From Candidatus Pelagibacterales bacterium (lineage in GTDB: Bacteria; Pseudomonadota; Alphaproteobacteria; Pelagibacterales; AG-422-B15), in contig JAONQW010000006.1 in NCBI GenBank assembly GCA_028412835.1, forward strand, positions 1-47,485: 47,485 nt of DNA, written 5' to 3'. The notes under the pieces are model-generated. The model saw only the letters and a program-made list of their open reading frames with translations. It was not told where the DNA came from and searched no databases. The position numbers and the translations under genes were made by a program. Every line of letters starts with the position of its first letter. Position 1 is the first letter of the stretch. Positions 1 to 47,485 of the stretch are shown piece by piece.

Positions 1-1
1 A

Positions 2-352
2 GATAAGAGAGGAAGGCTTATTGGATTTCCAACAGCCAATATATCAACTGAAAAATATATCTATCCCAAGTTTGGTGTATATGCAGTAAAGGTAATATTC
101 TTATCAGGAAAGAATAAAGGCAAGGAAAAAAATGGAATTGCTAACTTTGGACTGAGACCTACATTTGGTAAAAAAACTGCCATCTTGGAAGTACATTTAT
201 TTAGTTTTAAATTGAATATTTATAAAACTGCATTAAAAGTAAGTTTTATTGATTATGTTAGATCAGAAAAAAAATTTTCAGGAATTGACTCACTTAAAGA
301 TCAAATTAAAAGAGATATAGTCAAAGCAAAGAAAATCTTAAATAAAAGTTAG
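2..352 (+). CDS. ribF: Riboflavin kinase/FAD synthetase, C-terminal part (5' end outside window)
   Basis: The reading frame is open from the left edge to the TAG at 350-352 and contains the riboflavin kinase signature GRLIGFPTANI near the start, followed by YPKFGVYAVKV and NFGLRPTFG. This is the C-terminal flavokinase domain of the bifunctional RibF, which phosphorylates riboflavin to FMN; the N-terminal adenylyltransferase domain that makes FAD would lie to the left of the window. The stop is three bases before the ileS start. The order ribF-ileS-lspA is common in proteobacteria and supports the call. It is partial only because of the window edge. Confidence 0.93.
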   Translation, partial: DKRGRLIGFPTANISTEKYIYPKFGVYAVKVIFLSGKNKGKEKNGIANFGLRPTFGKKTAILEVHLFSFKLNIYKTALKVSFIDYVRSEKKFSGIDSLKDQIKRDIVKAKKILNKS

Positions 353-355
353 ATT

Positions 356-3169
356 ATGACAGCCAAAGAAGACAATACGGATTTTAGTGAAAGTCTGTTT
401 TTACCTAAAACTGATTTTGCAATGCGTGCAGGTTTGCCTGAGCAGGAACCAAAAATTTTGGAACAGTGGACAAAAAAAGAAATCTATAAAAATTTAAGAA
501 TTAATTCTAAAGGAAAAGAGAAGTTCGTCCTTCATGATGGACCCCCTTATGCAAATGGACACCTTCATATTGGTCATGCCCTCAATAAAATCTTAAAAGA
601 CTTTGTGGTAAGATCACAACAAATGCTTGGTAAAGATTCTTCTTATGTACCTGGCTGGGATTGTCATGGATTACCTATTGAATGGAAAATTGAGGAGGAA
701 TACAGAAATAAAGGCCTTAATAAAGACGAAGTAGATATCGTTCAGTTTAGAAAAGAGTGCAGAGACTTTGCAGATAAGTGGATAAATATTCAACGTGAAG
801 AATTTATAAGACTTGGAGTGACTGGTGAATGGTTTGAACCATATACAACGATGGCGCATAGATCTGAAGCAATCATTGTTAAAGAATTTTTTAAATTTTT
901 AGAAAACAAAGGACTTTATAGAGGCTCTAAACCAGTTATGTGGTCTACAGTTGAAAAAACAGCACTGGCAGAGGCTGAACTAGAGTATCGTGAACACAAA
1001 TCTATTACAATATTTACCAAATTTCCTATCAAAAAATCAGATGATAAAGACTTGGCAAACGCTTCAGTTGTAATTTGGACTACAACCCCTTGGACAATTC
1101 CAGGCAATAGGGCATTAGCTTTCAGTAAAGACATTTCTTATAGTCTTTTTAAAGTACTAGAAATTATTGAGGGATCACATAGCACAGTAGGCGATGAAGT
1201 TATAATTGCAGATGAATTAGCTGAACAGTTTAAAGAAAAGTGTAAGATAGAAAAATTAGAAAAAATTAAATCTTTAGAAGATATTTCTAATATTGTATGC
1301 AACCACCCTTTTCATAACTCAGGATATGAATTCGATGTTAATTTATATCATGCTGATTTTGTAACTCTTGAGCAAGGCACAGGATTTGTGCATATAGCTC
1401 CAGGCCATGGTCCAGATGATTATGAGCTTGGAAAAGCTAATGGAGTTGAAGTACCTGAAACAGTTGATAAAGATGGTATCTACTTTAATCACGTTCCATT
1501 ATTTCATGGAAAAAAGATATTTAATGATGATGGATCAGACGCTGAAGCTAATGTTGCTGTTATTATTGAGCTAAGAAAGCATAATGCATTAAGTGGCAAA
1601 GGCTCCTTAAGACATAGTTATCCTCATTCCTGGCGCTCTAAGGCACCAGTAATATTTAGAAATACACCTCAGTGGTTTATTAGCATGGAAACTAATGATC
1701 TAAGAAAAAAAGCATTAGACGCCATAGAAAAAGTAAACTGGTATCCAGCTCAAGGAAAAAATAGAATTTTATCTATGATTGAAAATAGACCAGACTGGGT
1801 AGTTTCAAGACAAAGAGCTTGGGGTGTCCCTTTATCTATTTTTTATCATAAAGCGTCAGGTGAACCATTAGTTGACACAAAACTTAATGAAAAAATTATT
1901 AAGATGTATGAAGAGCATGGATGTGATGTTTGGTTTGAAAAAACAAAAGCAGAATTATTAGGAGATGAATATAATCCTGATGAGTATGAGAAAGTAGATG
2001 ACATACTTGATGTTTGGTTTGACTCTGGTTGTACGCATGCCTTCGTCTTGGATGGTAAAGAGGATCAGATTTGGCCAGCATCTATATATCTAGAAGGTAC
2101 AGATCAGCACAGAGGATGGTTTCATTCTTCACTTCTTGAATCTTGTGGTACAAGAGGGATTGCTCCTTATGAGTCAGTTTTAACTCATGGATTTGTTCTT
2201 CATGAAGATGGTAACAAAATGAGTAAATCTTCTTCAAATATTGTCCCCCCAGCAGAAATCATAGAAAAGTCTGGCGCTGATATTCTTCGCCTTTGGGTTG
2301 CTAGTAGTGACTATTCTGATGATCTAAAAATTGGACCAGAAATTATTAAAAGTAATGCCGATAGCTATAGAAGATTAAGAAACAGCTTAAGGTTTATTTT
2401 AGGAAATCTTGATAATTTTGAAGATAGTGAAAAAATTAATTTTTCTGACTTGCCTGAATTGGACCAATATATATTGGGACGATTGACTGTGCTTGAGGAG
2501 GAAGTTTTAAAAAATTATCAAATATTTGAATATCAAAAAGTATTTTCAGCTATATTTAATTTCTGTACTAATGAACTATCAGCATTCTATTTTGATATTA
2601 GAAAAGACAGCCTTTATTGTGATAGTAAATCTAGCCTTGTAAGAAAGGCTACTAGAACTGTTCTTGATATTCTTTTCAACCACTTATTAACTTTATTAGC
2701 TCCAATCCTGTGCTTTACTGCTGAGGAGGCATGGCAAAGTCGTTTAGGAAAAGATACCTCTGTACATAACCAAAATTTTCCAAAGGTTAATGACAGTTGG
2801 AAAAATTCAGAAATATTTTCTAAATGGGAACATTTGAAGTTAATAAGAAAGGCAGTTAATGGAGCAATTGAAATTGAAAGAAAAAATAAACTACTCGGCT
2901 CAAGCCTTGAAGCATCAGTAGAAATCTATTTTAAGGATAAAGATGGAATTAATAAAATTAATGTTAATGACTTAGAAAATATTTGCATTGTATCAAAATT
3001 ATCTATTACTCAGGCTAATAATGTAGAAGACTATTTTCAATTAAATGAATTGTCAGATGTAGGTATTAAAATAAAGAAAGTATCTGGAGAAAAATGCAAT
3101 CGTTGTTGGAAATATTTTGATAAATTGAATCAAAATATTTGTCAAAGATGTAATGATGCAATTAAGTAA
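356..3169 (+). CDS. ileS: Isoleucyl-tRNA synthetase
   Basis: A 937-residue class I aminoacyl-tRNA synthetase that charges tRNA-Ile in the cytoplasm and edits mischarged valine. The HIGH motif is at residues 71-74 (within PPYANGHLHIGHA) and KMSKS at 621-625. The editing domain includes VVIWTTTPWTIPGNRAL. The C-terminal zinc finger is intact, with cysteines at 914, 917, 929 and 932, as in the usual bacterial long form. The ATG at 356 lies just after the ribF stop, and the gene is followed within a few bases by lspA, so ribF-ileS-lspA and the lipoprotein gene probably form one transcript. Full length and ordinary for the family. Confidence 0.98.
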   Translation: MTAKEDNTDFSESLFLPKTDFAMRAGLPEQEPKILEQWTKKEIYKNLRINSKGKEKFVLHDGPPYANGHLHIGHALNKILKDFVVRSQQMLGKDSSYVPGWDCHGLPIEWKIEEEYRNKGLNKDEVDIVQFRKECRDFADKWINIQREEFIRLGVTGEWFEPYTTMAHRSEAIIVKEFFKFLENKGLYRGSKPVMWSTVEKTALAEAELEYREHKSITIFTKFPIKKSDDKDLANASVVIWTTTPWTIPGNRALAFSKDISYSLFKVLEIIEGSHSTVGDEVIIADELAEQFKEKCKIEKLEKIKSLEDISNIVCNHPFHNSGYEFDVNLYHADFVTLEQGTGFVHIAPGHGPDDYELGKANGVEVPETVDKDGIYFNHVPLFHGKKIFNDDGSDAEANVAVIIELRKHNALSGKGSLRHSYPHSWRSKAPVIFRNTPQWFISMETNDLRKKALDAIEKVNWYPAQGKNRILSMIENRPDWVVSRQRAWGVPLSIFYHKASGEPLVDTKLNEKIIKMYEEHGCDVWFEKTKAELLGDEYNPDEYEKVDDILDVWFDSGCTHAFVLDGKEDQIWPASIYLEGTDQHRGWFHSSLLESCGTRGIAPYESVLTHGFVLHEDGNKMSKSSSNIVPPAEIIEKSGADILRLWVASSDYSDDLKIGPEIIKSNADSYRRLRNSLRFILGNLDNFEDSEKINFSDLPELDQYILGRLTVLEEEVLKNYQIFEYQKVFSAIFNFCTNELSAFYFDIRKDSLYCDSKSSLVRKATRTVLDILFNHLLTLLAPILCFTAEEAWQSRLGKDTSVHNQNFPKVNDSWKNSEIFSKWEHLKLIRKAVNGAIEIERKNKLLGSSLEASVEIYFKDKDGINKINVNDLENICIVSKLSITQANNVEDYFQLNELSDVGIKIKKVSGEKCNRCWKYFDKLNQNICQRCNDAIK

Positions 3170-3172
3170 TTA

Positions 3173-3673
3173 ATGAAAACTGAACTTAATTTTTTCTATT
3201 TATTTATTTTGTTTGCAGTCTTTGTAGACCAAGTAAGTAAATATTTTATAATTGAATATTTTAATATATATCCTGAATTTTTAATTAATGATTTTCTTTA
3301 TGAGGTAAATCAATACTTAAATATTGTTATTGTCTGGAATAAAGGTTTTGCCTTTGGTCTATTTCAAAATAATATTTTTAGCGTTAATATATTATATATT
3401 TTTTTAATAGGTTCTGTAATTTTAGTATTAATAATTTATGCTAATAAATTAAATCAAAAGTACTATTTCCTGATATTTGGGTTGATAATAGGCGGTGCTT
3501 TGGGAAATTTAATTGATAGAATTTTATATGGTGCTGTAGTCGATTTTATTGATTTGCACTATATGAATTTACATTGGTATGTATTTAATATTGCTGATAT
3601 ATGTATCTCAATAGGTTGCATACTTTTAGTGTTGGCTGAAATAAGAAAAAAACCGAGTGATAAACTAAAATGA
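3173..3673 (+). CDS. lspA: Prolipoprotein signal peptidase (signal peptidase II)
   Basis: A 166-residue inner-membrane aspartic protease that removes the signal peptide of lipoproteins after diacylglyceryl modification. It has the expected four hydrophobic segments. The two catalytic-Asp motifs are GNLIDR and FNIADI. The gene starts three bases after the ileS stop and its own stop overlaps the ATG of the downstream lipoprotein gene by four bases (ATGA), implying translational coupling. The next gene encodes a likely substrate, a lipobox protein. Confidence 0.96.
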   Translation: MKTELNFFYLFILFAVFVDQVSKYFIIEYFNIYPEFLINDFLYEVNQYLNIVIVWNKGFAFGLFQNNIFSVNILYIFLIGSVILVLIIYANKLNQKYYFLIFGLIIGGALGNLIDRILYGAVVDFIDLHYMNLHWYVFNIADICISIGCILLVLAEIRKKPSDKLK

Positions 3674-3972
3674 AAAAAATTACGATAATTCTAATCTCAT
3701 TTTTATTAGTTTCTTGTGGAAGCAGCAATGTAATCAATGACATGCAGACACTAGAACAAAAAGCGCTTGAGATTCCACCTAATTTTGAATTAAAGCCACC
3801 TTCTGATAATGAAAATATACAAAATGAAGAAACCATTTCGGATGAAATTGGAAGTAGTGATCTTGATGAAATTTTAAGTTCAGAAAATGATATAATTGAA
3901 GATGTAAACAATAATTCTGATAATGATTTATTAGATATTCTTATTACAGATTCAGAGAGTTCAGCAGAATAA
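3670..3972 (+). CDS. Small lipoprotein, DUF3035-like
   Basis: A 100-residue protein with a lipoprotein signal peptide: a short Lys-rich start, a hydrophobic stretch and the lipobox LVSC with the acylated Cys at residue 16. The stretch LEIPPNFELKPPS resembles the 'sVPPdFaLRPP' core of DUF3035 lipoproteins, which in alphaproteobacteria commonly follow lspA. The C-terminal half is acidic and low in complexity (rich in Asp, Glu, Ser and Asn) and probably disordered. It overlaps lspA by four bases. Its function is unknown; an envelope location is inferred from the lipobox. Confidence 0.8.
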   Translation: MKKITIILISFLLVSCGSSNVINDMQTLEQKALEIPPNFELKPPSDNENIQNEETISDEIGSSDLDEILSSENDIIEDVNNNSDNDLLDILITDSESSAE

Positions 3973-3993
3973 ACTTTATTATAAACTATCTAA

Positions 3994-4980
3994 ATGTTTA
4001 AATTTTTTATTAATAGAAACTGGGCTCTTTGGGCATATGTAGGATCATTTACAATTCTTATTTCAATATGGCTACAAGTTCAAATTGACGTAAAGATTAA
4101 CTATTGGTTTGGGGAGTTTTACGACTTAATTCAAAAAGCGTTAGGCACCCCCAATGCAGTAACTTTAGACGAATATTTTAGTTCACTTTTAGTTTTTGGT
4201 AAATTTGCAGCTATGTGGATAGCATTATCACTTTTTTCAGCTTTTTTTACTTCCCATTTTTTATTTAGATGGAGAACTAGTATGGTTGAATATTATCATA
4301 GTGTATTTGATAAAGCCCGTCAGATAGAAGGAGCTTCACAGCGAGTTCAGGAAGATACTATAAAGTTTAGCAGAATTATGGAGACATTAGGAACAAGTTT
4401 TTTTGAAGCTATACTGGTACTTTTCGAATTTTTTCCAATACTGATGACAATATCAATTGGTCTTCCAATTTTATGGTTTGGCGACTGGCAATATGGCTTA
4501 GTTACAGGCGCCTTTATTTGGTCTGTTGGTGGTACACTTTTCATGATCTTGCTTGCTTGGATCCTAAGGTTAGTTGGTATTGAATATGACTTACAAAAAA
4601 AAGAAGCTGCCTATAGGAAAATATTAGTTATTGCTGAAGATGACGGCAGTGTAAGGCCAAAAACTTTAAATGAATTATTTGAAGGGGTGAGGCTTATACA
4701 TTTTAGAAGTTATTTAAATTATTTTTATTTTAATATTGGACGATTAGCATACCTTCAGGCCAATGTACTATCTGCTTATATTCTTATTGCACCTGCAATA
4801 GTTGCTGGAGTTATGACTCTTGGTGTAATGCAACAGCTTGTTAGAGCTTTTGGACGAGTTGAGGCTTCAATGCAATATCTTTTTAATTCTTGGCCTACAC
4901 TAATTGAGTTGGCAAGTGTCTATAAAAGATTAAGAGAATTTGAAAGAAAAATAGATACATTAGAAGAAGTAAGGACTTAA
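3994..4980 (+). CDS. SbmA/BacA-like peptide transporter
   Basis: A 328-residue multi-spanning inner-membrane protein resembling the SbmA/BacA family (peptide-antibiotic uptake in enterobacteria; BacA is needed for symbiosis in rhizobia). Family-like features are the N-terminal FFINRNWALWAYVGS, the long first periplasmic/cytoplasmic segment with WFGEFYDLIQKAL, the WRTSMVEYYHS stretch, and the C-terminal RAFGRVEASMQYLFNSW. It is shorter than E. coli SbmA, known at about 406 residues, and lacks an ABC ATPase domain, as expected for the family. It lies between the lspA operon and pgi and is probably co-transcribed with pgi, whose start is three bases downstream. Substrate unknown. Confidence 0.8.
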   Translation: MFKFFINRNWALWAYVGSFTILISIWLQVQIDVKINYWFGEFYDLIQKALGTPNAVTLDEYFSSLLVFGKFAAMWIALSLFSAFFTSHFLFRWRTSMVEYYHSVFDKARQIEGASQRVQEDTIKFSRIMETLGTSFFEAILVLFEFFPILMTISIGLPILWFGDWQYGLVTGAFIWSVGGTLFMILLAWILRLVGIEYDLQKKEAAYRKILVIAEDDGSVRPKTLNELFEGVRLIHFRSYLNYFYFNIGRLAYLQANVLSAYILIAPAIVAGVMTLGVMQQLVRAFGRVEASMQYLFNSWPTLIELASVYKRLREFERKIDTLEEVRT

Positions 4981-4982
4981 AA

Positions 4983-6089
4983 TTGATAGATGCTTACCAA
5001 ATAGTTAAAAAAAATTTAATTGATAAAAAATATCCTTTTCTAAATATCGAATATTTAAAAAGTAAATATCAAAATGAAAAAAATAATTTAGATTTTAAAT
5101 TTGATAGCTATATAATAATTGGAATTGGTGGTTCATCTCAAGGCTCAAAAGCAATTGCAGGAATATTAAATAAAAAAAATATATTTTACTTCGATCATCT
5201 TAATTCAAAGGAAATCAAAAGAACTCTTGACTTAGTAAGCCCCAACAATACAGGTTTTATTTTTATATCAAAATCAGGAACAACCTCAGAAGTTCTGACT
5301 TTATTTGATCACTTGGTAGAAGAGTTAAAAGATAAGATTGATATTTGTAAAAATTTTTTGGTAATTACTGAAAAAAATACAGCTCCACTTTATATGCTTG
5401 CTGAACATGCTGGGATAAAAATAATAAAACACGAATCAGGTATTGGTGGAAGATTTTCAATTTTTTCTAACACTGGATTAATTCCTATTTCTTTGTTTCA
5501 TGATGATGTTGAAAGTATTTTCAATGGTTTCCAAATAGCTTTGGATAATTTTATAAATGATAAATATTCTTTAGATTCCATTTCCCCAAAAGAACAAGCG
5601 ATAAAAAAATTCGAACTCATTAAAGTTGGAAAAAATATTAATATAATGCTTCTTTATGGAGATGAACTCTATGAGTTGGGCAATTGGTTAAAACAGTTAT
5701 TCGCTGAAAGCTTAGGAAAAAAAGCCTTTGGGTTCCTTCCAGTGGTATCTAAAATGACCCAAGATCAACATAGTCTTCTTCAGTTATATTTAGATGGTCC
5801 TAAAGATAAATTTTTTGAGATTCATGCGATAGATTCTAATGAAAGTAATGATTTTATAGATATTACTTTAGCTAATCATAAGGATGCCATGATAAAGACT
5901 TTAGAGAGTGAAAAATTACCCATAGTAAATATTACAAATTATACAGTTGAAAATATAAAGGAGATAAGTTTACAAATTGGCAATTTATTTGCTAATTCAA
6001 TATTAGAAGTTTTAATTCTTGCAGAGCTTGGAAACGTAGATCCCTTTGGACAAGATGCCGTTGAAAAGCAAAAAAACTTTCTAAAATAA
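4983..6089 (+). CDS. pgi: Glucose-6-phosphate isomerase, short form
   Basis: Interconverts glucose-6-phosphate and fructose-6-phosphate. The phosphosugar-binding SIS signatures are clear: IGIGGSSQGSKA, FISKSGTTSE, GIGGRFSIFSNTGL, QLFAESLGKK, QDQHSLLQLYLDGP, and the C-terminal VEKQKNFLK carrying the conserved Lys. At 368 residues it is much shorter than the roughly 550-residue E. coli enzyme; the missing part is mainly N-terminal and in loops, since the SIS motifs are present in order. The start is TTG at 4983, two bases after the sbmA-like stop; the nearby ATG at 4990 is out of frame. Start confidence is moderate, identity is high. Confidence 0.9.
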   Translation: MIDAYQIVKKNLIDKKYPFLNIEYLKSKYQNEKNNLDFKFDSYIIIGIGGSSQGSKAIAGILNKKNIFYFDHLNSKEIKRTLDLVSPNNTGFIFISKSGTTSEVLTLFDHLVEELKDKIDICKNFLVITEKNTAPLYMLAEHAGIKIIKHESGIGGRFSIFSNTGLIPISLFHDDVESIFNGFQIALDNFINDKYSLDSISPKEQAIKKFELIKVGKNINIMLLYGDELYELGNWLKQLFAESLGKKAFGFLPVVSKMTQDQHSLLQLYLDGPKDKFFEIHAIDSNESNDFIDITLANHKDAMIKTLESEKLPIVNITNYTVENIKEISLQIGNLFANSILEVLILAELGNVDPFGQDAVEKQKNFLK

Positions 6090-6659
6090 TTATTTTACTT
6101 TAAAAAAGCTAAATCTAGTAATTCCTAACTCTTTTATTCTTAAAAGTTCAAGTTCATCATAAGTAATCTGAGTTTCTTTACTATATTGTTCAACCACAAT
6201 TATTTTTTTTGGTTTTAATATTTTTTTTTTAAGTAAGTTTTTAATTGCTTTAAATTCTAATTTTTTTTCATAAGGTGGATCTAAAAATACTAAATCAATA
6301 TTTTTCTCAATATCCTCAGGTTTTATACTAGTTGCATCTTTTGAAATTAGAGAAATATCTGTATGAAGTTTTAATTTTTCTACATTTTTGAATATGATAT
6401 CAATCATATATTGATCATTTTCAACTAATATGGCTTCTTTCGCACCTCTTGAAACTGCTTCAAATGCAAATGCACCTGTCCCAGCAAATAAGTCCAGTAC
6501 TGTAGCTTCATTTAAATTAAAATCACAATCAGCTAATTCTTTGCTATGAAGAATTATATTAAAAATAGTTTCACGATTCTTATCTGTCATTGGGCGAGCA
6601 ATTTTACTGCGTGGTGCTATTAAATTATGCCCTTTTTTTGTGCCACTAATAATTCTCAT
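6090..6659 (-). CDS. rsmD: 16S rRNA (guanine-966-N2)-methyltransferase RsmD
   Basis: A 189-residue SAM-dependent methyltransferase acting on 16S rRNA during 30S assembly. It begins with the family signature MRIISGTKKG, has the SAM-binding loop DLFAGTGAFAFEAVSRGA, and the catalytic motif DPPY in LVFLDPPYEKK. It lies five bases downstream of rluB on the same strand, an arrangement common in alphaproteobacteria, and converges with pgi with no spacer (the two stops are adjacent). Confidence 0.95.
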   Translation of the reverse strand: MRIISGTKKGHNLIAPRSKIARPMTDKNRETIFNIILHSKELADCDFNLNEATVLDLFAGTGAFAFEAVSRGAKEAILVENDQYMIDIIFKNVEKLKLHTDISLISKDATSIKPEDIEKNIDLVFLDPPYEKKLEFKAIKNLLKKKILKPKKIIVVEQYSKETQITYDELELLRIKELGITRFSFFKVK

Positions 6660-6664
6660 ATAAT

Positions 6665-7372
6665 TTATTTTTCGATATATTTAAGTTTTTCAAATTCACT
6701 TTTATTCAACTTATTCAATTTATAAGGCCCATAAGAGACTCTAATAAGGCGCGTTACAATCATACCAAAAGCTTCAAATATATTTCTTATTTCTCTATTT
6801 TTTCCCTCAGTTAAAGTCATAGTAAGCCAAGTATAAGAATTTGAGGTATTATCAATATTAGCTAATATTGGCTTATAACGCATCCTATCAATTTTTAGAC
6901 CTTTCTTAAATTTTAAAATTATATCATCTTCAACTCTTCCATGAACTCTTACACGGTAGGTTCTTTTCCAGTTATTATTTGGAAGTTCCATAGTTCTTTT
7001 TATATCTCCATTATTAGTAAGCAAAAGTAAACCTTCAGAATCATAATCTAACCTCCCAATAGAAATCATTTTTTCAAATTTTTTTGGTAAATCGTCAAAA
7101 ATAGTTTTTCTATTTTCTGGATCATGATGGGTAACCAATACACCTCTTGGTTTATAATATTTATAGAGCTCTAATTCAGGTTTAAAATTTATAGATTTAT
7201 TATCTAGTTTAATATTATTTGATGAAGTTACATTCACATTGGGCTGTAAAATGATTTGATTATCAATTTTAACTCTACCATCTGCTATAAGCTTCTCAGC
7301 ATCTCTTCTTGAGAATTTAGATCCTCTTGCAATGACTTTTGCTATTCTCTCAGAAACTTGGATATTTTTCAT
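6665..7372 (-). CDS. rluB: 23S rRNA pseudouridine synthase, RluB/RsuA family
   Basis: A 235-residue pseudouridine synthase with an N-terminal S4 RNA-binding domain (ERIAKVIARGSKFSRRDAEKLI) and a catalytic core carrying the active-site Asp in GRLDYDSEGLLLLTNNGD. The later motif EGKNREIRNIFEAFG is typical of RsuA/RluB/RluE/RluF enzymes. I chose the internal ATG at 7372, giving MKNIQVSERIAK, because the longer frame starting at 7390 adds six unlikely residues and runs further into the divergent tadA promoter gap. RluB is favoured over other subfamily members by its pairing with rsmD and tadA, but the exact target uridine is inferred. Confidence 0.9.
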   Translation of the reverse strand: MKNIQVSERIAKVIARGSKFSRRDAEKLIADGRVKIDNQIILQPNVNVTSSNNIKLDNKSINFKPELELYKYYKPRGVLVTHHDPENRKTIFDDLPKKFEKMISIGRLDYDSEGLLLLTNNGDIKRTMELPNNNWKRTYRVRVHGRVEDDIILKFKKGLKIDRMRYKPILANIDNTSNSYTWLTMTLTEGKNREIRNIFEAFGMIVTRLIRVSYGPYKLNKLNKSEFEKLKYIEK

Positions 7373-7417
7373 AATTGATTGTATTTTCAATGTATTTATA
7401 TCATATACTCTTGGATA

Positions 7418-7873
7418 ATGACAAATTCACTTAGCATAATGCTAGAAGCAATTAAATGTGCTGAAGAAGGTAAATCTCTTGGTGAAGTTCCTGTTGGAGC
7501 AGTTATTTATTGCCCTGAAACTAGTCAAATTATCTCTAAAGCATACAATAAAACTATTAAAAACTGCGATCCTACTGCACATGCTGAAATAAATGTAATT
7601 AGAGATGCGTGTAAAAAACTTAAGAAAATTAGATTAACTGATTATGATCTATATGTAACTTTAGAACCGTGTATTATGTGTGCTGCAGCCATATCCCAAG
7701 CCAGAATAAGAAGATTGTACTTTGGCGCAGATGATCTAAAATATGGATCTATAAATGGTGGTATTAACTATTTTCAAAAAAACAATACCAATCATTTACC
7801 TGAAATTTATGATAATATTTGTAGCGATAGCTGTAATAGACTATTAACTAATTTTTTTAAGGAACGAAGATAA
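7418..7873 (+). CDS. tadA: tRNA adenosine(34) deaminase
   Basis: Converts A34 to inosine in the anticodon of tRNA-Arg(ACG). This 151-residue cytidine-deaminase-fold protein has the zinc and proton-shuttle motif HAE (residues 55-57) and PCIMC (84-88). The start at 7418 ([14 protein letters not shown]) is preferred over the in-frame ATG at 7379, which would add a hydrophobic 13-residue extension overlapping the rluB promoter region. Divergent from rluB and followed after two bases by the acyl-CoA dehydrogenase gene, which suggests co-transcription. Confidence 0.94.
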
Positions 7874-7875
7874 AT

Positions 7876-9081
7876 ATGAGTATTTCAAAAAAAGCCCAAG
7901 AAACAACAGATCGTTTAGAAAAGTTTATGGATAAGCATGTTTATCCTAACAACGATACATATCATAAACAGATTGAAGATTTTGGAGATAATCGCTGGCA
8001 AATTGTTCCAATTATTGAAGACCTTAAAAAAGAGGCAAAAAAAGAAGATCTGTGGAATCTCTTTTTACCAGATAGTAATCTTGGTCATGGTTTAACTAAT
8101 GCAGAATATGCTCCTATGTGTGAAATTATGGGAAAAGCTATTTGGTCAGCGGAAGTTTTTAATTGTTCTGCACCTGATACAGGTAACATGGAAGTTTTAG
8201 TTCGATATGGCACAGATGAGCAAAAAGAAAAATATTTAAACCCTCTTTTAGAAGGCAAAACAAGATCTGCTTTCGCAATGACTGAGCCTGATGTCGCTTC
8301 ATCGGACGCAACAAATATTACAAGTGAAATAAAAAAAGATGGCAACCAATATGTTTTAAATGGTACAAAATGGTGGACATCAGGAGCAATGGATCCAAGG
8401 TGTGCTTTTTATATATTTATGGGAAAAACAGATCCTGATAACACAGATAAACATAAGCAACAGTCCATGATCCTAGTTGATAAAGATACTCCAGGTATAA
8501 GAATTAAACGTCACCTTCCTGTTTTTGGATTTGATGATGCGCCACATGGTCATGCTGAAATTGAATTCAAAGATGTAAAAGTTCCACCAGAAAATATGTT
8601 GCTGGGTGAAGGTAGAGGTTTTGAAATAGCTCAAGGTAGATTGGGCCCTGGAAGAATTCACCACTGCATGAGAACTATAGGACTAGCTGAGGCAGCTCTT
8701 GAAGCAATGTGTAAAAGATTGATGGTAAGAAAAGCTTTTGGTAAAGAATTAGTAAGACACTCGGTGTGGCAAGAAAGAATTGCTGATGCAAGAATTAATA
8801 TAGAAATGACTAGGCTGCTAACTTTGAAAGCTGCTAAAATGATGGATGATGTTGGCAATAAAGTTGCTAAAAATGAAATAGCAATGATTAAAGTTGCTGC
8901 ACCAATAATGGCATTAAAAATAATTGATGATGCGATTCAAGCTTATGGAGGTGCGGGAGTAACAACTGATCCTAGATTAGCTCAAGCCTATGCTGGGATG
9001 AGAACTTTAAGATTAGCTGATGGTCCAGATGAAGTTCATAGATTAACAATTGCTAGAAACGAATTAAAAAAATATTTATAA
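7876..9081 (+). CDS. Acyl-CoA dehydrogenase, ACAD10/11-like
   Basis: A 401-residue FAD-dependent acyl-CoA dehydrogenase, inferred to oxidise a longer acyl chain in beta-oxidation. Seen in order: the alpha-helical N-domain, the FAD-contacting [17 protein letters not shown] and [15 protein letters not shown], then [16 protein letters not shown], and the C-terminal [17 protein letters not shown] followed by [16 protein letters not shown]. The last pattern is characteristic of the ACAD10/ACAD11-like branch rather than short-chain acyl-CoA dehydrogenases. It sits between tadA and xseB, an unusual place for a catabolic gene, with only a few bases on either side. Acyl-chain specificity cannot be read from the sequence. 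Confidence 0.92.
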
Positions 9082-9084
9082 TTT

Positions 9085-9324
9085 ATGAGTGATATTCCAA
9101 GCGATATTATAAAACTTTCATTTGAAAAAGCATTAGCTGAACTTGAAGAAATAGTTGATAATCTTGAAAATGGATCAATAGACCTTGAAAAATCTATTGA
9201 ATTTTATACTAGAGGTTCGCATTTAAAAGCGCATTGTCAGCAAAAATTAAATGATGCAGTTTTAAAGCTTGAAGAAATCAAAGTATCTTCAGATGGCAAG
9301 GTTTCAAAAAAAGAAATTGAATAA
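9085..9324 (+). CDS. xseB: Exodeoxyribonuclease VII small subunit
   Basis: A 79-residue helical-hairpin protein with the family core SFEKALAELEEIVDNLENGSIDLEKSIEFYTRG, the small subunit of the XseA/XseB single-strand exonuclease. The stop overlaps the ispA start by one base (TAATG), so the two are translationally coupled. xseB-ispA is a classic proteobacterial pair; dxs, often next in line, is not present here. The large subunit xseA is not in the window. Confidence 0.93.
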   Translation: MSDIPSDIIKLSFEKALAELEEIVDNLENGSIDLEKSIEFYTRGSHLKAHCQQKLNDAVLKLEEIKVSSDGKVSKKEIE

Positions 9325-10142
9325 TGTCTAATGCTCAAACTACTATTGAGTTAAATAAATTTATAAAAAAATTTAATTCAGATTTAAAAAAATTTTTACC
9401 TAAAAGTACTAATACTTTAAATAAGTCAATAAACTATTCTATTTTAGCTGGGGGAAAAAGATTTCGTCCTTTTCTTATTTACACTTTTGCTAAGGTTTTA
9501 AAAGTTAGTCCTAGTAATTCTATTAAGATAGGTATTGCAGTGGAAATGTTACATAATTATTCATTAGTGCATGATGATCTTCCAGCAATGGATAATGATA
9601 AGTATAGACGTGGAAAAAAAACAACACACTATAAGTATAATGAATATACAGCAATTCTTGCGGGATGTGGTTTATTAACACTCTCTTACAAAATGTTATC
9701 TAGTTCAAAGCTAAAATTAGATAGCAAGATAAAAGCAGAATTAATTTTAGCCTTAACCAAAATTTCTGGTGAAGGTGGTTTGCTTCAAGGTCAGTTTGAA
9801 GATTTATCAAATAAGAAAAATACTTATAGTGAACGTATTCATATTAACAAATTAAAAACTGGCAAGCTCATGTCGTATTGTACAGAATCTGTTGGAATAG
9901 CAGCAAAGCTAAGTAATAAAAAAATAAATCTTCTTAAAAAGATAGGAATGAATATTGGAGAAATATTTCAAATTAATGATGATTTCAACGATGAACCAAA
10001 AATGTCGACTAAAGAAAAAAGATACTTAGAAAAGTATAGAGATATACTTTATGCACAAACACTAAAGTTACTTAAAGAAGCTAAAATAAAAAATTTATCA
10101 GTTAACAATCTATTAAATTATTTAATGATTTTAAAAGTCTAA
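9324..10142 (+). CDS. ispA: Farnesyl/geranyl diphosphate synthase, shortened C-terminus
   Basis: A trans-prenyltransferase condensing IPP with DMAPP or GPP. The first Asp-rich motif is DDLPAMD (residues 84-90) followed by RRGKKTTH, and the second is DDFND (219-223). At 272 residues it is somewhat short. After DDFND the usual 'LGK..GxDxxxGKxT' segment is missing and the chain runs directly into a final helix ([15 protein letters not shown]). The other two frames there are closed, so this looks like an in-frame deletion or lineage divergence, not a frameshift. The overlap with xseB supports ispA identity. The minus-strand aroC end overlaps its last four bases. Confidence 0.85.
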
Positions 10143-11221
10143 CCACACTGAGCGCGATTACGCATTAATTGATCGGCAAGGACTAATGCCATCATTGCTT
10201 CAGCAATAGGAACTGCTCTCAACCCAACACAAGGATCATGACGTCCTTTTGTTGATATGGTAGTATTTTTTAATTTTTCATTAATAGTTTTTTGCGGCTT
10301 TATGATTGAAGAAGTAGGCTTAACAGAAAGTGAAACATCTATATCTTGACTTGTAGAAATACCCCCTAAAATACCCCCAGCATTATTTGAAGAAAATATA
10401 ATCTTTTTACCCTTAGCTCTTATCTCATCAGAATTTTCATCACCAGTAATACTTGCAGCCTCCATCCCAAGACCAATTTCAACTCCTTTGACGGCATTAA
10501 TGCTCATCATCGCTGCAGCAAGCTCAGTATCAAGCTTACCATATATCGGTTCTCCAATACCCGCAGGTAGGCCTGAGGCATTTACTCGAATTGTTGCACC
10601 GACAGACAAACCTTTTTTTCTTATAAGCCCTAAATATTCTTCCCATACAGAAACAATTTTCTTATCTGGACAAAAAAATGAATTAGATCCAACTGAAGTC
10701 CAATTAAAATTTCTTGGATTAATACTTAAAGCTCCTACTTGAGTAACTGCACCCCTAATCTTTATATCTTTTTTAACAATATGTCTTATTACTTTGCGTG
10801 CAACAGCACCTGCAGCAACTCGGCTTGCAGTTTCACGAGCAGAGGATCTGCCACCACCACGGTAATCACGAATTCCATATTTTAAAAAATAAGTTAGATC
10901 AGCATGCCCTGGTCTAAACTTACTTTTAATATCGCCATAATCTTTTGAGCGCTGATCTTTATTATAAATAATTAGGGAAATTGGAGTTCCTGTTGTCTTA
11001 CCCTTGAATACACCAGATAGTATTTCAACTTTATCATCTTCTTTGCGCTGAGTTACAAATTTTGAAGTTCCTGGTTTACGCAAATCTAAATATTTTTGAA
11101 TATCTTTTTCAGTAAGACTTATCAATGGAGGACAGCCATCAATTACGCAGCCAATAGCGGTTCCATGGCTCTCTCCCCATGTTGTAACTTTAAAAAGCTT
11201 ACCAAAAGAATTATGTGACAT
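10139..11221 (-). CDS. aroC: Chorismate synthase
   Basis: A 360-residue FMNH2-dependent enzyme that converts EPSP to chorismate, the last step of the shikimate pathway. Signatures are [17 protein letters not shown] at the N-terminus, [36 protein letters not shown] in the middle (described in two parts: RPGHAD and [10 protein letters not shown]), and [19 protein letters not shown] near the C-terminus. It shares one base with the upstream ispB-like gene (start at 11221) and converges with ispA with a four-base overlap. Confidence 0.97.
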
Positions 11222-12231
11222 TAATGTTCTCTTATTAATAAATAGTTAATTAGATTATCAAGATACACCTTATCTGAATCTCTCTCAAATCTTTTAATGC
11301 TATTCTGAGCTTTTTTTAGGTATTTATTGGTGAATTTTATAGATTCTAATTTAGTATTAGATAATTCCATAATCTTTTGTACTTTTAAAAATTCTGCTTT
11401 ATTTCGTTTTTTCTTTTTTAAGATTTTATTTAAGTAGGCTTGATTAGCTTTTGAAGAATTTTTAATGCAATGAATTAATGGATAAGTAATCTTACCTTCT
11501 AAAAAATCTTTACCAATGTTTTTACCCATTTTTTTTGAGTCTCCAAAATAATCTAAATAATCATCAGATAGCTGGAAAGCCATTCCAAAATTTTTACCAA
11601 ATTCTCTTAATTCATTTTGTATCTTTAAACTTTTATTAGTTAATACTGCTGGTAAGTAACAGGACACACTAAAGAGTTCAGCAGTCTTTGCGAAAATTAA
11701 ATCTAAGTAATCTTTTTCTGATAATTGTGCATTAGATATATTATTAGCATCTTGAATCTGGCCTCGAGCTAAAATCAATGAGGTATTAGATAAAATTTCT
11801 AAAATCTTTATCGATTTATCTTTTACCATTAGCTTAAAAGATTTACTTAGTAAGTAGTCGCCAACTAAGATACTTAATTTATTACCCCAAATTAAGTTAG
11901 CGGCTTTTTTACCACGCCTGATTTCTGCATAATCAATTACATCATCATGTAACAAAGTTGCGTTATGGATAAATTCGATACAAACTGCTAAATTAAAATG
12001 TGCATTGCCTTTATATTTTAGAATTTTTGCAAAAAGTAGCGTTAGTAAAGGTCTAATTTTTTTACTCTTACCCATGATTAGGTGCGAAGAAACATTAGTT
12101 ACAATAACCTCCTTATCTTGAATATTTTTCTTAATTTCATTATCTAGTCTCTTGACAGCTGAGGACAAATGAATGGCAAGATTATCAATAGGATTTATCT
12201 GTATTTGAGACTTTTTATATGTTTCTTTCAT
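11221..12231 (-). CDS. ispB: Polyprenyl diphosphate synthase (octaprenyl/decaprenyl type)
   Basis: A 336-residue long-chain trans-prenyltransferase, likely making the side chain of ubiquinone. The two Asp-rich motifs are [16 protein letters not shown] and [13 protein letters not shown], and unlike the nearby ispA it retains the full [17 protein letters not shown] segment. It is the first gene of a leftward pair with aroC (one-base overlap). The chain length of the product cannot be determined; ispB is given on family similarity. Confidence 0.88.
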
Positions 12232-12300
12232 AATGCAAATTAGTTATAATATATATCCTATAAAAAAATATTAATTTTTTGGAAATAGCCCTTTAAAAAT

Positions 12301-13122
12301 ATGACTTTAAGTAGATTTAATCCATTTAAGAAAAAAACCAACATCAATGTTGTTAGTTTAAGAGGTGTTATTGGAGATATGGGCCGCTTTAGTAAAGGCT
12401 TAACTATAGAAAATACTACTCCAATTTTAGAAAAAGCCTTTACTAGTAAGAAACCAAAAGTTGTAGTTATTCAGATTAATTCTCCTGGTGGATCACCTGT
12501 GCAGTCAGAACTTATTTACAATAAGATCAGGCTATTGGCTGAAAAAAATAAAGTGAAAGTTATTACTATAGCTGAAGATGTTGCTGCCAGTGGAGGCTAT
12601 ATGTTGATGTGCGCTGGGGACAAACTGTTAGCAAATAAAAGTTCAATTGTAGGGAGCATTGGAGTAATTAGTGCTTCTTTTGGCTTTAAAGATTTAATTG
12701 AAAAATTGGGTGTGAAAAGACGTATTTTTACTGCTGGCGAAAATAAATCTTTTCTTGATCCATTTGTAGATGTGCAGGATAAAGACGTTGAAAAATTAAT
12801 TAAAGTTCAAGTTAGTATTTTTGAAAACTTTAAAGCCTTGGTTCTTAAAAACAGAAAAGAAAAAATTGATGCAGATAAAGTTTGTAATGGTGAATTTTGG
12901 ACAGGAGAGCAAGGTATATCTTTAGGCTTAGTTGATTCTAATGAAACTTTAACAACTTACTTAGATAACAAATATGGCAAAAGTTGTCGAATTAGAAATA
13001 TTGAGTCTAAAAAATCTTTTCTAAAAGGAATATTTTCATCAAGAATTCATTCAGCAGATGGTGTAAGTGGTTTAGTTGAAACTCTTTACGAAGAAGCGCA
13101 CTGGAGCCGGTATGGCCGTTGA
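12301..13122 (+). CDS. S49 family serine peptidase (SppA/SohB-like), soluble form
   Basis: A 273-residue S49 protease. The Ser/Lys dyad is readable: Ser97 in [10 protein letters not shown] and Lys149 in [12 protein letters not shown], with the oxyanion-region motif [13 protein letters not shown] at 59-71 and [12 protein letters not shown] at 113-124. It has no N-terminal membrane segment or signal peptide, unlike E. coli SppA or SohB, so it is probably cytoplasmic or peripheral. The stop lies 11 bases inside glyS. Physiological substrates are unknown; signal-peptide clearance is the family role. A TATAAT hexamer at 12245-12250 is a possible -10 in the divergent gap. Confidence 0.88.
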
Positions 13123-14467
13123 AAAAAGTGACGATTTAGTTGCTTTATGTAAACGACGTGGTTTTATTTTCCAATCAGATGAAATTTATGGTGGTCAAAA
13201 AGGCTTATACACTTTTGGACCAATGGGAGTTGAACTTAAAAATAATTTAAAACAAGCTTGGTGGAAGACTATGGTTTGGCAACGTGATGATGTGGAAGGT
13301 TTAGATGCGTCATTATTAACTTCACCAAACATATTAAGATATTCAGGTCACGAGGATACATTCACAGATCCACTTGTTGATTGCAAGGACTGCAAGAGTA
13401 GATGGCGTGAAGATCAATTGAATGACCAAGCCTGCCCAAGTTGTGGCTCAAAAAATCTTACTGAGCCAAGACCATTTAATCTAATGTTTAAAACGGCAAT
13501 TGGTCCTGTTGATGATGGATCATCTTTTGTTTACCTAAGACCTGAAACTGCACAGCAAATTTTTACTAATTTTAAGAATGTTTTAGATTCAACAAGTAGA
13601 TCTGTTCCTTTTGGAATTGGTCAAATGGGCAAAAGTTTTCGTAATGAAATTACACCTGGAAAATTTATTTTTCGAGTTCGAGAATTTGAACAAATGGAAC
13701 TTGAGTTTTTTGTAAAGCCTGGCACTGATGAAGATTGGTTTAAGTATTGGGTTCAAGCTAGGATTGACTGGTGGATTGAACAAGGAATTAAAAAAGAAAA
13801 TTTAGAGATTCTTGAGGCGCCAAATAATGATCTTTCACACTACTCTAAAGCTACTACAGATCTGCTATATAAATTCCCCCATGGTTTTGAGGAACTGGAA
13901 GGTATTGCCAATCGCCAAGATTTTGACTTAGGCTCACACACTAAGAATCAATCTGACTTTGAAATATCTGCTGAAGTCATGGAAAATAAGGATTCCACAA
14001 CAAAACTAGCAGTTCAAGATTTAGAAACAAAAAAATGGTATATTCCATACTGTATTGAACCTAGTGCTGGAGTTGAACGGGGAGTATTTGCTTTACTAAA
14101 TGAAGCATATAGAGAAGAAGAAGTTGAAGGTAAAACAAGAATTGTTCTTAGTCTCAAACCTCACCTGGCACCAATTAAGGCGGCTATAATTCCTTTAAAG
14201 AGAAATAATGAGGATCTTGTTAGTCATGCTAAAGAGATTAAAAACATTTTACAAAAACTAGGCATGGGTAGAGTTATGTTGGAAAATTCAGGTAATATCG
14301 GCAAAAGCTATCGGCGTCATGATGAGATAGGTACACCGATGTGTATAACTGTTGATTTTGAGTCATTAGAAGATAAGACGGTTACTGTTCGAGATCGTGA
14401 TACTATGGAACAAAAAAGACTTAACACTGAAGAACTGATTAATTTCTATCAAAGATATTTTGATTAA
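13112..14467 (+). CDS. glyS: Glycyl-tRNA synthetase, single-chain (alpha2) type
   Basis: A 451-residue class II synthetase of the eukaryote/archaea/Firmicutes-like alpha2 type, not the GlyQ/GlyS alpha2beta2 enzyme. Seen are [17 protein letters not shown], a zinc-ribbon-like insertion with CKDCKSRW and CPSCGS, motif 2 in [13 protein letters not shown] with [13 protein letters not shown], and the C-terminal anticodon-binding domain ending in [11 protein letters not shown]. The start at 13112 ([17 protein letters not shown]) has a GGAG eight bases upstream and overlaps the peptidase gene by 11 bases. An in-frame ATG at 13076 lies deeper inside the peptidase and lacks family similarity. Confidence 0.95.
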
Positions 14468-14480
14468 CTCGTAATTAGGT

Positions 14481-15128
14481 ATGACGTCACTTATTAAACC
14501 TCTTCCCCAAGACCTTATTGATAGATATAAAAATTGGAAAAGTGATAGCTTTGCAAAAGATCAATCTCTATATGAAAATCTTGCTTTAGAAGGACAAAGT
14601 CCACCAGCAATGATCATATCTTGTTGTGATTCTAGGGTACATGCCACATCAATGTTTGGAGCAGAAACTGGAGAATTTTTTATTCATCGAAATATTGCTA
14701 ACTTAATTCCACCCTATAACCCAGACGGCGATCATCATGGCACGTCTGCGGCAATTGAATTTGCTATATGCGCTTTAAAAGTTTCGTATATTATTATTTT
14801 AGGACACTCAAGCTGTGGAGGTATTAAAAATGGTTATCATATTTGTAAAGGTGACCAGGTTAATGAAGAGTTATTATTTGTAAACAAGTGGCTACATATC
14901 TTAAAACCAGCTTATGACATGTTGGAACAATCAGCCGATGAAAAAAAAATGATAAGTATGCTAGAAAAACAAAGCATTATAAATTCAATACAAAATTTAT
15001 CAGAGTTCCCATTTATTCAAAAAGTATTAAGTTCAAATGAAATTTCAATTCATGGGTTATGGAATAATATTGGTACTGGTGAATTAGAAATGCTAAATCC
15101 AAAATCAATGCTCTTTGAAAGCCTCTAA
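14481..15128 (+). CDS. Beta-class carbonic anhydrase
   Basis: A 215-residue zinc enzyme interconverting CO2 and bicarbonate. Zinc ligands are Cys48 (in SCCDSR, with the Asp50-Arg52 dyad), His109 and Cys112 (in LGHSSCGG). Full length, no signal peptide, so presumably cytoplasmic and supplying bicarbonate for carboxylases. Its base composition matches the AT-rich background, in contrast to the two genes that follow it. Confidence 0.95.
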   Translation: MTSLIKPLPQDLIDRYKNWKSDSFAKDQSLYENLALEGQSPPAMIISCCDSRVHATSMFGAETGEFFIHRNIANLIPPYNPDGDHHGTSAAIEFAICALKVSYIIILGHSSCGGIKNGYHICKGDQVNEELLFVNKWLHILKPAYDMLEQSADEKKMISMLEKQSIINSIQNLSEFPFIQKVLSSNEISIHGLWNNIGTGELEMLNPKSMLFESL

Positions 15129-15132
15129 GATA

Positions 15133-16128
15133 ATGGCAGATATTTTAATGGCAGAAATTATGCGGGGAGGCGTCGTTGAGAGCACCCATTTTGGTTCTGG
15201 TGTTTTAGTTTCAGCAACTGGAGAATTACAAGCAGTGTGGGGTGATGCTGAGCGCCAAATGTTCCCACGATCAGCAATGAAATCATTGCAAACATTAACT
15301 ATATTAACTCACGGTACTAAGCTTACAGATCAGCAAACGGCATTAGCGTGTGCCTCGCATCATGGTGAAACAATGCATGAAACTGCAGTCAAGCAGTGGT
15401 TGCTAGATATGAGTTTATCAGCTGAGCATCTATCTTGTGGATCTGATATGCCAAGGTATGCTGAAGACCGACAAAGACTTCGAGAACAAAATATTGATGC
15501 ATCACGTATTTATCATAATTGTTCTGGTAAGCATTGTGGCCAGTTAGCTTTTTGTCAACATCAAGGTTGGAATGTATCAGATTATAATTTAGTTACTCAT
15601 CCAGCCCAACAAGCCATGTTAGCTATGTTCACCGAACTTGCAGGAGAACCCATAGACATTGTTGGTGTTGATGGCTGTACACTTCCAGCACCACGTCTTA
15701 GTTTAACAGGGTTTGCCAGAGCTTTAGCAAAAATTGCTGCACCAGATTTACTTAAAGGAACAATGAGTAAAGCAGCAGAGCAAATCATGGCTTCAACTAT
15801 GCAATTTCCATTTCTAACAGGGGGTACAAAATCACCAAACAGTATAATGACAGCAGCGTCGTCTAAAAAATTCTTTGCAAAAAATGGTGCCGAGGGTGTT
15901 TATGCAGTTATTTTACCAGAAGCACGAGCGGCAATAGTACTAAAAATCGCTGATGGCAGTATGCGCGCTGCTGATGTTGCTATTGCCGGTATGTTGGCAC
16001 AAATGGCAGAACAATTAAACTTGGATAGAGATATGTTAAATAAATTTTCTGTTGAAGATATGCATAATTCTGCAAATGATAAAGTTGGTGTTTGTCAGTA
16101 TGCAAATATTATGCCTATCCAAAATTAA
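15133..16128 (+). CDS. Asparaginase II family protein
   Basis: Belongs to the Rhizobium-type asparaginase II family (PF06089-like), which hydrolyses L-asparagine to aspartate and ammonia. Family blocks are RGGVVESTHFGSGVLV, FPRSAMKSLQTL, ALACASHHGE, YHNCSGKHCGQL, VDGCTLPAPRLSL and FLTGGTKSPNSIM. I chose the ATG at 15133, four bases after the carbonic anhydrase stop; 15115 would overlap that gene and 15148 is an alternative. The gene is visibly richer in GC (about 43-45% in sampled lines) than flanking genes, with more GCA, GCG and GGC codons, consistent with acquisition from another genome. It forms a pair with the EamA permease downstream. Confidence 0.88.
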   Translation: MADILMAEIMRGGVVESTHFGSGVLVSATGELQAVWGDAERQMFPRSAMKSLQTLTILTHGTKLTDQQTALACASHHGETMHETAVKQWLLDMSLSAEHLSCGSDMPRYAEDRQRLREQNIDASRIYHNCSGKHCGQLAFCQHQGWNVSDYNLVTHPAQQAMLAMFTELAGEPIDIVGVDGCTLPAPRLSLTGFARALAKIAAPDLLKGTMSKAAEQIMASTMQFPFLTGGTKSPNSIMTAASSKKFFAKNGAEGVYAVILPEARAAIVLKIADGSMRAADVAIAGMLAQMAEQLNLDRDMLNKFSVEDMHNSANDKVGVCQYANIMPIQN

Positions 16129-16163
16129 TTAAATCATTAAAATCTTATTAAATTTTTATTTTT

Positions 16164-17066
16164 ATGCCAAGACACCCTTATCATTTGACTATTTGTTTTA
16201 TACTGTTGATCACCGCAGGTTCATGGGGATTATTTTGGATACCACAGAGAGCCTTTGAAGCAAATGGATTAACTGGTGGCTGGGGAACGATTGCACAGAT
16301 GTATGTGCCACTTTTAATGCTAGCACCAATAGCGATATGGCGCAAAATGCAAGGTAAGTCATTTGGTTTAGACTATCCACTAATTGGTTTATTAATGGGC
16401 GGTGGTATTGCCTGCTATGCCAATAGTTTTTTATTAACTGATGTTGTTCGGGCCTTAATTCTTTTTTATATGACGCCAGTCTGGGCAACACTATATGAAT
16501 TATTATTTCGAAAACAAAAACCCCAGTGGCATCGAGCAGTAACTATTGCATTAGCGCTGTCTGGTGTCTGGATAGTTTTTAGTCAAGGCTTAACCTTTCC
16601 AGTACCACAAAATGCGGGTGATTGGGTAGCACTTGTAGGTGGTATGTTATTTGCTGGTGGTGCCGTTCGTACAGAAATGGTCCAACCCAAAGATATCTTT
16701 TCACTCCTAATTTCATTTTTTTTCTGTGGCGGGTTAGTAACATTAGTAATTGCATATTTTTTAGGTGATACGCTTGGACCAATGCCAGCTAATGATGCAT
16801 GGATTGCGATGATGCCATGGCTATTGTTAATGAGTGCAGTTTTTTTAATTCCAACAAATATAGTTTTATTATGGACGCCAAGTGTTGTTGGTGGTGGACT
16901 GTATTCAATTATCATTCTCATTGAAATTGTAGTTGGTTCAGCTAGTGCTGCTGTACTCACTGATGAGTCTTTTGGCTGGCGAGAAATAGTTGGTAGTATG
17001 TTAATTATAACTGCAGGTTTAACAGAGATAGTATTAGCCCCAAAAGCTTCACAAAATAAAGAATAA
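16164..17066 (+). CDS. EamA/DMT-family permease
   Basis: A 300-residue inner-membrane protein with about ten hydrophobic segments in two repeats, the layout of drug/metabolite transporters. The segment VVRALILFYMTPVWATLYELLF is the typical end of the first EamA repeat, and SIIILIEIVVGSASAAVL with WREIVGSMLIITAGL ends the second. It shares the raised GC of the asparaginase gene 35 bases upstream, so the two probably moved together. The pairing suggests transport of an amino acid or its product, but the substrate and direction are not known. Confidence 0.88.
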   Translation: MPRHPYHLTICFILLITAGSWGLFWIPQRAFEANGLTGGWGTIAQMYVPLLMLAPIAIWRKMQGKSFGLDYPLIGLLMGGGIACYANSFLLTDVVRALILFYMTPVWATLYELLFRKQKPQWHRAVTIALALSGVWIVFSQGLTFPVPQNAGDWVALVGGMLFAGGAVRTEMVQPKDIFSLLISFFFCGGLVTLVIAYFLGDTLGPMPANDAWIAMMPWLLLMSAVFLIPTNIVLLWTPSVVGGGLYSIIILIEIVVGSASAAVLTDESFGWREIVGSMLIITAGLTEIVLAPKASQNKE

Positions 17067-17120
17067 TTAATTATCGGTTAAGTCGATATATTATAGTTAA
17101 ATACTTTATTGAAATATTTA

Positions 17121-17144
17121 TAAAATGAGAATACTCTCAATTAT
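17121..17144. promoter_or_regulatory. Putative TetR operator, left copy
   Basis: A palindrome TGAGA-ATAC-TCTCA at 17126-17139, embedded in a 24-base stretch that matches 22 of 24 bases of the stretch at 21550-21573 next to tetR. The only two differences are in the palindrome centre. It lies 10 bases before the ATG of the CMD-like gene. A weak promoter TTGAAA (17109-17114) with TACTCT (17132-17137) would be covered by the palindrome. The direct read is the shared inverted repeat; binding by the TetR protein is inferred from its position at tetR. Confidence 0.7.
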
Positions 17145-17149
17145 AGAAT

Positions 17150-17533
17150 ATGACTTATAAAATTGATAAAGAAAGTAGAGAAAAAGGACTGCAAATCCTT
17201 AAAAAGATGGATTTGTTAGAAGGAAATGGTACACCTATTTCTAAAGATTTTATGGCACATATTGTTGATGCCTTATATGGAAATATATGGTCTCGTGATG
17301 AGATTATTAGCCTTCCAGAAAGAAGTTTAATCACTGTAGCTGTCTTAGTGGCACTTAATCGAGAGAATGAATTAAAAATACATATTAAAGGTGCTTTAAA
17401 TCTTGGAGTATCTAAAGATAAAATTGAAGAGATGATTTTACACGTTGCACATTATAGTGGCTTCCCAACTGGTGTAAGTGCCAATCAAATTCTTAATGAT
17501 ATTTGTGCTGAGATTGACAACAAGTCAAAGTAA
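17150..17533 (+). CDS. Carboxymuconolactone decarboxylase family protein (PcaC-like)
   Basis: A 127-residue all-helical protein with the CMD core ERSLITVAVLVALNRENEL, HIKGALNLGVSKDKIEEM and LHVAHYSGFPTGVSA. It lacks the CxxC of AhpD peroxidase partners and so resembles the 4-carboxymuconolactone decarboxylase branch, which acts on ring-cleavage products, though many members are of unknown activity. There is no recognisable ribosome-binding site, and the putative operator ends only a few bases before the ATG, so a leaderless or near-leaderless message is possible. First gene of a two-gene unit with the GST (two-base gap). Confidence 0.85.
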   Translation: MTYKIDKESREKGLQILKKMDLLEGNGTPISKDFMAHIVDALYGNIWSRDEIISLPERSLITVAVLVALNRENELKIHIKGALNLGVSKDKIEEMILHVAHYSGFPTGVSANQILNDICAEIDNKSK

Positions 17534-17535
17534 AC

Positions 17536-18441
17536 ATGCAAAAACCTACACTGTCTGGCCTTCAGGATTATAAAGTTTTAGATACAGAGGAAGAATGGAT
17601 TTTATATCATAATAATTTTTCTGTTTGCTCAAGAAAAGCACGAGTATGTATAGATGAGCTTAATATAAAAGCTCAACTAAAGCATGTTCACATCATGGAA
17701 ACAAAAGATTGTGAAAACTTAACAAAGAAATTTTTAAAGATAAACCCTTTAGCAACGGTACCAGTCCTACTTCATTTTGGGATGCCAATTTATGAGTCAC
17801 ATGAACAAATTACTTATCTTGAGAATTATAGTTCTAAAAAATTAAGTCAAAGTGAGACAGTGAGTCACTGGGTGAAAAAAGGATCTTTAATAGGAGAGCC
17901 AGATAAAAATCTAGAAAAGTATGCAGGTAATTGTATTTCGATATTTACTGTTCCATTATTCGTTTCAATGTTACAAAATATTTCAATTTTTAAATACATA
18001 AAGTACTTATTTAAGCATCCTGATAGATTTAGAGCATCAAAATTTCTTGCATTTAAAATACTTGCTTATCGAGTTTTTAAAAAAGGTTCACCTATATTTA
18101 AAATTATAAAATCAGCAAGCAACAATCTCAATAATCATTTTAAAGAATTAGATGATCACCTAGAAGGAAAAAGTTGGATTGATGGTGATAATTTTAGTTT
18201 AGCAGATGTTACATGGATGGTGTTATTTCATCGTTTAAGCGAGGTCTTTTTATTAGATCATTTCTTTGAAGATAAAAACAATTTAAAAAGTTATTTTGAT
18301 AGATTGAAAAAAAGAGATAGTTATCAAACGGCATTATTGAATTATGAATCTGATGAAATTAGAATTGGAAAATTGAATCTTGAATTTGAACTTGATAATA
18401 ATAAAAATTTAAATCAATACTATGAAGCCATAAAATCATAA
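17536..18441 (+). CDS. Glutathione S-transferase-like protein
   Basis: A 301-residue protein with an N-terminal thioredoxin-like GST domain (residues about 20-95). The active-site region FSVCSRKAR (28-36) resembles the SxCSxK region of zeta-like and hydroquinone-dehalogenase-like GSTs, and NPLATVPVL with IYESHEQITYLE gives the cis-Pro loop and glutathione-binding Glu-Ser. The C-terminal domain ends with WIDGDNFSLADVTW, typical of GSTs, after a Lys-rich insertion that makes it longer than usual. In this cluster a maleylpyruvate/maleylacetoacetate isomerase-like role or a glutathione conjugation role is plausible; neither is proven. The 3' end overlaps the convergent hydroxylase gene by six bases. 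Confidence 0.82.
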   Translation: MQKPTLSGLQDYKVLDTEEEWILYHNNFSVCSRKARVCIDELNIKAQLKHVHIMETKDCENLTKKFLKINPLATVPVLLHFGMPIYESHEQITYLENYSSKKLSQSETVSHWVKKGSLIGEPDKNLEKYAGNCISIFTVPLFVSMLQNISIFKYIKYLFKHPDRFRASKFLAFKILAYRVFKKGSPIFKIIKSASNNLNNHFKELDDHLEGKSWIDGDNFSLADVTWMVLFHRLSEVFLLDHFFEDKNNLKSYFDRLKKRDSYQTALLNYESDEIRIGKLNLEFELDNNKNLNQYYEAIKS

Positions 18442-20034
18442 TAGTTTTTTATCTACTAGCATATTGATTATATTAGATATAATTTGATCTAGGCTATCTT
18501 CTTCGTTAAAATGTATGATATCAAAGACATACTTGTCAGGTCTTATCAAAACAGCGTTACACTCAAAATGACTAAAATAAGTGTCTAAGTCCTTACCATT
18601 AGACTGAAAGCAGTCAAATTTAGAATAATTACTTTTCATCGAGCTATCAGAACGATTAAGTATTCGAAAATCTATTGTATTTAATAGATTACAATTATTT
18701 TCTGAAATTGATGTGTCTTTATTAAAATTATTTAAGATTAATCCAAAGTTCTTTTGTAGGAGATCATCAGTTGTTTTATTTTTATCTTCACTCAGAGATA
18801 TTGCTGGAAAATAATATCTAAATATATGACTTCGTTCTATAGGATGATTGTGCAACCCATTACCTAGCCGAATTCCAGAATAACCAGGATAAAAACTTTG
18901 TTTTCCTTTCTTCGTTAGAGATTTGATTTTAATTCCTATATCTCTAAAAAAAGCTTTTAGGGGGCTTGGTGTCATGATGATATTGCCCATTGCTATAGAA
19001 GCCTTAATAATTTTTTCTGCATGGTATTTTCTCTCATGTTCATAGCTATCAAGTATATTTGGATTGTATTTTTTTGAAATTACTCCACTTAATTTCCATA
19101 ATAAATTTTCTACATCTCTCATTCCTGAGTTCATTCCCTGTCCCATAAATGGTGGCATTTGATGTGCAGCATCTCCCACTAAAAATACATTATTTTTTTT
19201 CCAACTATTTACTGAGGTTGAATGAAATGTATAGATCGCTTTCCTAGTAAAAGTAAATTTACGGTTTTTAAGATATTTAGCTATAAAGGGATAAAACACT
19301 TCTTCTTTTTGAATTTCGTTAAGATCATCTTCTGGCATAATCATAATTTCAAATCTAAATTTATTATTGACTGAATTAATTATAGTGAGAGATCTTTTAG
19401 GATTACAAATTTGGAAAGCATCAACATCTTTAAAACACTCTAAGTTTTGATCAGCAAAACCATCAACACACATCCATGGCTCATCGTACTTAAAGCTTTT
19501 ATACTTAACTCCCATTTTTTTTCGAATAATACTATTAGCGCCATCAGCGCCAATAAGGTATTTAGTTGTCACATGTTCAATGGTATTCGTATCCAAATTT
19601 TTAATTTTAACCCTGATATATTCATCAATTTCTTCATATGATAAAACTTCAAAGCCTAGCTTGAAGTGATTAGTGTCGTATGTCTCAGCATTATCTCTGA
19701 ATGCTTTTTCAAATTCTGGTTGATACATAAATGTTGGCCCAACCTGATAATCATATTTATCTTCTTCAGCCATACGAATTTTAAGGAAGCTTTCACCCTT
19801 ACCATTAATATGATCGATGCCACGAATTTTTCTTATCTCTATTTTATCTGCAAAATTACAAGGTACTATTATACGTCTACATTCATCATCCCAGGTAATT
19901 GCTCTAGGTAAGGTGTATATTTCTTTTTCTTTATCAATAATAAGTGAATTAATATTGTAATAACCTAACAAGTTTGCTGCGCACGCACCTACAGGGCCAT
20001 ATCCTGCAACTATTACATTATAATCAGTCTGCAT
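18436..20034 (-). CDS. FAD-dependent aromatic hydroxylase, MhpA/PheA-like
   Basis: A 532-residue class A flavoprotein monooxygenase. The FAD-binding GxGxxG is at 11-16 (VAGYGPVGACAANLLG), the DG motif at 164-165 (YLIGADGANSIIRKKMG), and the GD motif at 287-288 (VFLVGDAAHQMPPFMGQG). These enzymes use NAD(P)H and O2 to ortho- or para-hydroxylate a phenolic ring; MhpA hydroxylates 3-(3-hydroxyphenyl)propionate. The C-terminal thioredoxin-like domain is present but divergent. It follows the FAH-family gene by 11 bases in the tetR transcript. Its substrate is not readable; a phenol released by the sulfatase in the same cluster is an inference. Confidence 0.88.
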   Translation of the reverse strand: MQTDYNVIVAGYGPVGACAANLLGYYNINSLIIDKEKEIYTLPRAITWDDECRRIIVPCNFADKIEIRKIRGIDHINGKGESFLKIRMAEEDKYDYQVGPTFMYQPEFEKAFRDNAETYDTNHFKLGFEVLSYEEIDEYIRVKIKNLDTNTIEHVTTKYLIGADGANSIIRKKMGVKYKSFKYDEPWMCVDGFADQNLECFKDVDAFQICNPKRSLTIINSVNNKFRFEIMIMPEDDLNEIQKEEVFYPFIAKYLKNRKFTFTRKAIYTFHSTSVNSWKKNNVFLVGDAAHQMPPFMGQGMNSGMRDVENLLWKLSGVISKKYNPNILDSYEHERKYHAEKIIKASIAMGNIIMTPSPLKAFFRDIGIKIKSLTKKGKQSFYPGYSGIRLGNGLHNHPIERSHIFRYYFPAISLSEDKNKTTDDLLQKNFGLILNNFNKDTSISENNCNLLNTIDFRILNRSDSSMKSNYSKFDCFQSNGKDLDTYFSHFECNAVLIRPDKYVFDIIHFNEEDSLDQIISNIINMLVDKKLL

Positions 20035-20045
20035 TTCTTATAACT

Positions 20046-20939
20046 TTAGTAGGATGCGGTACTATCAGGTTCGGCAATCACTTTATTTTCAATAAAGCCA
20101 AGCTTTTCGATAGTAATTTTTACAACATCGCCTACCTTTAGCCAGTTTTGTGATGTAGCAGCAACGCCAGCAGGGGTCCCAGTTGCAATTAAATCACCTG
20201 GCTCAAGAGTAAAAGCAGTGCTTAAATATTCTACAACAGTAAAGCAATCATGTATTAAATCGTTTGTATTTGCTGATTGTCTTAACTCACCATTGACATG
20301 AGTCTCTAATTGTAACTGATGTGGATCACCAACTTCATCGCTAGTTACTAAATATGGGCCAAACGGACAATGGGTATCCCATGATTTACCCATAGTCATA
20401 GTCATTGGTGGACCTCGCATTTGCCAGTCTCTAATTGTTGCATCATTTACGATTGTGTATCCATAAATAACACTAGAGGCTTTATCGTAGGGAACATGCC
20501 TACACCGTTTACCCATTACAAAGCCTAGTTCACCTTCATAGTCAAAAAAATCTGAGGCATTTGGTTTATGCATATCATCATATGGGCCTACGACAGACGA
20601 GTTCTGTTTATTAAATATAGTAGGATATTTTTCTTGTGGCTTACCTAAAAGAGCAGCAGCTGCCTTAGCCGCCTCTTCTTTATGTGCTTTATAATTTAAT
20701 CCTACTCCAAGTATTTTATTTGGTCTTTGAATAGGAGCCATTAATTTAACATCATTAACTGAAATTTTATTTTCAGCTTGAGCAATTACTGCATTAGCTT
20801 GACTTAACCCATCATCTCCAAGCTCAATAAACTCAATCATTGTCTTGGGTAAACTAGACACTGAGAAATCAATAATTTCATTATCTATTATTGCCCCAAT
20901 TTTTTCTGAAGATTGATGTAAAAATGTAACTAGTTTCAT
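20046..20939 (-). CDS. Fumarylacetoacetate hydrolase family protein
   Basis: A 297-residue FAH-fold enzyme. The catalytic His86 is in LGVGLNYKAH; the metal ligands Glu135, Glu137 and Asp166 are in FFDYEGELGFV and GYTIVNDATIRDWQ; the C-terminal block TGTPAGVA is intact. Members hydrolyse, hydrate or decarboxylate 2,4-diketo acids from aromatic ring cleavage. The start has a good AGGAA ribosome-binding site. It lies nine bases after tetR and 11 before the hydroxylase, so the three are one transcript. The exact reaction (acylpyruvase, hydratase or isomerase) cannot be told from motifs. Confidence 0.9.
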   Translation of the reverse strand: MKLVTFLHQSSEKIGAIIDNEIIDFSVSSLPKTMIEFIELGDDGLSQANAVIAQAENKISVNDVKLMAPIQRPNKILGVGLNYKAHKEEAAKAAAALLGKPQEKYPTIFNKQNSSVVGPYDDMHKPNASDFFDYEGELGFVMGKRCRHVPYDKASSVIYGYTIVNDATIRDWQMRGPPMTMTMGKSWDTHCPFGPYLVTSDEVGDPHQLQLETHVNGELRQSANTNDLIHDCFTVVEYLSTAFTLEPGDLIATGTPAGVAATSQNWLKVGDVVKITIEKLGFIENKVIAEPDSTASY

Positions 20940-20948
20940 AATTTTTTC

Positions 20949-21533
20949 CTATTTTTTATATTTTAGTAATTGCATTATAGCACTTGTCGTCTTATCAACG
21001 ATTTTATTGTCATATCCATTTTTTAATTGCTTTCGAATTGCGTGAAGTATAAGTACAATTATTTGTTCAACAACAAATACGTCATAGCTAACTTTAAATA
21101 CTTTAATCTTAATACCTTTTTTTATATCCTGAACAAGATACTTTGAAACTTCATTTCTTATGACAGGCATATAATCATATGCTTCTAAAAATATAATACC
21201 CCAATCTGGAACTTGAACAGATCTCTCTATAAATTGTTTAGTTGAATTAATAATTTTTTGAGCTGGATCTTTTGTATTACTTTCGTCCTCTTCAATTGTT
21301 TTCGTAAGTTCAATGGCAATTAATTTTCCCACTTCGTCAAATATACTTTTTCTATCTTTATAATGATTATAGAAAGTGCCATTAGCTATACCTGCTTTTT
21401 CTGCCATCTCTTTAATTGAAGAATTTTGATATCCTTTTTTAGATAGGACATCTATGGCACCATCAATAATAGCCGCACGAGTGCGATCTTTTTTTGATAA
21501 TAAATTAGGTTTAGACTGAAAAAAATTATTCAT
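20949..21533 (-). CDS. TetR-family transcriptional regulator
   Basis: A 194-residue protein with the N-terminal TetR helix-turn-helix (residues about 24-68), including SIKEMAEKAGIANGTFYNHY and KDRKSIFDEVGK. The C-terminal ligand domain is divergent, as is usual. It is the first gene of the leftward unit and diverges from the membrane-protein/sulfatase/VOC unit. A palindrome with arms TACTGT/ACAGTA abuts its start codon, and the TGAGA-N4-TCTCA site lies 21 bases upstream. By analogy with other TetR proteins it probably represses all three units and is released by a pathway compound. The start at 21533 has no clear ribosome-binding site. Confidence 0.92.
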   Translation of the reverse strand: MNNFFQSKPNLLSKKDRTRAAIIDGAIDVLSKKGYQNSSIKEMAEKAGIANGTFYNHYKDRKSIFDEVGKLIAIELTKTIEEDESNTKDPAQKIINSTKQFIERSVQVPDWGIIFLEAYDYMPVIRNEVSKYLVQDIKKGIKIKVFKVSYDVFVVEQIIVLILHAIRKQLKNGYDNKIVDKTTSAIMQLLKYKK

Positions 21534-21546
21534 ACTGTTTACAGTA
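21533..21546. promoter_or_regulatory. Palindrome at tetR start
   Basis: A 14-base sequence with perfect six-base arms TACTGT and ACAGTA around TT; its first base is the first base of the tetR start codon (reading leftward). It contains TTTACA (21538-21543), a possible -35 for the rightward unit. It has no partner at the left cluster edge, so it could be a second operator specific to tetR autoregulation or a chance AT-rich palindrome. Confidence 0.4.
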
Positions 21547-21549
21547 TAT

Positions 21550-21573
21550 TAAAATGAGAGTAGTCTCAATTAT
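21550..21573. promoter_or_regulatory. Putative TetR operator, right copy (divergent promoter)
   Basis: Palindrome TGAGA-GTAG-TCTCA at 21555-21568 in the 68-base gap between tetR and the membrane-protein gene. The surrounding 24 bases match the left copy at 22 positions. If TTTACA (21538-21543) is a -35, the candidate -10 TAGTCT (21561-21566) lies within the palindrome at the same offset as at the left copy. On the opposite strand TTGAGA overlapping the palindrome could be the -35 for tetR. Repeat and spacing are seen; regulation is inferred. Confidence 0.72.
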
Positions 21574-21601
21574 TATTATTTGTTTTTAAGGTTTTTTTTA
21601 A

Positions 21602-22117
21602 ATGGATTTATATGATGCCAATTCAATTTGTAGAGTAATTTTTACAATTATTTCTATTGCATTAACTGTGGGTCCAACTATTGCAGACTTTAATAAAACG
21701 CATGCAACTCACCCCGACTGGCCGGGACACGCTAGGTTTCATGTTGTTTGGCAAGTTCTAGGTTTTTATCCAATTGCAATAATGAACATAGTTATTTTGT
21801 GGCTTTATATTCCTGATTTTTATTATCCTTATCAACTATTTTTTTGGCTTTTTTGGTATTTTACCTTTCTTGGATCTTTTATTATTACAGCTTTGGCGAT
21901 GCCAATGTACAATGGTACTCTATCTGATAAGGGTGGCAGAACTCCTTTCTTATATACTTTTGGGGAAAAATTAAGGATTGTTCCTGGAAAGCAAAAGCAC
22001 TTACCCTTTAAAATAAATAATGAAGTTAAAACATACCGAATTGATGAAAACGCACATAATTTAATACTGCCAACTTTAATTGTAATATTAAGCGTGTATT
22101 TTTTTTTAGAAATATAA
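21602..22117 (+). CDS. Four-helix membrane protein with His-rich motif, uncharacterised (DUF6640-like)
   Basis: A 171-residue protein with hydrophobic segments at about 10-27, 46-70, 76-102 and 153-170. Between the first two lies ADFNKTHATHPDWPGHARFH (28-47), followed by VWQ, a polar motif rich in His, Asp and Trp that looks like a metal- or substrate-binding site at the membrane face. It resembles small uncharacterised membrane proteins carrying 'ADxNxTHxxxPxWxxHARFHxVWQ' (possibly DUF6640; recalled, not searched). First gene of the rightward unit, with AAGG about nine bases upstream, and four bases before the sulfatase, so a role in handling the sulfatase substrate or product is possible. 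Function unknown. Confidence 0.75.
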   Translation: MDLYDANSICRVIFTIISIALTVGPTIADFNKTHATHPDWPGHARFHVVWQVLGFYPIAIMNIVILWLYIPDFYYPYQLFFWLFWYFTFLGSFIITALAMPMYNGTLSDKGGRTPFLYTFGEKLRIVPGKQKHLPFKINNEVKTYRIDENAHNLILPTLIVILSVYFFLEI

Positions 22118-22120
22118 ACT

Positions 22121-23824
22121 ATGAGCAAAAAAATTTCACGTAGATCGTTTATTAAAAAGTCAATTGCTACAGCTGCAATGACAGGTATGTCCTCTATATT
22201 ATTGACTCAACAAGCACCAGCCAATGTAACTTTAAATAAAAAACCAAATATTTTATTCATTCTTAATGACCAAGAGAGAGCATGGCCATATATACAAAAA
22301 AATGTGAATCTTCCTGCTAGACGCTATTTAGAGAGTATGTCTACTTACTTTAATCGCTCCTATACCTCTACGCCGATATGTTCACCAGCAAGAAGCTCAA
22401 TTTATACTGGTCAGCATATACAATTTACGGGAGTTTATGATAATACAGTAGCTCCATGGGTCCCTGGTTTGTATGATAACGTTAATACAATAGGTCATCT
22501 TCTGTCAGACTTGGATTATGAAACTGGCTATTTTGGAAAATGGCATTTAACAAATATTACAGAAAACCAAGTTAATGAAAACTCACTTGGGTTCGATGGT
22601 ATGAGAACTATGCTAAGCAAACATGGTTTCAAAAATTCCAATCAAGAAGGTGAAAAAGACCTAGGTCAGGGAGGTTATTTATTTGATGGTCCCACAGCAA
22701 GCATTACTTCAGAATTTATTAATAGTAAGAAAGATAAACAAAAGCCATGGGCAGCTTTTGTTAACTTTGTAAACCCACATGATATAATGTTTTATAGAGT
22801 TGACCCTTCAATAAGTGGAACAGGCTTTCTTGGTGATCATCAAAAATTTGCTCCAGATGATGAAATATATGATTTTCAACATGAAATAGAATTTCCAAAA
22901 AACTTTGCTCAATTAAGTGAAGAAGATTGGTCCCCAATAGATATGATGAATATTGTTTATGGAGAAATACCATTCGAACGAATTGATTTATGGAAAAAGT
23001 TTATAAACTACTATTATAATTGCCTTCGAGATGTTGATCGGCATATAAATACTTTAGTAGAAAATTTAAAATCATCTAATCAACTAGATAATACAATTAT
23101 ATTCATGGTTTCAGATCATGGTGAAATGCTTGGGCAACATGGGATTAGAGGTAAAATAGCTGCATGGGAAGAGTCGGTGCGTGTCCCAACACTTATCTAT
23201 CATCCAGACCTTAAAAAACAGCAAACTTGTGAATCAATAGTTTCAAATATAGATTTTGTACCCACAATGCTTGAATTTGCTGGTTTAGATCAAACTCAAA
23301 TTCAAGCAAAATACCCTGAGTTAAAAGGTAAAAGTTTTGCACCAATAACTGAAAATGTAGATTATAAAAATTATAGAGATGATGAGGGACATTTAGTTCA
23401 AGGATCACCAATCATAGGTGCAGCTTTTGAAGTAAATGAAAAAGTTAGACATATTGGTCTTGCAGATAATTATTTTGATAAGTTCAAAGCTTTTGCATCA
23501 AAAGGCAATTTTTTACCAGATTTTTCACCACCATTTTGTTATAAAGCCATTGTTACTAAGAAGTATAAATTTGTAAGAGGTTTTTCTCCACGTGAAAATA
23601 ATACACCCACAAATTTGCAAGAATTATTTTCTAATAATTCAAATATTAGTCTTTATGATCTTGAAAAAGATCCTTATGAGTTAAATAATTTAGCAAAAGA
23701 TCAATCTCAGAATGAACTATTGCTTAAAATGAACACAAAATTAAATGCTTTGATGGAAAAAGAAGTTGGCCTAGAAAATCATGTGGTTCACTTGCCAGGA
23801 CCTGATTGGTTTTGGACAACTTAA
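22121..23824 (+). CDS. Tat-exported sulfatase (S1 family)
   Basis: A 567-residue alkaline-phosphatase-superfamily sulfatase. The N-terminus has a twin-arginine signal (SRRSFIKK, Arg7-Arg8) followed by a hydrophobic stretch and a probable cleavage near residue 34, so it is folded before export to the periplasm. The formylglycine motif CSPAR is intact at Cys87-Arg91, followed by SSIYTGQH. Metal-site segments NDQERAW (49-55), FGKWHLT and MVSDHGEMLGQHG are readable. It would need a formylglycine-generating or anaerobic maturase, which is not in the window. The family removes sulfate from aryl, choline or carbohydrate sulfates; the neighbouring aromatic genes favour an aryl sulfate, by inference only. 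Confidence 0.92.
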   Translation: MSKKISRRSFIKKSIATAAMTGMSSILLTQQAPANVTLNKKPNILFILNDQERAWPYIQKNVNLPARRYLESMSTYFNRSYTSTPICSPARSSIYTGQHIQFTGVYDNTVAPWVPGLYDNVNTIGHLLSDLDYETGYFGKWHLTNITENQVNENSLGFDGMRTMLSKHGFKNSNQEGEKDLGQGGYLFDGPTASITSEFINSKKDKQKPWAAFVNFVNPHDIMFYRVDPSISGTGFLGDHQKFAPDDEIYDFQHEIEFPKNFAQLSEEDWSPIDMMNIVYGEIPFERIDLWKKFINYYYNCLRDVDRHINTLVENLKSSNQLDNTIIFMVSDHGEMLGQHGIRGKIAAWEESVRVPTLIYHPDLKKQQTCESIVSNIDFVPTMLEFAGLDQTQIQAKYPELKGKSFAPITENVDYKNYRDDEGHLVQGSPIIGAAFEVNEKVRHIGLADNYFDKFKAFASKGNFLPDFSPPFCYKAIVTKKYKFVRGFSPRENNTPTNLQELFSNNSNISLYDLEKDPYELNNLAKDQSQNELLLKMNTKLNALMEKEVGLENHVVHLPGPDWFWTT

Positions 23825-23844
23825 ATTTAGAAAGGAAGATATAA

Positions 23845-24543
23845 ATGGAAAATAAGAAAGAAGTTTTATTAGATTTGGAGCTTTATAAAAATTTTAGATC
23901 TGAAGACGCCCCAGATTTATTTCATCATGTTTCTTTTAAAACAATGAATTACGATAAAATGGTTAGTTTTTATCAAAACTTATTCAGTTGTAAGCCCATG
24001 TATGCAAGTGAGGACATTACCTTTATGTCATTTGATGAAGAGCATCATAGAATAGCAATTGCAAATACTAGCCCAGTTTTTGATGGGTTAGGTTTTGTTC
24101 CCAAAACAGTTATAAAATTTAAAAATTGGATTAATCGAGTTACTCCATCAATTGTTGGCTTAGACCATATATCTTACAAATTAAATCCAATTGATAAATG
24201 GTTTGATTTCTACTTCAGAGCTAAGGATAGAGGCTTAGAGCCATATTGGACTATAAATCATGGTTGGATCAGTGGTATTTATTACAAAGATCCAGATGGA
24301 AATTTAGTAGAGATTTTTTATGAACATTGGAGAAACCAAGAAGAGTTTAAAACAGAAGTTTCTACTAGGGGCTTTCCAGAGGAACCAGTTGGTACCAATA
24401 TGGATATAGAAACTCTTTATGCAATGTATAAAGATGGTACTCCATATGAGGACATCGTCAGAAAAGGCAATACAGTTCCTAAGGGTAAAAAACCAGTTTC
24501 AGGAATGGAAGCTGCTATGAATATGCGAAAGAAATTTAAATAA
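23845..24543 (+). CDS. VOC-family extradiol dioxygenase-like protein
   Basis: A 232-residue vicinal-oxygen-chelate protein with two beta-alpha-beta modules. The candidate iron triad is His28 (LFHHVSFKT), His108 (GLDHISYKL) and Glu156 (DPDGNLVEIFYEHW), with His139 in TINHG as a possible second-sphere acid/base. This pattern is that of type I extradiol ring-cleavage dioxygenases (BphC-like), which open catechols. The C-terminal tail past residue 165 is an extra polar extension. Good AAGGAAG ribosome-binding site; follows the sulfatase by 20 bases. A glyoxalase-type or other VOC lyase is the alternative. Confidence 0.8.
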   Translation: MENKKEVLLDLELYKNFRSEDAPDLFHHVSFKTMNYDKMVSFYQNLFSCKPMYASEDITFMSFDEEHHRIAIANTSPVFDGLGFVPKTVIKFKNWINRVTPSIVGLDHISYKLNPIDKWFDFYFRAKDRGLEPYWTINHGWISGIYYKDPDGNLVEIFYEHWRNQEEFKTEVSTRGFPEEPVGTNMDIETLYAMYKDGTPYEDIVRKGNTVPKGKKPVSGMEAAMNMRKKFK

Positions 24544-24548
24544 TTATT

Positions 24549-25148
24549 CTAAAGCTGAGAAGCAACGTATTCCCAGTTAACTAGTTTATCTAAAAAGTTC
24601 ATTATATAGACCGGTCTTTTATTTCTGAAGTCTATGTAATATGAGTGCTCCCACACATCGCAACCAAGTAATGTTTTTTGATTAAAGCAAAGAGGATTTA
24701 CACCATTCTCAGTTTTAGTAATTTTCAATTGATCATCAGTATCTTTAACTAACCAACACCAACCACTTCCAAATTGACCAACACCAGCTGCAACAAAATC
24801 TTCTTTGAATTTATCAATGCTGCCAAAAGACTCAACTAATGCAGCCTCTAATTCACTTGGCATATTATGATTATTTGGTCCCATCATTTCCCAGAATTGA
24901 TTGTGATTCCAATGTTGTGACACATTATTAAAGATACCATTTTGCGCTTTTGCATTGGCATCGTACGTACCAGTAATAATTTCTTCTATACTTTTTGATT
25001 CCCATTCAGAACCAGCTAGGAGTTTATTGCCATTATCAACATATGCCTTGTGGTGCAAATCATGATGAAATTCTAATGTTTCTTTACTCATTCCAGCTTC
25101 AGCTAGCGCGTCATGTGCATAAGGTAAGTTTGGTAATTCAAGGGCCAT
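24549..25148 (-). CDS. sodB: Iron superoxide dismutase
   Basis: A 199-residue Fe/Mn-type superoxide dismutase disproportionating superoxide in the cytoplasm. Metal ligands are in EFHHDLHHKAYV (His28), SQHWNHNQFW, and DVWEHSYYIDF. The Gln in NNVSQHWNHNQFW is the position that marks iron enzymes (AQxWNHTFYW). The start is preceded by a strong AGGAG ribosome-binding site. It converges with the VOC gene with only five bases between stops. Confidence 0.95.
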   Translation of the reverse strand: MALELPNLPYAHDALAEAGMSKETLEFHHDLHHKAYVDNGNKLLAGSEWESKSIEEIITGTYDANAKAQNGIFNNVSQHWNHNQFWEMMGPNNHNMPSELEAALVESFGSIDKFKEDFVAAGVGQFGSGWCWLVKDTDDQLKITKTENGVNPLCFNQKTLLGCDVWEHSYYIDFRNKRPVYIMNFLDKLVNWEYVASQL

Positions 25149-25252
25149 AGTGTCTCCTAATTATTAAATTTATTAACTTGATATTATTGGATCTATTAAA
25201 TGTAATCAATATGAAATAAGATTAAAAGATAAGAAAACAAGGTTTCAAAAAA

Positions 25253-26059
25253 ATGTTATTAAACTCGACAACATACAAGTACTTCTTATGGAGTTTAAAG
25301 CTTGGCGCAATTATCAATATATATTTTTTATTGCAAACAATAGAAACGAAAATCGCAGATGTTGACCCTTTTTTGTTAATACCAGCACAAATACTATTTT
25401 TTGTATCTGCTTATCGATGTTTATTTCCTGTAGGCTATGTAAAAAATATCGTATTGCACGATACAATATTTTCCTCAATATTTTTAACTAGGCTATTAGC
25501 TACTTTTGTAGAGATTACTTATATCTATATGTTTAGTTATGTTCTGCGAATAGTCAATGTAGGTGAATTTATCCTTTTAGATATGTTGTCGTGGATAATG
25601 GTTATTCAAGTAACAGTATCTCAAGGATTTGTCTGGGGTGCCATTCTATTTGAAAGAGAAAAATATTACTATTTTGAAGAATTTGGCTGGGCTATAATTT
25701 TTGCATTAAATACGTTTATTAGTTTGATTATATTTCTTTATGGAAATAGCTACGATCAATACAAAATTTTAATTCAACTTAATTTAATTTTTGGCGCACT
25801 GTACTTACCATGGCAATTTATTCATTTGCGATCAATCAGCTCGAGAGTTTCTAAAAACATACTTCTAGATAATAAAATAGAAGAAGTTTCATATAAATTA
25901 TTTATTATAGGTTTGAAAAAATCTCTATTTTATAGAGAGCAAACTAGTAAGCCTGATGCATGGGGTGGGTTAGTTGGATTAACTTGGATGTTAAATTACT
26001 GGGCAACATTAATTCCAGTATGGTTATATTTTATTATTTATACTTTTGCGAGTAGCTAA
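25253..26059 (+). CDS. Seven-helix membrane protein of unknown function
   Basis: A 268-residue protein I do not recognise. It has about seven hydrophobic segments (near 14-30, 40-58, 75-99, 108-132, 144-163, 173-190 and 243-264). Notable polar residues fall in or beside helices: SAYRCLFPV (52-60), HDTIFSSIFLTRLLATFVEI (69-88), VSQGFVWGAILFERE (122-136) and PDAWGGLVGLTWMLNYW (234-250). The conserved-looking Arg, His-Asp and Glu residues suggest a membrane enzyme or receptor-like fold rather than a simple anchor. Monocistronic, between sodB (divergent) and nadC (convergent). No function is proposed. Confidence 0.8.
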   Translation: MLLNSTTYKYFLWSLKLGAIINIYFLLQTIETKIADVDPFLLIPAQILFFVSAYRCLFPVGYVKNIVLHDTIFSSIFLTRLLATFVEITYIYMFSYVLRIVNVGEFILLDMLSWIMVIQVTVSQGFVWGAILFEREKYYYFEEFGWAIIFALNTFISLIIFLYGNSYDQYKILIQLNLIFGALYLPWQFIHLRSISSRVSKNILLDNKIEEVSYKLFIIGLKKSLFYREQTSKPDAWGGLVGLTWMLNYWATLIPVWLYFIIYTFASS

Positions 26060-26071
26060 TTTTTAAATAAA

Positions 26072-26902
26072 TTATAGCTCAAGGCCAAAATCTATATTTT
26101 CAATACTATGCGTAAGTTGCCCAGTAGAAATACGATCGACTTTTGTTTGAGCAATGCTTTTAAGATTATCCAAATTTATATTTCCAGATGCCTCACATTT
26201 AAATTTACCTTTTACAAGCTTTAAGCACTCTTTAATTTGTTTGGCATTCATATTATCTAAAAGTACGACATCAATTTTTTCATTAATGATTTCTTTAAGT
26301 TGTTTTATATTATCAACCTCAACTGTAATTTTCTTTTTTGGATAAAAAATCTTAGCTTGAGCAATACTATCAACAATACTAGTAGTATTAGCTATATGGT
26401 TATCCTTAATAAAAAAGAAGTCATCTAAAGTCATTCGATTGATATTAGCCCCACCTTTTGTCAAAGCATATTTTTGTAATTCTCTAATACCAGCAATGGT
26501 TTTACGAGTAGAAAATATTTTAACACCGTATGTTTTTGCAATCTTAGAGAACAAATTTGCTTTTGTAGCGATTCCTGACATCAATCCTAGAAAATTTAAA
26601 GCACTTCTTTCGGCCGCTAGAATACTTTGAGTCTTAGCTTTTAATTTAAGAATGACAGTACCTTTTTTAAGAAATTTTCCATCAATTTTATGGCTTAAAA
26701 TCTTAGTTTTTTTATCCAATTGTTTAAATGCACTAATAGCAAAATCAATACCACATAAGACCGCATCTTGCTTTAGTACTATGGTAGCAATGGAACTTTG
26801 TTCAGGATCAATTATTGCTTGTGAAGTAATATCTCCAAAGATACCTAAGTCTTCATTTAAAGCATTGGCAACTTGTATCTTAATATAAGATTTATTTAGC
26901 AA
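26072..26902 (-). CDS. nadC: Nicotinate-nucleotide pyrophosphorylase (quinolinate phosphoribosyltransferase)
   Basis: A 276-residue enzyme making nicotinate mononucleotide from quinolinate and PRPP, the third step of de novo NAD synthesis. Family blocks are ALNEDLGIFGDIT, AAERSALNFLGLMSGIAT, STRKTIAGIRELQKYA and LDDFFFIKDNHI. Two conserved sites are altered: TTPGLR reads TIAGIR, and the usual GGGxNHR reads GGANINR, with Asn155 in place of the quinolinate-contacting His. It overlaps nadB by 11 bases and is the last gene of nadA-nadB-nadC, which strongly supports the assignment. Confidence 0.92.
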   Translation of the reverse strand: MLNKSYIKIQVANALNEDLGIFGDITSQAIIDPEQSSIATIVLKQDAVLCGIDFAISAFKQLDKKTKILSHKIDGKFLKKGTVILKLKAKTQSILAAERSALNFLGLMSGIATKANLFSKIAKTYGVKIFSTRKTIAGIRELQKYALTKGGANINRMTLDDFFFIKDNHIANTTSIVDSIAQAKIFYPKKKITVEVDNIKQLKEIINEKIDVVLLDNMNAKQIKECLKLVKGKFKCEASGNINLDNLKSIAQTKVDRISTGQLTHSIENIDFGLEL

Positions 26903-28511
26903 CTGATTTCTCTATAGTAAATTCTTTTTCAGATAAGATAAGTTTAAGATCTTCTTCTAAGCTTGCTTGTGATTGATCTATATGTTTTAAGAAATTTGGA
27001 TCTTCATTTGGATAATCATATCTTAAATGACAACCGCGACTTTCAACACGTTTCATCGCACCTACAATAATAAATTTACTTACTAAAATCATATCATTTA
27101 GTTTAGCAGAAAGTCCTCTAGACTCTCTTTCAATACGAATTATTTCTGTGAGCCCTTTTAGTATGGAAGATTGATTTCTAACAATACCTAGATTACGCAT
27201 CATTGTTGATCGCAATTGCCAAATAAATTTTTTAGCTCTTATTTTACTTCGAGTTTTTTCCTTATAAGTTTTTATAAAAGATGAACTAACAATATCACTT
27301 TGTTGTTTAAATGGCTCTTTGTTAATTTCTTGAGCAACAATTTTTCCAAATACCAAAGCTTCTAGTAATGAGTTGCTAGCCAATCTATTGGCACCATGCA
27401 CCCCGGTTGCTGCAACTTCACCACAACACCATAGGCCGGCAACAGAAGTCCTTCCAGTAAGATCGGTTTTCACACCACCAATATGATAATGTGCTACTGG
27501 AATAATCGGCATTAAATCTTTTGCTGGATCAATCTCTGCCTTCACACAGTATGAATGAACTTGAGGGAATTGTAATTCAAAATTACCACCAATATTATTT
27601 CTACAATCTAAGAAAACAGAGTTACCACGATCAAGTTGCTGGAATATATTTTGAGCAATGATATCTCGTGGTGCCAATTCTACTTCAGGGTGAACTCCAA
27701 GCATAAATCGCTCATTATTTTGATTTACTAAATGTGCACCAGCTCCTCGAATTGCTTCAGTTGCAAGTGGAGTAGGGTCTAATCCAAAATCTAATCCTGT
27801 TGGATGAAATTGAACAAACTCCATGTCACTTAGTGTTGCACCTACCTGTGCTGCAAGTGCAATACCCTCACCATACGAGCTTCTTGGGTTTGTTGTGTTC
27901 GCAAAAATACCACCTAAACCTCCAGTAGCTAAAACAATATGGCTGCTTTGAATAACAACATGATTATTAGGTATATTTTGATTTGTAAATCTACCAATTA
28001 CCCCATAAATTGTATTATCTTCATGCATAATACTATCTATTGAAACGTTTTCTAGAATAGTAACATGTTCAGACTGTTTTACTTCATTAATTAACCCACG
28101 CATTATTTCAATGCCTGAGCTATCTCCTTTAGAGCCAACAATACGTTTATGACTGTGAGCTCCTTCTAATCCCAAATTAAAAGAGCCATCTAGATTTTTA
28201 TCAAATTGAACTCCAATGCTTTCAAGGTCTTTTATGACATTTGAAGATTCTGAAACAATTTTTTTAACGACAGTTTCATCCGCTAATCCTTTAGCTGTTT
28301 TAAGAGTATCATCTAAGTGTTGCTGATTACTATCATCCTTATCTATTGAAGCGGCGATACCGGCTTGACTCCAGCTACTGGAAGTATTTACACCAAGGCT
28401 ACTTTTAGTAATCACACAAACTTTTCTAGGAGCAAGGTTTAAAGCTACAGTTAGACCAGCAACACCACCACCAACTATTACCACATCAGGCGTATAAATT
28501 TTTTCTGTCAT
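26892..28511 (-). CDS. nadB: L-aspartate oxidase
   Basis: A 539-residue FAD enzyme oxidising L-aspartate to iminoaspartate, the first step of NAD synthesis. It has the Rossmann motif GGGVAGLTVALNLAP, the succinate-dehydrogenase-like flavoprotein blocks SSWSQAGIAASIDKDDS and SHIVLATGGLGGIFANTTNP, the active-site region EFVQFHPTGLD, and GVHGANRLASNSLLEALVFG. C-terminal helical domain present. It lies five bases after nadA and overlaps nadC. Confidence 0.97.
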   Translation of the reverse strand: MTEKIYTPDVVIVGGGVAGLTVALNLAPRKVCVITKSSLGVNTSSSWSQAGIAASIDKDDSNQQHLDDTLKTAKGLADETVVKKIVSESSNVIKDLESIGVQFDKNLDGSFNLGLEGAHSHKRIVGSKGDSSGIEIMRGLINEVKQSEHVTILENVSIDSIMHEDNTIYGVIGRFTNQNIPNNHVVIQSSHIVLATGGLGGIFANTTNPRSSYGEGIALAAQVGATLSDMEFVQFHPTGLDFGLDPTPLATEAIRGAGAHLVNQNNERFMLGVHPEVELAPRDIIAQNIFQQLDRGNSVFLDCRNNIGGNFELQFPQVHSYCVKAEIDPAKDLMPIIPVAHYHIGGVKTDLTGRTSVAGLWCCGEVAATGVHGANRLASNSLLEALVFGKIVAQEINKEPFKQQSDIVSSSFIKTYKEKTRSKIRAKKFIWQLRSTMMRNLGIVRNQSSILKGLTEIIRIERESRGLSAKLNDMILVSKFIIVGAMKRVESRGCHLRYDYPNEDPNFLKHIDQSQASLEEDLKLILSEKEFTIEKSVAK

Positions 28512-28516
28512 TGTAA

Positions 28517-29536
28517 TTAGTTTCGGCCTATTTCCAACATTCTTTCGATTGATAGTCTAGCTTTATCTGCATACTGTGGATCGACTGTTACTTCATGTTG
28601 ATTGTAGATTATAGAGTCGTATATTTTTTTTAAAGTTACACGCTTCATATGACCACATAAATTGCACGGTCTTATAAATTCAACATTTTTATTTGCAACA
28701 CTTACATTATCAGACATGCTACACTCAGTGACCATTAAAACTTTTTGTGGTTGTTTCTCTTTTACATAGTCTGACATATTTGCAGTTGAGCCAGTAAAAT
28801 CACAAACATCAACTACTTCTGGACTACACTCTGGATGAGCAATAACAACTAAACCTTCATGCTGTTCTTTATAAGATAATATTTCTTCAGGTGTAAATCT
28901 TTCATGCACCTCACATTTACCATGCCAATAGATTACCTCTACATTTGTTTGTTTAGCAATATTTTTTGCCAAGTATTCATCTGGTAAAAAAATTATACGT
29001 GGTACATTTAATGACTCTACAATATGTAAAGCATTACCACTTGTTACACATACATCTGTTTCGGATTTCACTTCAGCGGAAGTATTGACATAAGTAACTA
29101 CTGGTACACCAGGATATTTTTGTTTCAGTAATCTAATATCAGCTGCAGTAATAGATTCTGCAAGTGAGCAGCCAGCGCGCATATCAGGAATAAGAATCTT
29201 TTTTTCAGGGCTTATTAATTTAGCACTTTCAGCCATAAAATGGACACCAGCAAGTATAATCGTTTCTGCGTCAACTTCTTTAGAGGCGTATGCTAACTTT
29301 AATGAGTCGCCAACTACGTCAGCTACACAGTGAAATATTTCTGGTGTTTGATAGTTGTGAGCTAATATCGCAATATTTCGTTCTTTTTTTAACTTATTAA
29401 TTTCGTGAATAAGTGGTGCATGGAAAGGCCATTCAACTTCAGGAATTATATTTGCAACATTTGCATATAAAGCATCAGTTGAGTTGCGGACTTCTGAATT
29501 ATATTCAGATGGATATGAAGTGTTTGATTGTAACAT
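28517..29536 (-). CDS. nadA: Quinolinate synthase
   Basis: A 339-residue [4Fe-4S] enzyme condensing iminoaspartate with dihydroxyacetone phosphate. Cluster cysteines are readable at Cys123 ([10 protein letters not shown]), Cys208 ([11 protein letters not shown]) and Cys291 or Cys294 ([11 protein letters not shown]). Other family blocks are [17 protein letters not shown] and [11 protein letters not shown]. First gene of the nad operon; the 93-base gap to tRNA-Leu is AT-rich and contains TATAAT-like sequence but no operator I can support. Confidence 0.97.
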
Positions 29537-29629
29537 GCTATATTTATTAATTATTCTTTATTATAATTATAGTTAAATGTATATATTTCAAGAAAGCTTA
29601 ATTTTATTCTAAAATTTGAGACTTTTTAG

Positions 29630-29714
29630 GCGGCCGTGGTGGAATTGGTAGACACGCAGGTATGAGGTATCTGTGCTTTACGGCTTGGAAGTTCGAGTCT
29701 TCTCGGCCGCACCA
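29630..29714 (+). tRNA. tRNA-Leu (GAG)
   Basis: An 85-base class II tRNA. The acceptor arm pairs GCGGCCG with CGGCCGC, followed by discriminator A and an encoded CCA (29712-29714). The anticodon stem CAGGT/ATCTG encloses the loop ATGAGGT with anticodon GAG, reading CUC and CUU. A long variable arm and a T-arm with TTCGAGT are present. The D-arm GTGGAATTGGTAGACACG is typical of tRNA-Leu. Confidence 0.95.
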
Positions 29715-29718
29715 ATGA

Positions 29719-30606
29719 TTAAAAATTTAACCAATCTTGCTGATTAATCTTTAATTTTTGGTCCTTTAAACTAAATTGCATATCTAGTGACATATCTTTT
29801 GATAACTTTCTAAAAGTTATGTGACCAAATAGATATTCATTTTTTTGAAAAATTATTTCACCCACAACTGTATCATTTTCTAAAATTTCATTCTTAATAT
29901 AGCTCTTATCATTTTCTAAATCTAAAATAAACGGAATTATAGTTCTAGGAATCTTATTTCTTAATTTCATTCTAGCTGTCAATTCTTGACCTACGTAACA
30001 GCCTTTTTTAAAATCAACTGAGTTAAGCATGTGTAGATTATTTTCTAGTGGATAAAACTTTGATAAATCTTCAATTAAGTACATACTTAAAAGTCCATGA
30101 CTTAAATAATGTTCTAGGCAGTCATCCTTAACTAAATCTAATTTATTTTTCCCAATAGAATTATTGCTCGTAATTATATGAGCTCCTAAATTAGCAATTC
30201 TTGGATCTATAAAAGCATATGAAGAATTACTTATTGATGTATGACCAAGATTTAAAATACTCGTTTCAAATATTGTTTCTATCTCAGGATTTGGTATGAA
30301 ACAATATTTATATAGATGGGAAATATCCTCAATGTTAATTTTAGATCTTAGTTTATAAAAATTTAATCCCTTTATTAAATCTTCTAAAAACTTTGAGTGT
30401 ACTAATAAAAAGTATCCATCTTCAAAATTTGTAATAAAAAAATCTGCAAGAAATTTTCCTTGAGGAGTAAGCAAGCATGAATATATTGAAGTTTTAGTAT
30501 TTATCTGTTCAACATTATTAGTAATGATATTATTTAGATAAACTTTTGCGTCATCTCCAGAAACCTTGACGATTTTAATATCTTTATTTAGATAGGCTTT
30601 GAGCAT
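29719..30606 (-). CDS. ygfZ: Folate-binding YgfZ/GcvT-like protein
   Basis: A 295-residue protein with the YgfZ signature KGCYVGQELTAR, in which the Cys is functionally important in E. coli YgfZ. The family binds folate and assists maturation of certain Fe-S proteins. N-terminal blocks VSGDDAKVYLNNIITNNV and LLTPQGKFLADFFI fit. Stop is five bases from the end of the convergent tRNA-Leu. The Fe-S-dependent NadA next door is a plausible client, by inference. Confidence 0.92.
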   Translation of the reverse strand: MLKAYLNKDIKIVKVSGDDAKVYLNNIITNNVEQINTKTSIYSCLLTPQGKFLADFFITNFEDGYFLLVHSKFLEDLIKGLNFYKLRSKINIEDISHLYKYCFIPNPEIETIFETSILNLGHTSISNSSYAFIDPRIANLGAHIITSNNSIGKNKLDLVKDDCLEHYLSHGLLSMYLIEDLSKFYPLENNLHMLNSVDFKKGCYVGQELTARMKLRNKIPRTIIPFILDLENDKSYIKNEILENDTVVGEIIFQKNEYLFGHITFRKLSKDMSLDMQFSLKDQKLKINQQDWLNF

Positions 30607-30658
30607 AATTTAAATAATCTAATATAATTATCAGATTTAATATATATATTACAATGTA

Positions 30659-31588
30659 ATGAAAATTCTACTCATTAGTTATAATAGAATTGGTGATACT
30701 ATATTATCTACTGGTTTAATTGATCACTTATTAAAAGAATATGAAAATGTATCATTATCTATTGTTACCAGTTCAATATCAGCTTGTATTTATCAAGACC
30801 TTCCAAAATTAGATAAATTAATAATTGCTGATAAGCAAAAATATTCTCTTCACTGGTTTAAAATATGGAATGAAGCCAGAAAAACTTCATGGGATTTTGT
30901 GATTGATCTTCGGTCATCATCATTGGCTTATTTTATTAGAACTAAAAAAAAGTTGATCTTTAAAGGCAATGAAAATGAACACAAACTAAAACAATTGCAA
31001 TCATTTATAGATAGTAATCACGAGCTACAGCCTACTATTTGGGCTGATTACAATAATTATACAAATATTATGAATGAAAAAAAATTAGATGATAAGTATA
31101 TTTGCATTGCGCCAATTTCTAATTTTTCATCAAAAGATTGGCCCATTGATAAATATTTAGAACTTCTTAATAACGATTTATTTAATGATTATCAAATTAT
31201 ACTACTTGGAGCAACTTCCGATAAGAATGAATTAATAGCTATAAGTCAACTTATCAATAAGTCAGAACAAAGAATAAATAATTTAATAAATAATGCAGAC
31301 ATGATAGAAACTTTTTTCATTTTAAAAAATGCTGATATTTTCATAGGCAGTGATAGTTCAAATATGCACTTGTCAGTTGCAGCTAATATTCCAACACTTG
31401 GACTATTTGGGCCAACAAATGAAAAAATATATGGTCCTTTGGGGAAAAACAATTCATCAATTCGAGGCGATAAATCTTATCTAGATATAATTAATCAAAC
31501 AGATTATAAGTTAGGTGAAGTTAAAAGTTACTTAGAAGACTTGAAAGTTTCAAAAGTATACAGTGAGATTAAAAATATTTTAGGATAA
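30659..31588 (+). CDS. Glycosyltransferase family 9 (heptosyltransferase-like)
   Basis: A 309-residue GT-B protein resembling ADP-heptose:LPS heptosyltransferases. The N-terminus LLISYNRIGDTILSTGLI carries the characteristic RxGD of GT9, and the C-terminal half has CIAPISNFSSKDWP, FIGSDSSNMHLSVAANIPTLGLFGPT, the donor-binding pattern of the family. Likely acts on LPS core at the inner membrane. Followed seven bases later by the dihydroorotase gene. The donor sugar and acceptor are unknown. Confidence 0.88.
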   Translation: MKILLISYNRIGDTILSTGLIDHLLKEYENVSLSIVTSSISACIYQDLPKLDKLIIADKQKYSLHWFKIWNEARKTSWDFVIDLRSSSLAYFIRTKKKLIFKGNENEHKLKQLQSFIDSNHELQPTIWADYNNYTNIMNEKKLDDKYICIAPISNFSSKDWPIDKYLELLNNDLFNDYQIILLGATSDKNELIAISQLINKSEQRINNLINNADMIETFFILKNADIFIGSDSSNMHLSVAANIPTLGLFGPTNEKIYGPLGKNNSSIRGDKSYLDIINQTDYKLGEVKSYLEDLKVSKVYSEIKNILG

Positions 31589-31595
31589 TGCAGGC

Positions 31596-32909
31596 ATGAT
31601 AGTAGATTTAATTATAAAAAATGGAACATGTGCAACGCACGAAAAAACTTTTAAAGCAGATATAGCTGTTAAAAAAGGTAAAATAGTTAAAGTTGGTAAT
31701 CTTGAAAAACTTAAAACTAAGAAAACAATTAATGCTAAAGGTCTGCATATTTTACCAGGTGCATTTGATACACAGGTTCACTTTAGAGAGCCTGGTCAAG
31801 AATATAAAGAAGACTTAAATAGTGGTAGTCGATCAGCTGTTGCAGGTGGTATCACAACTGTGTTTGATATGCCTAATAATAATCCAAGCATTTCGACAAA
31901 AAAACTTTTCAAAAAAAAATTAAGCAATGCAAAAAATAGAATGTTTTGTAATTATGCATTCTATTTTGGGGCAGAAAAAGACAATAGAGTCGAAATCAAA
32001 AAAGTTGAAAAAGAAGATGGATGCTGTGGCATAAAAGTATTTGTCGGAATATCAACTGGGACACTTCTTGTAGAAAATTATGATGATATTAAAAAAATAA
32101 TGAAAAGTACAAAAAAAATGATTTCTTTTCATTCCGAAGATCAAGGTGAATTAGATAAAAGAAAAAAATTCATTAAAAGAGGTGATCCTAAATCACACCC
32201 TATTTGGCGTAATGAGAGTGTTTGTCTTAAATGTACAAAACAATTGGTTAAATTAGCAAATGCAACAAAAAAAAATATACACATTTTACATATAACAACC
32301 GCGGAAGAAATAGAGCTTTTAAATAAAAATAAAAAGTTTATCTCTTATGAAGTAACTCCTCAGCATTTAGTTTTATCATCACCATCGTGCTATAACAAAC
32401 TAGGAACATTAGCTCAAATGAATCCAGCAATTCGATCTAGCAGACATCAAAATAGACTCAGAAAAGCTCTCAAAAATAATGAAATAGATATTATTGGATC
32501 AGATCATGCCCCACACACACTCTCAGAAAAAAAACAGAGATATCCTGACAGTCCATCTGGAATGCCTGGGGTACAAACGTTAATGCCTTTACTTCTGAAT
32601 GAAGTATCAAAAAAAACTATATCAATTAACAATGTTGTTGAGCTAACAAGCTTTAATCCCATAAAGAGGTTTAAAGTAAAAGACAAGGGATTAATCAAAG
32701 AAGGATACGATGCAGATTTTACTTTTGTTGATTTATCAAAGACAAAAAAAATAAGTAACAAACTAATTCAAAGTAAATGTGGTTGGACACCTTTTCATGG
32801 TATGAAGATCAAAGGTTGGCCTGTTGGCACTATGATTAACGGCAATAGGGTGTTTTGGAATGAAAAAATTATTGGAAAACCAACTGGGAAGCCAGTTAAA
32901 TTTAACTAG
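31596..32909 (+). CDS. pyrC: Dihydroorotase (class I, with Gln in the HxH motif)
   Basis: A 437-residue amidohydrolase-fold enzyme of pyrimidine synthesis, cyclising carbamoyl-aspartate. Seen are FDTQVHFREPGQEYKEDL, the Lys region GIKVFVGIS, His in SFHSEDQ, ILHITTAEE, and the catalytic Asp in GSDHAPHTLSEKK. The first metal motif is QVH, where most dihydroorotases have HxH (Gln60 replaces the first His). I recall this variant in alphaproteobacterial homologues. An allantoinase or hydantoinase is less likely given FREPG and DHAPH. Plus-strand partner of GT9. Confidence 0.9.
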   Translation: MIVDLIIKNGTCATHEKTFKADIAVKKGKIVKVGNLEKLKTKKTINAKGLHILPGAFDTQVHFREPGQEYKEDLNSGSRSAVAGGITTVFDMPNNNPSISTKKLFKKKLSNAKNRMFCNYAFYFGAEKDNRVEIKKVEKEDGCCGIKVFVGISTGTLLVENYDDIKKIMKSTKKMISFHSEDQGELDKRKKFIKRGDPKSHPIWRNESVCLKCTKQLVKLANATKKNIHILHITTAEEIELLNKNKKFISYEVTPQHLVLSSPSCYNKLGTLAQMNPAIRSSRHQNRLRKALKNNEIDIIGSDHAPHTLSEKKQRYPDSPSGMPGVQTLMPLLLNEVSKKTISINNVVELTSFNPIKRFKVKDKGLIKEGYDADFTFVDLSKTKKISNKLIQSKCGWTPFHGMKIKGWPVGTMINGNRVFWNEKIIGKPTGKPVKFN

Positions 32910-33670
32910 CCTCTAGCAATAAAAGAAGGATTTTTAAATCCTTTTTTGCCATATTTTAAAACTTTACGATCCAATGTTTTAACTGATCCACCTGCTGCAT
33001 TCAATATTGCATGTCCTGCTGCAGTATCCCATTCCATTGTAGTACCAGGACGTGGATAAGTATTTCCCACACCGTTAGCAATTAAACAAAATTTAATTGA
33101 ACTTCCACTAAACTTAACTTTATTAGTTCTAAAGTGTTTTTTTGATAACTCCGTATTACGTGAATGAGATCTACTTAATAGCAAAACTTTATCTTTTAAT
33201 TGTTTTCTTATTTTTACTTTAATTTTCTTCTTTGACTGGTACTGATTTTTTTTATTAATTTTACTGGAATAAGAAGATTTACCTAAAGTATAGAAAATTT
33301 CTCTTTTTGTTGGCAAATAAATTACTCCATAAATAGGCCGACCATTTTTCACTAATGCTATATTTACAGTAAACTCTCCGTTTTTTTTAATAAACTCTTT
33401 TGTACCATCTAATGGATCTACTAACCAAAAGATATTATTCCATTTATCTAATTTCTTATTACCCTCTTCAGAAATTATTTGTATTTTTGGATTCAGTTCA
33501 TGAAGTTTTTTACAGATAAGATCATTAGCAACTAAATCAGCTTTAGTAACTGGGCTCCGATCTTGCTTCATTTTTGCTGTAAAAGGCTTATTATAGATTT
33601 TGATTATTTCGCGACCAGCATCTATAGCAATTTGATTAATAATATTTGATATTTTTAAGTCAATTTTCAT
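32906..33670 (-). CDS. cysQ: 3'(2'),5'-bisphosphate nucleotidase
   Basis: A 254-residue Mg-dependent phosphatase that removes the 3'-phosphate from PAP, a by-product of sulfate assimilation and sulfotransfer. Inositol-monophosphatase-fold motifs are ISEEGNKKL (Glu68/Glu69), WLVDPLDGTKEF (Asp85, Asp88) and WDTAAGHAIL near the C-terminus. The basic middle part (KKIKVKIRKQLKDK) is Lys-rich. It converges with pyrC by a four-base overlap and diverges from mnmA. Confidence 0.93.
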   Translation of the reverse strand: MKIDLKISNIINQIAIDAGREIIKIYNKPFTAKMKQDRSPVTKADLVANDLICKKLHELNPKIQIISEEGNKKLDKWNNIFWLVDPLDGTKEFIKKNGEFTVNIALVKNGRPIYGVIYLPTKREIFYTLGKSSYSSKINKKNQYQSKKKIKVKIRKQLKDKVLLLSRSHSRNTELSKKHFRTNKVKFSGSSIKFCLIANGVGNTYPRPGTTMEWDTAAGHAILNAAGGSVKTLDRKVLKYGKKGFKNPSFIARG

Positions 33671-33744
33671 GTTGAGTATGGTGTTTTTTATAAATAGACA
33701 ATATACATTATATATTATAGTTAACTCAATATTAAGAAAATACC

Positions 33745-34854
33745 ATGAAAACGTTAGAGATAAACCAAGATTTGACTCAAGTTGGCACTAAAAATGCCAC
33801 TGTAGTTGCAATGTCAGGCGGTGTGGACTCGTCAGTAGCTGCGGCGATGATGTCTCAGGAACATAATAATGTTATAGGCATTACTCTTAAACTATATGAT
33901 GAGAAGAAAGTAACTAAATCAAAAACTTGTTGTGCAGGTTCAGATATTATTGATGCTAAACGTATAGCTTCTACAATTAATATTCCCCATTATGTTTTAG
34001 ATTATGAAGCAATTTTTAAAGCAAATGTAATTGATCCATTTATTGCTGAATATGAAGCAGGAAGAACTCCTATACCTTGTATTAACTGTAATGAAAAAGT
34101 TAAATTTCTAGATTTAATTGAATTTGCTAGAAAGATAGGTGCATCCTCATTAGTAACTGGCCATTATATAAGAAAAATGAAAACAGGTAATGAGTGGGGT
34201 TTATATATTCCTGCAGATGAAGATCGCGATCAGTCTTATTTTCTTTTTTCGCTAAAATATGAAGACCTCGATTATCTTGATTTTCCACTAGGTGACTTTA
34301 AAAAAGATGAAATCAGAAATTTTGCTAAAAATTTAGAATTACATTTATATGATAAAGTCGATAGCCAAGATATTTGTTTTATACCAGATGGAAAATATAA
34401 AGATTTTATTCAAAAAAAATCTCAGTCTTCAAGTAAAGGTAATATTGTAGATATGAATAACAATATTTTAGCAGAACATGATGGCATTTATAATTTTACT
34501 GTTGGACAAAGAAGAGGTATTGGGGTTTCAAAAAAAACCCCTGTATATGTAAAAGAAATTGATGCAACTAACAATAGAGTTATTGTGGCCGAAAAAGAAT
34601 ATGTAAAGTCATCTTCTATTATAGTTGAACGAGTCAATTTGCTCACTAAGCAAAATATAGATGACGCTTATGTTAGAGTCAGATCATCTGGTAAACTATT
34701 AAAGGCTAAGATTTCAAAAGTAGATAATTTTTATGAAGTTCAATTAGATGAACCTGAAATAGCTGTATCACCTGGACAAGCTTGTGTTTTTTATAAAAGT
34801 GATAGTAATGGAATTCGTTTATTAGGTGGCGGCTGGATTAAGTCTGCAAATTAA
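33745..34854 (+). CDS. mnmA: tRNA-specific 2-thiouridylase
   Basis: A 369-residue enzyme installing the 2-thio group on U34 of tRNA-Lys, -Glu and -Gln. The PP-loop MSGGVDSSVAA (23-33), the nucleophile Cys115 in PCINCN and the second active Cys211 in DSQDICF are present, with the C-terminal SPGQACVFY barrel. The order mnmA-DUF6314-bioY has gaps of a few bases and is probably one transcript. Confidence 0.96.
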   Translation: MKTLEINQDLTQVGTKNATVVAMSGGVDSSVAAAMMSQEHNNVIGITLKLYDEKKVTKSKTCCAGSDIIDAKRIASTINIPHYVLDYEAIFKANVIDPFIAEYEAGRTPIPCINCNEKVKFLDLIEFARKIGASSLVTGHYIRKMKTGNEWGLYIPADEDRDQSYFLFSLKYEDLDYLDFPLGDFKKDEIRNFAKNLELHLYDKVDSQDICFIPDGKYKDFIQKKSQSSSKGNIVDMNNNILAEHDGIYNFTVGQRRGIGVSKKTPVYVKEIDATNNRVIVAEKEYVKSSSIIVERVNLLTKQNIDDAYVRVRSSGKLLKAKISKVDNFYEVQLDEPEIAVSPGQACVFYKSDSNGIRLLGGGWIKSAN

Positions 34855-34857
34855 GCA

Positions 34858-35265
34858 ATGTATCATTCAGATATTATTGGTGAGTGGAAAATAACTAGAT
34901 ACATTAAAGATAAATTTTGCCAAAAAAAATTTGAATTACTTGGAAGTGCAACTTTTAAGGATATAGACGGTTTATATCATTATAATGAATCAGGAATTTT
35001 AAAATCTGACTCTTTTCAGAGTAAAGCTCATCAAGACTATATATGGGTTATTAAGCCAGATGGGTGGAAAATTAATTTTTCAGATGGTAGTCATTTTCAC
35101 GATCTATTACTGGAAAACAATGAACAACACGTGTATCATAAATGTATAAATGATATTTATAATGGTGAGTTTTTATTAAATTTGCCAAATGAATTTGAAG
35201 TAAAGTGGAAAGTTAGTGGGCCGCAAAAAGATTATGTATCTCACACATATTATAATAAAATATAA
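34858..35265 (+). CDS. DUF6314 family protein
   Basis: A 135-residue soluble beta-rich protein. Recognisable family features are GEWKITRYI, GSATFKDIDGLYHYNESG, YIWVIKPDGWKINFSDG, HFHDLLL, HVYHKCINDIYNGEF and the C-terminal WKVSGPQKDYVSHTYY. These match my memory of DUF6314, a lipocalin-like family frequent in alphaproteobacteria and plants; function unknown. Two bases downstream of the mnmA stop and nine upstream of bioY. Confidence 0.8.
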   Translation: MYHSDIIGEWKITRYIKDKFCQKKFELLGSATFKDIDGLYHYNESGILKSDSFQSKAHQDYIWVIKPDGWKINFSDGSHFHDLLLENNEQHVYHKCINDIYNGEFLLNLPNEFEVKWKVSGPQKDYVSHTYYNKI

Positions 35266-35273
35266 GGAAAATA

Positions 35274-35876
35274 ATGATGTTTACAAAATCAAATAAATTT
35301 CTAATTGAAGCTATATGGACTCCAAATCAAGATATAATTTGGATACAAAGAATTGTGTTAATTACAATGGGAATTGTCTTTTTAATTGTTGCCGCAAAAA
35401 TTAAGCTTGTGTTACCTTTCAGTCCAGTGCCAATTACTCTGGGAACATTTGCAGTCTTGACGATTGGTACAACTTATGGACAGCGTCTTGGACTTTTAAC
35501 TATTTTTGGTTATTTGTTGATCGGTATGTTGGGCTTCGATGTTTTTGCTAATTCTTCTGCGGAAGCAAATGGTGTGAGTTATATGATGGGTGGAACTGGT
35601 GGATACTTGCTTGGTTATTGTTTTGCAATAACTGCATTAGGTTATTTTGCTAATTTAAATTGGGATAGAAATATTTTTAAATTAGGTGCAGCTCTACTTT
35701 TTGCTAACATTCTTATTTATGGACCAGGACTTTTATGGTTAGGCCAATTATATGGTTGGGATCAACCTATTTTAGCTTGGGGTTTAATTCCATTTATTTT
35801 TGGAGATTTAATGAAGCTTGCCTTAACAGCATCATTAATTCCATTGATATGGAAATTAGTTGATAAGTTTAAATAG
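35274..35876 (+). CDS. bioY: Biotin transporter BioY
   Basis: A 200-residue membrane protein, the S component of ECF biotin importers. Family blocks are FSPVPITLGTFAVLTIGTTYGQRLG, GTGGYLLGYC, and FGDLMKLALTASLIPL near the C-terminus. No bioM or bioN ATPase/T-component genes are nearby; solitary BioY can transport biotin or borrow a shared energising module. Start ATGATG at 35274 with AAGGAAA just upstream. Confidence 0.93.
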   Translation: MMFTKSNKFLIEAIWTPNQDIIWIQRIVLITMGIVFLIVAAKIKLVLPFSPVPITLGTFAVLTIGTTYGQRLGLLTIFGYLLIGMLGFDVFANSSAEANGVSYMMGGTGGYLLGYCFAITALGYFANLNWDRNIFKLGAALLFANILIYGPGLLWLGQLYGWDQPILAWGLIPFIFGDLMKLALTASLIPLIWKLVDKFK

Positions 35877-35928
35877 TAATTAATATTTGCAAATTTAAAG
35901 TATTTAATTTACTTAACATCATATCTTT

Positions 35929-36005
35929 GGCGGAGTAGCTCAGTTGGTTAGAGCGGAGGAATCATAATCCTTAGGTCGGGGGTTCAAATCCCTCCTCCGC
36001 TACCA
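35929..36005 (+). tRNA. tRNA-Met (CAU), elongator
   Basis: A 77-base class I tRNA with encoded CCA at 36003-36005. Acceptor GGCGGAG pairs with CTCCGCT (first pair G-U). The anticodon stem GAGGA/TCCTT holds the loop ATCATAA with anticodon CAT. The closed first pair, absence of three G-C pairs in the anticodon stem and the AATCATAATCC context indicate elongator, not initiator, tRNA-Met; it lacks the tRNA-Ile(CAU) look. Confidence 0.94.
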
Positions 36006-36011
36006 AAGATT

Positions 36012-36581
36012 TTACTTTTTTGACGCAGTTTTACTTACATCTTCTAAAAACTTTTTACGTTGTTTCTTGTCAACAAATGGAACCGCAAAATATCTTTTAT
36101 AAATTATATTTCTGATGCCACAGATATAAAAAACACCTCTTTTCAATCTTCTTATTGGTAAGTTTAAAAAGAATGTAGTTATAGCAAGTCTAGGTGAACC
36201 ATAGGTACAAAATATAATCGCCTTTTTATCTTTCAAATGTCCTTGAGGATATCCATAATTTCCAACTAATTGTTTAAAGCTAAAGGCCCATGGCGGAGCT
36301 AATACTTTATCAATCCAACCCTCTAAAATAGCAGGCATTCGAAAATTCCAAATAGGAGCAATTAATACGATTGTGTCACAACTTTCAATTCTACTTCTAT
36401 GATCTAGTACATCATTACCGGGCTCTTCCCCTGCAAATACTGGGTTAAATTTATCTTTATACAAATCAACTAAATCAACTGTATGTCCTGCATTTAATGC
36501 ACTAGAAATAAAAGTGTCTTTAATTGCAGCATTAAACGAGTTTTCATTATAGTGTCCATATACAATAAAAAATTTTTTCAT
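36012..36581 (-). CDS. NAD(P)H:quinone oxidoreductase, flavodoxin-2 (KefF/MdaB-like) family
   Basis: A 189-residue flavodoxin-fold oxidoreductase. FIVYGHYNENSFNAAI is the FMN phosphate-binding start, followed by IVLIAPIWNFRMPAILEGWIDKVL and GYPQGHLKDKKAIIFCTYGSPR. Such proteins reduce quinones by two electrons or regulate Kef channels. It is the last gene of a leftward group with the glycosyltransferase and redoxin genes; the tRNA-Met gene ends six bases from its stop. Electron acceptor unknown. Confidence 0.87.
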   Translation of the reverse strand: MKKFFIVYGHYNENSFNAAIKDTFISSALNAGHTVDLVDLYKDKFNPVFAGEEPGNDVLDHRSRIESCDTIVLIAPIWNFRMPAILEGWIDKVLAPPWAFSFKQLVGNYGYPQGHLKDKKAIIFCTYGSPRLAITTFFLNLPIRRLKRGVFYICGIRNIIYKRYFAVPFVDKKQRKKFLEDVSKTASKK

Positions 36582-36602
36582 ATTTTATCCTTATTTAATT
36601 AT

Positions 36603-37736
36603 TTAGATATTAGCTTCTTTAATGGGTTCATTGCTTAAAATCTTATTAATATTTTTTTCTAGTTTTTTTGATTGTTCAAAACTATTAAATTTCTCAATTA
36701 ATATTTTTTGACCTGCATCAATTAATTTATTTCTATCGTGTAAACTAATATCTCTAACTTTAAGAATTTGCTTTGATAATGCTTCAGAGTCACATTCTTT
36801 AAAAATAAATCCAGTTTCTTCTGATTTTATTATTTCAGGAATCCCAGAGTGATTTGATGCTATAACTAGGCAACTATTACTAAACGCTTCCAATATTACA
36901 GTTGGCAAACCTTCGCAATCACCATTTGAAGCAACTTTACTTGGAACCACCACAGCCATTGAATTAGTCATATAATTGTCCATTTCTTCTTTTGATAACC
37001 AGCCTAAATATTTAATCTGAGGCATATCTTTAGTCATTTTTTTAAAATAATCTTCAAGAGGTCCCGTTCCAGCTAAATCTAAATTAATTAAATGACCTTT
37101 TGAATTTAAAATTTTAATTGCGTCAATTAATATATCTATTCCCTTTTTTTCTACAAATCTTCCAGCGAAAAAAAGTCTGTCATTAAAGCGATCACTTTTA
37201 TTTGTTTTCTTTAGATTAATTCCTAAATAATGAGTTACTACTTTATCTGGAGAAAAACCATTATCTATAAGTTTTTGTGATATGAAATTAGATACTCCAA
37301 AAAAATTAGAAGCATATTTTTTTATTTTAGCTAATCTTCTCTGATAAACTTTTGGCAAAATTGTTTTTTTTAAGTGTGTTGATTTAGTAATATCCCCTCC
37401 ATGATAAGTTATTATTAGAGGAATTTTAAGTTGTTGAGCAATAGGCAATGCTAAAGCTCCGCTTTTACCAAAGTGAGCATGTACTATGGATGGTTTTAAT
37501 TGTTTAATCTGTTTTAAATTTTTAATAAATCCAAAATTTGTAAATAAAAATCTACTAACAACTCCATTTGATACGATAATTTTTTCATCTTTAATTTTAT
37601 TATGTGACCAACCTAGTTTACTACAAGCATACACCACTCTATAGTCGCTGAATGCCTCATAGGATCTAGATATAAATGTTTCTGAATCTAGTAAAAGTTT
37701 ATCTCTGTATACAAGAATAACTTTTTTTTGGTTCAT
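36603..37736 (-). CDS. Glycosyltransferase family 4
   Basis: A 377-residue GT-B protein. The acceptor domain includes AHFGKSGALALPIAQQLKIPLIITYHGGD (key part HFGKSGALA and YHGGD), and the donor domain includes FFAGRFVEKKGIDILIDA, LAGTGPLEDYF, and the E-x7-E region GLPTVILEAFSNSCLVIAS with NHSGIPEII. Similar to WcaL/AmsK-type exopolysaccharide transferases. It lies between a redoxin and a quinone reductase gene, which gives no clear pathway; the sugar is unknown. Confidence 0.88.
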   Translation of the reverse strand: MNQKKVILVYRDKLLLDSETFISRSYEAFSDYRVVYACSKLGWSHNKIKDEKIIVSNGVVSRFLFTNFGFIKNLKQIKQLKPSIVHAHFGKSGALALPIAQQLKIPLIITYHGGDITKSTHLKKTILPKVYQRRLAKIKKYASNFFGVSNFISQKLIDNGFSPDKVVTHYLGINLKKTNKSDRFNDRLFFAGRFVEKKGIDILIDAIKILNSKGHLINLDLAGTGPLEDYFKKMTKDMPQIKYLGWLSKEEMDNYMTNSMAVVVPSKVASNGDCEGLPTVILEAFSNSCLVIASNHSGIPEIIKSEETGFIFKECDSEALSKQILKVRDISLHDRNKLIDAGQKILIEKFNSFEQSKKLEKNINKILSNEPIKEANI

Positions 37737-37752
37737 AGTATTTTTATTGATT

Positions 37753-38313
37753 TTACTCGCTCCATTTTATCGAGCAGCCAATGCTTGGAATTTGCTCACT
37801 TGGTCCTTTGCCAGTTTTAGCCACCTGAAGCATTGCTTCAAGCAGCTCTTTTGGTGCGTTTGGAATTAGTTGTTGTTGCGATGCTTCAAGCCTACCTCTA
37901 TATTGGAGTTCATTATCTTTATTAAAACCAAAAAAATCTGGAGTACAGACAGCCTCATAGCTTCTACCAACTTTTTGATCTACATCGTAAACATAGGGGA
38001 AGCTAAATTTGTTATTAGATGCAAATAATTTCATATTATCAAAAGAGTCTTCGTGACCATACTTTGGATCATTTACATCATTAGACATTACAGCAATAAT
38101 ACCGATACCGTTATCTTGCAACACCTTACAATCTTCAACAATTCTGTGAATTACCGATTTTACGTAAGGACAGTGGTTACAAATAAACATAACGAGTGAG
38201 CCATTTTGTCCTTTAATCTCAGAAAAACTATGGTTTATTTCGTCAATTCCTAATAGTTCAAAGTCAATAGCTTTCCATCCAAAATTACATATAGGTGTTG
38301 TTAGTGCAGGCAT
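37753..38313 (-). CDS. Thioredoxin-like/redoxin family protein
   Basis: A 186-residue thioredoxin-fold protein with Cys45 and Cys48 in MFICNHCPYVKS, the CxxC-type active site of this redoxin subfamily, and the AhpC/TSA-like VYDVDQKVGRSYEAVCTPDFFGF segment with the cis-Pro loop. The pattern is typical of 'thioredoxin family protein' members in many proteobacteria; the partner is unknown. No signal peptide, so cytoplasmic. Starts the leftward group with GT4 and the quinone reductase; diverges from the gamma carbonic anhydrase. Confidence 0.87.
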   Translation of the reverse strand: MPALTTPICNFGWKAIDFELLGIDEINHSFSEIKGQNGSLVMFICNHCPYVKSVIHRIVEDCKVLQDNGIGIIAVMSNDVNDPKYGHEDSFDNMKLFASNNKFSFPYVYDVDQKVGRSYEAVCTPDFFGFNKDNELQYRGRLEASQQQLIPNAPKELLEAMLQVAKTGKGPSEQIPSIGCSIKWSE

Positions 38314-38382
38314 AATAAAACTTTTCTGAATTAATTTATTTGCTAGTATAACTTATCTAAATATTTAAATAAATAAAAACAT

Positions 38383-38907
38383 ATGATTTACAGCTTAGGT
38401 GAAAAAAAACTTATAACTAGCAATGATGATTTTTGGGTTGCACCAACTGCAGTAGTAATTGGTTCTGTAGTTCTAAAAACCAATGCTAGCGTCTGGTTTG
38501 GGGCAACCTTACGAGGTGACAACGATCCAATTACAATTGGAGAAAATTCAAATATTCAAGATGGTTGTGTCTGCCATACAGATGATAGTATGCCTTTAAA
38601 TGTTGGCGATAATGTTACTGTAGGACATATGGTTATTTTACATAGCTGCTCAGTAGGTAATAATTCTTTAATTGGAATGGGTTCAACAGTATTAAATAAT
38701 GCAAAAATAGGAAACAATTGTTTGGTTGGTGCTAACACTTTAATTACTGAAGGGAAGGAATTTCCAGATAATAGCATGATCATGGGTTCGCCAGGTAAAG
38801 TTGTTCGGGAACTTACCGAAATGGAAGTGAATCTTATTAATTTAAGTGCCTTGCATTATGTGGAAAATATGAAAAGATTTAAAAAAGAACTAGTGCAACA
38901 AATTTAA
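38383..38907 (+). CDS. Gamma carbonic anhydrase family protein (YrdA/PaaY-like)
   Basis: A 174-residue left-handed beta-helix hexapeptide-repeat protein. Zinc ligands are His65 (VCHTDD), His82 and His87 (VGHMVILHSC). Repeats such as IGENSNIQDGC and IGNNCLVGANT are clear. Members are carbonic anhydrases, CoA-ester thioesterases (PaaY) or carnitine-pathway proteins (CaiE). Followed by the GMC oxidoreductase with no room for another promoter. Confidence 0.92.
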   Translation: MIYSLGEKKLITSNDDFWVAPTAVVIGSVVLKTNASVWFGATLRGDNDPITIGENSNIQDGCVCHTDDSMPLNVGDNVTVGHMVILHSCSVGNNSLIGMGSTVLNNAKIGNNCLVGANTLITEGKEFPDNSMIMGSPGKVVRELTEMEVNLINLSALHYVENMKRFKKELVQQI

Positions 38908-38925
38908 CTATGACTCGGGGGAGTT

Positions 38926-40572
38926 TTGTCCAATACATTTGATTATATAATTGCTGGTGCAGGATCGGCAGGGTGTGTTCTAGCAAATCGTCTATCCAAA
39001 GATCCATCTATTAAAGTTTTGCTTATTGAAGCTGGTGGTAGCGATTGGCATCCTTTTGTTCGAATGCCAGCCGGAGTTTTAGAGTTAATGTCGGGTGAAG
39101 GTGCTGGTAAGAATTATAACTATGGATTTTGGACAGAAGGTCAGCCACATCTTAATAATCGAAAATTATTCACTCCACGTGGTAAAGGTGTTGGAGGCTC
39201 AAGTAATATAAATGGTATGCTTTATGTTCGAGGCCATGCTCGTGACTATGATATTTGGAGACAGTTAGGTAATGAGGGTTGGTCTTATGATGAAGTAATG
39301 CCTTATTTTAAAAGGGCAGAAAGAAATGAAAATGGCTCAAGCGATTTTCATGGGGGCGATGGAGAGCTTGGTGTATCAAATCCAGTATTTAGTAATAACC
39401 CATTACATAAAACCTTTATTAATGCCGGTATTGAGGCTGGCTATCCATACAATGATGATCTCAATGGAGCAACACAAGAAGGCTTTGGTCCTGCACAACA
39501 AACAATTTGGAATGGCAAAAGAGAAAGTACAGGCCAGTCTTTTATTAAGCCAGTATTAGATAGAAAAAATCTTACCATTTCAAAAATGTCTGTAACTAAG
39601 AAATTATTATTCAAAGGAAATAAGTGTATTGGATTAGAGTACATAAAGAATAAAACTATTCACAGTGTATTTGCTGAGCGCGAAGTTATGATATGTGGCG
39701 GTGCAATAAACTCACCACAATTATTACAACTTTCTGGAATTGGTAAAGGAGATTATATTAAAAAGTGGGGCTTGGATGTTGTATCCGATCTACCTGGTGT
39801 TGGTGAAAACTTACAAGATCATTTAGATATATTATCTCATTATGAATGTACTCAGCCAGTTACTGATGCAAGACATATGATGGGTCCATTTGGTTGGGGT
39901 TTTATAAAACAAGCACTAATATTAACACAATGGGGCCTTATGAAGTCAGGTCCAGGAAATGATATAGGCCTTGCAGCTTTATCATTTATGAAAACAGAAG
40001 AAAATTTAGACTTACCTGATATTCAAATGCATTTCATTGGTGCACTGTTAAAAGATCATGGAAAAACTAAACCAGACCAACATTGCTTTAGTAATCACGT
40101 GTGTGTTCTTAGACCAGAGAGTAGAGACTATATAGCCTTAAAATCACTTGACCCAAATGTGCAACCTTTAATCCAACCAAACTATCTTTCAGCGCAAAAA
40201 GATTTAGACGTGATGGTGAAAGGGGTAAAAATGTCAAGAGAGATCATTAATCAAAAAGCATTTGATCAATACAGAGGTGCAGAGTTAAACCCTGGGCCAG
40301 ATGTTCAAACAGATAAAGAAATTGAAGAGTTTGTAAGAGCTAATGCTGAAACAATATATCACCCAGTAGGTACTTGCAAAATGGGTAGCGATGAATTTGC
40401 TGTAGTTGATGACAAATTAAGAGTTAGAGGTGTAGAAAACTTAAGGGTAGTTGATGCTTCTGTTATGCCAACTCTTATTGGTGGCAATACAAATGCACCA
40501 ACAATTATGATTGCTGATAAAATATCAGATCATATTTTAGGTAAAGATTTTTTACCTGCAGAAAATTTTTAA
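38926..40572 (+). CDS. GMC-family flavin oxidoreductase (choline/alcohol dehydrogenase-like)
   Basis: A 548-residue FAD alcohol dehydrogenase of the BetA-like branch. The FAD motif IIAGAGSAGCVLANRLS begins near residue 8, GKGVGGSSNINGMLYVRGH is the second signature, and the catalytic pair is His479 (YHPVGTCKMG) and Asn521 (GGNTNAP), which fits the choline-dehydrogenase branch. The start is a TTG at 38926 with GGGGGAG two bases upstream; the only nearby ATG (38910) is out of frame and stops after ten codons. The spacing is short, so the start is only moderately sure. The alcohol substrate is unknown; betaine genes are not adjacent. Confidence 0.88.
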   Translation: MSNTFDYIIAGAGSAGCVLANRLSKDPSIKVLLIEAGGSDWHPFVRMPAGVLELMSGEGAGKNYNYGFWTEGQPHLNNRKLFTPRGKGVGGSSNINGMLYVRGHARDYDIWRQLGNEGWSYDEVMPYFKRAERNENGSSDFHGGDGELGVSNPVFSNNPLHKTFINAGIEAGYPYNDDLNGATQEGFGPAQQTIWNGKRESTGQSFIKPVLDRKNLTISKMSVTKKLLFKGNKCIGLEYIKNKTIHSVFAEREVMICGGAINSPQLLQLSGIGKGDYIKKWGLDVVSDLPGVGENLQDHLDILSHYECTQPVTDARHMMGPFGWGFIKQALILTQWGLMKSGPGNDIGLAALSFMKTEENLDLPDIQMHFIGALLKDHGKTKPDQHCFSNHVCVLRPESRDYIALKSLDPNVQPLIQPNYLSAQKDLDVMVKGVKMSREIINQKAFDQYRGAELNPGPDVQTDKEIEEFVRANAETIYHPVGTCKMGSDEFAVVDDKLRVRGVENLRVVDASVMPTLIGGNTNAPTIMIADKISDHILGKDFLPAENF

Positions 40573-40594
40573 AAGTTAAATCAAAAAAATTAAT

Positions 40595-42769
40595 ATGAAA
40601 AAAATTTACCCCATAATTTTTATTTTATTTATCTTATTTGCTATATTCTTTTTTTATAAAACTTATGAAGATAATAAAAATTTTGACTCAGAAAGTTTTA
40701 TTAAAACTTCAAACGATTATAGCTATAATATAAATAGAGACAAATATGGTGTGCCGCATATTACTGGTATAAAAGATAAAGATACCGCTTTTGGGTTTGG
40801 TTTTGCTCAAACTGAAGATGATTATGAAAATATTGAATTTGTAATTAAGATGGCACGAGGTGAGCTATCAGACTTTAATGTATCACCTGACTCTCTCATT
40901 AGCTTGTTTAATTTAATATCGGGATCAGGAGATATTATGGAAAATATAAGCGCAATTGATGGAGTTGAACTTGATTTTTTAATTAAATTTCTAAATACGG
41001 AAGATACAGCTTTAAGGTTAAAAAAAACAGTAGACCCAAAGATTTTAATGTACCTTAAAGGATATGCTGATGGAATAAATTATTGGGCCGCCTTAAATTC
41101 TAATAAAATTGACAAGTCATTATTCCCTGTAACGGAGGATGATTTACTGACAGGTATGATATTTCGGATGCCTTTATTTTATGGTCTTGATTATCACATA
41201 GATCAACTTGTAAAACTAATGTCTGACAAAAATGAGCAGTTAGTTTTATACAATGAATTATCTAATAATAAACTAGTTGCAGCAATAAAATCACACTTCA
41301 AACCATCGGGATCAAATGCTTTTGCTATATCAAAAAAAAGATCAGCAGATAATGATACAATGTTAGTGATTAATTCACATCAGCCATTAACAGGGCCAGT
41401 TGCATGGTATGAAGCTCATATTAAAAGTGAAGAAGGATTAAATATAATGGGTGGAACCTTCCCAGGCTCTCCATTTATTCATGTTGGTTTTAATGAATAT
41501 TTAGGATGGGGTGCAACAGTTAATCAACCAGACTTAGCTGATATTTATGAACTAACTATTAATCCTGAGAATGAAAATCAGTATTTACTTGATGGTGAAT
41601 GGAAAAATTTAAAAGTTGTTAAACAAGAGTTCAAAGTCAAAATATTTGGTCCATTTAATATAACTTATCCATTAGATATGTATTTTTCAGATCATGGGCC
41701 TGTCATGAAAGATGGTTTAAAAGCCTATGCGCTAAGATACGTAGGTATGAATGATGCAAACCAAGCTTCTGCTTGGTTAAAAATGAACAAGGCAACAAAT
41801 TTTAATGAATGGCAAGATTCTTTGAAAATGCAGCAAATAGCGAGTCTTAATTTAGTTTATGCAGATAAAGAAGATAATATTTTTTTTGTACATAATATGA
41901 AATCTCCTGTTAGAGATTTTGATTATGATTGGAAAAGTATTCTTCCTGGAGATAAAAGTAATTTAATATGGAATGAATTTTATCCTTATGAAGAAATTCC
42001 AAAAATTTTAAATCCAGATTCTGGTTATATATACAGTACTAATCAATCTCCATTTTTTGTCACAGATTTAAATGATAACCTTAAAGAAGAAAACTTTCCT
42101 GTTACTATGGGTTTTCAATCGAGAATAACTAATAGAGCCCATCGTGCTTATGAGTTATTAAATGCAGATAAAAAAATATCATGGGAAAACTTAGATCGTT
42201 ATAAGCATGATAATAAATTTTCTGTTAATTCAAGGCAGTATAAATTTTTACAAAAAATATTTTCTTATGATTTCAGCGAAGATAGATTAATAGTCGCACA
42301 AAGTTTTTTAAAAAATTGGAATTTAGGAACTGATAATGAGAATATGCACGCTGCATTTGGGGTTTGTATTGTGGCCCCAGAATGGCTAGCAGAAATTAAA
42401 AAAGAATCACAGCCAGATCCAATAAAAATATTCAAAGACTGCGTCGATGAATTTGAAAAAAATTTCAATAAGCTGGATGTTATGTGGTCAGAAATTAGTT
42501 TTTTGGAGCGAGGCATGAGATTGTTGCCTGTTCAAGGTGGTCCAGATGTATTAAGAGCAATTTATTCACCGAGATCAGATGATGGGATTTTAAAAGCAGT
42601 AGCGGGTGATGGATTATACATATACGTAAACTGGGATAAATTAGGTCAACAGAGTTCTACTAGTGTCCACCAATTTGGAGCAAGCACTTCTGTCAAGGAA
42701 TCACCTCACTATGATGATCAAATGGAGTTATTTGTTAACGAAGAATTAAAGAAAACTTTTTTTAATTAG
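40595..42769 (+). CDS. Penicillin acylase family amidase
   Basis: A 724-residue Ntn-hydrolase precursor. An N-terminal hydrophobic segment (about 4-22) is a signal peptide or anchor, placing it in the periplasm or inner membrane. Autocleavage would expose Ser240 in PSGSNAFAIS as the nucleophile, leaving an alpha chain of about 200 residues and a beta chain of about 485. Downstream motifs PGSPFIHVGFNEYLGWGATVNQPDLAD and INREHR-like segments fit the family (NRAHRAYELL). Members hydrolyse penicillins, acyl-homoserine lactones and other N-acyl amides; the substrate here is unknown. It lies between a GMC oxidoreductase and an acyl-CoA ligase. Confidence 0.9.
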   Translation: MKKIYPIIFILFILFAIFFFYKTYEDNKNFDSESFIKTSNDYSYNINRDKYGVPHITGIKDKDTAFGFGFAQTEDDYENIEFVIKMARGELSDFNVSPDSLISLFNLISGSGDIMENISAIDGVELDFLIKFLNTEDTALRLKKTVDPKILMYLKGYADGINYWAALNSNKIDKSLFPVTEDDLLTGMIFRMPLFYGLDYHIDQLVKLMSDKNEQLVLYNELSNNKLVAAIKSHFKPSGSNAFAISKKRSADNDTMLVINSHQPLTGPVAWYEAHIKSEEGLNIMGGTFPGSPFIHVGFNEYLGWGATVNQPDLADIYELTINPENENQYLLDGEWKNLKVVKQEFKVKIFGPFNITYPLDMYFSDHGPVMKDGLKAYALRYVGMNDANQASAWLKMNKATNFNEWQDSLKMQQIASLNLVYADKEDNIFFVHNMKSPVRDFDYDWKSILPGDKSNLIWNEFYPYEEIPKILNPDSGYIYSTNQSPFFVTDLNDNLKEENFPVTMGFQSRITNRAHRAYELLNADKKISWENLDRYKHDNKFSVNSRQYKFLQKIFSYDFSEDRLIVAQSFLKNWNLGTDNENMHAAFGVCIVAPEWLAEIKKESQPDPIKIFKDCVDEFEKNFNKLDVMWSEISFLERGMRLLPVQGGPDVLRAIYSPRSDDGILKAVAGDGLYIYVNWDKLGQQSSTSVHQFGASTSVKESPHYDDQMELFVNEELKKTFFN

Positions 42770-42842
42770 AAAAGTCGTTGAGCGATAAGATTTTTATGAT
42801 TAGAATATTTCAATAATTAATAAATATTTATAGGGGAAACTA

Positions 42843-44408
42843 ATGTTATTACATGATTATCTTGAGGGCTATGCAAGTAAAGCGCCTGACACTTTATTCT
42901 CAGAATTTAATTCTAGAACACTGACATATAAACAAGCGAATGCTATAGCAAATCAATTTTCTGCAGCGTTAAAAAATGAAGGTTTAAGTAAAGGTGATCG
43001 TTTTACATTCTTATCAAAAAATTCAGATGAGTACGCACTAATGTATTATGCAGCCTCCAAAGTAGGTATTGTTCCTGTACCATTAAACTATCGATTAGCT
43101 GATGCTGAGTGGGAATATATTATAGATAATTCAGATTCTAAAATTGTTATTGTTCGAAGTGAAGAGTTTGTAAACCGAGTCCATGGATTTAAAGCCAATT
43201 TACCATCAGTGAATAAGTGCATTTGTATTGATGCAAAAGCGCCTGACAATAGTTGGACTGATTTTTATGATTGGACTAAATCTCAATCAGAAGAAAACCC
43301 TCAAGAAGATATTAAAGATGATGACGCAGTTTATCAAATGTATACAAGTGGTACCACCGGAAGACCTAAGGGAGTAATTATAGTTCAATCTAATGTTGTA
43401 GCTAACATTGGTCAGGTAGATAAATACATTCAAAGAATTCCAATGCCAAAAAATTTATTAGTTGCTCCAGTATATCATGCTGCTGCAGCTATTAACCACT
43501 TTGGAACTATTGCAAAAGGTGGTCAAAATGTAATTCATGAAGACTTTAACCCTGTTGAAGTTGCTAAAACATTATCTGGTGAAAAAATTACTAATACTGT
43601 GATGGTGCCTGCAATGATTCAAGCTTGTGTGTATATGGTACCTGATATCGATAAGATGGATTTTACAACTTTAGATCATATTACTTATGGAGGTTCACCA
43701 ATATCACCTGAAGTTTTAACTAAAGCAATGAGTGTATTTAAGTGTGACTTTGGCCAAGGTTTTGGAATGACAGAAAATGTTGCTGTATTATGTTTCTTAA
43801 GTTTTGATGACCATAAAGAGGCATTAGCAAGCAAACCTAATCTTTTAAAGTCATGTGGCAAACCAGTTGAAGGAGCTGCAATAGAAATAAGAGATGATAA
43901 TGACAAAGAGGTTCCTCGAGGGACGATAGGACAAGTTTGTGCCAAGGGTCCTCAAGTTATGAAAGGCTATTGGAAAAAGGAAGAGTCTTCAAAAGAAACA
44001 CTTGCTGGTGGCTGGTTACATACAGGTGATGCGGGTCGTATGGATGAAGATGGATATGTTTATATAGAAGATCGTATTAAAGATATGATTGTTTCAGCTG
44101 GTGAAAATATTTATTCAATTGAAGTTGAAAGTGCTCTAATGGAGCATCCAGAAATAACCGACGCAGCCGTTATAGGAATTCCAGATGAAAAATTTGGTGA
44201 GGCAGTTAAAGCTTTTATTGTCACTAAGGATGGAAAAGAATTACCTCAAGAAGACGTTATAGAATTTTGTAAGAGTAAAATTGCGAGCTATAAGACACCA
44301 AAAACCGTTGATTTAATTGAGATTATTCCAAGAAATCCAAGTGGTAAAATACTTAAGAAAGTTTTAAGAGAACCTTTTTGGGCGGGTAAAGATCGTCAAG
44401 TTGGCTAA
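42843..44408 (+). CDS. Acyl-CoA synthetase (AMP-forming)
   Basis: A 521-residue ANL-family ligase activating a carboxylic acid as acyl-AMP and then acyl-CoA. The P-loop YTSGTTGRPKG is at 167-177, the adenine-binding GQGFGMTE follows, the hinge region is WLHTGDAGRMDEDGYVYIEDRIKDM (key part HTGDAGRMDEDGY and DRIKDMI) and the catalytic Lys502 is in RNPSGKILKK. The start has AGGGGAA just upstream. It follows the penicillin-acylase-family gene on the same strand, so it may activate the acid released by that enzyme (inference). Chain length specificity unreadable. Confidence 0.92.
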   Translation: MLLHDYLEGYASKAPDTLFSEFNSRTLTYKQANAIANQFSAALKNEGLSKGDRFTFLSKNSDEYALMYYAASKVGIVPVPLNYRLADAEWEYIIDNSDSKIVIVRSEEFVNRVHGFKANLPSVNKCICIDAKAPDNSWTDFYDWTKSQSEENPQEDIKDDDAVYQMYTSGTTGRPKGVIIVQSNVVANIGQVDKYIQRIPMPKNLLVAPVYHAAAAINHFGTIAKGGQNVIHEDFNPVEVAKTLSGEKITNTVMVPAMIQACVYMVPDIDKMDFTTLDHITYGGSPISPEVLTKAMSVFKCDFGQGFGMTENVAVLCFLSFDDHKEALASKPNLLKSCGKPVEGAAIEIRDDNDKEVPRGTIGQVCAKGPQVMKGYWKKEESSKETLAGGWLHTGDAGRMDEDGYVYIEDRIKDMIVSAGENIYSIEVESALMEHPEITDAAVIGIPDEKFGEAVKAFIVTKDGKELPQEDVIEFCKSKIASYKTPKTVDLIEIIPRNPSGKILKKVLREPFWAGKDRQVG

Positions 44409-45505
44409 TTAGGGCTATTTTCGTGATAAATAGAAGTTGATGGAAAAGCAAATCCTGCTTTTTCAGTTTCTACAATTTGCTTTATTTCATAGGCTAAATT
44501 TTCTTTTATCTCCAGCCATTCACCCCAGCTTTTTGTTGCAGCAAAGCAGTAAACTAGTATGTCAATCGAGCTATCTGAAAACTTATCAATTCTAACAAAG
44601 GTAGCTTCTTCTGAAGCTTTAGCAAAATTATTATTAGAGGTTATATAGTTTTCAATTTTATCTCTTATATTTTTTAATTGTTCATGTGAAGTTCGATATT
44701 CTAGACCGATTGTCCAATATATTCGTCTATTCCGCATATTAGTAAAATTGGTTACTGCATTTTCAGCAAAATTGAAATTTGGAACCATTATTGGAGACGA
44801 GTCAAATCTTCTGACCAGAGTAGATCTGAAGCCAATTCTTTCTACTGTGCCTTCAACAATATTATCAACATGAATCCAGTCACCATTTTTAAATCTTTTT
44901 TCAAGTAGTATTAAGATCCCTGAAATTAAATTTTTAAATAAATCTTGTGCCCCAAGTGCAATTGCAACACTTAACAAGCCTAATCCAGCTAAGATGGGTC
45001 CTACTTTAATGCCCCATGTTTCTAGTACGGCCGCAGCACCAATGAAGAAAATAAAGAATTTTAAAAGTTTGATTCCCCAGTCAACCAAGTCACTGGTCAG
45101 TAACTCTTCATATTTATTCATAAAAAATGATAGTGGATCAATCAATTTATATATGAACCAAAATATTTGAATGGTAATAAGAGATTTGTTTAAATTAGCG
45201 GCAAACAAATCTAATGACTGATTTAAGTCAATATAAGCGGTGCTAATATAAACACCTAAAACTATGGGTATAAAACGTATGGGATCTGAAAAAGCCTCAA
45301 GAACTTCATCGTCAATTTTTGTTTTAGATCGAGAAGCAACAGCTTTAAGTCTACTTACAACAATTTTAGAAAATAAAGATCTAAAAAACACAAACAAAAG
45401 AAGTATAAAAATGCCAATAACAATATTGTTAAAATTAATACCAAAGACTCCCTCGTTCCAAATAGAAGTTACAATATTTAAAAAGTTATCCATTAGGCAT
45501 GACAT
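44405..45505 (-). CDS. MscS-family mechanosensitive channel
   Basis: A 366-residue inner-membrane protein with four to five N-terminal hydrophobic segments and the MscS pore/beta domain: GLGLLSVAIALGAQDLFKN, LISGILILLEKRFKNGDWI, VEGTVERIGFRSTLVRRFD and MVPNFNFAENAVTNF. Larger than E. coli MscS (286 residues) because of additional N-terminal helices. It releases solutes on hypo-osmotic shock. Its stop overlaps the convergent acyl-CoA synthetase by four bases. Confidence 0.93.
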   Translation of the reverse strand: MSCLMDNFLNIVTSIWNEGVFGINFNNIVIGIFILLLFVFFRSLFSKIVVSRLKAVASRSKTKIDDEVLEAFSDPIRFIPIVLGVYISTAYIDLNQSLDLFAANLNKSLITIQIFWFIYKLIDPLSFFMNKYEELLTSDLVDWGIKLLKFFIFFIGAAAVLETWGIKVGPILAGLGLLSVAIALGAQDLFKNLISGILILLEKRFKNGDWIHVDNIVEGTVERIGFRSTLVRRFDSSPIMVPNFNFAENAVTNFTNMRNRRIYWTIGLEYRTSHEQLKNIRDKIENYITSNNNFAKASEEATFVRIDKFSDSSIDILVYCFAATKSWGEWLEIKENLAYEIKQIVETEKAGFAFPSTSIYHENSPN

Positions 45506-45544
45506 TAACTTATTTGTTAAATATTTTGTAGATATTTATATTGA

Positions 45545-46408
45545 TTATAAAAAGCTTAATATCTCATTGCCCACACCATCTATATCTTCAAGTGGCAGCA
45601 TATGAGTGGTATTTTCAAGGGTTACGAACTCTATTTTTGCTATACTTTTCTTGAGTTTTTTTTGTGATTTTTCATTACATACAACACTGTTTGGCGTAAG
45701 AATTATCTTGGTTGGAACGTTAGATTTTTTTAAATTAAACCAATTACCGCCTGAGGTTAACTTAAAAGTAGCAGCCTCCCATTTGGGGCTACAGTTTAGT
45801 TCATAAAGATTTTCATTAATTTTTTTCATGCCACCATCAATATAATCATTAATTGCTTCAGGAATAACTTTTCTAAATAATTTTTTACCTGAAAAATATT
45901 GAAATGCCTCTTCTTTACTTTCCCAAGTTTTTTTTCTGACAAGCGCACCCTTCACCATTGGATGGACTTTTTCTATTAAGCCTATTGATTGAACGGCCTT
46001 AGTACCAAGCCAATATGTCAATGGAAGTAAAACAGGATCAATTAAGATTATTTTTGATACCAATTCAGGACGTTTAAATGCTACCAACAAACTAGTAGTT
46101 CCACCTAAGGAGTGACCAATTAAAGTTGAAGGTTCATTATTTTTTTCCAGTATACTTATTAAATCGTCTCGATATCGTTGCCATGACTTTAATTTTTCTG
46201 GTTCGGCGGGAACAGTCGACTTTCCATGACCTCTTAAGTCATAAGAAATAATTTTTTGATTAGGGGAAATCTTATTTAGCAACGTTTTATAAGTTAATCC
46301 ATTAAAGCCATTTGCGTGAGAAAAATAAATCCCTGGTTGATTTAGTTCATGATTAATTCCGTAGGCATTAAAATAATTTTTTTTATGAGGAATTTGAAAC
46401 TCAATCAT
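45545..46408 (-). CDS. Alpha/beta hydrolase
   Basis: A 287-residue alpha/beta-hydrolase-fold protein. The nucleophile elbow is GHSLGG (Ser100), the oxyanion region FSHANGFNGLTY (29-40), DLRGHGKS is at 57-64 and a C-terminal His is in TTHMLPLED. A cap domain lies between about 125 and 200. Esterase, lactonase and C-C hydrolase roles are all possible. Its start is directly adjacent to the DUF4396 stop on the same strand, so the two are co-transcribed with the DUF1289 gene. Confidence 0.87.
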   Translation of the reverse strand: MIEFQIPHKKNYFNAYGINHELNQPGIYFSHANGFNGLTYKTLLNKISPNQKIISYDLRGHGKSTVPAEPEKLKSWQRYRDDLISILEKNNEPSTLIGHSLGGTTSLLVAFKRPELVSKIILIDPVLLPLTYWLGTKAVQSIGLIEKVHPMVKGALVRKKTWESKEEAFQYFSGKKLFRKVIPEAINDYIDGGMKKINENLYELNCSPKWEAATFKLTSGGNWFNLKKSNVPTKIILTPNSVVCNEKSQKKLKKSIAKIEFVTLENTTHMLPLEDIDGVGNEILSFL

Positions 46409-46834
46409 TTAGTGGCAAGCCATACCATATTTTTTAAGACGCCAATAATTATATGGCCATGGAGTAACAAAACCAGCAGCTAACATTACAGGAATAACCC
46501 ACCAAGTAATTACCCCCCCGGCCAAAATAAGGTCAGTTAGGTTCATAGATGTTTCCATTGCTACCATACTAATAAAGCTCATCCCTAAAGCGGTTTTTAA
46601 AGCATTATTAAATGTCATACTTTTTAGTAAAATAAATGTTTCTAATAAAACACTGGTCACAAGACCATTAAAAATTGCAATTAACATTACTACATAGATT
46701 GATAATGAATGGTCTATACTCTGAAAGTAAGAAATTGTACCAAAGTCACCTATGCTACAACCAATCAAGCACCATAGAGTATTGTAGGCGCTTTCCTTCC
46801 AAGTCTTAAAGCAACTCCATTCTATATCAGTCAT
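46409..46834 (-). CDS. DUF4396 family membrane protein
   Basis: A 141-residue protein with about four hydrophobic segments. The N-terminal WKESAYNTLWCLIGCSIGDFG and C-terminal WVIPVMLAAGFVTPWPYNYWRLKKYG match the DUF4396 family as I recall it, which often has a Cys-rich start. I chose the ATG at 46834, which overlaps the stop of the DUF1289 gene by eight bases; an upstream ATG at 46870 would overlap more and adds twelve residues not typical of the family. Function unknown. Confidence 0.8.
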   Translation of the reverse strand: MTDIEWSCFKTWKESAYNTLWCLIGCSIGDFGTISYFQSIDHSLSIYVVMLIAIFNGLVTSVLLETFILLKSMTFNNALKTALGMSFISMVAMETSMNLTDLILAGGVITWWVIPVMLAAGFVTPWPYNYWRLKKYGMACH

Positions 46835-47030
46835 ATTTAATAAATTCTTTTCTTCGTTCCTCAATATCAATTAATGCATCTTCCTTTTCAGTCAATGTCA
46901 TTTTCCCCCAGTTTGTTATCTCCGAGCGTTCTCTAAAACATCCAATACACACCATTTCATTCATAAAGTTTTGATCATATTTACAAATTTTGACACAAGG
47001 ACTGAAGTTTTCTGATATTTTCTTTTTCAT
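46827..47030 (-). CDS. DUF1289 family protein
   Basis: A 67-residue protein with a four-Cys motif: Cys12 and Cys16 in SPCVKIC, and Cys28 and Cys31 in VCIGC, followed by FRERSEITNWGKMTLTEKE. This is the DUF1289 pattern (SPCxxIC...CxGCxRTxxEI), a probable metal or Fe-S binding small protein found mainly in proteobacteria. First gene of a leftward group with DUF4396 and the alpha/beta hydrolase, translationally coupled by overlap. Confidence 0.87.
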   Translation of the reverse strand: MKKKISENFSPCVKICKYDQNFMNEMVCIGCFRERSEITNWGKMTLTEKEDALIDIEERRKEFIKYD

Positions 47031-47149
47031 AATTTTGAGGTATATCAGTACTTAATATACGGATTCATTTCAATAAGATAGATTTGCTTGATTTTTTCCT
47101 ATAAATCAATAAAAAACACATTCTAACTTCAATATATATAAAAAAAATT

Positions 47150-47485
47150 ATGGCTCGAATAACTGTAGAAGATTGCATTGACGTTGTTAATAATCAGTAT
47201 GATTTAGTAATATTAGCTAAAGAACGTGCAGTTCAACTTGGTCGCGGTGCAGCTCCTGCTGTAGATGCTGACAACGATAAAAAACCAGTAATAGCATTAA
47301 GAGAAATTGCTGAAAAAAAAATCACTGAAGAAGAATTAAGTGAGAGCATTGTCGATAAGCTGCGATTAATACCAGATTATGTTGAAGAAGAAATTGAAAC
47401 AGATGAAACTTCAAACGATACGTTCAGACAAATGTATCAAGGGGGACTTTCTAAATCAGAAATGGAAAAACCTGCTTCAAGAAAA
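47150..47485 (+). CDS. rpoZ: RNA polymerase omega subunit (3' end outside window)
   Basis: A frame open from the ATG at 47150 to the right edge, 112 codons without a stop. It starts [20 protein letters not shown] with [15 protein letters not shown] and [16 protein letters not shown], the alphaproteobacterial omega pattern. Omega aids RNA polymerase assembly. The gap 47031-47149 separates it from the divergent DUF1289 gene; AT-rich, with no promoter I can name with confidence. In many alphaproteobacteria rpoZ is followed by spoT/relA; that cannot be checked here. Confidence 0.95.

Follow-up and report, generated by a model that had tools for sequence, protein, structure and literature searches.

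A divergent DUF6640-related membrane protein of SAR11 bacteria, its aromatic-catabolism gene context and its possible role as a metalloenzyme

In a 47,485-nt stretch of a Candidatus Pelagibacterales genome (the window; assembly of 1.02 Mb, 72% complete), an open reading frame on the forward strand (21,602–22,117, ATG start) encodes a membrane protein of 171 amino acids, which an initial annotation placed at the head of a sulfatase operon. Three roles had been offered for it there, namely uptake of the desulfated product, anchoring of the sulfatase, and activity as a membrane metalloenzyme. The question raised by this locus is which of these, if any, fits the conservation of the protein and the company that its gene keeps in other genomes.

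The membrane protein and its relation to DUF6640

The description of the product as a small four-helix membrane protein agrees with the 171-residue reading frame and with an AlphaFold2 model built on a 39-row alignment, in which helices are predicted at residues 8–30, 42–53 with 55–67, 75–103 and 149–170 (mean pLDDT 88.6, pTM 0.79). The same four helices are predicted for a Parvibaculum-type relative (pLDDT 91.1, pTM 0.84), the alignments behind the two models having rows in common. Residues 28–47 (ADFNKTHATHPDWPGHARFH, translated from the reading frame at 21,602–22,117; codons at 21,683–21,742, forward strand) begin where helix 1 ends and extend into the beginning of helix 2, and all the residues of the polar motif described earlier are present in the translation, that is, four His (H34, H37, H43 and H47), two Asp (D29 and D39), one Asn (N31) and one Trp (W40).

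A search against Pfam families, which had been proposed as a check, gave a match to a family of unknown function, PF20345 (DUF6640, presumably InterPro IPR046580), at 25.6 bits (E 1.4e-5), which is below the curated cut-off of 27 and covers positions 6–38 of the 133-position profile, i.e., the motif region only. Among nine relatives scanned singly, L079 (32.7 bits), L062 (33.1 bits) and L038 (41.3 bits) score above this cut-off, and these three, at 31–37% identity to the window protein, can be aligned with it across motif and helices, establishing homology to sequences that pass the cut-off. Matches to DUF6640 at E up to 0.01 were obtained for 34 of the 35 rows of a further alignment (A3). On sequence comparison, the window protein is hence classed as a divergent relative of DUF6640 and not as a formal member: the N-terminal motif region is common to both, whereas the SAR11 branch is set apart by an insertion in loop 3 and by His, not Asn, at position 37. 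No relative with a solved structure was found, as the A3 sequence profile matched no PDB chain. A PHROGs search with the membrane protein gave no match, no paper on DUF6640, PF20345 or IPR046580 was found in the literature searches made, and none of the listed titles on SAR11 or Pelagibacter with aromatics, sulfatases, dioxygenases or formylglycine pointed to the gene cluster of the window.

The genome-contig scan yielded at least 79 related loci. The gene is present in 38 of 53 SAR11 family genomes, that of the window included, and is rare elsewhere: it occurs in 5 genomes of a phylum sample of 398 and in 12 of a class sample of 385 (both including the window's own genome). A different proteobacterial class gave 4 among 369 genomes, and the centre genome, a known match, is one of the four. 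The nearest relatives of the window among the matches listed are from Pelagibacteraceae, with 85% identity at best. A tree of 44 rows, with weak support for 13 of its 41 inner branches and with long branches for two rows, separates a clade of 35 rows, 28 of them in aromatic contexts, from a clade of nine rows with mainly Glu at position 29, two of which are in an aromatic context, both by LigB only.

Conserved residues and predicted topology

In the 39-row alignment (A1), the invariant columns include D29, N31, H34, W40, H43, R45, H47, W50, Q51, W67, G105, D109 and G112, a conservation that within the motif is partly by construction, because DFNKTHAT was one of the seed patterns of the genome-contig scan. 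A set of 25 relatives was therefore considered that had been found by tblastn or profile search and not by exact seed patterns, some of them from the same species as seeded loci. H34, H43, H47, W50 and W67 are present in all 25, and position 29 is acidic throughout (17 Asp, 8 Glu), followed by W40 (24/25), R45 and Q51 (23/25 each) and N31 (22/25). Since these relatives were recovered without exact seeds, the conservation of the motif goes beyond chance, and the family signature can be written as [DE]-x-N-x-[TS]-H-x2-N-x2-W-x2-H-A-R-x-H-x-V-W-Q. The motif had been called conserved-looking, and for H34, H43 and H47 this is borne out as a feature of the family, but H37 is a peculiarity of the SAR11 branch, as position 37 is Asn in 24 of the 25 relatives. 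A second conserved stretch, delimited from alignment A1, the 25 relatives and a charge count, spans residues 104–150 (21,911–22,051, forward strand) and contains G105 (22/25), G112 (21/25), N150 (16/25), D109 and D148 (15/25 each), as well as an insertion of about 21 columns that is confined to the SAR11 branch of A1.

By the topology of the predicted models alone, the polar residues that are conserved share one face of the membrane. Lys and Arg residues are most frequent in loop 3 (on average 4.56 over the 39 rows), less so in the motif loop (1.13) and nearly absent from loop 2 (0.10) and the N-terminus (0.03), with loop 3 also being rich in Asp and Glu (mean 3.21) and much of its charge bias in SAR11 coming with the extra, positively charged insertion. 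Under the positive-inside rule, this bias suggests a cytoplasmic location for both the motif and loop 3. H34, H43, H47 and the acid at position 29, all kept in 25 of 25 relatives, form a residue set of the metal-ligand type that a membrane metalloenzyme would call for, and the presence of three His plus an acid at the same face of the membrane is suggestive of a metal enzyme.

Gene neighborhoods within and outside SAR11

On the forward strand of the window, the membrane-protein gene is followed by a sulfatase gene (22,121–23,824; Pfam Sulfatase, 3.1e-46), which starts 3 nt past the stop of the former and encodes a Tat-like leader and a CSPAR maturation motif at residues 87–91, and by a gene for a VOC-superfamily protein (23,845–24,543; Pfam Glyoxalase, 1.2e-6), a probable ring-cleaving dioxygenase of the extradiol type. 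Divergent to this operon, the reverse strand encodes a TetR-family regulator (20,949–21,533; Pfam TetR_N, 1e-10), an FAA-hydrolase-fold enzyme (20,046–20,939; Pfam FAA_hydrolase, 2.8e-66) with HpcE, acylpyruvase and maleylpyruvate hydrolase among its relatives in the PDB, and an FAD-dependent aromatic hydroxylase of the PRK06183 subfamily (18,436–20,034; NCBIfam NF004829, 394 bits against a cut-off of 390) with phenol hydroxylase relatives in the PDB. A glutathione S-transferase (GST)-like protein (17,536–18,441; Pfam GST_N_2, 8e-9) and a carboxymuconolactone-decarboxylase (CMD)-like protein (17,150–17,533; Pfam CMD, 4.2e-16) are encoded beyond these on the forward strand.

The gene for the VOC protein was found in all of 35 SAR11 loci and that for the sulfatase in 29, while the FAA hydrolase, FAD hydroxylase, CMD and GST genes were each found in 31. 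Three of the four misses (L021, L025 and L031) are contig ends. The fourth, L005, has the VOC and DUF6640 genes and none of the others; it is the only SAR11 locus with full flanks in which these two occur and neither an FAA hydrolase nor a hydroxylase gene was found upstream, and its gene content possibly reflects a rearrangement or a mis-joined assembly. In L002 and L033, no sulfatase gene was found and the VOC, FAA-hydrolase and hydroxylase neighbors are retained. H28, H108 and E156 of the VOC protein, which we take to be its metal ligands from what is known of the superfamily, are present in all SAR11 copies in which these positions are covered (33, 34 and 34 of 35, respectively).

The operon order reported at the outset, with the sulfatase and then the VOC gene behind the membrane protein, is that of the window, but it is not general, since the gene lies ahead of both in only 3 of 35 SAR11 loci: it precedes the sulfatase in the window and in L001, L003 and L034, and stands downstream of the VOC gene in the other 32. 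In L003 and L034, an SDR gene lies directly upstream of the DUF6640 gene, an order common to the Parvibaculum type; the SDR gene of L003 (L003:7186–7995) has one in-frame stop and its L034 counterpart is open. The operator that the operon had been supposed to share is possible, as two inverted repeats are candidates, namely a perfect 7-2-7 palindrome that overlaps the start codon of the TetR gene (21,532–21,547), partly kept in L001, and TGAGA-N4-TCTCA (21,555–21,568), identical in L001. The case is nevertheless weak, in that only the latter is intact in L001, it was not seen in the other stretches compared, and a TetR gene is found in 3 of 35 SAR11 loci.

Outside SAR11, 72 loci were dereplicated at 75% identity into 31 groups, leaving out G197, the second G372 copy, one G666 fragment, G998, G960 and G830; L078 and L124 were fetched loci without a callable DUF6640 gene. 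Matches were present in 33 plasmid records, 20 of them near-identical Agrobacterium records, and nine of the 33, making up eight of the 31 groups, were examined. Genes in the surveyed loci were called by a custom script; of 50 annotated genes that had also served to train it, it recovered all 50. Aromatic-catabolism genes lie within four genes in 20 of the 31 dereplicated loci, and an FAA-hydrolase-fold gene does so in 17 and is adjacent in 11. Because the reference proteins for the context labels were partly drawn from L038, L065, L069, L077, L079, L117, L118, L120, L125 and L146, these ten loci count by construction, and L146 was counted as aromatic on a LigB match alone. The enrichment of aromatic labels in near over far genes (43/235 versus 9/177, Fisher p 4e-5) counts by construction as well, as references came from surveyed loci. 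A count of Pfam families among the 121 nearest neighbors of the 31 loci (two per side where present) is free of the bias of reference choice, and is led among enzyme families by FAA_hydrolase, aromatic-ring hydroxylase domains and SDR (FAA_hydrolase 9, FAD_binding_3 8, Rng_hyd_C 8, SDR 8, TetR_N 8, HpcH_HpaI 4, LigB 2 and Glyoxalase 2; 25 of 108 families listed).

In the Parvibaculum type, a TetR gene is followed by hydroxylase, SDR, DUF6640 and FAA hydrolase genes, and the Halieaceae locus L038 reads FAA hydrolase, DUF6640, hydroxylase, an unassigned gene, SDR, sulfatase, FAA hydrolase and VOC. On plasmids, the gene is next to hpaH and an HpcH aldolase gene (Agrobacterium and Shinella), to FAA hydrolase and aldolase genes (the Thioclava p2 plasmid), to an FAA hydrolase gene (both Rhodococcus plasmids), or to dmpG and an acetaldehyde dehydrogenase gene (an Escherichia coli plasmid), and a tautomerase gene is also among those beside or near DUF6640 on annotated plasmids. 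DUF6640 genes sit inside or beside gene sets of meta-cleavage lower pathways of the HpaH/HpcH and DmpE/F/G/H types, and their products are labeled as hypothetical proteins in the annotated records examined. We know of no named step in such pathways that is assigned to a membrane protein like this one.

In 11 of the 31 loci (L067, L070, L076, L119, L137, L138, L140–L143 and L145), no aromatic-catabolism gene was found within four genes; they include a Rhizobiales group, locus L119 on a Thioclava plasmid and the greater part of the divergent clade with mainly Glu at position 29. In the Rhizobiales subgroup L058–L076, thymidylate synthase, HflK or TctA transporter genes, and not aromatic genes, lie nearby in the loci scanned. 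The context of homologues, named initially as a way to check the sulfatase or aromatic link, is thus mostly aromatic, in 20 of 31 groups outside SAR11 and in the SAR11 loci, and is not so in the other 11.

Possible roles of the membrane protein

A sulfatase profile matched in 5 of the 72 loci outside SAR11, from 5 of the 31 groups, at +4 (L038), +3 (L134), −5 (L065), −6 (L061) and −3 (L040, a fragment at a contig end) relative to the DUF6640 gene, and found none in the remaining 67. The association is recurrent but not constant, sulfated substrates are a recurring theme, and a sulfatase-centered reading is too narrow. Two alphaproteobacterial genomes (G554 and G649) hold a separate cluster (L164 and L165) with sulfatase, VOC2-like, FAA hydrolase and window-like hydroxylase genes, in which no DUF6640 gene was labeled; both genomes carry DUF6640 in another cluster. 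Among the SAR11 sulfatases, Cys and Arg of CSPAR are kept in 29 of 29 copies and the full motif in 28, with Ser for Ala in one, and the FGE-sulfatase domain PF03781 had no match in any of the 53 SAR11 family genomes searched, 12 of which are at least 90% complete. That the membrane protein anchors or assists the sulfatase, as had been suggested, could draw on the adjacency of the two genes in the window, on the 29 of 35 SAR11 loci with a sulfatase and on the five groups outside SAR11. However, the gene and its neighbors stay where no sulfatase was found (L002, L033 and the 67 loci outside SAR11), and the conserved face is predicted to be cytoplasmic, at odds with the Tat-like leader of the sulfatase, which disfavors this suggestion to the point where we give it hardly any credence.

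Membership of the protein in an aromatic ring-cleavage pathway, on the other hand, is very probable, and the likeliest of the three roles first offered is that of a membrane metalloenzyme, with uptake of the desulfated product as a less likely but conceivable role; as to whether the protein is an enzyme at all rather than a carrier or scaffold, we consider the chances to be about even. The main rival to a metal enzyme is a small oligomeric carrier or channel that transports the aromatic substrate or a ring-fission acid, in which the His/Asp/Arg motif would bind a carboxylate or move protons. Four predicted membrane helices, the lack of a recognized enzyme fold, the placement of the conserved residues at one end of the bundle and the need of the pathway for uptake would all suit such a protein, but MFS or ABC transporters are already present in the Rhodococcus, Agrobacterium, Shinella and one Thioclava cluster, and carriers do not usually have a fixed set of three His plus an acid, so that this role is rather unlikely, albeit worth keeping in mind. 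A non-catalytic scaffold that docks FAA-fold or other soluble pathway enzymes to the membrane would account for the adjacent FAA-fold gene in 11 of 31 loci; it is improbable, given that the FAA-fold enzymes found as partners come from several subfamilies (hydrolase type, HpaH hydratase type and DmpE/H type) and that the conserved part of the membrane protein consists of His, Asp and Trp residues. The protein could also be the ring-cleaving oxygenase itself, because Parvibaculum-type operons comprise hydroxylase, SDR, membrane protein and FAA hydrolase and no dioxygenase, no VOC2- or LigB-like gene was labeled in these loci, and no oxygenase appears in the 32 kb listed of the Agrobacterium module, whose gene table is incomplete. 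Yet an intact VOC triad adjoins the membrane protein in SAR11, and the missing-dioxygenase reading is weakened because a VOC2-like protein is present in 10 of 11 alphaproteobacterial genomes searched that carry the gene, in nine of them away from the cluster, with an FAA-hydrolase gene near all eight VOC2-like places examined and a hydroxylase or sulfatase gene near some; we regard an oxygenase as highly improbable.

The nearest working analogy is styrene oxide isomerase (StyC), itself a small isomerase of the membrane that is encoded in an aromatic operon. StyC (PDB 8pnu and 8pnv) is described as a trimer with haem b held by H58, and by H57 in Rhodococcus (PMC11374702; PMC12502698). Like the DUF6640 proteins, it is a small four-helix membrane protein of an aromatic cluster, with the essential H58 near the start of helix 2 (PMC11374702; PMC12502698), but its two long loops are described as periplasmic (PMC11374702), in contrast to the conserved DUF6640 face, which is predicted to be cytoplasmic. 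A closer kinship, with DUF6640 as a haem enzyme related to or resembling this four-helix isomerase of styrene catabolism and its haem-ligand His, is made conceivable by 8pnu at Foldseek rank 3 for the Parvibaculum-type model, by the shared helix count and conserved His near the start of helix 2, by a forced alignment that sets ARFH on ARAH, and by the likeness of DTNLFG to ETNIFG where helix 4 begins. The motif match was noticed only after the fact, however, the Foldseek E-value is 1.2 (TM-score 0.19), 8pnu is absent from the best 50 VIA-align entries, a scanned StyC protein has no DUF6640 match, and the window protein has three conserved His and no significant profile or fold similarity to StyC, making this kinship quite improbable. 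Homology to StyC was also tried with narrow and widened profiles and found unsupported (hhalign probability 0.1–0.4%, from shallow profiles). As a separate observation, distant styrene-oxide-isomerase-like proteins are encoded at L177, L189, L190 and L178 (genomes G032 and G301), three of them in one genome.

The metal-enzyme reading can be placed within the pathway by the chemistry of its partners. FAA-fold hydrolases and hydratases, tautomerase and pyruvate aldolases share enol/keto-acid chemistry, and because this is what the partners have in common, the membrane protein may act at the stage of the ring-fission product, upstream of or alongside the FAA-fold enzyme. It is a plausible proposal, which we hold at slightly less than an even chance, that it is a metal-binding membrane component of aromatic ring cleavage that acts on the ring-fission product next to the FAA-fold enzyme. 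The observations behind it are sequence conservation, the confident predicted four-helix model and genomic linkage, while the cytoplasmic side, metal binding and catalysis are inferred. Metal would be bound via H34, H43, H47 and D29 in a predicted pocket at the cytoplasmic face, which would also contain N31, R45, W50 and Q51, joined in some family members by D109, D148 and N150, and the protein might act as an isomerase or similar enzyme on the enol/keto acid that is then fed to the FAA-fold enzyme. In SAR11, where the steps, their order and the substrate are read from the families of the neighboring genes, an exported sulfatase would strip the sulfate group outside the inner membrane, the phenol would then enter the cell and be converted by the FAD hydroxylase to a dihydroxy-aromatic, the VOC enzyme would open the ring, and the FAA-hydrolase-fold, GST and CMD enzymes would complete the pathway.

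Several findings count against this proposal, among them the 11 of 31 loci without aromatic-catabolism genes within four genes and the large share of the loop 3 charge bias in SAR11 that is due to its insertion. D109, D148 and N150 are not universal among the 25 relatives, and the ring-cleavage partners vary by locus (VOC, LigB, intradiol, or none seen), therefore no single missing step assigns the membrane protein. No metal site or enzyme fold was recognized, as Foldseek and VIA-align gave no convincing match: comparison with PDB folds yielded none at E up to 0.001 for either AlphaFold2 model, and the best VIA-align rows, 4uxz for the window model (Z 6.2, rmsd 3.5, 70 aligned) and 6n63, an iron-binding protein, for the Parvibaculum-type model (Z 9.6, rmsd 3.3, 109 aligned), are both below the level that the tool deems meaningful for helical bundles.

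More broadly, and only tentatively, DUF6640 may represent an unrecognized class of membrane-embedded, cytoplasm-facing metalloenzymes that convert ring-fission products for FAA-fold enzymes from SAR11 to Rhodococcus and that would enable the use of sulfated phenols by SAR11. A family without a known function gains a specific and testable home in aromatic ring cleavage beside FAA-fold enzymes, across phyla, and SAR11 relatives appear to have a compact pathway for sulfated aromatics, in which one membrane step is unassigned.
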